NCBI RefSeq assembly: GCF_019649055.1
Contig: NW_026570388.1
Span: 62,001-126,000, forward strand
Reading direction: 5' to 3'
Origin: Paramacrobiotus metropolitanus
Taxonomy: Eukaryota; Tardigrada; Eutardigrada; Parachela; Macrobiotidae
Length of the DNA: 64,000 nt
The notes under the pieces: generated by a model
The model's database searches: none
Told to the model about the DNA's origin: nothing
What the model saw: the letters and a program-made list of their open reading frames with translations, nothing else
Position numbers and translations under genes: made by a program
Shown here: in pieces, positions 1-64,000 of the stretch
Position numbering within the stretch: position 1 is the stretch's first letter
How the letters are laid out: every line of letters begins with the position of its first letter

Positions 1-2418
1 GTTCTTCTTGGTCACCGAGTTCAGCTTTATGTAGTTAATGCAGAACCGGGTGCCCATGGTTCCGTCGCCGTTTTTCTTCGAGGCGAGGACCACTGGGAAA
101 CTCCACGCTGCCATGGACGGTTCAATGACGCCTTGGTCCAGCATTTCCTGGACGTGCTTATTGATGAACTCGCGTCCCTTCCAACTCGTTCGGGTTGGGT
201 TCATTTTGATGGGTGCAGCGTCGCCAACTTCTATGACGTGGGTCACTCCCTTCACGTCGCCATAAGGCTTTTTGGACGTAGGGAATATGGCCCTGAGTTC
301 CCATAAGTCCTGACGGAGTACAACGGTTTGCTCCTCGGTCAGGTGGTCGCCAAAATGTGCGTTGGCGATGTGGGCGCGGATTTCGCGTTCCACTTCAGGG
401 TCTTCCTCTCCGGTTTGGAGGGAATTGATCCGGGCGAACTCTTCGTCCGTGGCCTCCTCATATGGCTCTACTCGGCCCATGTCCGCTCCTTTGCGGAGTA
501 TGTGGGTTTCCTTCGAGTAGTTGGAGACCAATATGGTGAAACTTCTGCCGTCATGCTGGACCGGTCCGTCAAGCATGGCCAGACTCCGTTTGGTGTCCTG
601 GCTGCCAAGATACATGAGTTTCTGCCTTGGGTCAACGGCGAAGTCGATACTGACTTGGACCGGTGTAATGGACTCCGGTAGGAGCTCCGTTTTTACACTG
701 GCCCGGACTTTGGCATAGTCAGTTATGGTGCGCTGTCTCTTGGGATTGTGTCCCGCTTCCTTTGGCCATGGTAGGGCGCTGGCGTTTGGTATGGACCAAT
801 CCACGCCGTCCTCTCTGATGTCTGGCTCATATATATCACTGTAGTACATATGGCCAATTCTTGCACCTTTACGGAGGACTTGGTCGCGTAGAGACTTGTT
901 CTGGATCTGGATCCATGCGTACTCGTCCTGACGTGTTTCTACCTCCGCCTCGACCGGTAGGAGTTGGCGGTGTGGTCGTCTTAACGAGTTGAAGTGGATC
1001 GGACGCTTTGGATCCATGGTTCGGTATGTGCGGACCTTAACCCAGCAGGTTGAGTAGGCTGGTATGGTGTACCGCTTATGGACGAAGACAACTTCTTTTT
1101 CTTCTTTAAGGCCATCCATTTGCCGTTGCAGCCTGGTTCGGCGAACGGTTGGTGCTTCGGCCCGAAGTTGGCGAATGGTTGGGTCGTCTTCATCATCACT
1201 AGACTCCTCCGATGATTGGTTGTCGGAGTCAGTGTCCGGTGAGTCGCTTGAGCTTTGGACGTCCGAGTCGGTAGACTCGGGTTTATCGTCCTGCTCTGGC
1301 TTTGGCTCGCCTTTGTCCTCGTTAGAGGTTGGCTCGCCGCCGGTCACCGTTGGGGCCGGTTCAGTCAAGAGATCCGGTTCTCGGTTCTCTGGCGACTCGG
1401 TTTCGGCTTCCTGTTCTTCAGGTCCGTCCGGGTCTGCCGGTGTGGTTGGACGGTCCCTGTTAGGGAGTGGCGAGGCCGGTCGGCCTCCTGTCCACCGTTG
1501 AGCAGCACGGGTCTGGATGGCCCGTATTACCGCTTCAACGCCGTCTCCACATAGAGGACAAGTCAGTTGGACTTCCTCAGGTGAAGGGTCCTGCTTTTGG
1601 CTGGTGTCCCTCTTATGGCCTCCCTGTTCCGGGTGTGGGCCATCGTTGAAGCGCACTCTTGTCGCGATGTGCGGTGCAGCTTCTGGCAATGGTGCCGGTA
1701 TGGTCCTGACGTTGGTCACGGACAAATCATACTTTGGCCATATGCTGGCGGTTACGCCAGGGTGTTGGGCCATTTTCTTGTGAAGCTGTATGATTTCGTC
1801 GAAGAGGTCAGGGCACATTCGTTTGAGTGCCTTCGGCATTTCCATGTGGTACTCCTTGTATTCCCACACCAGGGCTAGACGTTCGTCTTCCCATAATGAT
1901 CCCTCTTCGTGGAGTTTGTCCATTTCTTGGGCAAACGGTCCATATTCGGCTCCGATCTGCGCCCACGTTTGTGGCACGCCTTTTTCTTCGAGCCAGCCCT
2001 CCTCTAGGGCAAGGAGTCGGTCAGCGCGGTATTGGAGGAAGTTTCGTACTCCGATGAACCATGTTTTGTATCGCTGGACCAGGTTCTCCTTAGTTTCTCT
2101 GTCAGGCACCGGTCGTTGGGCCGGTGCCTCTGGTATCGGGATAGTCTTTACTATCCCGTGATTTGGCTTGAGTATGCCAGAGCGAAATTGGTTCATGTAG
2201 CGCTCGATGGCGTTGTGGACGCGCAGTTCCCAGACGAGGCTGTCAATGGTGTCCAGGCATTCCGAACAGGTAGAAGCTCGGACAGTCGGGTCGCGAAGCC
2301 GATTTATCCTCACTTCATTGTCGGATCCCGGTGCCTCTGGTATCGGGATACACTTTACTGCGTCCCAAACGATTTCTTCGTTTGGCTTCAGAATGAAGGT
2401 GAACTTGGAGTGAGGTAA
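1..2418 (-). CDS. pol: Ty3/gypsy-like pol (partial, runs off left edge)
   Basis: Open minus-strand frame of about 806 codons with no start needed. It opens after a TGA at 2419-2421 and is still open at base 1. The last 110 or so codons (about 340 to 1) are the fingers part of a reverse transcriptase: a PI...P/T-R lead-in, a GVIEPSMAAWSFPVVLASKK-like stretch and FCINYIKLN. The YxDD catalytic box, RNase H and integrase lie outside the window. Before the RT there are roughly 690 residues, far more than the usual pro-RT spacer. They include a CPLC pair and a long Glu/Asp/Ser-rich segment of unknown role. The frame is -1 relative to the protease ORF and overlaps its last 10 codons, so expression probably needs a second frameshift. 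No classical slippery heptamer lies in that overlap. Confidence 0.85.
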
Positions 2419-3458
2419 TCACATCCGAGTAAAACTTGCACGTCCGATGTCGTCGGTTGGACGAAGAACGTGTGGTGGCTCTTATATCCCTGCAGTGTCA
2501 CCGGTACGGTGCAGCAGTGAGAGACCACAAAGGCGGTTTGACCGCCAACACCAAGGATTTTGGTGTTCCGTCCTAATGGCTCAGTTTTGATGCCATTGGC
2601 GGTGCAGAATTGCTGGGTGATGAGGGATGTCTCCGCTCCAGTGTCCAGCATAGCGAGCGTGTGGACTGGTCCAATTTGGACTGAGTGTGTCCAGGCTCTG
2701 ACGGACTTCGGTTTACGGTTCTCGTCAAGACCAACTGTCACTTCCCGCATCACCGGTATAATGGGGATTAGCGACACTGGTCCTGGGTCGTTAGAAGCAT
2801 CCATGGGTGTTGGGAGCTTCTGTTGAGCGGACTCTTCCCGTTGGTGCGCTGCCGTTTCTTTTAGTGTGGAAAAGGCAACAGTTCGTGGGGTTTGTGTAGA
2901 AGTCCGTGAGTTGTTAATTGTCCGCGCTGTTGGTGCGGATCCGAGGGGTCGTCCACCGGTCTGGGGCCAGCAGGTCCGGGGACTTGACGCCTCAAGGGGT
3001 TCGGCTGTCCACTCCTCTGGTGGATCAACCTCGCTGTCCGTATTTTGTACGGACCATCCCTCCGGTGCACTGTCGGATGAGGATGATTCTGACGCCGATC
3101 CGGGGTACGTCATATTCGTGGTGCGACGTCTCGCTTTGCCACGTGGTCGGTTGGCCTGGACAATAGTCCCGGCTCCGAAGAACGACTTGGCCGCTGGTTG
3201 GACGGCTGTCGGTTTGGCCTCAACTCTAGGGCCAAATAATCCAGGCGCAACCTCTATGCGTCCTGGCATGGCCGCAACTCTAGGGCCATGTGGCTTAGTC
3301 GCTGGTTTGGCGCTAAACCTGGATCCGCCGGCGGCTGGTTTGGCGGCCGGGTCCGGATCCGGAGTTAATAGAACAAGGGGGTTAGTTATGTCCGGCGGTT
3401 TGGGTTCCGGTAATAGGTCAGGTGAGTTGCCGTTACTCCCTGACCTTAAGCGTTTCCC
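2388..3458 (-). CDS. pro: Retroelement aspartic protease ORF (pro)
   Basis: Minus-strand frame, open from the Gag slippery site (3458) to a TGA at 2388-2390. The first in-frame ATG is at 3269, but the frame is open above it, so a Gag-Pro fusion made by -1 frameshifting is more likely than independent initiation. The C-terminal third carries the retropepsin signature: LDTGAETSLI (near 2645) and the downstream LLGCDYL (near 2425), which contributes the family's second hydrophobic-Gly motif. The N-terminal two thirds are low-complexity and Pro/Ser/Thr/Glu-rich, with RGKARRRT-type basic runs. The enzyme would cleave the Gag-Pol polyprotein during particle maturation. Confidence 0.85.
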   Translation of the reverse strand, partial: GKRLRSGSNGNSPDLLPEPKPPDITNPLVLLTPDPDPAAKPAAGGSRFSAKPATKPHGPRVAAMPGRIEVAPGLFGPRVEAKPTAVQPAAKSFFGAGTIVQANRPRGKARRRTTNMTYPGSASESSSSDSAPEGWSVQNTDSEVDPPEEWTAEPLEASSPRTCWPQTGGRPLGSAPTARTINNSRTSTQTPRTVAFSTLKETAAHQREESAQQKLPTPMDASNDPGPVSLIPIIPVMREVTVGLDENRKPKSVRAWTHSVQIGPVHTLAMLDTGAETSLITQQFCTANGIKTEPLGRNTKILGVGGQTAFVVSHCCTVPVTLQGYKSHHTFFVQPTTSDVQVLLGCDYLTPSSPSF

Positions 3459-6400
3459 GCAGTTGGGCTGGCCCGGTTAGAGCCACTGCCGTTGCCGTTG
3501 GGCTTCAACTGCTGGTCGGTCAGCGGCGGTAAGGCGGTCCGTTCGGTCGCGGGTGTCTGAAATCCGCGTGGCCCGCCGCCGCTTTGACGGTTTCCGCCAC
3601 CGGACCCACTTCCTGATCCGGTGGACGATCTGCGGTTGCCATTCCCCCCAGTACCACGTTGTGGTCGGGTTCTGGGTGGCACCAGGCCGAAGCGGTTGGG
3701 ATTTTGTGCCCCTGTCGGGTGTCCCTTCATATACCGCTCGCGCCAATCCAGGACCCAATTCCGGTTGGGATTGTCCTGGAGGTTCCGGTTGGCGTAGCCG
3801 CATTCGCTGGTGTTGTGGTTTCCCCAGAGACAAAAGTTGCAAGTAATGGCTTTGTCCCGGGCCCACCTCTCGAACATTCGTTCGATGCGGTCGATATATA
3901 TATCGTCCGATTTACGAGCCTCCGCGGAGTTTTGCGCTTGGCTTTGGCCTGGTTGGCCTCCGCTGCCTCCTTGGCTCTGGTTGTTGCGTCTGGGGCCGTT
4001 GTTGTTGCCGCCTCGCTTTCCGCTGAAGCTGGCGTTTTGGCCACCAGAGTATCCGCCTCTTGGCGTTCCGCCGCCATTCCCCTGGCTATAGCCGTAGTTA
4101 GCCCGGTTCGGGCTTTGGCCATAGCCGCCACTACCACCGTTGGGTGATGTGGACCCACGTTGTGGGTTAAGGTTCATAGCCGCGATGGCGGCGTATGATG
4201 GATCCACCTGGGGTTGTGGTGAGATCATTTGATGTGGGGGATAGTATGTCGGTGGGGTTGGTTGACGCGGTACGACTTGGGCTGGTGGCGTGGGTACGGC
4301 CGCCCGTATAACCGGGTAATCTTGGCCCGCCTTCCCGTCGTACTGTGGCTTTCCTGACGTGAACTGCCGGATGTAGTCCCGAAATTCTGTCGGGGACTTC
4401 GGCAGTCGAATGTCCAGGGCGCGGCGCAGTTCAGGCTCATGCACGTTGGTTTTGAGGAAGTGCAGAGTCATGTTGTCGTCCAAGTTGGCGCGGGCCTGGA
4501 GAGTCAGGATGTCGTCGTAGTATTGTTCCGGAGTTTCCAAACCGTGTCGATAGAAACGGTGTGTGATATCACCCAGCGCGTTAGCTTGCTGGTTGTCGTC
4601 TCCGTAACGATCCTGGAACTTCTGGAGCCATTCGTCGACCGTATAGCCGTCACCTTCCTCACGGCTGCTCTGGCCCATGTACCACTCCTTGACCGGTTTG
4701 GTCAAGGCCCCATAGATTCGGCTCATGAAGTCAGGGTCCGGCTTGTTTAAGTCGGAGGACTGCTTACAGATCCGTCGGACCTGTGCAATCCATCCCTTGA
4801 CCATGGTCTTGTCGCCGTCAAAGGGTGGTATGGCGGTACGGTTGTTGGCCTTTGCTGCGGCTTTCGCGTAGCGGTCGATGGCCTCCAGGTTATTGAGTGG
4901 GGGACTGGCCCTTGGCGAAGGTGCAGGCGTTATCTGCTGTACCACCACTTGTGGTGGCGGCTGCAGTGCCTGTGACGCTGGGCCGGGGATGTATTGGATG
5001 GCTCCGTTGGAAGCCAACCATCCGTATGTCCCATTGGGTAGCTGGACCAATGTGGGCGCATTCTGGCCCTGGTTTGGCTGAGTAGCCGGTCCGGGTGGTG
5101 CCGCGGCCGTTGGGCCGGCACCGGGTGGGTGGGGCACACTTTGGCCCTGGGGCTGGCCCGAGGACACGTTCTGGCCCGGGGGCACACTTTGGCCCGGTTG
5201 TGGCTGGGCTTGGCCGGGTTGGGCTGCCGATGAGACAGGAGGGCCAGTTAGGCTTAGTTGGCCTATGAGTGGCAATTGCACCGTTGGTGTGCCACTTTGG
5301 CCTCCCATCTGTCCAAACGAGAACTTTGGGCTCGGCGGGTGTGACCCGTTTGGGTCCGCGCCAGAGGTGTGAGCCTGGCCCGAGCCAAAGTATGAGCTCG
5401 GGTTAGGGTTCAGGTTCGGATACAGTGAGCTTGACCCGAAGGATCCGTGGCTCGGCGTCTGGTTCTGAGACGGCGGCTGGTTCAGGCCAAAGCTGAATGG
5501 CCAGGTTGGCACAGACGGTTGCGTCTGTGTCGCTGGCGTCACTATGGTCGTTGGACCCATAGTGGCTGAGGTAGTTGTCGGGACCGGTTGTGGCGGCACG
5601 GTTGGTGTCGCCGTTGATGATCCCTGGTTAACGGGGCTCGAGGGCGCCGGTATGGTTGGCCCAAGAGGCGGTTGTCCCGTTGATGGCTCCGTTAGGAGGA
5701 CATTAGCGTGGTAACGCTGCTGGTGATACACTGGCTGCTGGTAGAACCGTTGGTCCTGCCGCAGCGCATCGTCGACTTTGGCTTGTCGACGCTGTGTATC
5801 CGAGTCCGGAAAGGTGTGGTATGAGGGTGGTTCAGCGGACATCTCGGAATGTAAGTTCTCGAGATGTGATTTTTCCGCATCTAAGCAGGCGTTCTCCGTG
5901 CTTAGCCTTTCCAGGTCCTCGTTGAGTTCAGTTATGCGTTGGGTGGCCGTCTGGTAGTCTTTGACCAGACTGGCATTGTTGGCCTCCAGGTTGATGATCC
6001 GGTCATGTTGGCCCTGGATCACCAGTTTGGCTTGGTTGAAGGCCTGCTCCAGTTGGACAAAGTTTTGTTGTCCAATGGCGCTGTTTTGCGCCATTTGGGC
6101 CCGAGCCGTTGACTCGGTCCGGAGCTGGTCCTGGAGTGCAGCGTTCTGCTGCTGAAGTGCAGCGTTTTGCTGCTGGAGTTGCACGTTTTGTGCTTCCAAG
6201 TGGCGGGCCGTTAGGTCCCACTGTCCTCCAGGTTGGGTCGCTTGCAGCAGAGTTTGGTGGTTCTGGTGCAGCATATTGTAGCCGTTGCGCAGGGCGTCGA
6301 TCTCGTCCTGCAGGTTGGCCAGATCGTCGGTTAGGCGATCGTTTTCGATTTGGAGACGGTCCGTCTCCTCATCGGTTTGGTCAATGGTAGCCCTGGCCTG

Positions 6401-7663
6401 CATCAAGTCGTTCTTGGCCTGGGTCAGCTCGGTCTTCGTTGAGGCGAGCAGAAATTCCAGCCCCGCCACCGCCACTTCAAGGCGATGCAAGTCCTTGTTG
6501 AGCTGGTCTCGCTCAGCATTGGGACACGGGGCCAACTTGAGTCTGGTAAACTCAAGTTGGGTCTGGGCCTGTAGGGCCGAGACACGTTTAGCCTCTGCAT
6601 CCGATTTGGATGCGAGGGCCTTGTAGTGGTCGATTTCCTCCTTCATTAGCTGTTCGGCTGAGAGGGCGACTTCATTGGCGGCGACAAGCTGTTTGGTCAG
6701 GTCCCGCACTCTGGTCCTGAGGACTTCGATGTTGTCGATGTCCTCGGGCGGGGTTGCCTGGATCAGCTTGTCTGGGCTGAATGCGGCGCGGCTCATGTCC
6801 AAGGATGACCGGTTCAGGTCAATCCTCATTGTGGTCCTGGTCAGATGTCCCAGGTCCAATGGTGGAAGGTCCGGGCCCGGTTGGGTCCGGCCTGGCGCGC
6901 CGATGACGTCATTGGTCGGTGACGGCGTTGCTTGGTTCGAGCCATTGGCTTCGAACATGATTGGTGACTGACTCATGAGCGGTTGGCCCTGGTCATGTCC
7001 CTTTGGACCAGGCTTTTGGCCTTGGCCCTGCGCCTTGCGCCCACCTGTGGTCACCGTTGGTGCCTCAGGTTGGATCTGGTCCGAGCCCGGTAGGGTTGGA
7101 CATGATGTCAGATCCTGGGCCACAAGGTTGGACCGGGCCAAGTTATTGGCACCAGGTCCGACTGGTGTCTTATCCTCACCTGTGGCCACCGTTGGTGCCG
7201 CAGGTTGGACTTGGCCCGGGCCAGGTGTGGCCGGTTGGTGCGCCAAGTCCTGAGGGACACTATTGGCCTGGGCCGAGTTATCAGCACCAGGTTGGCTGTC
7301 CTTCGGCGAGTTGGCCGCGGACAGCGCCTCACGCGCTTCCAGGAATGTATCGTCCATGGTGGCGTCAAGGCTTTCCCCGCTTGTGTCCAAGTCGGGCGGC
7401 AGGATTTGTTGGTCCCGCCTTTCTTTGGCCTCGACCGAACTGGTTGAGCTGGTCGAGTTTGGCTGGTCCGGGTCGGAGTCAGCCTGGCCGGCGGTGCGAA
7501 AGGTATATCGCCCCGCCGCGCCGCGCACTGAGTAGTTTTTACCCAGTGGCTTCTTGTAGTCATTGGTCTGGCGCCCGTCCATAGGACTGAACAATCTCCG
7601 TTGGAGTTGTTCATGGCTGGTGTATGGTAGCACCATGGCCAAGGCACTCTGAGTTTGGCCCAT
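3446..7663 (-). CDS. gag: Gag polyprotein, 1405 aa
   Basis: Single open frame starting MGQTQS, a Gly-2/Ser-6 N-myristoylation-type start. Order: Pro/Thr/Gln-rich N-terminus (1-300); long coiled coil with Leu/Glu/Gln heptads (about 315-590, including repeated QQQNAALQQQNAAL); very Pro/Gln/Ser/Gly-rich region (600-930); a capsid-like helical domain (about 950-1110, containing FDGDK...W and Y-x-DDILTL); then an RGG/Gly-Asn-rich nucleocapsid with one CCHC zinc knuckle, CNFCLWGNHNTSEC (near 1272). At 1405 aa it is about three times the usual Ty3/gypsy Gag. The gag frame ends two codons after the slippery site. Long open frames on the opposite strand here are shadows of this biased coding sequence. 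Confidence 0.9.
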   Translation of the reverse strand: MGQTQSALAMVLPYTSHEQLQRRLFSPMDGRQTNDYKKPLGKNYSVRGAAGRYTFRTAGQADSDPDQPNSTSSTSSVEAKERRDQQILPPDLDTSGESLDATMDDTFLEAREALSAANSPKDSQPGADNSAQANSVPQDLAHQPATPGPGQVQPAAPTVATGEDKTPVGPGANNLARSNLVAQDLTSCPTLPGSDQIQPEAPTVTTGGRKAQGQGQKPGPKGHDQGQPLMSQSPIMFEANGSNQATPSPTNDVIGAPGRTQPGPDLPPLDLGHLTRTTMRIDLNRSSLDMSRAAFSPDKLIQATPPEDIDNIEVLRTRVRDLTKQLVAANEVALSAEQLMKEEIDHYKALASKSDAEAKRVSALQAQTQLEFTRLKLAPCPNAERDQLNKDLHRLEVAVAGLEFLLASTKTELTQAKNDLMQARATIDQTDEETDRLQIENDRLTDDLANLQDEIDALRNGYNMLHQNHQTLLQATQPGGQWDLTARHLEAQNVQLQQQNAALQQQNAALQDQLRTESTARAQMAQNSAIGQQNFVQLEQAFNQAKLVIQGQHDRIINLEANNASLVKDYQTATQRITELNEDLERLSTENACLDAEKSHLENLHSEMSAEPPSYHTFPDSDTQRRQAKVDDALRQDQRFYQQPVYHQQRYHANVLLTEPSTGQPPLGPTIPAPSSPVNQGSSTATPTVPPQPVPTTTSATMGPTTIVTPATQTQPSVPTWPFSFGLNQPPSQNQTPSHGSFGSSSLYPNLNPNPSSYFGSGQAHTSGADPNGSHPPSPKFSFGQMGGQSGTPTVQLPLIGQLSLTGPPVSSAAQPGQAQPQPGQSVPPGQNVSSGQPQGQSVPHPPGAGPTAAAPPGPATQPNQGQNAPTLVQLPNGTYGWLASNGAIQYIPGPASQALQPPPQVVVQQITPAPSPRASPPLNNLEAIDRYAKAAAKANNRTAIPPFDGDKTMVKGWIAQVRRICKQSSDLNKPDPDFMSRIYGALTKPVKEWYMGQSSREEGDGYTVDEWLQKFQDRYGDDNQQANALGDITHRFYRHGLETPEQYYDDILTLQARANLDDNMTLHFLKTNVHEPELRRALDIRLPKSPTEFRDYIRQFTSGKPQYDGKAGQDYPVIRAAVPTPPAQVVPRQPTPPTYYPPHQMISPQPQVDPSYAAIAAMNLNPQRGSTSPNGGSGGYGQSPNRANYGYSQGNGGGTPRGGYSGGQNASFSGKRGGNNNGPRRNNQSQGGSGGQPGQSQAQNSAEARKSDDIYIDRIERMFERWARDKAITCNFCLWGNHNTSECGYANRNLQDNPNRNWVLDWRERYMKGHPTGAQNPNRFGLVPPRTRPQRGTGGNGNRRSSTGSGSGSGGGNRQSGGGPRGFQTPATERTALPPLTDQQLKPNGNGSGSNRASPTAGNA
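3452..3458 (-). promoter_or_regulatory. -1 ribosomal frameshift slippery site G GGA AAC
   Basis: On the minus strand gag reads ..GCG GGA AAC GCT TAA. The heptamer GGGAAAC is phased exactly as X XXY YYZ, one codon before the gag stop. Slipping back one base places the ribosome in the protease frame, which is open from here to 2388. This heptamer is a known retroviral slippery sequence. I did not fold the downstream RNA for a stimulatory pseudoknot. Confidence 0.85.
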
Positions 7664-8307
7664 GGTAGTGGGACTTAGAAAATTTCTTGGTCTTGGTCTT
7701 TGGGTCAGGACCGGAACGTTGGCTCAGGTCCGGATCGCGGGTCGATGCTGGTCAGGCGTGCTAGAGCTCAGGTTTAGCGTTAGCTTCCTATGGCCCTATG
7801 TTACGTTACTGACCAGTGTGACGTCACGTACTTAGTGGTCTTGCAAATAGCTCTACGTCACGAGTAGCGTGCCGTGAGCAAAAATCAAAAAACAACGTGA
7901 CTCATTACGAGTCTTATAACATAGGGAAGTTTCCCAAACGCTGTGATTGGTCGAATTTTATGCGGAAGTAGACCACGCTGACGTCACGCGACTTTTCGCG
8001 AAATTTCTGGCTGGACAAAATGGCGGTGTTTTTACGCCAAAAAAATTGATAAAAAATCAGAGATTAATTTTTATAAAGTAAAAATAGTCGGTTTTAGGAC
8101 TACTTTTTACGAGGATTCCGAAAAAGCTATTTTTAGGCTGATCGGATCACAGGTTATTGATTTTTGAAGTTAACGGTTACCGGGAAAAATTCGAGTTCTA
8201 CGAAAGTTCCACGAAAACCTACGACGCCACAGCAGGTCTTACCGGATTTTGTCGATCCAAACTGCTGCTCCGTCGTCCAATTCACCCTCTTCTACCGTGA
8301 GGGCCGC

Positions 8308-8525
8308 AGCGTACCCGGTGGGGCGCAATGGATTGGTCAGCAACGTACCGAACGCAGTTTTTGCGCCGGGAGCCAAGCTGCGGGGGGCCTACTTATAGGC
8401 CGCGACCCGGATCAACGCAACCCGGTGGGGTGCTTATTTGGTCAACAGCGACGTACCGAACGCAGTTTTTGCGCCGGGAGCCAAAGCTGCGGGGGGCCTA
8501 CTTATAGGCCGCGACCCGTATGATT
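8308..8525 (-). repeat. Two-copy tandem repeat, period about 108 bp
   Basis: The block running from CCCGGTGGGG through ACGTACCGAACGCAG to GGCCTACTTATAGGCC is present twice (starts near 8308 and 8415). The copies are nearly identical; the second has one extra A before GCTGCGG. Each copy carries one TATA-like palindrome, so the promoter-like unit is duplicated. Confidence 0.85.
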
Positions 8526-8631
8526 AAATCCGTCGCGTAGCAGGCTTCCAGTGAAGCCTGTATGATCAGGAAGATGAGGTCGCAGGATCACAGGACTACT
8601 TTTAGTCGCTGTGGCAGGACTACTTATAGTC
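8386..8631 (-). promoter_or_regulatory. Four TATA-containing palindromes in the LTR region
   Basis: Palindromes at 8386-8401 and 8495-8510 (GGCCTA-CTTA-TAGGCC type), 8594-8607 (GACTA-CTTT-TAGTC) and 8618-8631 (GACTA-CTTA-TAGTC). The cores read CTATAAGTAG on the minus strand. The flanking arm bases change together (GGCC/GGCC versus GAC/GTC), keeping the dyad. This suits either a dimeric factor site or a multiplied TATA box for minus-strand transcription. Function is inferred. Confidence 0.5.
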
Positions 8632-9095
8632 GCTGCGTAGTTCGACCGAAATGTTGCCTCCACTGGGGTTCAGAGGTTCGCGGAATGAAAACCGAACGCA
8701 TCTGCTACCATGTCAGATATGACACAGAAGCAGAGAGCAAAAAGGGAGCAAATATCTCTCCTTTATTGAGAATCAATAAAGCAACCCACAAAAACAGCAC
8801 AGAAAAACCAATGCGGAAAAGCTGTGGTGAAAAGTGGCTGCCAGCGAGCTCGGTGGAAATCGTGATAATGCCGCGGCATGCAGCAGCTGAATCACAGCTG
8901 GTACCGCAAAGCATGGGATCGCTCGTAAGCGCTGGGCCACACCTCCAAAGTGCATAGCGAACGCTGATTGGTCAGCGTAGACAAAGTATACGCTGAGTTA
9001 TCAGCGTATATGAGCGGCACGGATGGCGTAGCCATACGCGTGCGGGCGACAGAGCAAGCCACTAGAGGTGTCAACCAACTCGTGTGAGCGGTCTC

Positions 9096-9570
9096 TGACA
9101 CTACTAAATTTTACGCAATTTGGGGTGTGTAATTTTTGTAGTTAGTTGGTTTCATAAAAATGTAGCGGAAGTATCGCCAAAGTGCGTTTTAGGGACTTCC
9201 GGTGTGTTTTTTCGGGATGAAATGCACATGATCTGCAGCATAAACATGAAACATTTGCGCGAAAAAAACTGTTTTTATTGCGTTTTAACTGCACCTAGGA
9301 AGCCATGATTCTGCGTTCATAACAGATGGAATATAATCGATACCAACACTCTACCCGGAAGATAGACAGATTCTAAAATTCAAAAAAATAATAGAAAATT
9401 TTAACGTAGCTAACACACGTTTACGGGAAAATATAATCACGGAAATCCGAGATAAATTAATTGTGTAACAAAAATCGACTATACGCCGTAAAAATCTCCG
9501 GGGAAACCTCATCAAAAAGTTATAATTAATCCATAACTGGCTTTAATTTCCAAAAAAATCCCTACTTTAC
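9096..9570. other. Left flank of the DNA transposon, no gene
   Basis: AT-rich, without a convincing open frame. It contains the first octamer copy (9441-9448). CACTACT at 9096 resembles a CACTA-type end, but no matching terminal repeat was found on the right, so the left end of the transposon is unresolved. Confidence 0.4.
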
Positions 9571-12471
9571 TTAAATCCATCGAGTAAATGCTCGACGCAA
9601 AATACAAGGATTTCCTGCCATTATTCTTTCAGTAAGTCTTCTGCGCCCGCCGCCCTCTTCTGCTTCTTCCGCGGGTTGCTTACGCATCATCACGCGGAAC
9701 TTCGAGAAATAGCTGCCGATAGTTTGACCCAGACTCTGAGGAGGTTTCCCCGGGCATTTTGCTTCGGGCAACTGACCAAGAAAGTCTGCAGAGTAACCAA
9801 CTCTCAGCTGATAATAATTAGGAAATGAATATCTCTTGCATGGATTTCCTTAATTTATAAATTTGTAACATACAAACTTACGCCCAATAGCGGCAACCAA
9901 CTTCGGATGCATCTTTGAAATCCCGGCGCGCGGTGAAGGCTTTTTTTCAGCCAAAAATCGCTGTACACCTTCTTCACCACCCAACAAAAATGCCGCCAGG
10001 TTGCAAGCTAAATTAGCTTTGGACTTCCAACGGCTCACTAGTGACTGGAGATGCGGATATTCAATGTACACCCCGGTATATGGAGCCAGTTCTCTTTTCT
10101 TTTCACACTGTACCAAATAAGGATACCCTGAAAACACATAATCCTGGATTTCCATGTCATAACTCAGAACTAATCAGACCGCAACAAATTACCTTTTCCT
10201 GTCGGTGGCTTTTTCGGCAGTAAATCTGTTCGGTAAAAAATTATCTTTATTCAGTAGTTTAAAACCGCTATTGGCCCAAAACAAGATTGCAGTATACAAA
10301 GTCTTTCTGTTTCGTACTTACCGCTGGAGCTGCCAGATGATGACAGAGGCTGCGGAGATCGACTGCGCCTTTTCTTATGCTTTTTGCGTTGTTTGCGTTC
10401 ACGTTCTGGAATAACAAATATTACTACGAAAATAATTTAGGAAATCCCTGCTTTACCTTCGGCATGGCGCTTACGTTTTGCGCGACTTCGCTTTGAACCT
10501 GCAATACATATTTTACGAGTTAGTAACCGTAGTGTTCTCATTAATTTCTAAAAAATCGTACTTTCTTCCGAATCGCTGGATGAGGACGAACTGCTGTCCC
10601 GCTTTCTTTTCTCTAAATGACGGTCGAACGGATTATGAACTGATTTGCGAAAAACTGTGTGTAAATACTTTTATGACGGCGCTTGGCATCTTGGTCGTGT
10701 TCCTCCTTATTTGGTGGTGCAGAACTGTCATCCACATTCTTGCTTCCTGGATTGGCCGTATACACCATGATGCGTTACGTACATATTTACATTAATTACA
10801 TTGTGACATTGTTTTACTAACCAGCGCTCTGTTTTTCATTCAGACTTAATCCAGGAAATCCTTGTTTTTTTTCTGCAAATGAATTAACAATGTGGTGTGT
10901 ACACAAGCACATGCAAAAATGATGGATGTACTGTAGACTGTAGTGAACAGCATTACCTCCGCTCTTTAAGCTCGCTGTAGCAACCGATTGACCAAAGGCG
11001 CCAGCAGCTACGCGCTTTAAACAGAGACAGTTAACAACAGTTTAATAATTTCAAAACTCTGCTACCTCTGGAATTTTCCGCATGGAAGAGGCGGGCTCTG
11101 GAGGAACTGCTCGAATGCCACCATTGGCGACTGCCGTATTCCGTTGAAGAGCCTGCGTTTCCTTCTTGTTAGCCTCCGTTGACGTAGTCGGAGCAGACTT
11201 TTCCTACAAAATTAAAAAAAGTATTTTTACGCGGATTTCCAGAATTACCTTAATCACATAAACCTCTTACCCAACTTCTTTCCAGTTTGTCTTTTACCGA
11301 ACTAGCTTGAGACACAGAATTACAAACTGCAAGGATTTCCGCGGGATATGGTCGTCCGTTATAGGACGTCAAAATACGATCGTAGTGACTAAATCCGTCC
11401 GCGGCAATGGAAAAGCGTGTTAACACATCTGGATAAATCGGGTCAACGTCGAATTCCAAAGCCGATTTTAACGCAACGATGTTGTCTCCTTGAAATCGGA
11501 TGACGAGTGTTTCTAGAAAAATTGTTATTCTGTTAAATATTATTGTTTTTGGATTTCCAAGCTAGTTTTCACATCCATAAAACTTACGTTTTCTCTCCGT
11601 CAGCAGTTGGACGGCTTTTTCGAAGTTGTCGAGTGGTTCCACCGGAGACCCTTCTTTCTGCGGAATACAAAATAATTAACAATATATCAGAAGAAACATT
11701 CAAAAAGCTTCAAAAAAAACCTGGAAATCCTGGTCTTTTTCGTTTCTGCTGGGGTTCCGATTTTCCTCTGCGTCACCTAAGTGAAACTGGCAATAAAGTT
11801 AACCCGACAAAGCAAATCAATCGAAATATTAGAAATTAGTGGGACGATTCCTTTAAACAATGCTAAAAATTAAATAAATTACTTAATACCCAGTGAAAAA
11901 CAGCAACATTGTATGCAATGACAAGAAACTTACTTTCCGTGGATTTCCCTGAAGAAACGTTTGCTTCTGCAACCTTTCTCAACTCTTTCATAGGAACCAT
12001 CTTGGGTAGAACGGGTTTTTCAGGTGTGGGAGTGGTAGCTGGAAACTCGAAAACAATAAATCCCACAAGAAAGCAGTGCTGCCAGATCTTTTATTAAGGA
12101 ATTCCATTTTTTATTATTTACTGTTTTTCAAACAAGAAACGTTCAAACATCCAAGTTTTTTACCTTTTTTGGCCTCTTTTGGCATTTCTTTGGCGGATTC
12201 ATATTTTGCTGGCGGTTTTGTACGTCGGGCGGGACGCTTGACTTCAGGAACGGCCTTGAATTTTTCTGAAAATCAGATAAAGCTCAAAGTTTCGAAGGAA
12301 AGGTCGACCGAAAAGTGTCAGAATTACCAGAGTTCGACTGCTTCTTTTTCCTGCCACCAAAGGGTTGAATTTCTTGGATTTCCTGGATTTCTTGTTCGTT
12401 ACCTTAATAAAAGTTCACGTTTTTCAACAATTTAAACCTTTCTTAAACATTCATTTACCATTTTTGGACAT
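9571..12471 (-). CDS. BEN-domain-like transposon protein, 17 exons, about 566 aa
   Basis: Seventeen exons keep a consistent phase from ATG (12471) to TAA (9571): 12459-12471, 12328-12402, 12164-12265, 11934-12038, 11721-11776, 11588-11657, 11271-11512, 11066-11203, 10957-11014, 10822-10872, 10669-10746, 10562-10639, 10457-10498, 10322-10405, 10193-10225, 9882-10127 and 9571-9800. The protein has a basic N-terminal half with KRPARR-type runs, a Ser/Arg-Lys tract (KRKRDSSSSS, KKHKKRRSRS), then a globular C-terminus (about 410-530). There the pattern LACNLAAFLL..EE....F ... MHPKLVAAIGRKF fits a BEN domain, a sequence-specific DNA-binding fold. Many introns are phase 1. It is transcribed away from the transposase. 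It is a candidate binder of the dispersed octamer; that role is inferred. Confidence 0.75.
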
Positions 12472-12820
12472 TTTCAGCTGCTAGTAAGTTAACAAAGGCG
12501 TACAGAATCATTTAACGAAGAGAAAAGTGGGAACACTTTGAGCGCTCGATGCTCAAATAACTTTCGCTTGCAACGGTTGCGCAGCTCGCAGTCCGAATGA
12601 ACGCGAATGAACGCCAGATGCGCAGCATCTGAAACGTTTGAACTCGTAACCAATCATACAGAGTGGGCGACGTCCGCTGTGACGTTGTCATGTTTTTACG
12701 CTTTCCAGCGATTAAGTGCTGCGCAATGTTAATTACGGTATAGAACTTGAGTTTTTCGAGTTCTGGTTTTTTTAGTTTATCCTAAATCAACCCGACAGTG
12801 ATACCTGAAATTTTACAATC
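12472..12820. promoter_or_regulatory. Shared divergent promoter of BEN-like gene and transposase
   Basis: The 349 bp between the two divergent ATGs (12471 minus, 12821 plus) has no open frame. It holds short repeats such as GCGAATGAACGC/GAATGAACGCGAATG near 12595-12612. One bidirectional promoter could drive both genes. No exact octamer falls inside it; the nearest are at 12376 and 12981. Confidence 0.55.
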
Positions 12821-15517
12821 ATGAGTAAAAAACCAAGAGTTTTTTATAATTCGTATCTTCGTGATCCTAGTGAGCAGATAACTGCGCGTCAAAAGCGACA
12901 GATTGAGAAGAGCCGTGAAAAAACCCGTGTTGCAGCAGCGGAGAAAATTATCGATTCCTTTCTGCCTTTCGATAACTCAGGGATTTCCCAGCAAGGTGAA
13001 GACTCTTCGAGTGAGTGCGGCAGCGAATCCGACTGCGAATCCATTGCCAGTGATATTGAGACAGACGCGGAATGGACAGATAACGAACTGGGGGATGATA
13101 GTTATGCGCAAAGACTTGAAGGCGAGAGGTTAAGCGCGCCGTTGTACGAGGGATCGGCCATATCGCTCGGGGAATATGTCCATCTCCAACTGGCTTTTGC
13201 GCGACGCCATAACCTGTCTCGACAAGCCACAATCGGATTGTTTCAGAAAGACGCAAAAATCCTTCCTGTTTCTGGTCAGGATTTCCCACAGTCGTGGTTC
13301 AAACTGGCGAAACTACTTACTGGATATTTACCGGATTATCGCGTTCATTACTTCTGCTCCGAGCATAATTGTTATCTTGGATTTCCAGCTTTAGATGAAA
13401 ATGAACTACAGTTTCCCACTGATCACCAGATGATTAATATCAAAGATAAGTGTGTTAAGAAAATGGCCTACTTTACCTATGTGTCAGTGGCAGAAACTCT
13501 CAAAATCTTCTTGAAAGCAAATCATCGAAAAATCCGATTCAATCCGACCGAAAATGCAGCCGGCGAAATTCGGGATTTGACAGATGGATCCATGTATCGC
13601 TGTTGCCGACAGAATTTTGGGATGGATCGCCCGTTTATTTCCTTGTCTATTCACTTAGACAATGCAACACCTCATAAAGGGAAATCCGCGAATAAGAATA
13701 CCTGTTATGTTGGACAGTTTACAATCAATGAGATGAGGCGCGTCGATCGCCAGCGGCATGTTTTTCCTTTCCTGATTTATTGCGGTAAGGATAAAAATTG
13801 GTATCAAATCTATCATTCTTTCTCAGTAATCAGTGCCGTTACTTAAAATTAGGACTACCGTGTTATAACAAAAATTTCAAGTTATTTAATTCTCGGCAAC
13901 ATCAGTTGATGGCTAATCGTAATTGCAGGACGAAAGATGCCGCCCCGTGACACATTACTTGCTCCTTTCATTGATGAAATTAATCATCTTATGACAAATG
14001 GACTACTTTGTGAGATTCAAGGAAATCCTACATTGATCACAGTGTTTCCGGTCTTATTTCCATGCGATACTGTTGAAAGAAATCGTTTGATGGAAGTGAA
14101 AGGCCACACTGGATACTACAGTTGTACGACTTGTACTCAAAAAGGCAGCCTCTCGGGAACGCTTATATTTGAGTACAGTGACCAGCTACCTTTACGGAAT
14201 CATCAAAAGCATATGGAATTAGCTTTAATGGCCGCCAACTACGACAAGAACCAGAAAAAGAAAATGGAGGATAAGTTGAAGGGTGTAAGGGGGATTTCCG
14301 TTCTGTCTGCCCTATCACTCCCAGTTGTGAATTTCCCCAGAAGTTTTACCTCGGATTTCCTTCATTTGATTTGCGAGGGCATTTATAAGACTATGCTGGA
14401 GTTTTGGATTAATAATGAATTCCTGGATATCCAAAATTCGGATTGGTCGCTTTCCCTTTGTAAGCCACACTTGTGTGTAAAAAGATTGGTTCGCTCAATA
14501 ATGGACTATCACAGCCAATTTGACGGCGGTGAGTTGTTGTTTCTTCTTATGTTTTTTGGCCCAGCAGCATTTCACGGAAATTTGGATAAAAATCTGTATA
14601 TACATTATCTGAAGTTGGTCCGTATCTGCCATTTTTTGTTAAGTGATTCTCTGCCAACTGCGTTGCTTTGCGCGCTTAACATAGAAGTGCATAATTTCAT
14701 CAAGGATTTCCAACAGCTTTACGGAAAAGAAAAGATGGGATCGAATGTCCATCAGCTGCTCCATGTTGTAGGCCAAATGGAAGACTGGGGCCCGGCAAAC
14801 CATTACTGGACGTTCCATTGTGAATCCAATATTGGATGCATCATGAGACGCTTACATGGAAGTCAGCATTTGAGTAAAGAGATCGCGAAAACATCAACTT
14901 TAGCGCTCTGTGAGACCTGCCTGGAAAGCTATTTTGGAGGCGGGAACACAAACGGACGAGACTTGTTTCTGAGTGGACTGAAAAACACGCAACAGAAAAA
15001 GGGCGCCATAATTGTGTACTCAAATGATACGGTTGCGGTTCTGAATGGCGAAATCATTAGTGAAATGTCTCTTCGAAAAAGATTTTTGGATTTCCATGAT
15101 GTGGCGTTGAAATTACTGCATGAAGCGGTTGGGCAGGATGTTACCGTGATCGGGTTTTCAAAATCCTGTGTGGTCAATGCCGGCTTTACCTGCAAGGCCG
15201 CAAACACCGAAAGCTCAGATCGAAATTCGTCCTTCATTTTTACGAATGCGAAAGAGATTGTCAAAGTGGAGTGGAGTGTAGCTGCAGAAGACCATACGGG
15301 ACAAGCCAGTATTTTTTTAATTGGAAAAGTGCACAATTATAACCTCTCAACGCTGTTTTTAAAAGACAGGGATTTCCCGGTTTTTTTTGAATTACTTAAT
15401 GTTTCTGAGTATACTGCAGTACTTTCAACTAATGCCTTGTCTGCTGTTATGCAGTGCAGCAGCGGTGCTCGAGTTACTGTGGCCAAAATCCCTAGTTGTT
15501 TACATTTAGATCTGTGA
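12821..15517 (+). CDS. Transposase_21-like transposase, 2 exons, about 850 aa
   Basis: Exon 1 12821-13784, intron 13785-13928 (GTAAGG...TTGCAG), exon 2 13929-15517; the split codon is a glycine, giving 2553 nt. Residues 1-110 are basic then acidic/Ser-rich. The catalytic region matches the animal 'transposase domain-containing' (tnp2/Transposase_21) pattern: LLAPFIDEINHL, then FPCDTVERN (D about 368), GHTGYYSCTTCTQKG, FTSDFLHLICEGIY (D about 464), FFGPAAFHGNL, SNVHQLLHVVG and FHCESNIGCIMR (E about 620). These give a plausible DDE triad. It would cut and rejoin the element's ends. Octamers fall inside both exons without breaking the frame. The coding sequence has no stop or frameshift that I can see. 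Confidence 0.8.
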
Positions 15518-15765
15518 ATTCTTAAATAAATAATAACATCGAATTCAAGTATTTTATTCATTCAGCGAAAGTTTAGTTCAAATTTCTCAAGACAAAACAG
15601 GAACATTCCATGCTCATGCGAATGAGCAGTCCAAAGATCAATCACTATGTAAAAGTAATCAAACCACGAGCACTGTACAGCAGACTGCGTGACCGTTAGA
15701 ACTAAAGTGTACAAACAATATCTGGACTTCCCCGGGTGGATAAAAATCTTATTTCAGTAATGCAT
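15518..15765. other. Short spacer between convergent transposon genes
   Basis: AT-rich 3' flank of the transposase with AATAAAT just after the stop, a possible polyadenylation signal for the plus-strand gene. The minus-strand zinc-finger gene ends on the other side. Confidence 0.4.
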
Positions 15766-15905
15766 TCATGGAAATCCACGCAAAAATGATTTCACTATCA
15801 AAAAGGTGCAGTAACGCCTATTCAAATCAATGACAAAACAATCCCCCGGAAATCCTTGAACTATTTGTAGTGAGACGCCAGTTAACACATCAATCCATGG
15901 ATATC

Positions 15906-18333
15906 CTAGAAATAATGATTTTCGTAGTAGAGAGTCATCCGCTCTTGCCACACCTGAAATATAGCGAAATATAATACCAGAACAACACAGTGTGAAAGAA
16001 AACGTGGAGTGAAAGGTACTTACGCTTCCCCGGCTTTGCACGCTTCCGCCCGAGTGGACTGTGTTGGCGCTTTCAGTGCTTACAGCCGTGGCAGCACTGT
16101 TGCAAGACACCACTGTGGTCAAGCTGTCGGCGGACGTTTCGGTGTCAGCGGAGGTCACGCTTTCATTGGACGCCACACTTTCCGTGTCGGAATCCTCGGA
16201 TTCATGGACAACCGCCTTTGAAGGGCCAGCCAAGCGCCAGGAGAAGTAAACGGAGTGGACAGGACGGCCCGGTTGGACACTTAAGATGTACTCCGTGGTC
16301 GGTGGCACAACCTGCCGGCCGTTCTTGTAAACGCCTAACATCATCGTGGAAATCCAGGGTCCTTTGGGCTTACGAAAGTTGGAGCCGATAGCGACACGGC
16401 AGTCGTAGACAGCTTTGATACTGGGGCAGACAACTCTATGCTTCCAGTAGTTCACGTTATCGAAGTCATCATCATGTCCTCCAGTCAGCCATGGCACGCC
16501 GCACTGCTCACAAGCTCGATATTCCTCCTAAAATTTTGGAAATCCATTACTATAATTAAAACATTAAAACTTCATCTACGTACGCCCTTGTGGCTGGCTT
16601 TGAAGTGAGCCAAAAACATCCATTGAGTTCCCTCGAAATCACATCCAGTGCATTTCCATACATGTGGAATTTCAGGCTATAAATAAGAAAACTGAATTTT
16701 CCCCTGTTTATTGAATAGGTAACTATCAATTAATGATAGCGTCAAAACCAATTATTAATATAACAAACATTAGTACAAATAGTTTACCATTGTGCGCGAG
16801 TCATGCAGACGCAGCTTTGTCATGCGACGAGTATCACGGAGCAGACGGTAAACGTTTCCCAAAACCGCTGAGGGAGGCCCTACAAACACCTTGCTCCCTC
16901 CCTGTGCTAGTTCTTCACACAATCGTGGATATCCCAGGCTATTAAAATTTTAATTTTTAACGTTACTTTAATTATTAAAGAACACTTATATGCGTATTAC
17001 CTATCGGCGATTTTCATAGCAACCGGTCGCTGACCCAGTAAAATCAGTGGAACCAATACTGAGGCCACATGCTGTTCCACATTGTAGTAGACGGGCTTTG
17101 ATGTGCCAACGAAACCTTCCAATTTTTTCCCACAATATGATTAACTTTCATCAAGTCCATGCCACGAGGACACACCATCTCTTCGTACAGGCTAATGTCA
17201 AAACCACCACGCAGCAGAAAAAGCCCGAACCGCATAACTTGAGTGTCTTTCATATCACCGCATGAAAAGACTTTGTACAGACATTCAGGGATTTCCCGGA
17301 TTCGCGTGACGTCTGAATAAATGTAGCTGAAAATACACAAAACATGTATAGTACCAGGAAATCCGCGCAATTAATAGTAAACCATAATGTCAGAAATATT
17401 AACTGATACAAACTCATCAAAGTCAATGAATTTGCTACTTGCGTAAAACGTGCAGTACTGCAAAAAGAAGAAAGTCAGGTAACCAGCCTTTTCAGAACTC
17501 ACTTGAAAACCACTTCCAGCAGTCGCAAGTGATACACCGTGTCGTAGAACACGGCGCTTCCTGCCTTCAACGACTCAAAGAATTTCGGAACAACCTTCTT
17601 CAGCATGTGCATCTTCAGTTGTACAGGCTCCTTCAAAACCTGGCGAATGCGCTCCTCAGCGAGATTATATGCCTTTTCCGAATTAAATACAGGATTATTC
17701 TGGAAATCCATGATTGAATGGACGTTGCGTCCTGCTTTCGCTATTCAAACGTTCAAAACAGTCTGTGACCGTCGGAAATGAAACCCCAGTATCATAATGA
17801 TATAAACATTATTATTACTAATGTTTCTTACCGGATTCTTCGACATACAAGTATGCCCACGGAGACTTTTATAGTATGCTTTTTTAATGTTTAAGTATAA
17901 GTATAAGTTTAAGTATAAGTATAAGTATAAGTATATATAAGTATAAGTATAAGTTTAAGTATAAGTTTAAGTTTTAATGTTTAAGTATAAGTTTATAAGT
18001 ATGCTTTTTTAATGTTTAAATTTAACTATTAAGTAGTGTACCGGCGCTTGCAGTTGCAGTTATTGTTATCGTGGTGGCTATTGCCCACGGAGACTGTAAC
18101 ATAGTGGAGGGAAATCCGAGTTTCACCATATCAGCGCCTGATTCGATGACGGCCCAGTTAAAGGGCAAATCCAACACTATTTATAAAAATGAATTCAATG
18201 TATAAACAAAAAATTAAACCTGGCAAATATACATACAGGGCTTTTTCACGGTGTTTGCTGACATAAACACTCGAGTAGTGCCGTAGAAACGACCGCCAGG
18301 TTCTTCACGCTCATGATCACTATCGCTATCCAT
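15906..18333 (-). pseudogene. Transposon zinc-finger gene, interrupted
   Basis: Minus-strand multi-exon gene starting MDSDSDHEREEPGG (ATG at 18333). Exon 1 is 18237-18333; exon 2 begins at 18176 and is split by a 214-bp insertion; then 17503-17731, further exons to 16584-16676, 16024-16527 and 15906-15953. The 16584-16676 exon has a C2H2 finger (CTGCDFEG...HFKASH) and the next exon has CEQC...H...C, followed by an acidic Ser/Thr/Val-rich tail. The middle (about 16740-17330) is an unrecognised globular domain. Two lesions: the insertion with 14-bp duplications, and an apparent one-base deletion near 17092, where the frame shifts between two matching halves. The intron near 17400-17500 is uncertain. 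If the last intron is not spliced the frame runs to 15766. Confidence 0.6.
17854..18095. mobile_element. 214-bp retroposon-like insertion with 14-bp target duplication
   Basis: TGCCCACGGAGACT occurs at 17854-17867 and 18082-18095. Between them lie 214 bp, mostly degenerate (TAAGTA)n, with a non-repetitive head (18018-18081) at the far end. Removing the insert and one repeat restores a continuous exon frame in the zinc-finger gene. A head, a simple-sequence tail and a target duplication of this length fit SINE-type insertion. Confidence 0.75.
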
Positions 18334-18449
18334 CGTGCGCCAGATGTTACGACAACTGCTTTTAAAACCAGACAGTTTCAGTAAAGACCAACAATATGGG
18401 TAACTAGAACCGAAAAAATAGTAAGTTTTAACATAAAACCCGGAAATCC

Positions 18450-19897
18450 AAATCTACAAGAGTCGAACTTTTAAGAATCAAAAATGTAGAAATTCACCCG
18501 CGAACCAGGAACTAAAAAATGAGGTTATGCAGAACTCAAAATTCCACGTGCGGAATGATTGCGCGTATGGTGCTGTCGCCACAGGGCGGACGCAACGCTA
18601 TCATGCGGGCTGTGGTTTCACATGTTTCCGCGATTATTTCTTAGTTATTTAAGTTATTTTTAGGCCTTAGTTTCTTAGATTTCTGAGGTTTTTTAGTTTT
18701 CTTAAGTTTTTTTATTTTTCTTAGGTTTTTTATTTTTTAGTCTTCTTATATTCTTTAGTTTTTTCGACTGTTGTAATAATTATTATTCTCTGACGGATGC
18801 AAGTTGCCGTCGTCAAGACTGTTTTACGGCGAATTGTCTCGTCGTCGAAATGGCCCCGCGACGAAATGTCTTGCGGTGGGATGTCCTCCCGAATAAATGT
18901 CCCGCGACGAAATGTCGCGATGCGAAATGTCCTTGCGGCGCAATGTCTGCGACTAAATGTCCTGCGACTAGTTGTCCTCGGCGAAATGTCGCGGTGCCTA
19001 ATATTGTTATGGTTTTATTACAGAGACTTTGGTCATCACCGGCCAGGTTCCTAGCCTTCTTATTCATATTCAGAATTCCAGTAATCAGAATCAGAGTTTC
19101 CGAATTCAGACTCAGACTTTTAGCATTCAGAATCAGACTTTTAGCATTCAGAATCAGATTCAGACTTTCAGCGCAGGCCTTCTAATAACTATTTACGCAT
19201 TGATGCAACGCTCTAGTTGGGAGACACAGCGCAGTAATGCCACCAGTCTTCTTGATTCCATCGAGTGTAACAACTCTTCCAGACTTTTTAAAAAAGCTTT
19301 AGTCTAAAAATTACTCGTACCCAATCGGTGCTGCCAGTTATTGTACACGTTTCGCCAGTTGTTGTACACATTTCGCGTTTCCTGAGCAGACAATGAAATA
19401 TTGATTCCACCGTCGCCGGTAAGTCCAGCCCTTTTAAGCAGTCTTTGGTTTGGTAACATGACCGTTATATGCCGGTCTTAATTCTTTGTACTTATGGTTA
19501 GGTTAGATTTTAAAAATGAAATGGGGAATATCAAATATCATCGCTGCTAACAAATCTCTTATCATAACCCATAGATAGTATTAGACACCGAGAAGCTCAA
19601 GCAATGGTAGATTCAAAAGCACATTATTCACACATCAGCTTCATTCTTTCTTCTTATGAATATCAAAAAATCTTGGCTCTGGGAAATAGCTTCTAGTACG
19701 GATTCTTAGGAGAACAAACATAAGGAAACCAAAGAAAACAGAAATCTGCGGCAGAAGCTATGAGAAAAAATTTGCGATTTCGACAGCTGAACGGAGATGG
19801 AAATGAGGATTGTGTTTTGAGGATTAATCCTGTTTTTGTTACAAACTGGTGAAGTGACTGGCTTGAGCTAATAAAAACAAGGATTGTATTGCTGCAG
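18450..19897. repeat. Intergenic composite of degenerate minisatellites
   Basis: No gene seen. Three repeat types follow each other: pyrimidine-rich TTTCTTAGG-like units (about 18640-18760), units like GCGACGAAATGTC and GCGACTAAATGTCC (about 18840-19000), and a 21-bp unit TTCAGAATCAGACTTTTAGCA (about 19060-19175). Open frames here merely follow the repeats. From 19300 to 19897 the sequence is AT-rich and unremarkable. The same TTTCTTAGG and GTCG-type units recur near 27 and 41 kb. Confidence 0.7.
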
Positions 19898-21984
19898 CTA
19901 CGATTGCGGGTCCATGCCGTCACTGAGCGCGACCGTTGTCACTCGGTTTAGCTGTTGCACATCCAGACGGGCCACGTCGGACAGCTGCCACTTCCGGTTG
20001 CGGAACGGATTGGAAAGACGCGGATCGGCACTCTGATAATTCAGCAGCACCTACCAATTCAATTTCCTTTCTAACTTTTTCCTAGGTTGGATAAATTTTT
20101 ACTCATAAAATCAAACCCAAAAAATTATAAATCTTTCAATGGCCTGTTAAGATCCTAATGGTGTGTGGTTACTGCAGTACGATACAGGTAATAATGTTTA
20201 CCCAAAATGCACAAAAAAACCCGCTACATATCCGGCTCACACCTTACCCGGATAATTTCCGTTTTGACTTGTTTACGGGGCTTCTTGAGCAGGCAATCGA
20301 CGATCCTTTCCGCTAAATTCGGCAAAGCCGGTGGTTTTTTTAGAATCAAGTTACGCTCAACCAGCTCCCACAGCTGCGTCTCCAGCTCGGCTTCCGGCTG
20401 GGCGTTCAGGGCGTACAGCGCAATAACCGCTAGCACCGCGCCGTCCCCGATGCGGCACTGCTTCCACACGACGCGATCGCACGACGCCCATAACTCCAGC
20501 ATGTCCTTGATGTCGGTTGCGAGAGTGATGTCCGGGTCAACGTCACCGCCGAACTCGCACTGGTAGAAGATCAGCGCCGGGAGGCGGACGGCCTGGCGAA
20601 TGTGGCCGATCAGAACGGTGCAACGCAGACACCGAAAAGATTCCAGATGCGAGATGACCACCGTCCGCGTGCGGCTGGTGACGCATTTCAGCAGACAGGA
20701 CACCACCCAGTGCATCTCCTCGTGCTGCGGACCGTCCGGGAGGTCGGCGGCGCGACCGGACACGCGGACGTCGAGGAAGTAGTCGTCGGTGGTGAGAAGA
20801 TGGTTCCAAAACGAACAGACACGCCGGCAACGGATGCGCCCGATGGAGTCCAGCGACTGGAAGACTTGCACCACTAGTTCAACGTGCAGGGTTCTTAATC
20901 GTCGAATGACACCAGTTTTGCGCTTTTTATTCGGTCGATGAGGTGTCGTCATCTGATGGTCGGCCAGCGGTGGCGGATGGATGGTGTCTAGGGTACTCTT
21001 CGATGCAGTGAACACTTCATGCTGCACAAAACTAAATGTTTTTTAATGCTTAAGTTATAACTATGTGTAACAGCGAATGTTATTCAGCAACAGACATTAC
21101 ACACTTACCTGCCCAGATGGACACTAATTAACATGGTTTAAGTTTTCCACATTGAAAATAAAGCCAAAATCGTTATTTATGGTCTTATGGCACGGATAAA
21201 ATAATTTGCCACGTGATGGTGATTTCATACCGAATTGTGATGATTTCCGCTGATATCGCAATTTTGCTGCAGACCGTCTCACGAAATTAAATAAGTACTA
21301 GACTACTAGCACTCTAGTAGGAAAATTAATACCAGTGTAAATACCACGAACTTGCAATTTGCATACCAGTGCATCAGCATCCAGGGGACTGCCAGTGCGA
21401 CACTGCAAATAGAGCAGTTCCCGACTGAGCACCGTCTTGCACAGAACATCATGCTTGGCATGCAAGTTATGCTGGAAGATCTTGGCGAAAAGTGGGGATC
21501 CTGCGGACCAGTATCCATCTGGCAACGGGCAGCAGCGAATAACGAAGTGCTTCTCCCCAATCCGCCGCTGCGCCAAATCCTCCTCGGACAGTGGCACCCG
21601 CACTTGTTGGCAGAACAGCACTTCTCTGACGGTTCCGCCTGGTAACTGCACCTCCACCAATACCGAATCATCCTGGCAGTAATCTTCCAGAGCGACAATC
21701 GTTCCTGGATACCATATCCAGGCGGCGTCGGGTGCAACGCGCAGAAGTACTTGCGCGGCGTCCCCTGCATGCCAGCGCCATGGGGGTCTGTATTTTAGGT
21801 AGGGGTGGTCGGTCGCGCGGAGGCACTCGAAGATATTCCCGTATGGGATGAACTGCGAGCTGCAGCCGAAATCCACAACCAGACCGCCGTCTATCACGTT
21901 CAGCACGTGGCCGTGCTGCAGCTGGCCGTCGACCAGGACGTCCACGGCGTTCCAGGCACACACGTCGTCTTGGTACACCAACAT
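19898..21984 (-). CDS. FB1: Tudor/Agenet-like plus F-box protein, 514 aa
   Basis: Exon 1 21367-21984, exon 2 20248-21021, exon 3 19898-20050, all phase 0 with GT-AG borders. Exon 1 has two small beta-rich modules: VDVLVDGQLQHGHVLNV..GGLVVDFGC (about 14-50) and VQVLLR-like / WIWYPG...VEVQLPGGTVREVL (about 75-130), which resemble tandem Tudor/Agenet folds. Exon 2 has a basic patch (NKKRKT), then an F-box-like block VQVFQSLDSIGRIRCRRVC that would bind SKP1, and a tail with strand-like repeats (FYQCEF, VVWKQCRI). Exon 3 carries the family ending YQSADPR...R-N-R-K-W....LDV. With FB7 it forms the minus-strand subgroup. It lies head-to-head with FB2, sharing a 0.9-kb intergenic region. Substrates are unknown. 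Confidence 0.8.
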
Positions 21985-22868
21985 TCCGAGGTTCGTTGTT
22001 GTTGGTTTGCTACTTGTAACTTGTTGATGAGAATCTCAGAATTCCGTCGGCTGACAGAAATATCGCCCACGGTGCAAGTTATTTCTTGATCATGCTGCTT
22101 CGTAAATCGCAAACTTTGCTACGAAAAAAAAAATTAAATTAACGCATATTAAATCTTCTGAAGTTCAAAGAAGTACTCACAGGCTCACAGCAAAGTATTT
22201 CCAACTTGCATGTTGCATTGTTGCGCAATAATTGTGATTCACTGCGGCGGTAGACACTAGGCAGGTAAAATCGGAAACCGGACTTGAAGACAGTTATTGC
22301 GGTTGCCGCATTCACCCGCACTGGTGCGGGTGCTAAGTTGGTATTTTTCTTCATCTACCACCAGATCTTCAATCTGGTAGATTTTTCAGTAGCTAGATCT
22401 GAGCTACTGTACTTGCTGTCCTTTTGCTCCCGCAGCAGAATTGCTGCGGGAGCATCTGTAGTGTATTGTGGCCGATAAAGTTTGCAGTTGTTTGTCGAGT
22501 GTTACGCATTTCCGCTTACCACGCAGTGTACAACGCTGCTCACTCAGCAGGATCGATCCCGTTTCGGTCCCCGCCCGTGGATCTCTCCCAGATCTACCAT
22601 AATATTGCCTTGAGCTTCCAGCTGTAACGTTGTTGTTGTCGTTTTCGATAAAATACGAGTACATTCGAACTGTCAAAATATTGCGGAAATCTCTGATTTG
22701 GGACTTCTCCGATGTCATGCAATAGACAACAAGTTAGCAGGTATTCATTATTGCTGGCATTTCTGAGCAGAGCAAACCCTATACCTTTGTGGATGGCTTT
22801 GATTTCGGAGTAATACTAGCATTCAGTCAGAGCAGCCGACCGTACACTGAACTACGATATCAGCAAGA
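21985..22868. promoter_or_regulatory. Head-to-head intergenic region FB1/FB2
   Basis: No gene. Bases 21985-22200 are closely similar to 33056-33290, upstream of the FB1-like remnant, so this divergent region was duplicated. The part near FB2 holds CCTTTGTGGAT (22785-22795), about 75 bp before the FB2 ATG. Variants of this element also lie upstream of FB3, FB4 and FB6. Confidence 0.55.
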
Positions 22869-25149
22869 ATGCTGGAATATCGCGGCTGGTTATTCAACTG
22901 GAACTCCGTGGACGTCCTGATTGACGGCCTGCTCCAGCACGGTGAGATTGTCAACCTGGCGGAGGGCGGTTTGATCATTGATTTCGGGTGCGCAGCGCGG
23001 CGCTCACAGTTCGTCGCATTCGGAACGGTGTTCCGCTGTCAGTCCCAACAGCAATCCTGGCAGAAACTGCAGGGGGAACTGCAGGTGCTCCTCCGCCCGC
23101 GTCTTAACGCGGCCTGGAGCTGGTACCCGGGAAACATTGCCCCCCTGCATGGTTACGACTATGACGAAGCGGCATTCGTGCAAGTGCAGCTGCCGTACGG
23201 CACCGTCGAGGGGCTGGTCGGCAGCAGGTTCGCTCAGTGCTGACGGACGGGGAGTCTAAGGAGCGCCAGCGTGTGAAGCCCAATGAGTTTGTCATCCGCG
23301 CTTGTCCGCTGCCCCTCGCCTACTGGTCGGATGCCACCGCGCAGCTCGGAGAGATGCTGAAAGTGCGAGTGAACAAACGCTACTCGGTGCTGTGCACGGC
23401 GGTGCTCAGCCAGACACTGCTCTATCTCCAGGAACAGTATGGCACTCCATTGACACCGGAGCAGTTGGTACGTAGTACGTACCGCGAGTGGCATAAACTC
23501 AAGGGTTATTCGATGCGCTAAACACGAATCTGTAGTCAGATTGCGAAAACAAATTTACCGAAAAAATTTACGAGAAAAATGGAAAACAGTACAAATATTC
23601 CATAAAAATTAAAAAGAATCTGAAAACTGATATGATATCTGAGTGATATCTTTAACAAAATTCAAAATTTGCACCAATTATTTTTAAAAATTCCAGAAAT
23701 TAAAAACCTAAATGCTGATGTTTTTACAAATATTTAAAAATCCACTGAGTATTTTTCACAAATCCCGAAAATAAAAAAAATCTGAGCAACGATATTTTAA
23801 AAAAAAACATTTCGAATTATTTGCGTTCCTCTTGGCTTTTCAACCCTCCCCCCCCCCCTGCGGGGGACTGAAAGTAAAACAAAAACCAGGGGGAGGATCG
23901 AACGCTTATGTCATCCGTGATAACTGAACGATGATGGTTGTTGCAGCAGGAGGAATGTGATGAAGCTAAGCATGAGCAAATGCGGGACATGTCATTGCCG
24001 CCGCCGGCACAGCAAGCGACAGGCTGCCACGGTGCGCTGCGAACAGGCGGTAAAAAGCGCAAGGCTGCCGGGAAGCCCCGCTGTCTGCCGTTGCCGACTG
24101 AACTGCTCCTTGAGGTCTTCCAGTCGCTGGACTCCATCGAGCGCATTCGCTGCCGGCGTGTCTGCCACGCGTGGAATAGCATCCTCACCACTGCAACCTA
24201 CTTTCCCGACGTCCGCGTCTCTGGCCAGGCCGGTTATTATGAGGATTTCTCCTGGGACGGGACCTACTGGATGCTGGCCTGCTTGTTCAAGTGCATTACC
24301 AGCGCCACCAAGATGGTGGTGATCAGCAATCTGGACCGCAATGGTTTTTGGCACGTGGCGGTTCCCATTAAGCGCGTCTTCAACGAACACCGGCAAATCC
24401 CGCTGGTGGTGTTGTACAAGTGCGAGCTGGACGAAGATTATGAAGGGGTCCCGGATCTAATTGAGCGTTTGGCTTACAAGGTGTGGAACTGCTCGTGTGC
24501 GAGAATGATATGGAGCGGGGGCTGCATTTACTACGACGGGCGGACCGTTGGTGTGGGCCAGCGTATGTTTACTATCCGATCGCGGGCCGACGCTGAGGTG
24601 CAGATGTGGGATCTCCTTGAGAATCTGCAGGCTGCCAAGGAACCGCTCAGTGTGCAAGCTGTGTCCGAATGGATCGCGGACTGCTTGGCCCACCAGCGTT
24701 CCACAGAGATTGGCGAAGTTTTATGGGTACGTCAGCCTAATATTCACTAAGGAAAAAAGCGTTACTTTTATTCCACCTCGACAGTTGTACTCCTGAGTCC
24801 TCCACAACCATCCTTCCCCCACAAACCGTACAAATGTACAGACTATACCACATCAAATATCCATAATCGAACAATGTGCTACTGTTTATTCGTACACGAA
24901 TGGTAGTTTATAGAACGACTACTAAATGTTTGATGTTTGTAGAGGCTGAACGAGTACCAGAGTCCGGATCCGCGCCCGACTTCTCAGTATCGCGGTGTGA
25001 AGTGGACCGTGTCCAACATCGCGGATCTGGATGTCAGCAAGCTGTCCACACTGACCGTGACGGTTTTGAGCGATTCCATCAAACCCGACCCGGTCACAAA
25101 TGCTGTTCAAAGGTGTCCGTGTCGTTTAGTGACGTCGGCGATGTTTTGA
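22869..25149 (+). pseudogene. FB2: F-box family gene with exon-1 frameshift
   Basis: Exon 1 22869-23467, exon 2 23947-24726, exon 3 24943-25149. Compared with its neighbours, exon 1 lacks 4 bases near 23220 (GTCGGC directly followed by AGCAGG, where paralogues have GTCGGCTGGGA). The frame therefore ends early and resumes from 23237. Exon 2 is intact: KKRKAAG basic patch, then LPLPTELLLEVFQSLDSIE F-box, then VVLYKCEL and MIWSGGC strand-like motifs. Exon 3 reads LNEYQSPDPRP..YRGVKWTV. A functional F-box product would need the exon-1 break to be a sequence error or to be bypassed. Intron 1 (479 bp) is AT-rich with a C-run near 23850. Closest relative in the window: FB3. Confidence 0.75.
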
Positions 25150-26322
25150 CTTTTGCTAGTCGCCACATGTTAGAACGCAAGAGCGGTCATTCGTTTTTGT
25201 GAGAGAAACTTGTTTTGACCAGAATTTTATGTGAATTGCAATTGCTAATAAGAAATTTGGTTATGGAGAGCTTACGTGTCTTCTTGTAGCGAAAACATAA
25301 GAGTGAGTTTTGTACATGCACAAATTCCACCGTCAGGAATTCCGCCGGACTTTTGACTTTGGCCGGCAAAGGTCATACAAGGACTGCAAACAACGATATC
25401 CGTTGAATGGGTAGTTTCCGTGTTTTGAATGGTAGTGGATGACTATTCAACGCCATTATCACTCGCAACACCAATTCCGATTGTAACCCAAGGTCTGTAA
25501 ACTGTTTTCCATACCACACTCTGTTTCGCTAGCGGATGACGTACTTTGGAAACATATCTATTGGTCAAAAGTGAAACAGTTGACATGCAAAAAAAATAGA
25601 ATTAGCGATGTTCATAAATTTGCCTCCAAGTTCACTCTTTATACGAACGTAGGTGCTTGTGCAAACCGCCGAAAAACCGAAGATTTTTCGTTCCACGTCG
25701 AAAACAACAACTCTAGACGACCCCAGCCGAACCAGCGTTGCATTCATTTCATCCGTTATATTAATTTTCTGTTTGTATACGGTAAAACAAATTTCCGTCA
25801 GCCAATCTGAGGCTCTCGTTTTGCATGCATGGCCAGTACCGTATACCAATTTCCTGTGTTAGCGTGGTGCTTGCATCGCTGTTGCCCTTTTCCCTACCAA
25901 CCAACGCTCTGGTCGACTTGCACGGCCGGGGGCTTACTCCGGTTTGTCAAGTTTCTCAAAGACGTCGCAGATCCAGGTTCTGCGCGAGCTGCTGAGTAAG
26001 GACGGCGGCTGGGAAGCCTTCGAGATTCCGTGTACGTATCACCGCGACGCCGTCCTGCACAATCTGCAGCGAAAGTATGACGGCACGATCAACTGCAGCA
26101 GACTGGTGGAGTGACGGAAGAGCGCGTGCCAGAGCCGATGTTGCGCTTTTAAGGAGCCTATGAAGGAATACCTGCGTGCACTGGCGGGACGCGGCGTGAC
26201 CACCAAGGAGCAGCACATCCATCTGCGTCTGCGCGTTCAATGAGGGCGATAAGCAGGAAATGAATGACAGCATTAATCAAGCTTAACCGTTTTTCATGCA
26301 GCTTAGCGTGTTCTTTTCTATA
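25150..26322. other. Intergenic, with an orphan coding-like fragment
   Basis: Mostly no feature. Between about 25960 and 26260 two short plus-strand stretches look like codon-biased protein (QVLRELLSKDGGWEAF... and MKEYLRALAGRGVTTKE), in different frames and with stops. They may be remains of an unrelated gene. I recognise no family. Confidence 0.35.
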
Positions 26323-26628
26323 CAAGGCAAACGCCATCTCTTTCCCCTCCCTGTGGTACCGTTTATCTCTTTCCCCCGCTGCATCGCTGCCGTGTGTGAG
26401 CGCACACGTGACACATTTCATTCAGCTATTTCACATGTAAACCGGTTTTGCGGCTGCGGCAGATTACGCAACTGATCCTGGGCACAGATAAGAGCGCTGT
26501 GCCGCCTGTGAAAAGGCTGAATCAAAGCGTCACGTGTGCGCTCACACACGGCAGCGATGCAGCAGGGGAAAGAGATAAACGGTACTAAAGGGTGGGGAAA
26601 GAGATGGCGTTTGCCTTGTACTTCAAAT
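26323..26628. mobile_element. MITE with 115-bp inverted repeats and TA target site
   Basis: 306-bp element beginning CAAGGCAAACGCCATCTC and ending with its complement, flanked by TA on both sides (26321-26322, 26629-26630). The arms (about 26323-26437 and 26515-26628) match almost fully. The structure fits a Tc1/mariner-type non-autonomous element. Confidence 0.85.
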
Positions 26629-26630
26629 GA

Positions 26631-26758
26631 TTTCAACGTACTGCGCCGTGGTGCAGTGGTACTGCCTACGCGGATCTAACGACGTAGCCGTGGTTCGATT
26701 CCCCCATCGGTGCATTTTTCGGCCGTTTCTCGGTTTCCCTCGGATTGCGCCCTGCTGA
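26631..26758 (+). mobile_element. tRNA-derived SINE, copy A
   Basis: The tRNA-like head at 26643-26714 contains an A box (TGGTGCAGTGGTA) and a B box (GGTTCGATTCC). The anticodon stem CTACG/CGTAG encloses an oversized 12-base loop, so it is not a normal tRNA. The tail (CGGCCGTTTCTCGG ... CCCTGCTGA) and the 5' lead TTCAAATGATTTCA match copy B at 45622-45754. Confidence 0.8.
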
Positions 26759-26854
26759 TAAGTGAAAGGAGTACTCGCAGTCGCAGCAAAGTGCATTTTG
26801 CTTGTTGGCAGTTGTTGCACGATATACAGCAATTTACAGATTTTTGTTACAACT

Positions 26855-27330
26855 TTAAGGGGGGCAGCACGTCAATTCGCCGACCTACAACTCGCTGCCC
26901 GACAATTTGCTGACCGACATGTTGCTGATTTACGCAGCTCGCTGACCGACAACTTGTTGACCGACAATTTGCTTTTCGGCTGAGTTGTTGACCGACGTTA
27001 TGTTGAAACATTTTTGCTGATCGACCACTTGCTGTCAAGTTCGGGACGTTGGTTTTGAGTTTTCTTAACTTTTTGTTGTTTATTCTAGGTTTCATGGGTT
27101 TCTCAGGGTTCTTAGGTTTCTTAGGTATCTTAGGTTTCTTAGGTTTCTCCAGTCAGCAAATTGACGGCAGCAAGTTGTCGGTGTTCACAAAAAGTCGTTC
27201 AGCGAAATTTTGTTCAACGATTTGTCGTTTCAACAAACTGTCGGGTCATCATTTCGTCGGTCAGCAAAATGTCGTCAGCAAGTTGTCGGTCAGCAGGATA
27301 GTCGTCAGCGAGTTGTCGGTGTCCCACTTT
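26855..27330. repeat. Inverted arrays of a GCTGACCGACAA minisatellite
   Basis: The left arm (26855-27030) has degenerate units like GCTGACCGACAATTT. The right arm (27148-27330) has the complement (GTCGGTCAGC, AAGTTGTCGG). Between them lies a TTTCTTAGG-type tract (27060-27145). The whole could fold back. I saw no gene in it. Confidence 0.7.
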
Positions 27331-27333
27331 AAT

Positions 27334-27962
27334 GGGACCACTAGCAGTAGAAAGCTGGTTGGGAAAACGGGAATGGTTTGAAAAGTTTCTTTCTTTATGA
27401 TGTGATATACATCGTTTTGTGTGTTTTTTTTCTAGAAAGCTTGCATACCGAAACATACTGATAGAAAACTTCAAAATGTTCAAATTAAACGCAAAAAAAA
27501 TACTTTTCAAAAAGTGTTTTTCGCATTTACATGGAGTGCATTCCGTTGGACAACATTGAAGTCTCGGTATTTGTGACGTAGTGGCATGGCAACAGTGGTT
27601 GCCATTGTGGCTGTTAGATCATAGATGTGCTGCGATATTTAGTCTGCGTTTGAGCAGCTCCCTGGCTGCTAATAAATATGCGCCAGGTCGTGACAGTATT
27701 ATTGTAAGCTTTCTAGAAGAAAACACAGCGATGTGTATCACATCATAAACTAAGAAACTTTCTCATTCAGCTTTTTAGTTTCCAAGTTTTTTCTGTGTTT
27801 GATAAATACCTCGGTCTAGACACAGGCCAGAGAGGATCGCGTCACACCATTGTGTACCAAAATCCTCTCTGCGTTCAGTCAAAATTGTGAAAGCATGTAT
27901 CTGGCTATCGTTTTCAAACCATTCCCGTTTTCCTAAACCCGCATTCTACTGCTAGGGATCCC
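27334..27962. mobile_element. 629-bp fold-back element
   Basis: The ends match in inverted orientation (GGGACCACTAGCAGTAGAA versus GGGATCCCTAGCAGTAGAA). The match continues through AAAACGGGAATGGTTTGAAAA and an inner 60-bp pair containing TATGATGTGATA and CTAGAAAGCTT. The centre (about 27450-27700) is unique and has no gene. No clear target duplication was found. Confidence 0.75.
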
Positions 27963-28441
27963 CTAAAACTGGCAAAATCAGGAAGCCCAACTTGAGCAGG
28001 TAGCCGTAGCACGGGGCGGCAGCCGTAGTAACAGACTGCAGTATTGGATTCCTGTTGCTGTGACGTTGTGTTGTGGTTTTCAACAAATCTGAACTGTCAA
28101 AAGAATTAAATTTTGTTATATCTGTGGTTTAGGAGTTCTCCAGTCTCGTCCAATTCGTAATTATCATTGTTAATAATTATTATTGCTTGCATTTGTGGGC
28201 AGATCAAACCTTTGTGGATTTGGTTTTAAGGGAAGTGGCCCGGTACATGGTACCAAATTCGTGTACATGCACAAAAACTACACTTTCGCGCACTCCCAAA
28301 CACATTTTTGTTTCGGTTTATGACATTCTATAGCCAGAAGGTTTGTATACACTGGTGTGGAAACCGCTTGTGCGCGCAACATCCGGTTCGGGAGTTATGG
28401 CTGTTAGAAAATTCCAAAAAGTTTAAATGCATTCAGGTGTA
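27963..28441 (+). promoter_or_regulatory. Stranded FB upstream region
   Basis: Contains the family's upstream blocks: TTGAGCAGGTAGCCGTAGCAC near 27990, AACTGTCAAAAGAATT near 28090 and AAACCTTTGTGGATTTGG near 28206. The start of exon 1 that should follow is missing; an element and a hairpin stand in its place. So this is the promoter of FB3 cut off from its ATG. Confidence 0.55.
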
Positions 28442-28694
28442 CCAAAAGTCTCATTATGGGCCGATCTCCCTCAAATTTTGCACGTAAATGCGCATGTCCA
28501 TGAAGATCGTTTTTACACCGATCCAGACTTCCATGATTTTTTTCAATTTTTAAAACGAATTTTAAAATTTTTGAAATTCATTTTAAAATTTGAAAAACAT
28601 GCTAGAACAGTGGATCGGTGTAAAAACATTCTTCGTGGTTATGTGCATTTACGTGCAAAATTCGAGGGAGATCGGCCCATAATGAGACTTTTGG
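28442..28694. mobile_element. 253-bp TA-flanked MITE
   Basis: Begins CCAAAAGTCTCATTATGGGC and ends with its complement. TA dinucleotides flank it at 28440-28441 and 28695-28696. The arms are about 85 bp and the centre is AT-rich, with a run of imperfect AATTTTAAAATT palindromes. It sits where FB3 should have its first exon. Confidence 0.85.
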
Positions 28695-28695
28695 T

Positions 28696-28740
28696 ACGGA
28701 CGGCGGAACACCGCCTACGGAGCGGTGTTCCGCCGTCCGT
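28696..28740. repeat. Perfect 19-bp-arm hairpin at the FB3 break
   Basis: ACGGACGGCGGAACACCGC, a 7-base loop CTACGGA, then the exact complement of the first arm. The right arm is FB3 exon-1 sequence (GCGGTGTTCCGC is shared with paralogues). The left arm is therefore an inverted copy of it, created at the breakpoint. Confidence 0.85.
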
Positions 28741-29254
28741 ATGAACAGAAATCCTGGCAGAAACTACAGGGGAAACTGCAGGTGCTCTTACGCCCGCGTC
28801 CGAACGCGCCCTGGAGCTGGTATCCGGGGAAGTTGGTCCCTCTCAAGGATTTCTATTTTGAGGATGCGGCCTTCGTGCAAGTGCAGCTGCCGTATGGCAC
28901 CGTCGAGGAGCTGGTCCGCTGGGAGCAGGTACGCTCCGGCTCAGTGATGACGGACGGAAAGTTTAAGGAGCGCCAGCGTGTGAAGCCCAATGAGTTTGTC
29001 ATCCGCGCTTGTCCACTGCCTGTCGGGTACTGGTCGGAGGCGAGCCCGCAGCTCGTAGATATCCTGAAAGTTCGAATGAACAAACAGTACTCGATACTGT
29101 GCACGGCGGTGCTGAGCCAAACACTGCTGTATCTCCAGGAGCAATATGACACTTCACTGACAGCGGAACAGCTGGTAGGTACTGCAGAGGGCATAAATTC
29201 ATAGATATGGCCGACTTCTGTACTCCTTAAATTTTTCGAGGCATGTTTTTTTGC

Positions 29255-29875
29255 TTGTACCCGGCCACAGTATCCTGCCGTATTGACGGTATCCTCTACG
29301 TATCCCTCATGTATCCTTATAATTTTTTGACGTCTGTTCGACAGTTGCCGTATCCCTCCGTATCTACAGTATCCTCTATGTATCCTGCTGAATGCAGGTT
29401 AAAGGATCATCAGCAACTGTAGTATCCCAACGTATCTTATCATTATCATATTATTATTATTATCGAACCAACAGTAGCCAAACACACTATAGGGAGACTT
29501 TTAAGGCTGTTGGAATTTATTTTTGGTGTTTTGAAAATTTTATACTTTTTTTTTGGTTTTTTGAAATAAAAGTTACTCATCTCACATCTGGGAATCGAAC
29601 TCAGGCTATATCTGTACAGTTCAAAAGCCGAACGTGCTACCACCAGGCTATGAGCAGATTAACATAATATATAATTATTATTATCGAACCAACAGTGTCC
29701 GTCGAGTATCCAGATAACACTTACCGGTACATTATTTTGGGATGCACAAAAGGATACTGCAGAGATACGGTGGGATACTACTGTAACTAAAACAAAGTAG
29801 AAATTTGTGGAATACATAAAGGATACGCAGAGGATACTGTGGAATACGGTGGGATACTGTGGATACAAGTCATAC
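29255..29875. repeat. GTATCC-rich fold-back element in FB3 intron 1
   Basis: The left side (29265-29430) has many GTATCC units (GTATCCTCTACGTATCC and the like). The right side (29700-29870) has the complementary GGATAC units. The middle holds a SINE. This looks like a non-autonomous element with short subterminal repeats in opposite orientation. Ends not determined. Confidence 0.65.
29453..29696 (-). mobile_element. tRNA-derived SINE with 23-bp target duplication
   Basis: The direct repeat at 29453-29475 and 29674-29696 (ending TCGAACCAACAGT) flanks a 198-bp insert. On the minus strand the insert begins near 29660 with a tRNA-like head: an A box like TAGCCTGGTGGTAGCACG and a B box GAGTTCGATTCCC. 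An A/T-rich tail follows. It inserted into the fold-back element. Confidence 0.8.
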
Positions 29876-31849
29876 AACCAGGCCCGTCTTTAGCTTTGTG
29901 GGAGGGGGGGGGGCGCACCTTTGTTCTCCAAAAAGATCAATGGCGCCAGTTGCGCCCGTTCCAAATTCGCCTTTTTTTAACATGTACGGTCCGACGCCAG
30001 TTGCGCCAATTGTTTTCGGAAAGAGGGGGGGGGGAGTTTAGCTAACAGACAGGAACGGGGATTACTCACTTCTCTTATGTTATTCATAAGTATTGACGGG
30101 TGTGCGTTGTTTCAGCAAGACGAATGCGATAAAGCGAAACAAGAGCTGACGAGCGGCGGCTCGTTATCGACACAGCAACGGCCAATCGGTGTGCTGCAAA
30201 CAGGCGGTGAAACGCGCAAAACTGCCGGGAAGCCCCACTGTCTGCCGTTGCCGACTGAACTGCTCCTTGAGGTCTTCCAGTCGTTGGACTCCATCGAGCG
30301 CATCCGCTGTCGGCGGGTCTGTCACGTGTGGAACAGCATCCTCACCACGAAAGCTTACTTTCCCGATGTCCGCGTCTTTGGCCAGGCAGGTTATTATGAG
30401 GATTTCTCGTGGGACGGGACCTACTGGATGCTGGCCTGCTTGTTCAAGTGCCTGACCAACGCCACCAAGATGGTGGTGATCAGCGATCTGGACCGAGGCG
30501 GATTCCTGCACGTGCCGACGCCTATTAAGCGCGTCTTCAACGAACGCCGGCAGATCCCGCTCGTGGTGATGTACGAGTGCGAGCTGGACGAAGAATGTGA
30601 GGGCGTGCCGTATCTAATTGGCTGTTTGGCTCGCAAGGTCTGGGAGTGTTCGTGTGCGAGAATGATATGGAGCGGGGGCTGCATTTACTACGACAGGCGG
30701 ACCGTTCTTGTGGAGCAGCATACATTTACTGTCCGATCGCGGGCCGACGCTGAGGTGCAGATGTGGGATCTCTTTGAGAACCTGCAGGCTGCTGAGAAAT
30801 CATTTGATGTAAAGGCTTTGGCGGAATGGATCGCGGACTGCTTGGTCCACCAGCGTTCTAGAGAGATTGACAACGTTTTATGGGTAGGAGCCTAGTTGCT
30901 TCTCAATGTTGCAGTTGATAAACCCTGAAGCAGTACGTCAGCCAATGTAAATATTTGGCTGCTGATCTATTGGGTTGGCGATCAGCCTTAACCATGGTCC
31001 ACGATGTTGGGCTGTTGGGATGAAAGGTTGGCACGACCGGCAACGGTGTGGTGGTGTGACGTAAGAACATAACAACGGAAGGTCACGGCATGTTTACTGT
31101 CAAGGGAATGAAGACAAGGGGCAAGGTTATAAGCAAGGGTTTGAGCAAGAGGCACCAATTGATGCAAGCTGTAGCAAGCTGAGTACAAGACTGAATTCTA
31201 GAAATTTATGAGGAGAACTAGCCGGTAAAGGACTGAAATTCATAGCCCGTTGGAATGATGCATCATAACTGGGTGGTCTTATCGGTGTTATAAATACTAC
31301 CGCTACAATATGTAAACAGCAACAAAAGATAGTGCAGCAATGTATAGACTACAGAGGTCTATTTAGATTGGAGTATCGATAAGTAGAGTTTAACAGAACC
31401 ACAACCAAATTAGTTCTGCCTTCCTTTCATTCCCACTTGCATGGCCATCGGACAGAAACACTTAAGCATTAGAATTTATTACACCGTATAGGCATAAATG
31501 TCGTCACGCAAAGTAATGTGATCATAAGGATACTGCTCATTCCTGTACAATCAAAAGCATTCTGCAGCCCATTGTCGAAAAAGCGTGCATGCATTAGTCG
31601 TAACATAGTGCCGAGCACACTAAACGATCGGGGAATGTCGGATTATTCTAGAGACTGAACGAGTACCAGAGTCCGGATCCGCGCCCGACCTCTCAGTATC
31701 GCGGTGTGAAATGGACCGTGTCTAACATCTCGGATCTGGATGTCAAAAAGCTGTCCATGCTGACTGTGGCGTTTTTGAGCGAGTGCATTAAACCCAATCG
31801 GATAGTAGCTGATAAATGCGAACTGACAGCAGCTCCATCCAGTAGGTAA

Positions 31850-32899
31850 TGGTTTTCTGCTCCCACAGTGGAAAATAATCCTTCAGTAAAGCCTCGTAAA
31901 CTTCTTCCTATCAAGTGATCCATGCTTTCAAGTTTTCTATTTTTGTTCTGATGTTTAAATTTTGAATCATTTAAAGTAGTTTCTACCTGCACAAGTTCAT
32001 TGTTACCTGAATTGACCATTGCGGAATAAATAGTGTTTGATTGATGCCGATAAGGCTGGTTTTTAACTGCTAGAATTCAAACGCTAGTTGTTGGTCGCAT
32101 CAGAACTGGCATATGGTTCACAACTTTATCCGATCACAAGCACAATAGAAATGCGGGCTGCAAGTTAAAGCAGCATGAGCACACTGTGCAAGTATCAAGA
32201 CGTAAAATTCTAACCTCGATTTCACCAGACTTAAGCCGTTAAAACAAGGAAGTACAAGAAACCCACAAACTATGACATGCGATATGGCTAACGTAATATG
32301 TAACATCACCCTGATGAAAGTGAAATTCGCAGCAAAACAATCGTAAACAGCACGAGTGCAAGAATTCTCGCTTGAATATATTGGAGCAACTGGGAAGGAG
32401 TTCACACTGATGTATATCAGCGGAAAGCGAAGAGTGTGTCGTCGCGTACAAAGACAAGATAACGGTGTTAACGATAGCAGAATAATGTGAACACGCTGTG
32501 CAGTGCCGGTTTTGTCGGTCGAAAACATGCAAGAGATGTTTAGGGTTCATATACCTAACAGCTAACTGCAGACGTGGAGAACTTGTCCTTTTCCACTTTC
32601 TGTAATGTATTTGTTAATGATAATACAAGGTTGTTGCTCCTTGAAATGATGGAGCGTCTCCTTTAAGATACGAAACAGATGACGTGGGATACATTCAGGA
32701 TACCCAATTTCCGCTCTATCTGTATGTCCTGGTTAACGTCGTTAGGTAGATCGTTATAGACAACAATTCCAAAGTCATAGTTCGTTGATAACGGATACAA
32801 AACGAGAATGTACATTCAATCTATGAGTAAAATAGAAGAGACTGTAAAAAGACCATTTACTGCTATGCCGCCTATAGGCTATTGAGAACGACATTCTTC
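31850..32899. other. Duplicated 3' flank, no gene
   Basis: Parts match the downstream region of FB4 (32037-32230 with about 36420-36660: GATGCCGATAA.GGCTGG, CCGATCACAAGCACAATA). Another stretch (32620-32780, GGGATACATTCAGGATACCC) recurs at 39750-39950. These are segmental duplication traces. Open frames here have no family resemblance. Confidence 0.6.
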
Positions 32900-33055
32900 T
32901 CAAAGAGACCCCACAGCTGTGTTCAACTGCGAGCGGCCAAAATCCGCCAACAGACCGTTGTCTATTACGTTGAGCATGTTGTCGTACTGCAGCCGGTCGT
33001 TGACGCGGACATCCACGGCGTTCCATTCCCACTCGTCGTCTTGGTACCCCAACAT
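32900..33055 (-). pseudogene. Remnant of an FB1/FB7-type exon 1
   Basis: On the minus strand an ATG at 33055 starts MLGYQDDEWEWNAVDVRV, which clearly matches the start of FB1 (CAWNAVDVLVDGQLQ). The frame stops after 51 codons and nothing of exons 2 or 3 follows. Its upstream region (33056-33290) is homologous to that of FB1, so the divergent pair was duplicated and this partner then lost. Confidence 0.75.
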
Positions 33056-33664
33056 TCCCAAGTTCGTTGTTGTTGGTTGTTACTTGTTGGTAGAGATCAC
33101 GTAGCGCGTTCCGTCGGCTACTAGATAATATCGCCCGCGGTCTACGTTATTCCTTAATCATGCTGCTTCACAAACCTCGCTACGAAGAAAATAGTAGTAA
33201 CGCATACTATCGGTACATCTTCTGAAGTTCAGGAAGTACTCGCTAGAGTCGCTACAAAGAGTTACAATGCATGTGGCCTCTCTATAATTTCAAATTTGTG
33301 CTTCTGCTCAAGCAGGTAAAATCAGAAACCGAACTGGAGCAGGTAGCCGTCGCACTGGGCGGCACTACTGACTTCCGGTTGTGACGTTAATGTTGCCGCT
33401 TTTGATAAATTCGAACTGTCAAAATAATTGTGCAAATCTGTGATCCGAAGACTGGGGCTTCTCCAGGCTCGTGCATTTAGCAATTACTGTTATTAATTTT
33501 TGCTCCAGTTTCTATGCAGATCACAAACGATATACAAACTCCATTTATCTTTGTGGATTTCGTTTGGGTAAATCTAGCACGATTGGGTGAATCCATCTCC
33601 GATGAGCCGTGTAGCCTGTACGAAAAACAGACACTGAACCACTGAAGTTTCTCGCAACTGTAGA
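33056..33664 (+). promoter_or_regulatory. FB4 upstream region
   Basis: The left part is homologous to the FB1 upstream region. The right part carries the recurrent blocks GAGCAGGTAGCCGTCGCAC (near 33338), AACTGTCAAAATAATT (33414) and TCTTTGTGGATTTCG (about 33548-33562), roughly 105 bp before the ATG. The order matches FB6, suggesting a conserved promoter. Confidence 0.55.
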
Positions 33665-36163
33665 ATGCTGGAATACCGAGGCAGTGTATTCGCGTGGAAC
33701 GCCGTGAACGTCCTGGTTGACGGTCTCCTCCAGCACGGCAAGATCGTCAACCTGGCGGAGGGCGGCCTCATCATCGATTTTGAATGCCAAACGCAGCGCT
33801 CGCAGTTCGTCGCGTACGGGCCCGTGTTCCGCTGTGATGTCCCACCTTGCCACTGGCCTCCCCACGAGAACGTGCAGGTGCTATTGCGGCAGCACCCGGA
33901 CGCGCCCTGGATTTGGTACCCGGGAAAGTCCTTCCCCTTGGATAACTACTACTTTGTCGAAGCGGCATTCGTGCAAGTGCAACTGCCGCACGGTACTGTC
34001 GAAGAAATGGTCGGCTGGGATCAAGTACGCTCAGCGCTGAGGTACCGGAGTTCTGAAGATTTGCGGCGTGTGGAGCCCAACGACTTTGTCATCCGCGCTT
34101 GTCCCTTGCCCGTCACCTACTGGTCGGATGCGAACCCGCAGCTCGAGGAGATCCTGAAATCCGCAGTCAACCGACGCTACAGGGTACTGTGTACGGCCGT
34201 GCTCAGCCAGACCCTGTTGTATCTCCAGGGCCAGTATGGCACTGCGTTGACATCTGAACAGCTGGTACGTACTCTGTACATGCATGCTTTCAATGGCGGC
34301 GAACATTCAAATTGGCTAAACTGTATGGGAAGTGGTTGGCGAATTATGGTGATCAAGGGCTTTACAGGACTGGTGGAATGGTGGTGTCAGTTTTAAGTTT
34401 TAACCTTCATGTATTCAAGAGGGGTCAGATTTACACTCTGTGATGTCCTGGTAACCCATGACTTTGTACTAGTAATTATAACCTTGACCACCGGTTTACA
34501 TGTATTTAGACCTATCACAAAATCAGTCAATAAATATGCGAGCGAGAGTTCACGACACACTCAGATGTAAATTTGACAGTGGAGTCAACGAAAATTTTTT
34601 GAGTTTGTAAACCCCGTATTGCATCGATCGAATAAAAATCTATCTTAAAAAAGCTGTCCAATGCACGTTATCGCTAAGCGCATAACTTATGCGCTAAGCG
34701 ATAAAACCTAAGGAACCTAGGAAACCTCCACATTTCTACTTATACGGCATAAGTATAAATGTGGAGAATTCATTTGTCTTAAGAGGGACAAATTTATAAT
34801 AATTACATGAAAACCGTTGACTTTGAAGTAGACTGCCATTCGTTCGGTAATAGTTCCGCCAAAAACGAAAATACTCTCAAGTAGCATATTTTTTAGTTTA
34901 TCGCATGTACTAGTAGTGAAATTTAAAATCGTGCATTTTAAACTTTAAAATTTAAAATGTCGGAAAACACACATTTTAACGCACTTGTTTTGCAAATAGT
35001 GCCTAATGCCAAATGTGGCCTCAGCTGGTGTAGCATACTGTCCTTCACAATGGTACGAAGCGGTAATTTATAAAATCGGGTTCTTGCTATAAATTAGTTC
35101 CCCTTAAGTCATGCAGTTTCATAACCACTGATTGACGTGAGTTCTTTCAGCAAGGCGAATACGATCTGGCCAAGCAAGAGCAGGCTACTGGCGGCTCATT
35201 ACCGGCGCATCCGTTGACAGACTGTGAGCTGGACACAGCCAGTAAAAAGCGTGAGGTTGCCGAGGAGCTCCGCTGTCTCCCGTTGCCGACCGAACTGCTG
35301 CTAGAGGTCTTCCAGGCGCTGGACTCCATCGGGCGGATCCGCTGTCGGCGAGTCTGCCACGTGTGGAATAGCATTCTCATCAACGCAGCCTTCTTTCCCG
35401 ATGTCCGCGTTTCTGGCCAAGCAGGTTATTACGAGAAGGATGGTTCCCGGAGCGGCGCCTACTGGATGCTGGCCTGCTTACTCAAGTGTCTCACCAGCGC
35501 TATCAAGATGGCGCTGATCAGCAGTCTGTACCGAAAAGGATTCGCGCTCTTGGCGGCGCCATTCAGGCGCGTGTTCAACGAATCCCGGCAAATTCCGGTG
35601 GTGGTGTGGCATAAATGCGAGCTGGACAAAGCATATGAAGGTGTCACGGACCTCATTGGCCGTTTGGCTGACAGGATGTGGAAGTGTTCCTGTGCGAGAA
35701 TGATGTGGAGCAATTGCTGCATTGACTACGACGGGCGGGTCGTGACTGTGGCGCACCATACGTTTACTATCGGATCGCGGGCTGATGCTAATGTGCAGAT
35801 GTGGAATCTCTTTGAGTATCTGCAGGCTGCCAAGAAGCCGTTTGATGTGCAGGCCTTGTCAGGATGGGTCGCAGACTGCTTGGCCCACCAGCGGCGCGAT
35901 GAGATTGACAAAGTTGTATGGGTAAGATGCTTGTTGTACACTATTAGACGGTGACGCCGAGCTCGCTAGTAGGTGAATCGTGAATGTTTTGACGTTTACA
36001 GCACATGAACGAATATCAGAGCCCGGATCCGCGTCCGACCACGCAGTACCGCGGGGTTAAGTGGACCGTGGCGAACATTTCCGATCTCGATGTCAGCAAG
36101 CTGTCCAGGCTGACCACGGCGTTTTTGAGCGAGTTTATTAAACCCGATCGTGAGCAGGTTTAA
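33665..36163 (+). CDS. FB4: Tudor/Agenet-like plus F-box protein, 510 aa
   Basis: Exon 1 33665-34264, exon 2 35151-35921, exon 3 36002-36163, all phase 0. The two beta modules in exon 1 read VNVLVDGLLQHGKIVNLAEG (about 13-32) and VQVLLRQHPDAPWIWYPGK ... VQVQLPHGTVEEMV (about 70-125). Residues 150-200 are the conserved FVIRACPLP..YWSDA...VLCTAVLSQTLLYLQ block. Exon 2 opens QGEYDLAKQE, has SKKREV, then the F-box LPLPTELLLEVFQALDSIG (from about 243), then WYF-type strand repeats. Exon 3: MNEYQSPDPRPTTQYRGVKW. The F-box should recruit SKP1/Cullin; the N-terminus may read a modified protein tail (inferred). Intron 1 (886 bp) contains an imperfect hairpin around CCACATTT/AAATGTGG (34726-34768). Confidence 0.8.
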
Positions 36164-37274
36164 TGCAAAAATTCTGTCCCCCTATCCAGATCTTTTCGAC
36201 CAAAGAGGCTCTTCATAATCCGGGAAGTGCAATGAAACCACTTCGATGGGAATGGGCAAATCATGGACTGAGCTATTCCGGGTTAGCGCGATTTGCTAAC
36301 TGCTTCATCCAATTTTGCTGTTTGGCAGTCACATTAGAAAATACAGTAAGACATGAATAAAGACTCGTATGCTTCTTTTTAACAAATGGTGCGTGGTTTC
36401 AAGTGTTTGACTGGCGGATGCCGATAATGGCTGGTTTTGCGAATACTAGCATCCAATCGGTAATTGTTGGCTGAATGAACATATCTAATAAAAAAGGATT
36501 TAGCAAAGCATGCATGGGTCACTATTTTGTCCGATCACAAGCACAATAAAAAGCGGGCTACAATCTAAACTTCGAAGATTCTAAGTACAAGTACCAAGAT
36601 GTACTTAAAAGAACGCTCAACAACATTTAGCTTCTAACCTCGCTTTTCATCAGAATTCATCAACGGCTCGTGGTAGACGGTAAAGTACAGAAGTACCCCT
36701 TGCCCAATTCCCAAACCAACGCATGTCTAACATGAAGCACTGAAATAATTCTTATTTTATTAAGTGCATAGGTGCAATAATTCTTATTTTATTAATTCGG
36801 GAAACTGGGAAGTAGCACGCATTTGAAACTGCACACGGGTCGCGTGAAGGGCGTTACAAAAATTGCCTAGTACCAAGATTTATTCTAACATCGGCTGGTA
36901 TGGGCCACCTCACGCAGAATTTGGTTAGGTTGTCGTTTGACAACTGCATCGTCGACGGCTAGTGTATAAACTGTGTAAGTAATCGCGAAAAACACCACAA
37001 TGAGGTAGAAGTACAGTATGTCAGTATTTACGCTGATTTAGCAATTTTTGTCGTGACTTTCCGTTTTCGTATTTTGTATGGGAAATGTTATACTCCCAGT
37101 GGGAAATGTTATAGTCTTGTGCGATTAATTTGAGGCTTTGACTTTGAGTGCGAGGCTTTGAGCACAAAATTTGAGCCAATCTAACTCTGTGTTCCTGGCC
37201 ATTTCGAACGGCGGTCTGGGAATCCATCTGACAGTCTGTGAAGAGTCTCAAAGCTCTGTTATCTGCAGACTGCA
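36164..37274. other. Intergenic FB4-FB5, no gene
   Basis: The left half is homologous to the FB3 downstream flank. A 19-bp direct repeat AATAATTCTTATTTTATTA occurs twice near 36745 and 36776. No open frame of interest. Confidence 0.5.
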
Positions 37275-39558
37275 ATGCTGGTGTACGTCGACGACTGGTC
37301 CGCATGGAACGGCGTGCAGGTGTTGGTCGACGGCCAGATGCAGCACGGCCAGGTGATCAATGTGGCGGAGGGCGGCCTGATCATCGACTTTGGCTGCACC
37401 GCTCGGCGCTCGCAGTTCATCGAGTACGGGCGCATCTTCCACTACGACAGCAAGGAGATGGGTCGCTCGAAAACAGACGTACAAGTCCTCCTGCGCTACC
37501 ATCCCAACGACGCCTGGACATGGTTCCCGGGACGATGGGTCCCCGCCAAGTTTGACGACTCTGCGTACGACGACTATGCAGACTTTGTCGAAGTGCAGCT
37601 GCCCCACGGCACCGTCACCGAGTTGCTTCCCAGCAAGCAACTGCGCACCGCAGATCCTCAACAGCTGCCCGTAATGCGGGATGACTTTGTTATCCGTTGC
37701 TGCCCGCTGCCGGCCGTCCGCTGGTCCGAAGAGCCGCACGGCCTCGCTCAGATGCTCAAGCGCGTACTGAGTCGACACCTACAGTGTGACGAAACACTGT
37801 GCACCACCGTGCTCAGCCAGGCAATTCTGTATCTGCAGCGTCAGACTCACACTCCGCTGACAACCGCTCTGCTGGTAAGAATGCGATTCAACTAAGGGGC
37901 TACTGTAGAAAGCGAGATCCGGAGCATAGATTCCAAGAAATAAATTAATCCAGCAAAGGGGAAGATCTTTATTGATTTGCCTCGAGGCTTCCGTGCGAAG
38001 GAGTGGGAGGCTTTTTTTACTCAATATTTTTGAACTATTTTGTTACCCTTGAGTCCTTGACGATGCATACGAGTATAATCTGTTATTCTGTTTTAATTCT
38101 TTTGACACACACTTACACTGTATGCGCGCTGTACTTGCTGTACTACGGATTTTACAATTGAATGGATTGTACCTGGATCATAAGAAACAAGCAGGAGGCA
38201 CAGAACACTGTCATTCTCTCAGTTCCTCTGTAAGGCTCGGTAGCAGCCACACCCCTTGTTTTAACCACTGAATGAAAAATATCCAAATGGCTTTGTACGT
38301 ATTAATCCTTGCAGGAAGAGATGTATAAACGTGGCTGCGATAGACGATGTACATCGCAGCCATTGGTCTGTCACACAGGCCCCAGCTGTAGTCCGCCTAG
38401 AAAACGGCGCAAGGTGGATGAGACGAGTTTGCCCTTGCCCGCGGAGCTTCTAGTGGAGGTCTTCCAGGCCCAGGACTCCATCGAGCGCGTCCGCTGCCGG
38501 CGTGTCTGTCCACTGTGGAACAGCCTTCTCACCACGGAATCTTACTTTACCGACGTGCGCGTCTCCGGAAAAGATGCGTATTATGGCGCAGTGCCTTTTA
38601 ACGATGGCGGCATGTTCTGGTGGATGGCCGGCCTGCAGAAATGCCTGCGTCCGGCCACCATGGTGGCGGTGATCATGCATGTGGACGGCGACAGGACCCG
38701 CAACGCAGCCGAGCCGATTAATCACACATTCAGCGCCAGTCGCCGGCTGCCGACGCTGATGTTCAAGGACTGTGATTTCGGCTATACGGGTTACAACGCC
38801 CATGCTGTTATAGACTTCACTGCGGAGGAGGCCGTGCATTCGGTGTGCGAGCGCATCGTGTGGAAGCAATGCCGCATCGTCACATGCACAGACTTGGTAA
38901 GGATATTAGCAATTTCAGCTTACCTTTCAGGATCAACCTTTTTAAATAACGCAGTCTCAGTGAACATTTGCCTTGACCTTTTTCAACTGGGAAAGATGCC
39001 ATCTAAGTTCAGAAATCCGCTGGTTTTGATTTTGTAATCAAGTTGTCTTAAAAAAAAGGTTGATCCGTAAACAGAAATTGCTAATATCCTTTCGAAGTCC
39101 ACGGAACCACGCCCACCGATCACCATTGGGCAGCACACATTCAGCGTCCGCTCCCGGGAAGACATGGAGATGCAGCTCTTTGCTCTTGTTGAGCGGGCGT
39201 TTGTCCTGCCGCAGCCGCTACATTTGCCGACGTTGGCGGTATGGATCGCCAATGCCGTCGCTGACAACCCAGAACGTCATGTTAACATCCGAGAATACGA
39301 TATTAAGATTATTTTGAATGTATGTCCGTGGTTTCTCTACGAGTACACATGAATGCAGTACGTGATGATTTGTCCATGTTGCTGCAGACGCTGAATGTCT
39401 ACCAGAGTGCCGACCCTCGTCTCACCACGCAGTACCGCGACCGGAAGTGGACGGTATCCCACTTGGCCGATTTGGACGTCACAAGGCTGACCACACTAAC
39501 GGCGGCGTTTTTGGCGGAGGTGCTTACACCGTGTGTAAAACCCAATCGGACTCATTGA
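37275..39558 (+). CDS. FB5: F-box family gene with an extra, MITE-derived intron, 524 aa
   Basis: Exon 1 37275-37874, exon 2a 38315-38896, exon 2b 39098-39319, exon 3 39388-39558, all phase 0. Exon 1: VQVLVDGQMQHGQVINVAEG, then DAWTWFPGR ... VEVQLPHGTVTELL. Exon 2a: PPRKRRKVDE (NLS-like), then LPLPAELLVEVFQAQDSIE F-box, then VWKQCRI. In all other copies exon 2 is uninterrupted. Here a 201-bp inverted-repeat element splits it and is flanked by usable GTAAGG and AG borders. Splicing it out restores the frame exactly (..CTDL / STEP..ITIGQHTFS). Exon 3: LNVYQSADPRL. The start MLVYVDDWSAWN resembles FB1/FB7 more than FB4/FB6. Confidence 0.8.
38897..39097. mobile_element. Inverted-repeat element acting as an intron in FB5
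   Basis: The left arm starts GACTTGGTAAGGATATTAGC and the right arm read backwards starts GACTTCGAAAGGATATTAGC. The match continues through CAATTTC and GGATCAACCTTTTT, about 45 bp. The 5' splice site (GTAAGG) is made by the left arm, and the 3' AG sits at the end of the right arm (TTTCGAAG). The unique centre is AT-rich. Confidence 0.75.
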
Positions 39559-40540
39559 CCTTCGTTGCTGCATCCGCTGGCTTTGCGGCTAGTGCTGGGC
39601 AAATGGTGCAAAGCGGTTTCGCAGCTGCGTTACATAGATAAACAGCCATTTAACTTTAAAATTAAGAACTGGCTGATCAGCGGTAACATTGCAGATGTGC
39701 AAACCATGCCCTTTTCCGTGTTCTGCATCGTTCTTTTTTAATAACGAAATAAACTTGTTGCTCTTGGGAACGATGGAGCGTTTTTTAAGATAAAGTCAGA
39801 AATCGTCGAGACATATGACATGGGATACATTCAGGATACCCTATTCCCACTGTTCGTCTTGGTTAACATCGGTCGGCAAACCTTTACGAGCAACAACTCC
39901 AGAACAGCCCAGTTTCATATTTCGGAGATAACATAGAGATAACGAACCTAGTAACCTACGTAGTATGATTCAAATGGAGAATGAACATTCAGTCTAGAAT
40001 ACAAGATACTCTATTTTAGATCCTTTTATGCTGTAGGCTAAAACCTTCAACGTAAGATCCTTAGCATTCGCTTTCTGAATCTAAACAGACGGGCATCTGA
40101 TTTCCCGCATCCATAACGCCTTCGAGTGCCGCTGCCGTCACTCTTGTCAGCTAGCTGCATCTATTCCGACACACACGTGACACAAATCGGTAACCGAAAG
40201 TCAACAAGTAGCCGTCGCTCTGGGCGGCAACCAAAGTAGAAGCAGTGAATTTCCAGCTGTCACGTGGTTATAGTCGTTTTCAGTGCACTCAAACTGTCAA
40301 AATAGTTTCCTAAATCTCATAATATTAGGACTACTCCAGTCGGGTGCAATTAGTAACTATCGCTTGCATTTCTGGGCAGTTCAAACCTTTGTACCTTTGT
40401 GGATTTCGTTTTGAGTTCAGGGTACAGTAGTACTAGCGCGATTGGGTGACTCCATGGTCTCCATCTGCGACAAGTCGCGCAGCCTGTAAGAAACGAAGTG
40501 CATGCACTCTTCACTAAGTTGTTTCCTCAGCAACTGTAGA
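39559..40540 (+). promoter_or_regulatory. Intergenic FB5-FB6 with FB6 promoter blocks
   Basis: 39750-39950 repeats the 32.6-kb flank. 40195-40420 carries the family upstream blocks: AAGTAGCCGTCGCTCTGGGCGGC (near 40206), AACTGTCAAAATAG (40290) and CCTTTGTGGATTTCG (40395-40409), then GCGATTGGGTGACTCC. No gene. Confidence 0.55.
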
Positions 40541-42790
40541 ATGCTGGAATACCGAGGCAGGGTATTCACGTGGAACGCCGTGGACGTCCTCGTTGACGGT
40601 CTCCTCCAGCACGGCAAGATCGTCAACCTGGCGGAGGGCGGCCTCATCATCGATTTTGAATGCATAGCGCAGCGCTCGCAGTTCGTCGCCTTCGGGCCAG
40701 TCTTCCGCTGTGATGATGAGCCCAGATACTGGGATATCCCAAAGGACGGGCAGCCGATGCAGGTGCTGTTACGCCAGCACCCGGACGCACCATGGACCTG
40801 GTACCCGGGGAAGACCGTGCCCCTGGATGGCTACTGCTTTCGGGAGGCGGCGTTCGTGCAAGTGCAACTGCCGCACGGCACCGTCGAGGAGCTGATTGGC
40901 CGGAAACAAGTGCGCCCAGCGCTGCGGGGCGGGAATTATGAGGATTTGCGCCGCGTTGCGCCCCATGACTTTGTCATCCGCGCTTGTCCACTGCCTGTCG
41001 GCTACTGGTCGGAGGCGTCTCCGCAGCTCGAAAAGATCCTGAAATCCGGAGTCAACGAACGCTACAGGGTACTGTGCACGACCGTGCTCAGCCAGACACT
41101 GTGCTATCTTCAGGGCCCCTCTGCGCCGCACCACATAACATTGACCCCTGGGCAGCTGGTAAGTCCTGCAAGTGGCAGAAATTCAATTTTGCTGCCAGCT
41201 TTTCCGTACGATTAAGGGATACTGGAAAGCCTGAGATTTGAGAAGCGCGTTCTTTTACCTTTCTCGAACAGCATTTTAGCGTAGTCGTTATTCAAGAAAT
41301 TGCTACGGGCATTTTGAGCGTGTTTGCCTTCATTTACCTGTCATTTTGTCGATCCTAAGTCGAATAGACACGATGTCAGCGCGTCACGAAGTCGAGTTAG
41401 CATTTTCCTAGTCCTTCCTAGTTTTCTTCAAGGTTTCTAGATTTTTTCTTAGGTTTCTTACATTTCTGAGATTTCTTAGGTTTCTTAAGGTTTCTTAGGT
41501 TTCTTAGATTTCTTAGGTTTCTTAGATTTCTTACGTTTCTTAAGGTTATTCTTGAGTTTCCTATGCTTCTTAAGGTTTCTTAATTCCATCTAGTCGCGGT
41601 ACTCTCAGCGAATAGACAGATATGAAGGCTTATATGTTTGTCATAATGATTAATGGATGGGAGTTCTTTCAGCAGGAACAATGCGATATAGCGAAGCAAG
41701 AACTAGCGAGCGACGGGTCAATATCGGCACCACTTGGCACAGGCTGCCTTGGTGCAACCTTCACAGCCCGTAAAAAGCGCAAAGTTGCCGCCAGGCGCCG
41801 ATGCCTGCCGTTGCCGACTGAGCTGCTGCTCGAGGTCTTCCAGGCGCTGGATTCCATCGAGCGCTTTCGCTGTCGGCGTGTCTGCTACGTGTGGAACAGC
41901 ATCCTCACCACCGCAGCCTACTTTCCCGATGCCCGTGTTTCCGCCAGTACAAATTATGATAAGAACCATTCCTGGGAGGGCATCTACTGGGTGCAGGCCT
42001 GCTTACTGAAGTGTCTCACCAACGCCACCAAAATCGCCGTGATTAGCAATTTGGACGAACGCGAACAATGTGGACGATTAGCAATGCGGCGAAGGATGCC
42101 GTGCAGGCGGTGTGCGAGCGAATGGTATGGAAGCAGTGCCGCATTATCATACGCTCATCGACAACCGCAATCGCGCAGCACGCCTTCAGCGTCCGCTCGC
42201 GGGAAGACATCGAGATGCAGATGTTCGATCTCTTCGAGCAGGCGCTGATCCTCCCGCAACCGCTGGATTTGCCGGCGCTGGCAGAATTGATCACTGAAGC
42301 CGTCGCTGACAACCGTGAATATCGTATTAATCACATTATTCGAAAGGTAAGCCTGTGAATTGTGTGGGTGAACACTAAGGTGTACACCGGCAACCATAAA
42401 TCAAGTTTCGAAGCAGCTAGCCGAATAAAGCAATCGCAAAGTACGTCTGTGCTTTTGGATGGCAGAAGACCTGCGGGCTGGTTGGTGTCTCACTGGTCGC
42501 AAGTAACTGAAACATTGCCAGCATTCATATCATAAGAGGCAATGCATATCATTGAGTGTAGCGTTGCTACCAGTTTTCGTCTCCTGAGATCAGCAAGTCA
42601 ATATGCATTGCGCTGCTTGCAGATTCTAAACACCTACCAGAGCGCCGATCCCCGCCCCACCACGCGGTACCGCGGTCGCCAGTGGACGGTGGAAGACTTG
42701 GCCGATTTGGATTTGACAACGCTGACCACACTGACAGTCACGATATTAGCGGATGCACTCATGTTGGGCATATCGTGTCATTTTAGTTAG
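40541..42790 (+). pseudogene. FB6: F-box family gene with a deletion in exon 2
   Basis: Exon 1 40541-41158 (206 codons, intact; the ATG at 40541 is chosen over 40502 because paralogues start MLEYRG), exon 2 41673-42346, exon 3 42623-42790. Exon 2 begins well (KKRKVAARRR, then LPLPTELLLEVFQALDSIE). After VISNLDE, however, it lacks the middle 50 or so residues found in paralogues and changes frame. Its length, 674 nt, is not a multiple of three. The correct continuation (VWKQCRIIIRSS ... HAFSVRSRED) is in another frame. GATTAGCAAT stands at both edges (42041 and 42076), hinting at slippage. A shortened product ending in the shifted frame is the only straightforward translation. Confidence 0.75.
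41395..41592. repeat. TTTCTTAGG minisatellite in FB6 intron 1
   Basis: A run of degenerate TTTCTTAGGTT / TTTCTTAAGG units, the same type as at 18640 and 27060. It is strongly pyrimidine-biased on the plus strand and lies just before the exon-2 splice acceptor. Confidence 0.8.
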
Positions 42791-43617
42791 AGCAGTGCTG
42801 TAGCATGTCGGCTTTGCGGTTTGTGTTGGGCAAGTGCTGAAATGGTATTGCGCCTATATGTTTAGCCTTTAGCATTATAAATTATAATCATGCTCTACAA
42901 CAATTTTGTTCCGCGTTAAGAGTAACAAAATTTTTTCACAAATTCAAGTGTTCAGGAGAAGCTGAAAACAAAAGCGAGTTACACAGCAACATCTACAAAC
43001 ACAGGCGGGCGAATAACAGAGAAGATTTCGTCTAAATTTGCCGTCGGTGGTGCTGTTCCCATGATAGATGCTGCGTTTCCTCGCTGAATTTCGATGCTGA
43101 ATCATGCTCTAGTGTATCTGTTCAGCAGAAAGGATCACACTTTCCAGTGTGATCCTTTCTGTTTTTTGTAGTTTCTACGAAACTGTAGCTACTGATTATT
43201 ATAAAAATTAACCATATCGTCATTTTTAACGAGGCAACGGCGCGCTTCAAATAAGCACGTAAGTCGTCGTGCTTATTTGAAGCGCGCCGTTGACATGGGA
43301 TACATTCAGGTTACTATATAGCGTACCGCTACAGACACGCTACGAAACGAGAAAGAACATTAATTTATTGTAGAAAAGAACACAAACTGGAAACCGACAG
43401 GGTGGGGAGAGAATCTTATAGTCTTCCCTGAACAAACGTGTTCTGAAGTGTTGAAATTCAGCGCGGAAATGCCGCTTCGGTTTTGGGAACTGTTCGTTGT
43501 TCAAAAGAGCTTTTTCATTTGTTCTAGCTGCTGGATATTTCAGTTTTAAATTTAAATGGCATTTGCTTGTACAAGTTGTTAAATAAAGCATTTTTCTGAA
43601 CCTAAGTGCGCTGGAAG
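42791..43617. other. Intergenic between convergent FB6 and FB7, with two perfect hairpins
   Basis: No gene. Hairpin 43126-43161: 16-bp arms CAGAAAGGATCACACT, 4-base loop, followed by TTTTTT. Hairpin 43235-43292: 25-bp perfect arms starting CAACGGCGCGCTTC, 8-base loop. Both arms pairs match without a mismatch. Confidence 0.8.
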
Positions 43618-45454
43618 CTAATTTCCTGCATCCATAACGTCACTGAGTGCCGCCGCCGTCACTCTTGTCAGCTTTTGCACATCTAGGTAGGTCAACTCGG
43701 TCACCCGCCACTTCCGGTTCCGGTATTCAGTGGGCAGACGCGGATCCACACTCTGGTATTCCCACAGCGCCTGAAATTCAACCGTATAATCAACTCCACA
43801 AAAATACCTTTAAAAAGCAAGGCACGATGATTTCCCACCGTGATAATGTCCTTCAACGGCTGGCGGTGTTTCTTGGCGATACAGTCCGCGATCCACTCCG
43901 CCAAGGCCGGCAAATCCAGCGGTTTCTTGAGAACGAGATTCCTCTCAACGAGATCCCACAGCTGCGTCTCCAGCTGAGCTGCCGGCTGGGCGTTGAGGCC
44001 GTACTGCGCCATAACCGCCTGCACACGGTCGTCGTAGATGCGGCACTGCTTCCACACGACTCGGTCGCTGGATTCCCACAGTTTCAACATATCCTTGATG
44101 TCGGCTGCAATCGTGATTTCCCCTTGAAAGTCCCCGCCAAATTCGCACTGGTAGAAGACCAGCGCCGGGAGGCGGACGGCCTGGCGAATGTGACTGATAA
44201 GGACGGCGCAGCGCAGGCAGCGATAGCCGATGTCCAGATGGCTGATCACCACCGCCCGTGTGCGGCTGGTCACGCATTTCAGCAGACACGACACCACCCA
44301 GTGCATCTCTTCATGCTGCGGACCGTTCGGGAGGTCGGCCGCGCGACCGGATACCCGGACATCGGGGAAGTAAGCGTCGGTGGTGAGAAGGCGGTTCCAT
44401 AACGAGCAGACGCGTCGACAGCGAATGCGCCCGATGGAGTCCAGCGATTGGAAAACTTGCACTAGTATTTCGGCCGGCAGATTTATTAATCGCAGAATGG
44501 TTTTGCGTTTGCATTTTTTGTTAGGTTGACGCAGAGCCGGATGGAGCGATAGGTGTGGGGCTAAGCGTGTCTTCGCTTCGGCTAATAGTATGTCCTGCAG
44601 AAATTACACATAACTGCATAAGCGGCTTCAGTCGTTATAGTAAGTACATGTATTTCTTTCCATTTCCCTTATTTACAGCCAAACTAAAACGCCGCTTAAA
44701 ATTGTTAAAGAAAACCTAACAGAACTCCAAAGTTTCTCCGGTTAATTCTTGAATTTTCCGGTCCATGAAATTATGTACATTATAGAACCAGCTTGAACTT
44801 CAACCTACTTCTAGTAATACCAGTTTGTACACGTACCAGTATTTCAACTGTCAGCGGAGTGGCTGTGCGACACTGCAGATAAAGCAACGAATGACTGACA
44901 ACCGAAATGCTCAACACATCGTTCTGGTCTTCCAAGTCCTGTCGGAAAAATCGTTTGACAATTTGGCATTCCTCTGACCAATATCCATCTGGCAACGGGC
45001 AGCAGCGGATAACGAAGTGCTTCTCCCCAATCCGCCGCTGCGCCAAGTCCTCCTCCGACAACGGCGCACGCACTTGTTGGCAGAGCAGCAGTTCTCTGAC
45101 GGTTCCGCCTGGTAGCTGCACATCCACCAACACCGAATCATCCTGACAGTAATCGTCCAGGTCGACAAATTTCCCTGCATACCACATCCAGGCGGAACTG
45201 GGTGTAGCGCGGAGCAGTACCTGCGCATTATCGCCTGCGTGCCAGTGCCATGGAGGTTTGTACTTGAGGGCGGGGTGGTCGGTCGCGCGGGGGCACTCGA
45301 AGATGTTCCCATAGCGGATAAACTGGGTGTTGCAGCCGAAACTGATCATCAACCCTCCGTCCACCACGTTCATGACGTTGCCGTGGTGCAGCTGGCGATC
45401 GACGAGGACGTCAACGCCGTTCCACGCGCATACATCGTCTTTATATATCAACAT
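43618..45454 (-). CDS. FB7: Tudor/Agenet-like plus F-box protein, 508 aa
   Basis: Exon 1 44837-45454, exon 2 43839-44594, exon 3 43618-43770. Exon 1: VDVLVDRQLHHGNVMNVVDG and AWMWYAGK ... VDVQLPGGTVRELL. Exon 2: KKCKRKT, then the F-box LPAEILVQVFQSLDSIGRIR, then RLPALVFYQCEF and VVWKQCRI strand-like motifs. Exon 3: EYQSVDPRL..YRNRKWRVTE. The exon 2 donor would be GTGGGA, weaker than in the other copies. It is closest to FB1, with which it shares the orientation and most sequence. A SINE lies just upstream. Confidence 0.8.
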
Positions 45455-46230
45455 TCTTCAGATGACTGGCAAAAATCGGGTAAACTGCTTGCTGCGTAGT
45501 GCGTTTGCCCACAAGGAGAAGTCGACCGTGGTTTGAGTTGCACCTTTTTATTAGATGCCTTTGCACAGAACGGTACTCGTAAAATATAACCACATTACGA
45601 AACGATCCACGAATGCGTATCTCAGCAGGGCGCAATCCGAGGGAAACCGAGAAACGGCTGAAAAATGCACCGATGATCGAACCCCGGCTACGTCGTTAGA
45701 TCCGCGCAGGCAGTATCACTGCACCACGGCGCAAAGTGATGAAATCCTTTGAAAGACTTTGTCGCTGTATATGAGCCGCTTCTCTCCTCACAAGTACACT
45801 CTAAGAGTAATTGTAGTTTCTAAGCAAAGTGGAAATTTGAAAACCCAGAAAAAACTTAATAACGTTTAATAATCGAACAACTTGTTCAGGCAATCGTCAC
45901 TTTGGGCGGCACCCAACGTCGTGCAAGTCGACGAGTATGTACAATGTACCTAACATTTTGGACTTTGTGCTGTTCTTATGGATCTTACCTATAGATTTAA
46001 AATTCTTATCAGATCGGTTATTTTCACTTGTAAGTTGTGATGATATTGAATGATTACTCTTGCCTTTAAATAAGTGAGTGTGTAATTACATACTTGCACG
46101 TCTCGACCGCATAACGAAGAATGCACCCATGCTGAGTTTGTCCCGTGCAAGACTGCGTAAATCCATTTGAGGCGTATTTTGGAGTGTGCCAGCAAATTAT
46201 CGCAACCTGTTAGCCTGCAGGCAGCGACGG
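45455..46230. other. Head-to-head intergenic region FB7/FB8
   Basis: Contains SINE copy B (45622-45754) and a GCAATCGTCACTTTGGGCGGCA block near 45890 that recalls the upstream block of FB3, FB4 and FB6. No gene. Confidence 0.5.
45622..45754 (-). mobile_element. tRNA-derived SINE, copy B
   Basis: Minus-strand copy of the 26.6-kb SINE: 5' lead TTCAAAGGATTTCATC, A box TGGTGCAGTGATA, B box GGTTCGAT (with a five-base deletion after it) and the same tail ending CCCTGCTGA. Around 90% identical to copy A by eye. Confidence 0.8.
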
Positions 46231-48172
46231 ATGCTGCCTTACCGGGAAAATGCGTTTGCGTGGAACGCCGTGGAGGTCTTGGTTAACGGCCTGCTACAGC
46301 ACGGCCACGTTATCAACGTGGTGGAGGGCGGCCTGATCATCGATTTCGGATGCGCCACGCAGCGCTCGGAGTTCGTCGCCTACGGACCCATTATCCTCAG
46401 CCATCACGAAACGCGGGAAAAACAGGACGTCGTACAGGCCCTGTGGCGGCAGCGTGCGGACGCGGCGTGGATCTGGTACCCTGGAAAAGCCATCGACTGG
46501 AATGAATTCTATTACGGCGAGGCTGAGTATGTGGAAGTGGAGCTCCCGCACGGCACCGTCACCGAGCTGGTTCCCTGGCAACAGGTGCGCCCAGTGCTGA
46601 CGGACGAGGATTATGAGGAGCGTCGGGTCAAGCCAAATGACTTTGTTATCCGCTCTTGCCCGCTGCCCGCGGACTACTGGCAGGATGCGACAGCGCTGCT
46701 CGCCGGGATCCTGAAGTACGAACTGAGCTGGCGCTTCAAGGTCCTGTTAACGGTCGTGCTCAGTCAAAGACTGTTGTATCTGCAGTGGCAGTATGCATCC
46801 CCGTTGACATCTGAGCAACTGGTAAGTGCGTACGCGTCAGAAATCCGGTTTGGCATGCGCTGTATTTCCAAGAGAAATTACCTACCTGGTAGCAGCCCCA
46901 CTTAAACGTAAACGTTGAAACAAAATTGAAGTAAATCGGGACGCGCCGGTTCGAACAAACAACTTTTTCCCGATTTCTTTAAACGCAACAGCAGCACCTT
47001 TCTTTAAACACAACTGTATCGCTTGGCAGAGGGGGATGTGTTTGGCTTGGGATGGCACATGCGTCGATACAGTTGCCGCTTCCCGTATTAAAGCTACTTC
47101 GTTACACGCGGGAAGTTTTTGTATTTTCAGCAAGAAAGGTGCGACGTGGCGAAGAAAAAGCAGGCGCATGGTTGCCCATCCGACTTACTGCGCTGGATAC
47201 ATCGTCACGGTCCGCTTGACACAGCTAGTAGAAAGCGTAAGATTTCCAACGAACGCCGCGCAAGTCTGCCGTTGGCGGCTGAGCTGCTGCAGCAGGTCTT
47301 CCAGGCACTGGACTCCATTGGACGGATCCGCTGTCGGCGTGTCTGTCACGCATGGGACCGCCTCCTCTTCACCGACACTTACTTCCCAGATGTGCGTGTC
47401 ACCGGTGGCGAGGCCGCGTATGGTGATGTGGATTTCTCCGAGGACGGTGTGTACTGGGTGCTGGCCTGCTTGTTCAAGTGCCTCACCAGCGCCACCACGA
47501 TGGTGGTGGTCAGCAACTTAAAATCATGCGACTGCTGGCACGTGGCCGGGCCGATTAATCGCGTATTCAGTGCCCAGCACAAAATCCCCACTGTGGTGTT
47601 CCATGGGTGTTATCTGGGGGAGGCTGATGATCGCATGCAAGAAGCCATCGAACGGTTGGCGTCATTGGCTGGGGACTGTCGGTGTGAGAGAATGGTGTGG
47701 AAGAAGTGCGGCATCTCGTACAGCAAGCAGCACATAACTGTCACGCAGCAGGCCTTCAACATCCGGTCGCAGGAGGACACTGAGATGCAGCTGTGGGAGC
47801 ACTTGGAGGGCAATCTGGAGGTCGAAGAGCCACTGGATTTGCAGGCTGTATCCGCATGGATCACGGACTGCTGGGCTCAGCAGCGACACGATGAAATTGA
47901 AGAGGTGGTGAAGGTAAAACTAACTTTTGACGATTCTCCTCATAGCAGTGGATGACATGCTGGGTAACGGGTGATAATTGCAGGTGTTGAACCAGATTCA
48001 GAGTGTGGATCCCCGACCGATCTCGCAGTACCGCGGTGTGGAGTGGACGGTGTCCAACGTCTCCGATCTGGATGTTAGCAAACTGACTTCGCTGACTGCC
48101 AGGCTCTTGGTACAGTGCATGCGGCTAGCAGCTGTGTGGCGGGCAAAGGATAAAGATCCGGATAGTTGGTGA
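46231..48172 (+). CDS. FB8: Tudor/Agenet-like plus F-box protein, 520 aa
   Basis: Exon 1 46231-46821, exon 2 47131-47913, exon 3 47984-48172, all phase 0. The start at 46231 (MLPYRENAFAWN) aligns with paralogues; an upstream in-frame ATG at 46186 would add 15 residues. Exon 1 modules: VEVLVNGLLQHGHVINVVEG and AWIWYPGK ... VEVELPHGTVTELV. Exon 2: SRKRKIS, then the F-box LPLAAELLQQVFQALDSIG, then ERMVWKKCGI. Exon 3: LNQIQSVDPRPISQYRGVEW with a longer tail than other copies. The family's FVIRSCPLPADYW block is present. It has diverged more than FB2-FB4-FB6. Confidence 0.8.
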
Positions 48173-48357
48173 TCCAAACTGCTGTAGTGTGTACTGCCAT
48201 ACACCCTTTTAACAATTCAATTGCACAGTCGAATCTACACTGAAACCGATAGTTTGCACTGTTCAGTGTTCAATGTTGACTCTTATCACAAATATGTACA
48301 ACACGAGCGATTCCTAATTACCTGAGCACTGATAAATTACAGAAACGTGCGAGAATA

Positions 48358-48534
48358 CGAGGACATTTGGTTGCTGTGAACATACCCTGCACGATTAGGC
48401 TGCGATGAACAGCCGGCTAAATTTATAGCCGTTTGCATTCAGACTGATATCAGTAGCGTTGCGAGCTACGGCTAACCAGCTGTTCATCGCAGCCTAATCG
48501 TGCAGGGTTTGTTCACAGCACCCAAATGTCCTCG
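48358..48534. mobile_element. 177-bp TA-flanked palindromic MITE
   Basis: Begins CGAGGACATTTGG and ends with its complement. TA lies on each side (48356-48357, 48535-48536). Arms of about 56 bp include CCCTGCACGATTAGGCTGCG. Confidence 0.85.
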
Positions 48535-48536
48535 TA

Positions 48537-51011
48537 CCGGCGAAGATATGCGCCGGTATATCATGCATATCTGCCGGCGTATTTAGGGAGAACAAAATAA
48601 TACAGGATACACGTGCTAAAAAAAACTTCTTTGGCCCGTTTGGCATTCCTACGAAATTGCTTGTCGCCTTATCTCCTGTTCCAGTGCCCTCACTATATGT
48701 AATATGTATACTGTTATACGGACTTTATTGGGTTATTCAAGTTACCATTGGTTAACCTCAAAATTACGCAATTCTCATCATTTCAACACATAGTACACTT
48801 CGTTCAGTCTCTTACCGAAACAAAAAGTTTCCTGAACACACGCATATGTACCTACAAGTAGAAACTGCTAGTAACGTCGTGTTGTGCACACTGCACAGAG
48901 ATGCTGATTCGCCTTTTGCCGTTCTTTATAAACTGTTTCATGCTGCCCATGTCGATGGCTTGTAATTTATAAGTGATAGTATGATAATTACTCTAATCGT
49001 TTAATGGTTGACCAGATCAGAGTAGATGGGAATGTAGATTAACAAAAACTGGGAAGCGGCAACACAGTTGTGAAAATACCGTAACCCCAAAACCCAATTG
49101 CACCGTAGTTGTTTATTCAAAGGCCATTTTTTCTAGCCATCATGCCAGTTAATGAGAATGCTGCCTTTAATTACGTATCTGGCAGACGGTCCGATAACTC
49201 CGATTGTCCTCCGATGGCCATCGTCAGCATCGCGGCCGAGGACGCGGAGGTGGTTTTCATCCCTATCGCAGCAACCGGAACTGTTGAGGATATTTACAAA
49301 ATTACGGGGGGAAAAACGAACGTCACGTCACGGTGATGGCGCTCAGAAGGGAGCTGACAGCAGCGGGAATCGTTGCTTGGATGATCAGAATCCGAACCCT
49401 GTACGGCATTATCACATGGCATACACACAGTTGTTTCAACGCGTGCTTTACGGTTCACCAGTAGAAATGGCGAATAATTGTAGTACAGTGCCTTTATCAG
49501 ATGGTAAATCAACAGCGGTATAGCTCATACACTGTTTAAATGATGGTCAGCGTCAGGTGTCAGCGTTAACAACACTTTAATTTTTTGTTGCGTGTCGTAG
49601 TGTACTGGCTTTTAACGCCGCAAACGCAGATCCTTGCGAGCCGTATTAAAATCGCTTTAAAATCTGCACTTGCAATTAGTGCTTTTCTTTTCTACTTTTT
49701 TGCCTTGCTGGATATCTTCGGACGTATCCTGCCTTCCTCCATGCCACATTCCCGTGGATTCAGGATTGTCAATCGAGCGCCAAAGATCTAACAAAGTTAC
49801 ATTCCAGGATCGGTGAAACTTACGATTACAAACGGATCCCGGAGAGCAACAGATCTCGGAGGATAGTGCTGGATGAAATGTCGCACTACTGGATGGAACG
49901 GTTTGGCTGTACCACAGTTTTGTTCGGACGGAACCAAATATTTGGTTTGCGAGTGGTGTGGCCAAAAGCGGCGTTCGTGGCTTATTGTAGGGATCACGTG
50001 TACCGGTGTGGATAGTACGTACACCTTGTACACCTCTCTACACCCTTGTCCCTTTTCCTATGTATTTCACACTCCTACTTGTGTATTCTTTTTATACTGA
50101 AACTTGTCTGGCTTCTTAATTTTGGTAGATGCGGCTTTACGTTTGACCAATGTTGTTGCTTCTCAGCTGTGGGAGCCGATCGATAGCTAGTACATCTATA
50201 TTGGTTTCACGCATTCTCGATGTCTGCGCGCATCCCGAAGTCTATATAAGTCCGTCGCTTTTATCCTAGTGCCGCGGCTAATCCATATGATCTACGCGTA
50301 CGGCTTCTATTGAAAGCGCGGTGTGTAAACTACAGCGATGTGCCAGTGAAAACACGCACAACCAGAAGATCGTTAATCGTTTATTGATATTTTCGGAGAG
50401 ATACAATAAAGGCAAGATGCTTGAATGAAAAACACTATATCCCGGATGGGAATACTGCGGCCAAAACAAACACGAGAGCAATTGGATCAGTCAGGGATTT
50501 ATTCCTGGCTGAGAGACCATTTCGCAGATGATGAAAATCAACCCACGGCTTGGCATTTATGCCTGGCCAAAATCAAACACCGAGTCTGCCCGCTTCCGTT
50601 TCTGGGTCAGGTACTATTGTACTATTGTAAGGCCAGCCCCTGTTGCGCCCACTTCAGTAGTGGCAGCTGCCTGCATCAGTCCTGCTTCCGGTGTGGGCCG
50701 TGTGGCAGTCCAACACTCTCTTTCAGTCTTTCCTGCATTAAGCGTTGACTGAAAAAGTTTGCTGCTAGTGCTGTCATACTGTTTTCAGTTGTTATGGTTT
50801 ACGATTTACGAAATACAAAATTCTCGGATTAAGTAACTACTTTCATATCTGGGCAGATGTCCTTATTAATTCGACATACGTTTCGCTTTAGTACGAACTT
50901 ACTACGAAAGGAGCAACTAGCTAGTAATATGTGAATTCATCTGGCATTCTGCGAAGAGTCCCGGCGCCTGAAAGTTGTAAACAAACCTCACTTACACTAG
51001 GCGTCTGTGGA
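48537..51011. other. Intergenic FB8-FB9 with unassigned coding-like stretches
   Basis: Three plus-strand stretches look codon-biased: 49142-49336 (MPVNENAAFNYVSGRRS..., ends in VTSR), 49585-49791 (with a hydrophobic segment) and about 49825-50005 (one frame reads RIPESNRSRRIVLDEMSHYW). They may be exons of a small gene or its remains. I recognise no domain and cannot join them. Further right (50140-50990) I see only weak similarity to FB upstream blocks (TATCTGGGCAGAT near 50850). Confidence 0.35.
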
Positions 51012-53023
51012 ATGCTGCTTTACCGAGACTATGCGTACTTCTGGAATTCGGTGGACGTCCTGGTCGACGGCCGCCTGCAGCACGGTGAGATCGTCAACCT
51101 GGCGGAGGGCGGCCTGATCATTGATTTCGGGTGCGCCGGGCAGCGCTCGCAGTTCGTCGCATTCGGAACGGTGTTCCGCTGCCTGTCCCGCTCCTGGGGC
51201 GAAGCACGCGGGGATGCAGTGCAGGTTCTGCTGCGCCCGCACCCGGACGCGCCATGGACCTGGTTTCCGGGGAAGACGGGTCCCTTTGCGGCCTTTGGTT
51301 TTGGGGAGACAACCTTCGTGCAAGTGCAACTGCCGCACGGCACCGTCGAAGAACTGGTCCGCTGGAAGCAAGTACGCCCAGCGTTGACGGACGGGGATTA
51401 TGAGGAGCACCTGCGGGTGGTCCCTAATGAGTTTGTCATTCGCGCATGTCCGTTGCTCGTCGCCTACAACCTGCAGCTCGGAGAGATCCTGAAAGCTGGA
51501 TTCAGCCAACGCTACCGGGTATTGTGCACGTCCCTGCTCAGCCAGACATTGCTCTATCTTCAGCGCCAGGATGACACTCCTTTGACAGCTAAGCAAGTGG
51601 TGAGTAGCATAGTAGGTCTAGTTTAGTTTAGTTTAGTTTAGTTTAGTTTAGTTTAGTTTAGTTTAGTTTAGTTTAGTTTAGTTTAGTTTAGTTTAGTTTA
51701 GTTTAGTTTAGTTTAGTTTAGTTTAGTTTAGTTTAGTTTAGTTTAGTTTAGTTTAGTTTAATTTCTCAATGAGCAGACAAAACCCCGAGGCACTCAAAGC
51801 CTGATCACTAGGCTCAACTGCTGATCACCGAATCGTAGCCATTGACGAATACGCTGTTTTTCAGCAAAAGGAATGCGATCTGGCGATGGAAGAGCAGGCG
51901 AGAGCCTGTTCACTGCCATCACGGCAGGTGTACACAGTTAACAAGAAGCGGACAGTTGACCGTCTGCCGGTGCCGGCTGAGCTGCTGGTGGAGATCTTCC
52001 GGTCGCTGGATTCTGTCCAGCGCGTTCGCTGTCGACGTGTATGTCACGTGTGGAATGCCCTTCTCACCAACGCGGCATATTTTCCCGATGTGCGCGTCTC
52101 CGGTGGCGATGCGGATTATGGTCCGCAGATGTTCCCCACCGACGGCGTGTACTGGGTGTTAGAGTGCTTGTTCAAGTGCCTCACCAGCGCCACTAGGATG
52201 ATGGTTATTACCAGTCTGCCCACCTACAGTCTCCGGCACCTGGCGGCGCCCATCAACCGCGTATTCAACGCCGGCCGCAAACTTCCTCTTCTAGTGTTAT
52301 TTCAGTGCGTTCTGGGTGATGAAAATGAATACGCCAATGCTGTCCTGGACGATGTAGCGCGCCTGGCAGGGACGTGGTCGTGTGAGAGGGTGCTGTGGAA
52401 GAAGTGTCGCATCTTATCCTACCTGCAAAGCGCATCTGTAGCGCAGCATGTGTTTAGCATCCGGTCGCGGGAGGACGTCGTGGTGCAGCTGTGGGACTGC
52501 TTCGAGGAACATCAGACTGTCCAGGAGCCGCTGGATTTGCCGGCCGTGGCAAAATGGATCGCGGACTCTTTAGCCCACCAGCGGGATTATCAGATTCAAG
52601 GCATTTTATGGGTAAAACTCTTGTTGTTCACTATCAATAGGTGGGGCTAAACTCGCATAGAAATTCTGAAAAAACCGAACTCACAACCTCTTTACTCTAT
52701 GGTTGAGAGATGCACCACTAGGCTATCGGCATAGCATGCAAATTGTATTGAAAGGTCTTATCGACCGAATCCAAAGGGAGAACCTTTCTCTCTGACAGTG
52801 GCACCGAGCGGGTTCAGTGAATGGCGATGTTTGACTTTTACAGGAGCTGAATCACTGCCAGAGTCCGGATCCGCGCCCGACTACTCACTACCGCGGGGTG
52901 AAGTGGACGGTGTCCAACATCTCGGATCTGGATGCCAGCAAACTGACCACGCTGACTGTGACGTTTTTGAACGAGTGCATGAAGCATTCTCAAGAGCCTC
53001 TACCACTTACGATTGGCGATTAA
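51012..53023 (+). CDS. FB9: Tudor/Agenet-like plus F-box protein, 504 aa
   Basis: Exon 1 51012-51599, exon 2 51865-52611, exon 3 52844-53023, all phase 0. Start MLLYRDYAYFWN at 51012, aligned with paralogues; in-frame codons run up to 50931. Modules: VDVLVDGRLQHGEIVNLAEG and APWTWFPGK ... VQVQLPHGTVEELV. The usual YWSDA motif is shortened (VAYNLQLGEIL). Exon 2: NKKRTVDR, then the F-box LPVPAELLVEIFRSLDSVQ, then LLVLFQCVL and VLWKKCRI. Exon 3: LNHCQSPDPRPTTHYRGVKW. Intron 1 starts with a long TTTAG microsatellite right after the donor. Intron 2 contains a tRNA-like sequence. Confidence 0.8.
51618..51760. repeat. (TTTAG)n microsatellite, about 28 units
   Basis: Nearly perfect pentanucleotide tract starting about 18 bp after the FB9 exon 1 donor, inside the intron. 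No imperfections seen until its right end. Confidence 0.95.
52673..52735 (-). mobile_element. tRNA-like sequence in FB9 intron 2
   Basis: On the minus strand: GCCGATAGCCTAGTGGTGCATC (A-box-like) then GAGGTTGTGAGTTCGG (B-box-like). The acceptor stem does not close, so it is probably a SINE head rather than a tRNA gene. No tail or target duplication identified. Confidence 0.5.
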
Positions 53024-53394
53024 CCCCATATATTGTACGAACTTGCTGTTTTACGCCACCCACTATTATTAACTTATTCTTGTTGTTTATGTGCCGTTCG
53101 AAGTAGCCAACTGTCGAGCGGATCAAAATATTTAGTAAATGCAGATTTAGTAAATATTTAGTAAATGCAGATTGATCAAAGCATTGTTGGCTGTTGTGTC
53201 TGATCACAAAACAAGAATCGGACTGGAATATCGTAAGACAATCACTGTTGGACGTCAAACAAAATCCGATCTGCTTCATTCAACCGCTAGCGGATGCCTG
53301 TATAATAAGAAAGTACTCCTTACCTGTATGGCAAATCCACAGGCTATCAAATGAATAATATGGGAGAAAAATTCCCGGTATAACCTCTCCAGTC
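53024..53394. other. Spacer after FB9, no gene
   Basis: Contains a short direct repeat (TTTAGTAAATGCAGATT twice near 53130-53175). A 60-codon open frame at 53172 has no recognisable family. Confidence 0.4.
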
Positions 53395-53640
53395 ACAAAC
53401 CTCTCCGCGAAAGATTTGTGACTGTACAGGCAACCCTCGCTCAGGGGAGTTTTTGCGTCAGAGAATTGGTATCGAGATTCAGAGAGGAAATGCAGTATCA
53501 GTTCTCGGTACTTTTAGTGACGTGGTTGAGAAGGAAGATGTGTATTTTGCCTTTAAATTAGATGAACGGCAATGATGTCAATGATTGTTTCTCTTGTTAC
53601 TTTTGTAATACGCGATGTAAAGGCAGGCTACAGGAAAAAA
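53395..53640 (+). mobile_element. 5'-truncated LINE 3' end
   Basis: The frame from about 53395 reads TGNPRSGEFLRQRIGIEIQR ... EDVYFAFKLDERQ and stops at 53574. It matches the last 57 codons of the longer copy at 54655-56415 with a handful of substitutions, and the 3' UTR is similar too. It is a second, severely 5'-truncated copy of the same element. Confidence 0.85.
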
Positions 53641-53851
53641 AGCTTGTACACCTCTCCAGGAAACTGAGCCGGGCTTAGTATTGTTTTAATATCTCGAAAG
53701 AACTAGGAAGCAGTATACAGTCGTTAAAAACCGCATCCGTTATAACAAGAAAACTAAATGCATGTGAAAAATCGGTATCTGACCATGGGTGAGAGCCGCA
53801 AACACATATTCACAGTACTAAGAGTAGAGGCAAGAAGAGCGTTGCCGTGGT
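53641..53851. other. Short spacer, no gene
   Basis: Follows the LINE 3' end. Nothing recognisable. Confidence 0.4.
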
Positions 53852-53988
53852 TCAGAGCCATCCCGGGCTCCCAGCCACACTGGTAAGTTGATGCACATCC
53901 AACTGGGACACTTCCTGCACCCGCCACAACTCATCGTCATTCTTTGCTCCGAAGATTTCCGTGATTTTTTTGCGGTGTTCCTCTTGAC
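53852..53988 (-). pseudogene. Remnant of an FB1/FB7-type 3' end
   Basis: The minus-strand frame reads KKITEIFGAKNDDELWRV then SQLDVHQLTSVAG and a stop. This parallels the end of exon 2 plus exon 3 of FB1 and FB7 (W-x-V-x-E...LDVQ-x-L-T-x-V). No intron separates the two parts and the F-box part is absent. A short relic of a third minus-strand family member. Confidence 0.5.
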
Positions 53989-54194
53989 CACGTGTGCACA
54001 AAGACGACTACGCAATTATGTACGTATAATCATTAGGATTCTTAATAACAAGCTATTCGACCAGTTGCAGGAGCAGAAAACAGCAAAAATGGCCACCTGT
54101 CCGTGTTCCGCGACGTCAATTTTAATGTGACTGTATAAGTGTCATAGGGTACTGATGGCATGTTAGGCACTGAAGTGATCGCTCACTGTCGTGT

Positions 54195-54497
54195 TCAATA
54201 AGTGTAAATCGAAGGGACTTCCCAGCCTATCACATATTCCACTCCGCTGTGTATTGACCGGGGGTTTGGAAAAGGCGACTGGTCTTTGACCGGCACCAAG
54301 AGAACTGCCACGTTGCACTGTTCTATGAGATCGGCTTCATCCGTGGACCCATACGGCTTGCGGTACTGGTCGAAGGTCATCGTAAACGCGACTAATGGTG
54401 TTGCACCAGGTGATTGTCCTTCAGCCAGCCAACCGTAGTGGGAAAAGCCAAATGGATTTGTGAAATTTGTTAGAGCTTCAGCACGAAATCTCAAAAC
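54195..54497 (-). CDS. Unassigned minus-strand terminal exon
   Basis: Open from a good splice acceptor (GTTTTAG at 54498-54504) through FRAEALTNFTNPFGFSHYGW to a stop at 54195. Codon use looks real. Composition suggests an extracellular or enzyme-like domain, but I recognise no family. Upstream exons are not evident because the LINE insertion lies immediately to the right; the gene may have been cut by it. Confidence 0.4.
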   Translation of the reverse strand, partial: VLRFRAEALTNFTNPFGFSHYGWLAEGQSPGATPLVAFTMTFDQYRKPYGSTDEADLIEQCNVAVLLVPVKDQSPFPNPRSIHSGVEYVIGWEVPSIYTY

Positions 54498-54654
54498 CTA
54501 AAACACAAATAACAAAATCTTAAAATGCCTCTATTACGCAACTCAAATGCACAGATACGATGAGATAGTCAAAAAGTTTTACACGCTGTAGCGCGCTAAC
54601 GAGCGTCGAATTCATTCGCGTATGAATACATGAACGAATACTTACTACTACGCT

Positions 54655-56470
54655 TTTAATACAGTCCGCCGAGACAAGCTGCTGGATAAAGTCTTCGAGC
54701 GGATCCCTGCATACTACAACTTCGTTCGTTCAGCTTATGGCGAAGCCACAACTTTGTTTTGCATTTCCCCCAGTAGTGGCGTCACCATACCGTCCGCCAG
54801 TGGTGTGCAGCAGGGGGATCCCTGCGCACCGATGTATTATGGTTTACTAACGCAAGATGTCTCTTCACAGAGCCAGGCCGATATCAACCTCTGGTATTTA
54901 GACGACGGTGTTTCGGCTGGTGATCCGGAAGCTGTGAAAGATACCCTGGTGAATATCAAAGGAGCAGCCGCCACAGTAGGCTTGCAGCTGAACACAGCGA
55001 AATGCGAACTATACATGCACGGCGGAACCCCCGAAGAGCGTCAGGCCGTAGTTCAGACATTCCTCAACGCTGCACCGGATATTCGGATATCGAAGCCGGA
55101 AGAACTGGAACTACTGTGCTCACCATTACTGAATGAAGCTATCGCGGGCGCGTTGATGAAAAAGGTCGGTCAAGCTCAAGTGCTTGCCGACCAGCTGGGT
55201 ATATTGCCTTCACATCAGGGGCTGTTTTTGCTTAAGAACTGCTTGTCGCTGCCGAAATTGTTGTATCTTCTTAGAACGTCACCGTGCTGGCAGTGTCCGG
55301 ATGAGCTGAAGAGATTTGATGACGTCATCCGGGAGAAAGCGGAACAGCTTACCAACGTAGCAATGTCTAGTTCAGTCTGGAAGCAAGCCTCGTTACCCAC
55401 GAAATTTGGGGGCCTGGGATTGATTAACGCAGCGGACGTCGCGCTCGCCGCTTACGCCTCATCGGTTCACGGAGCGACCGGAATGGTGTGCAGCATTACC
55501 GGCGACGCCACCATAAGGGACAGGTGTAATCAATTAACGGAAGCATGGACAAATCGCTTCTCCATGGAGCCCCCGCGTACGGAAAGCCGCTGTCTCCAAT
55601 CGGTTTGGACAACACTGCAGCACTCCCAGACAGCGACCCGCATGATGGATAACGCCGACGTATTTACCTCTGCCCGCCTGTTGGCTGCATCCTCACCGGA
55701 GTCGCGTGCCTGGTTATCTGCTTTACCCGTTTCAGTTTTCGGAAATTTATTGGAAGACGCACACTTGCGCATTGCCGTGGCACGGCGGCTGGGAGCTCCA
55801 GTCTGTGAGAAGCATGTTTGCCGGTGCGGTAGTACTGTAGACAGTCTTGGACTTCACGGATTGGTATGCAAGTTAGCGAAAGGGAGACACGGTGTCCACG
55901 CAGTCTTGAACGAAGCAATGAAGCGTGCACTGAGTTCGGCAAAAGTGCCATCGTCCCTTGAACCGGCGGGTTTAGACAGAGGCGATGGAAAACGGCCCGA
56001 CGGTGTGACAGCATTCCCTTGGAAAAATGGAAAGCCGCTAGTATGGGATGTAACCGTGGCGGACACATTTGCCCAAACGTACATCGCCCAGACGTCCAGG
56101 GTGCCGGGAAGTGCAGCGGAAATACGCGAAAACCGGAAGTTAGGAAAGTACAGCGGGCTGGCAGACCGTTATACCGTTCAACCGCTGGCGTTCGAAACTA
56201 CAGGCACATTCGGACCACTGACGAAGAAATTCTTCAAAGAGCTGTCGAGAAAGATTATTGACAGTACAGGCAATCCCCGCTCAGGAGAGTTTTTGCGCCA
56301 AAAAATTGGTATTGAGATTCAGCGAGGAAATGCGGTGTCTGTTCTCGGTACATTCGGCGACACGGTGGAGAGGGAAGATGTGTACTTTGCATTTCATTTA
56401 GCGGAACGAAAATGATGTTATGGTTTTTGTTAACTGATATTCTTGTATTACATTGTCCAATACGAACCTC
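54655..56470 (+). mobile_element. LINE with C-terminal PD-(D/E)XK endonuclease, 5' truncated
   Basis: The frame opens in the middle of the RT (AFNTVRRDKLLDKVFERIP, near 54656) and runs to a stop at 56413-56415 without interruption. Seen in order: RT block VQQGDPCAPMYYGLL, catalytic YLDDG (near 54898), QLNTAKCEL; thumb and linker; a zinc-knuckle CRCGSTVDSLGLHGLVC (near 55820); and an endonuclease core RPDGVTAFPW ... LVWDVTVADT (near 55995-56065). The architecture is that of the metazoan R2/NeSL-like group, which nicks DNA with a restriction-type nuclease. Motif A and everything upstream are missing, so this copy is dead although its remaining frame is clean, suggesting a recent insertion. Confidence 0.85.
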
Positions 56471-56929
56471 ATTAAATAGTGGTCTTTACTAATGAGTAGT
56501 ATACGCAAAAAAAAAACTAAATTCGGCACTCGTTAGCGTGCATGCGTGTGCCGAAGCATAAGGCTGCTGTAAAATAGGTTGAACCTGCCACGTCAAGCTC
56601 ATAAAATTCAGTAAAAGCCGGTTATTCGTCGCAATGGTACAGAAGCGTTCAGAAATGCTACGAGCAATCTTGTAATAAAAACTAATAATTACTGATGCCG
56701 GTGGTATCGTGATGATGTAATTAGTTTGTATCGGAGAAACCTTTCAACTTTCGTAAACTATTTTAGCATCGCGCCGCCTGTGATTCGCTGCCTTTGATGC
56801 CAAAGAGATTGCAGAGGCTGCAGTCATGGCGCGATTACGCTAAACATATTTAAAATTTCCTAATGTAAAATTTCTGAAAATACGCTGTACACAAACATTT
56901 AGGCTAAAAAAGTTTTATCTTTTTTTAGC
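56471..56929. other. Spacer between LINE and amylase-like gene
   Basis: AT-rich, no open frame of interest. A 16-bp inverted pair (AGGCTAAAAAAGTTTTATCTTTTTTTAGCCT, 56901-56932) just at the 3' end of the amylase-like gene could form a hairpin. Confidence 0.4.
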
Positions 56930-58709
56930 CTAAATGGACCTAACTGGGATAATCCACTCATTCCACCCCCCAGGAAAGTAGTGATCCCATTGAGCAGCGG
57001 CATCCGAAGGGGGAGAATCAAATACCGACACTGCCGATCGATTCCCGTATGTCGGTGGTCCTTGCCAGTGCGCTGTGGCATCCGTTGTCGAGTAATCCCA
57101 TATGATTCTAGGGATACCTAAGTGAGGAGTCGTTAAGAGCAGCAGCAGTGTGGCAGTAACTTCGTCGGCTCGGTCCATCGCCTCGAACACCGGATAACCC
57201 CATGCGGTGTAACGGTCGCTGTGGGTAACCTCGTGGTGTTCGTAGGCGAGAATTTTAAACTGACCAAATGTCAGGCGCGTTTCGTAGAAAAGATAACTCC
57301 TAAATAAGAACGTCATGTTCAAAACTCCCAGGGTGGAGTTGCCAAAGCTGAACCCGGCTTCATTGTCGTAACCGTTGGACAGAATCGAGCGGGTATGAGC
57401 GGCCAATCGCGGACTGAAATAGGTCAGGTCAGGCTCTGGCGTACTGAAATCTGGTTCTGCTGCTTCGCTGCGGATCTCAAAATAAACAAACATGTTCTCC
57501 ATGAGAGAACTGTTGCTTGAAGACGATTTCTCTTCAATGGCCGCTCGTAACTGATCAATGTTAGATAAACTGGCGGACATCACCGATATCCCAACAACTC
57601 CGTACTGTCCCAAGCTGACAATGAAGTCCGCTATCTAGAATAACGAGTGAGCACTACTTGCTGCATTACACTTCTTTTTGCGTCGACACTTTAACCAATG
57701 TACTGTCGGTAAAAACACTACGGACGTCGCACCTGCTGCTTCACTTCGTCCTTCGTCAAGTCTAGTTTAAGTACCGGCGCATCAGAAAAGGTGTACGGCG
57801 TGGTAGGATGGCATTCGGCGGCAGTATTGCCATCCTGGGTGGATGAGCAGACTTCGCTGCTGGTGATCAGGGTACGAACTAGTTTATTCCCATTCACTCT
57901 GCAATACACAAGTCTTCACAATTAAGCAGCTAGTCTGACAATTTGTTTTTTGCACTCGAACAACACGAACGCTTCCAGAACATTCATTTGTACTTGGAAA
58001 GTTATTCTCACTTATTTCAGACTTACTTCATTGATCGCTGCTCTTCATTGACGAAATACCACACCCTGTTACTATCCCGCCCCAGTCCGGCATCCACTGC
58101 GACCAGATGATTAAGGACGACTTCGGCGTAGATGGAAATGCCGGAGCGATTGCATGTTGCAGTCGTTTCGCGGAATTCCTCGGCTGAGCCCGACCGGGTT
58201 CGGCCAATATAGAGACCGGTCGGTTGGTAGCGCTCCCACCAGGGCCGCTTCACCCTGCGATCCCGCAGCGGCTAGTCGATAATGCGGTGCGGCTGTGGTG
58301 TGCTGACCTTAAAAAGCAGGGTATGATTGATTTGCTGGCAGCGCGAGTTTCGGTCAACAACATTCACTGTATTTCCCTAATTAAAATGGTGCACAAGTTA
58401 TTTATGTAGCTGAATTGTTATTTAATAATGCAGCTTAGTTCCCTTAGATGAAGTCATGGAGTCAACAATTTTTTTCAATGCAGTTTCTGGTTTAATGCTT
58501 AGTTTCACCTGCAAAACCACCATTCCGGATACACTTTGCAGATGCTCGGAACACAAGCGAGCGACATCTTTCCACGACCATTGGAACAACTGAATAATGG
58601 GACGGTAATCGTCCGACTGCCGCTGGAATCGTACGGCAAAAGCATGTGCTATGAGCAGCACGCAGAACACTCCGAAAGACAGAGATACATTCTGCATGTT
58701 GAGTGTCAC
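56930..58709 (-). CDS. Secreted alpha-amylase-like protein, probable pseudoenzyme, 438 aa
   Basis: Exons 58509-58709, 58027-58271, 57733-57898, 56930-57634, phases consistent. The protein begins with a signal peptide (LSFGVFCVLLIAHAFA), then the GH13 family-15-like landmarks IIQLFQWSWKDVA, RPWWERYQPTG and GISIYAEVVLNHLV, then LKLDLTKDEV. At the catalytic block GFRxDA the sequence reads GISVMSAS, so the nucleophile Asp and the chloride-ligand Arg are lost. The acid/base Glu may remain (VYFEI). The third Asp of the NHD block appears as His-Glu (YEHHEV). C-terminal QGPP is kept. At 438 aa it is shorter than typical animal amylases (near 490). I infer starch hydrolysis is lost; carbohydrate binding may remain. 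Confidence 0.8.
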
Positions 58710-60380
58710 AAGCCGGATCGTATTACCATAAGAGCGGCGGCCAGGGGGTACTGTGAAGTTTCATGTAGACGCTGTCATAGGCTGGGTTGTGCAGGCCTAC
58801 TCTTTTGAAATGAAATTTGAATTTCAGTTCCTCTGAAATGCTATCTGGCCACGCTTCCGATAACTACCAACAATACTATATGAATAAAAAGATGCATCTA
58901 TAGATCTCCTGCTTTCAACACAGCCCATAATCATATTACCAAGTACCAACACTAGAGTTCTAAGTCGGCCGTGTCGTGTTTGATTTACGCACATTCTTAT
59001 CAGCAAGACAATAATGTCAAGATTCCAGGCTGTTGCATACAGCGTCAGAATTATCTGTGTTGGAATAACGTGCTGCTGAGCCAGATAATTCTGTGTTATG
59101 TACTGCAAATGGGCTGGTTATTTTGAGTTTGCTTTCCTAATCTGCATGGAGGCTTAATATCCGGTTGAAATAACTTATTGAAGTAGATAGTGCAGTACAC
59201 GCGAAACTCCGGAAACATACGGTACACGTTTTGTTATCAGCACCTGGACAAATTTCCACATTTCTTTAATTATTAATGTACATTACATTGCGTATTACTT
59301 GTATACACCTAAACAAAGGCACAAAAATAGTGCGATGCAATGTGCGCAGAACAGAGCCAGGAATCAAAACTCAACATAAAAGACGTTAGAAACATCGCTA
59401 TTCCGGCTTTTATTGCTTATCAGTTATGACCGAAGATTTAATAACGCTATCAGTGTTTGAAAGAAAGATATAATGATTACTGCTTACGTATCGGTACTGG
59501 AAACATATTCTCAACTCGGCTGCAGTTTACCGATAGAAAGTGCATAGCTAGTGATTTGCTACTCAGCGACTACTCGCTAGTGTGAAACAGGGATAATTCG
59601 AAATCTTCGGGCAAGCATGAAATTTATCCACTGCTAAATTTATCTGTGGCTATTGATTTTAATATTATTTGTATAATCTGGATGCGGTTATCTGGTACTT
59701 GCTAGGCTTGATAAAACATGCGAAATCAATTTTCTTTAGCAGATGACGGGCAGATTTGTCCTGGTTTGCGGCTTATTTGCGCGAAACAAGACCAGTGATC
59801 ACTGGGATTTTACGACAAATGACTCTAGTGTGTCCTGCGCAATTCGGAAAGTTCTGATCTGGCTTTTTCGAGGATATTGTCCTCCCGCTAGATACGCATC
59901 CCGGCATGCGCGTTCGCCATCTTTGCATTTCTCCGGCGCTCTTGTTTTTCGGTATGTTTTCGATTTCATTAACGAAACGCTGGTCAAAATAAAAATTCTT
60001 CGGCTAAACTGTCACATTACAGCGGCGGTGAAAGACAACTTGAAAGTATAATTATCAAAAGCAGTTCGTTAAAATTATTGCGAGCACTTACAGTACTTGT
60101 CTTTACGAAGCAGACAGCTGCCACATATTATTATGACATTTATTATTGTCATTATCACTCTTATCTGCGCGTTTCTTTTATCGTCATTCGTCTTCCGCAA
60201 TGCCCTAACATTGACCGTTCTATCTTGCCGATCCAATCGAGTACAGCCATTTATGGCTATTTTGTCAGTGGATTATCTGTCGTTTACGACGTGAACTTAA
60301 TTCACGTTACTGCACGCTTAGGCTCACAATGACATTTTTCTCATCTTTACGATCTGCTTTCTCTGTTGAATTTTACTCAG
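58710..60380. other. Intergenic, no gene identified
   Basis: 1.7 kb upstream of both the amylase-like gene (minus) and the GPCR gene (plus). Several open frames under 110 codons lack family resemblance. The true first exon of the GPCR gene may lie here, since no in-frame ATG precedes its first recognised exon. Confidence 0.4.
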
Positions 60381-63300
60381 TATCTTACTCTGCTCAGTCT
60401 TTTAGGCGTTGCAGTTGTCTCCCTTCATCGTCCAGTGGTATCCAGTCAAGAACAAGCGTTAGCGGAACCTGAGCTTCCAACAGGATGCTATAACTACACA
60501 CAGTCCTGCGATATGGGAACCGAAGACCAGCTGGGCGATTCCAGTGCCGTCATACTGGCATGCTCGCGAGAGCCGGCGACTAGGTTTACGTGGTACCGCC
60601 GTAACTACAACAATACGGGCATTTATAGTGGCTTCAGTCTCTACCAGTTCGATTTAACGGAAGAGCCCAGCGGTTTCGATGGAGAAAACTGTACGCGCTG
60701 GTCAGAACGATTTTGTTACTTGCTATTTAAAGGGCACCTTTCCTCCCTAGGGGGCGTGGTTGCTGTGTCCCTTTGTACCTTTAACCCAGACTCCAACATT
60801 TCAACTTCGGAGGCTACAGTATTCGATCGGGCTGCGGTAATGACAACGGCAAAAGTTCATCAGGAACCTGGAGGATCTATCGTGCTTTCGTACTGGTATC
60901 GCCATTCTCTCGGGGCACCTAATATAACTAGTCCCTACGGCGAAATCTTCCTCTATGTGTACATCGATTATTACGATACACTGGATAATATGCTAGATGT
61001 GCGAGTCTTGCGAGAATTTTGGGTGGGCGGGAGTTACGTAATGTTGTCCGGATACGAGTTCCGGTCGGCTGCTTTCTGCAGTTCCACCGTAACAGGGGAC
61101 ATGGTTGTGGGAAAACCTTCAGTAGTCACAGTAAGTCTCCGGATAAGTGGCATTATGTGGAATTGAATATCTCGGAGGGCGGCATTTATACGCCGGATTG
61201 GGACGACGCCGAACTTCTCCATTTGTCTGAGCTTGTTAGTTTCACCTTCCTAACGTACCATTCTGGTCAGTGCCAATCTGATCAACCCGGTGTGAAAACT
61301 GTCGCGCTGGACAACATCCGGATTGAAGCTAGTTAGTGAAACTTCGATACTTGAGAAGCTGCTTTCTGCTAAATAGTATAATAATTAACGTATTACCCGG
61401 GATTCATGTATGTTCTACATGCTAGTACATTTCGAAAATTCGTATTGGTTAACTTGCTCTTGCTCTACGGTATTTCGACGATTTTCGCATTCCAGAAAGT
61501 TTCAGAATATGAATTCGAATACCAGACACCAGATACGTGCATAATCCTCTGCGCTGTTCAAATTTAGAAGTCTTGATAAATCTTTTATTAATCGCGTGTA
61601 TAAGCCTGCAGAAAAACGACGCTTAATCATTGTACAACAGATTTTTATGCTTTGTCACGACTCACGAGGAACAACGCAGAGAATACCGTCTCTAGTGTGC
61701 GGTACCCAAATTCGTATTGTATAACTGTCCAGAAGGCGAAAAATATGAATTAAGCATACATTAGTTGTCTTTCTTTAGCGCACTGCTCAGAATCAACCCA
61801 CACCACAGCAAGCACCACGACAGATGCCACAACTGCACCGCAGACAGCAAGATACTCGACATCATCTACGAGTAGGCATTAGCCTATTTCAGATTGCATA
61901 CGGTAGAGGCTCCGTACATAAAAGAGTACGGCTTCAGACAAGCAGTACGTTGGCAGGATGAAGACTGCTTCAGATCTTTGTGCGGTTACACTTTGGTCAC
62001 GTAGAGCAACGAAAAAATTACTTATTCGAGTCGAGTGCGCACGAGGACGTGACCAACCTTCTAACGGTCCGGGGGTCTGAGTGTTCAAAAAAGATCCACT
62101 GGCAGCATAAGCTGGCCTGCCATTCACTCATGTGTCTGAGCCGTTGCAAGAATCCGCTTAAGCCAGACAGTTTTTACGCGTCACCGCACGATGCTAGGTT
62201 ACAGCTGCTAACGTCGCAAACGGACGTAAAACAACCCGGAACCGAAGGTTCCACATGGAACCGGAGCCGAAACTAACACAAACCGTGCAATCTGAAATAG
62301 GCTATTCATTTCTGCACACGAGCAGCCACTTTTCCCAATTCGTAGAGGACTTGTGATTGCTGTAGTTTTTCCCACAATCGTGTCCCCTCTTACGGTGGAA
62401 CTACAGAAAACCGACCGGAACTCGTATCCGGACAACATTACGTACTATACCCAGTCGCCACAAAACGTGCTCAACGTAATTCAGAGTGCTGTTGTGAATA
62501 ACTCTCTCCATCTAAATTTCAACGATATTCTGGACACCGCCGGCTTCTTTCAAGCGTTTTCTCACGAAGGAACACCGGCAGATCTACCTGAAGGTGCACA
62601 GAAAGATGCCGTCGACACGCTATTGCAAATCACTGGGCAGATTTTCAGCGCGGAAGAAACCGGGAAACTGGAAGCACCGGCAACTAGCAGCGATGGATAC
62701 GATGCAGCCGCGACGATCTACGAGGCACTGGAAAACATGTACAACAGCCTACCACCGAACGAAGAGCCATATGTGTTCAGTAACTCCTTATCTGTGGCAT
62801 ACGTCAGTGCTGTGCTCATCAACGGTTCTTCCCAGTTTGAAGACTTTAATCTGACGACAAAAATGGAAACTAGGGGGTTCAGCCGAGAGACGGGGATTAC
62901 AGCTGCCGCGGACGACAGTACCGCATCAGTAGCTAGTATTAGTTTTAAAACGAGCGCGCTTCAAGAAGCCTTCGAAGAATTAAGTAAGTTATTGGTAGCT
63001 AAAAGCCAGTGGAAGATTTAATTACATCAGTAAAGAAGCAAACCGTTTTCAGGGCAAACTGCGAACGCAACGATAATGACCTTTTACAGAACAAACAGCG
63101 AATACCACACCAGTAAAGTTTGCCTTTTCCTTGTCGGCGATGCCGTCATTCAAATTCGCCAGGTTCGTTCCCACGAATGAACTGAACGAAAGGTCAAGTC
63201 CGATAGTTTTACTAGCCTCATTGGGTGTGAGTCTCAAGAAAAAGGATATAATCACCATTCGACACAATGTGGACAGTCTGTTTGACGTAAGCAAAAGTAC

Positions 63301-64000
63301 CGGTCAAATATAGGTAAATTGTTTTATAATCTTACAGCAAACGCCTTTGCTTGCAGCACCCATCTGGAGCAAGAAGACAACACCAGTGCATCTTCCTGAA
63401 CTATACGTCCAAGCACTGGTCGGGAGACGGTTGTCGAATGACGGCTAAACATGTTCAATGGGACAACTCCACCGTGGAATGCACCTGCGACCATTTAACG
63501 CCGTTTTCGCTGTTGCTGACTCTGTGTGGTAGTCTATCCAGATCCTTCATCCCGAAGGATCAACCGCTTACGCTGGATTTAGCCGTGGTGACCACAGCGA
63601 CGACCCTCGTGGCGATGGTCTGCTGTGGCCTTGCTCTGATAATCATCATGTACGCGCCACCATTTTAATCCGTTTAAAACTGTACTCTAAGGTTTGGCTG
63701 CACTTAGGGTGAAAATCTGGCATGGACTCGTGGTTTTCGACGACGTCAACTTTGTTCGGATGGGGTTGTGGATAGCGCTCTTCGGCATGTACCTCTTCAC
63801 CATCTTCTCACAACTGATGGTCTACGCCCCCAAACTGTGTGGACAGCAATTCTGTTTAGCCAACGGAATTTTGGTGCACTGGTTTACACTGATGAGCGTT
63901 GGGTGGACCGTAGTGCAGACGGTTGATATCTTGCGAATCCTGCTTTTCCCGTTTAAGCGCGATGTGAAGAGACAAAGTACCAGAGACAAAAAGCACGTTG
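60381..64000 (+). CDS. Adhesion-type GPCR (partial, runs off right edge)
   Basis: First recognised exon from 60381 (after TTTTACTCAG), beginning with a hydrophobic stretch YLTLLSLLGVAVVSL, likely a signal peptide. The ectodomain is Cys- and Asn-glycan-rich, ending DKWHYVELNI ... VKTVALDNIRI, which looks MAM/jelly-roll-like. A Thr-rich linker exon follows near 61780-61870. A GAIN-like region spans about 62455-62983 and 63090-63286. Exon 63357-63649 has the GPS: CIFLNYTSKHWSGDGC ... CTCDHLTPF, cleavage expected at HL/T, then TM1 (LVAMVCCGLALIIIM). Exon 63708 onward holds TM2 (MGLWIALFGMYLFTIF) and TM3. A frame change near 61130, between two clearly homologous halves, is unexplained. Intron assignment between 61330 and 62455 is uncertain. 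Confidence 0.8.
61032..62443. repeat. Inverted duplication inside the GPCR gene
   Basis: About 105 bp at 61032-61135 (GTTACGTAATGTTGTCCGGA onward) recur on the opposite strand at 62338-62443, with roughly 80-85% identity by eye. The second copy is open in the gene's sense frame as well and abuts the GAIN exon. Confidence 0.8.
61882..62302. mobile_element. 421-bp TA-flanked DNA element in a GPCR intron
   Basis: 17-bp inverted ends GCCTATTTCAGATTGCA with TA duplicated outside (61880-61881, 62303-62304). The interior has no gene. The short perfect ends and TA target suggest a Tc1/mariner-like non-autonomous element, unlike the fully palindromic MITEs elsewhere in the window. Confidence 0.75.

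Follow-up and report, generated by a model that had tools for sequence, protein, structure and literature searches.

A dispersed dyad octamer under selection throughout an EnSpm/CACTA-related transposon of the tardigrade Paramacrobiotus metropolitanus: candidate sites of a family-specific protein

An EnSpm/CACTA-related transposon of Paramacrobiotus metropolitanus is tiled, in exons and non-coding DNA alike, by one eight-base word, and sequence comparison indicates, at a level close to certainty, that purifying selection at the DNA level holds both the sequence and the position of this word. Taken as a whole, the data are best explained, with a probability that we place near 45%, if the octamers are selected sites of a family-specific dimeric protein that marks the element, most likely as a defence against silencing. 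The element was found in a window of 64 kb (the whole stretch analysed, contig NW_026570388.1, positions 62,001 to 126,000). The observation is more general than this window alone could show, as other families carry other words.

Density of the octamer

The window holds 31 exact copies of the octamer (GGATTTCC or GGAAATCC, depending on orientation), the first at 9441 and the last at 18442-18449, and by exact count the remainder of the window holds none. The preliminary description, which reported 30 copies saturating this interval and none elsewhere, is therefore borne out. Within the element the word reaches ~3260 per Mb, ~70 times the genome average (8052 exact occurrences in 169.8 Mb, ~47 per Mb), and 18 other loci with a total length of 55,454 bp contain five. 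The proposal that a scan might find the word equally dense outside the element found no support in the window, the genome or these loci.

By enrichment score, the octamer lies far above every other 8-mer in the element. Its single-mismatch variants are not enriched as a group, with 11 in the element against ~11 predicted from the remaining window sequence (sums made by hand); the exception is GGATATCC, with three occurrences against 0.17 expected. An extended dyad, CNNGGATTTCCNNG, surrounds the sites, with C at position -3 in 24 of the 31 and a mirror-image G in 18; in the second full-length copy, C87, the same positions agree in 19 and 14 of 25. Apart from these dyad positions, the flanks of the sites are unrelated to each other. 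Other GGA-NN-TCC centres number seven in the window copy (9.5 kb) and eight in C87 (9.2 kb), and four copies without genes hold 16 in 9.8 kb, mostly TA and AT, against a background of 28 in 100 kb, suggesting that gene-less copies tolerate other AT centres.

Structure of the element and its genes

The bounds first proposed, 9441..18449, enclose the octamers and fall short of the element, which ends at 18609 and starts outside the window at C168:46265 (Table 1). A 24.8-kb LTR retrotransposon has inserted ~51 bp inside the left end and split off the left tip, displacing the outer ~51 bp, which include the left terminal repeat, by 24.8 kb, to contig C168:46265. The sequence CACTACTAAA at 9099 was considered as the left end and rejected, being the junction with this retrotransposon. 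The target duplication of the window copy, CTG, is found at 18610-18612 and just before the left end at C168:46265. A SINE-like insertion interrupts gene D; its 14-bp target duplication, TGCCCACGGAGACT, was identified by eye at 17854-17867 and 18082-18095, and its last ~95 bp match many places in the genome at 84-92%.

Table 1. Features of the element and of the insertions that interrupt it (window coordinates unless a contig is named)
Feature	Position	Strand	Description
Right LTR of retrotransposon	8711..9100		390 bp, 99.74% identical to left LTR at C168:46316-46705
Left subterminal stretch	9102..9317	+	Common to other copies (124-217 bp by copy), without octamers
Octamer sites	9441..18449		31 exact GGATTTCC/GGAAATCC, mean spacing 300 bp, CV 0.52
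Gene B	9571..10768	-	7 exons, by-eye model, 270 aa, 1 exon octamer
Gene A	10966..12471	-	9 exons, by-eye GT-AG model, 280 aa, 4 exon octamers
Gene C, transposase	exons 12821-13784, 13929-15517	+	850 aa, 10 coding octamers
Gene D	16060..18333	-	Multi-exon, read as conserved blocks; start near 18333 by eye; broken by SINE-like insertion
SINE-like insertion	17868..18095		In gene D exon; TAAGTA repeats; no octamer inside
Right terminal inverted repeat	18597..18609	-	Minus strand reads CCCGCATGATAGC

Searches with the left end and with the right end returned the same seven copies. These start with CCCGCAYGATAG or close variants and carry a similar inverted sequence at the other end. Six of the seven have an exact 3-bp target site duplication (CTG, AGA, TAA, ATT, GCT, ATA), which C87 lacks. 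The second exon of gene C aligns over 70% with P0001 at 28% identity, P0001 being a carrier of PF02992 (E 6e-26), which connects the transposase to the tnp2 type through this relative, the product itself giving no direct Pfam match. Transposase type and 3-bp duplications fit the CACTA label of the preliminary description; the termini do not, since the left ends read CCCGCA or CCCGTA in all seven copies, where terminal repeats of the superfamily start with CACTA (or CACTG). Subterminally clustered binding motifs, a further mark of EnSpm/CACTA elements, are lacking here. From these sequence features we classify the element as EnSpm/CACTA-related, and not as a classical CACTA element.

Genes A and B lie to the left of the transposase gene and gene D to its right, all three on the minus strand. 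The gene A product has a lysine-rich N-terminus. That of gene B is rich in Arg, Lys and Ser in its N-terminal half, and identity with the C87 copy reaches 74% over an 84-aa stretch of its C-terminal part. Gene D shares with C87 the conserved blocks 16060-16530, 16785-16937, 16994-17128, 17125-17343, 17544-17792 and 18082-18180. A Pfam scan gave nothing above cut-off for genes A, B and C or for three ORF pieces of gene D. For gene B, no relatives were found at E 0.001, nor any in the PDB, and the predicted structure of one exon is of low confidence (pLDDT 49.7). Queries with single exons of genes A and D matched in the two full-length copies only, the C87 exon of gene A carrying one internal stop; a single-exon query of gene B matched these two copies and one further place, C17:1133095.

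Placement of the sites

According to our own models for genes A-C, 15 octamers fall in 4209 bp of exon (3.56/kb) and six in introns and intergenic DNA (3.45/kb), which confirms the initial impression that the motif runs through coding and non-coding DNA alike. The coding octamers occupy all three codon phases. Sites along the window copy are spaced more evenly than expected at random (0 of 20,000 simulations), and C87 behaves similarly (CV 0.50, P 0.0001 for evenness).

The outermost 148-472 bp of the copies are free of octamers, for which reason classical CACTA subterminal repeats were rejected as a description of the sites. Counted from the left end, octamers begin at 361-415 bp in all seven copies; counted from the right end, the nearest one is at 148-160 bp in six copies and at 472 bp in C87.

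A flip of the preferred orientation near 15.6 kb had also been described. A shift is present in the window copy, from 16 GGATTTCC and six GGAAATCC before this point to one and eight after it (Fisher P 0.004; best-split permutation P 0.015), and likewise in C87 (13:5 to 1:6, P 0.021), although many sites are common to the two copies. The shift is modest and means less than had been suggested, because at one homologous position the gene-less copy L042 has GGATTTCC where L043 has GGAAATCC. This swap indicates that the site is kept there and its direction is not.

Conservation among copies of the family

All seven copies carry octamers, 31 in the window copy, 25 in C87, and 5, 5, 7, 6 and 6 in five gene-less copies of 2.2-2.8 kb each. 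The gene-less copies represent three lineages and are not independent (L041/L042 90% and L044/L045 99% identical). By blastn their similarity to the full elements is confined to the ends, yet their interiors hold five to seven octamers each, so the word is present there in unrelated sequence. The flanks of the five 9-kb loci in which they lie contain no octamer.

The window copy and C87 are 61% identical, and 17 of the 31 window octamers align with an octamer in C87, the other 14 not. Since a shared word can itself pull an alignment, the octamers were masked before realignment; 11 of 31 then still shared a column and 18 lay no more than 10 columns apart, compared with means of 0.075 and 1.6, and maxima of 2 and 8, in 2000 runs of a shifted-position control. 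In the codon alignment of the transposase, six of the 10 octamers are identical (six of eight seen from the C87 side) versus 147 of 2513 control 8-mers, and four of the six unchanged octamers touch a codon whose amino acid differs between the two copies. When identical amino acids are required, the comparison becomes two of four octamers versus 133 of 862 controls, which are small numbers. Conserved degenerate codons of the transposase are identical in only 271 of 580 cases, showing that silent positions have largely drifted. Three masked gene-less pairs share the column of 4/5, 3/7 and 2/5 octamers, with background identical 8-mers at 9.6, 14.1 and 7.1%. In both the C87 and the gene-less comparisons, with masking as well, the octamers keep their places and the bases around them drift, which is the check that the preliminary description had proposed.

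Other dyad motifs in related elements

A query with the transposase found 25 places in the genome, the two full-length copies and 23 distant relatives, nine of which we read. Eight of these nine, from three families, carry another dispersed dyad motif; in the ninth, L050, no dispersed motif was found. In family 2 (L048, L052, L053, L054) the motif is GTCGAC, mostly within GGAGTCGACTCC or RGGTCGACCY, with 18-23 GTCGAC per 9.9 kb, and the covariation seen there reflects, on the sequences read, at least two site types. Family 3 (L049, L055, L056) has 17-21 GTCGAC. For comparison, the window outside the element has 17 in 54 kb. L051 carries GCGANNTCGC 22 times, against one in the whole 64-kb window. 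Three GGATTTCC are also present in L051 and one GGAAATCC in L049. Sites are evenly spaced in L055 and L056 (P 0.0001 and 0/20,000), and a general rule of even spacing across families was rejected, failing in L049, L048, L052, L053, L054 and L051 (P 0.24 to 0.95).

Most family-3 sites are 16-bp TGNNNGTCGACNNNCA (or TT..AA), in which the NNN arms vary between sites yet mostly pair. Of the 17 GTCGAC sites of L055, 16, 16 and 17 show complementarity at the first, second and third arm position, compared with shuffled means of 5.8, 7.2 and 6.3, and outside the 16 bp L055 shows no excess of complementarity. The corresponding numbers in L049 are 17, 16 and 16 of 21. Across the three family-3 loci, T....GTCGAC....A describes 19 distinct sites, 14 of them perfect palindromes, with 13 different NNN. 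Genome-wide, the TGNNNGTCGACNNNCA pattern occurs 363 times, its reversed control 236 times and a version with swapped ends 93 times; among 24 genome-wide sites inspected letter by letter, 10 were perfect palindromes, grouped (count by eye). A search for family-3 hairpins with other loops returned a handful of sites with one base changed in the TCGA centre and otherwise no clear excess. In the window family, covariation of the arms is limited to one weak position (15 of 31, P 0.009), which in C87 is not significant (9 of 25).

The comparison of L055 with L049, which are 64% identical, covers 23 rows. Sixteen sites are aligned in both: nine are identical, five differ by one base (three in the central TCGA, one in an arm, one at an end), one has two uncompensated arm changes and one a compensated pair. 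Among further columns, two have a decayed L055 site and one an L055 site that is misaligned in L049. The compensated site lies in the transposase gene, where its pair of changes is synonymous (GCG to GCA and CCC to CCT). Four more sites are coding, two of them unchanged and two with a one-base difference; among control 16-mers, 27 of 2197 are unchanged. Judged from these alignments, conservation of family-3 sites between copies is clear. Compensation between copies amounts to one case against two uncompensated arm changes; the strong sequence evidence that arms pair is the covariation across sites.

Discussion

We propose that the octamers are kept by DNA-level selection as sites for a family-specific protein with two-fold symmetry, which would act as a dimer. 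Dyad symmetry, swappable orientation, an exact core, the presence of sites in gene-less copies and the family-specific words all fit such a protein acting in trans, and binding of the octamers by a protein is, from the sequence pattern, highly probable. The protein would most likely be made by the element itself, from gene A, B or D, and encoding by the element is reasonably likely. It would sit in trans along the element body, on full-length and gene-less copies. Marking of this kind would most likely counter silencing by the host and leave the element accessible to its transposase. This purpose is the most tentative part of the proposal, although it carries the highest single weight among the purposes considered. 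The octamers in gene-less copies count in favour of marking; as these copies gain nothing from expression, anti-silencing would have to help them through accessibility. Against the proposal stand the arm covariation of family 3, which simple half-site recognition does not predict, the octamers left unaligned with C87, and the motif-free L050. The preliminary description had suggested selection for a protein that coats, marks, silences or protects the whole element. Selection on the octamer is strongly supported, and a coating or marking protein is the best reading of the sequence, with which both silencing and protection are compatible.

As to the identity of the protein, our candidate for the octamer binder is the gene B product, which is a guess. 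BEN-domain proteins bind short palindromes, and gene B, as an accessory protein with the potential to recognise a short dyad, would resemble them. A BEN domain suspected by eye in gene B was unsupported, as a Pfam scan at E up to 10 listed no BEN match and the one-exon model is of low confidence.

To our knowledge, sequence-specific self-marking of transposons is known only from Arabidopsis VANDALs with their VANC anti-silencing proteins. A further point against the proposal is that tardigrades are not known to have CG methylation, the mark that VANC removes. By function, VANC would be the nearest known system; in the consulted parts of two papers (PMC5735166, PMC10398659) it is described as an element-encoded protein acting in trans along the element, on short family-specific motifs that are dense within it, with targets of VANC21 and VANC6 that differ in motif. 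The tardigrade element shares the high density of a family-specific short motif. As described in the same parts (PMC5735166, PMC10398659), VANC motifs are mainly non-coding and form dense one-orientation arrays spread by tandem repeats, whereas the tardigrade exons are as site-dense as the rest, and the sites are dyad-like, single, ~300 bp apart and set in unrelated flanks of an EnSpm/CACTA-related animal element. A literature search with the octamer as a word returned one paper, on Plasmodium dhps, and searches on dispersed or palindromic CACTA motifs, on BEN domains and transposons, and on sites throughout an element found nothing similar in titles and abstract beginnings. A paper on tardigrade repeats lists CMC elements and, in the part consulted, no such motif (PMC11071193).

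Next in weight comes a TnpA-like protein whose presence on the body serves transposition by condensing the element, joining its ends or stopping self-insertion. Such a role would explain the octamer-free ends and the gene-less copies nearly as well as anti-silencing does: the five gene-less copies, which need only to be moved, carry sites, octamers tile the interior evenly, and the outermost sites keep a near-constant distance from free ends. The element also resembles plant CACTA elements, as described in the consulted part of PMC2613891, in its tnp2-related transposase, 3-bp target duplications, family-specific motifs and poorly conserved accessory proteins. In that source, however, the motifs bound by TnpA/TNP1 lie in subterminal repeats (PMC2613891), and it is these zones that are empty here, with the motif tiling the interior between CCCGC ends. 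We consider a transposition role possible and on balance unlikely.

A function in single-stranded nucleic acid, through RNA or DNA hairpins or through pairing of GGATTTCC with GGAAATCC within one molecule, would be consistent with the complementary arms of L055 and with the family-3 palindrome kept by a double synonymous change. We regard it as improbable, given that the palindrome of the window octamer lacks the length for a hairpin and its arms hardly covary, that sites are alike in introns, intergenic DNA and gene-less copies, and that uncompensated arm changes also occur between family-3 copies. Slightly less probable still is binding by a host protein, either exploited by the element or recognising and repressing it. 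Since the octamer occurs at background level throughout the genome, a factor of this sort is conceivable; under repression, however, the sites should be selected against, whereas they are conserved, and motifs that differ between families are more easily explained by family-specific proteins. Finally, although the element exceeds much of the surrounding sequence in AT content, an origin of the enrichment in base composition, tandem duplication, repeat amplification or shared peptide motifs was rejected as very improbable, in view of the mismatch variants not enriched as a group, the unrelated flanks, the use of all codon phases and non-coding DNA, and the octamers in unrelated gene-less interiors.

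We know of no precedent for DNA sites with freely varying but paired arms, and in the literature on dispersed or palindromic motifs in transposons no site type like that of family 3 appeared in titles or abstract beginnings. We speculate, as an idea that we hold to be doubtful, that in this tardigrade a whole group of EnSpm/CACTA-related transposons marks itself, each family with its own dyad word, repeated at intervals of a few hundred bases across coding and non-coding DNA, and with its own protein, and that in family 3 the readout includes self-complementarity of the site. There, a DNA code would dictate pieces of the transposase and move by compensatory synonymous changes, of which the comparison shows one case.

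Should family-specific self-marking be the correct reading of the octamers, sequence-specific marking of a transposon by itself would exist also in animals and in another superfamily, with sites kept inside coding exons. The families would then provide, inside a single genome, a naturally occurring series of diverged proteins with their sites, and would let one ask directly how transposon DNA is protected or handled by the transposon itself.

Insertions within the element

The EnSpm/CACTA-related element carries two insertions. An LTR retrotransposon lies within its left end, and the two LTRs are 99.74% identical to each other, indicating that the insertion is recent. The second, a SINE-like insertion, interrupts the accessory gene D, with its target duplication identified by eye; the last ~95 bp of this insertion have at least 27 further matches in the genome, at 84-92% identity.

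Insertions in the element (C168, contig NW_026570388.1)
Feature	Position	Length	Characteristics
LTR retrotransposon	C168:46316-71100	24.8 kb	LTRs of 390 bp; right LTR at window 8711-9100
SINE-like insertion	window 17868-18095		in exon of gene D; TAAGTA repeat tract and 14-bp target duplication

Related sequences and neighboring genes

A relative of the accessory gene B, with 51% identity, occurs on another contig (C17:1133095-1133367). Searches with the left and right ends of the element's family did not detect either end at this place, and the relative possibly belongs to another element or is a host gene.

Among the distant transposase relatives read, the three family 3 loci (L049, L055 and L056) contain 16-bp palindromes centered on GTCGAC, with a mean spacing of 450-513 bp, whose arms vary freely yet remain mostly self-complementary. 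L050 was the sole such relative in which a clear dispersed motif was not found.

Beyond the element, window 20224-52650 holds an array in which F-box-like genes and members of another recurring family ('LVDGQLQHG' type) take turns, with genes on both strands. Relatives of the F-box genes are also present on other contigs of the species.
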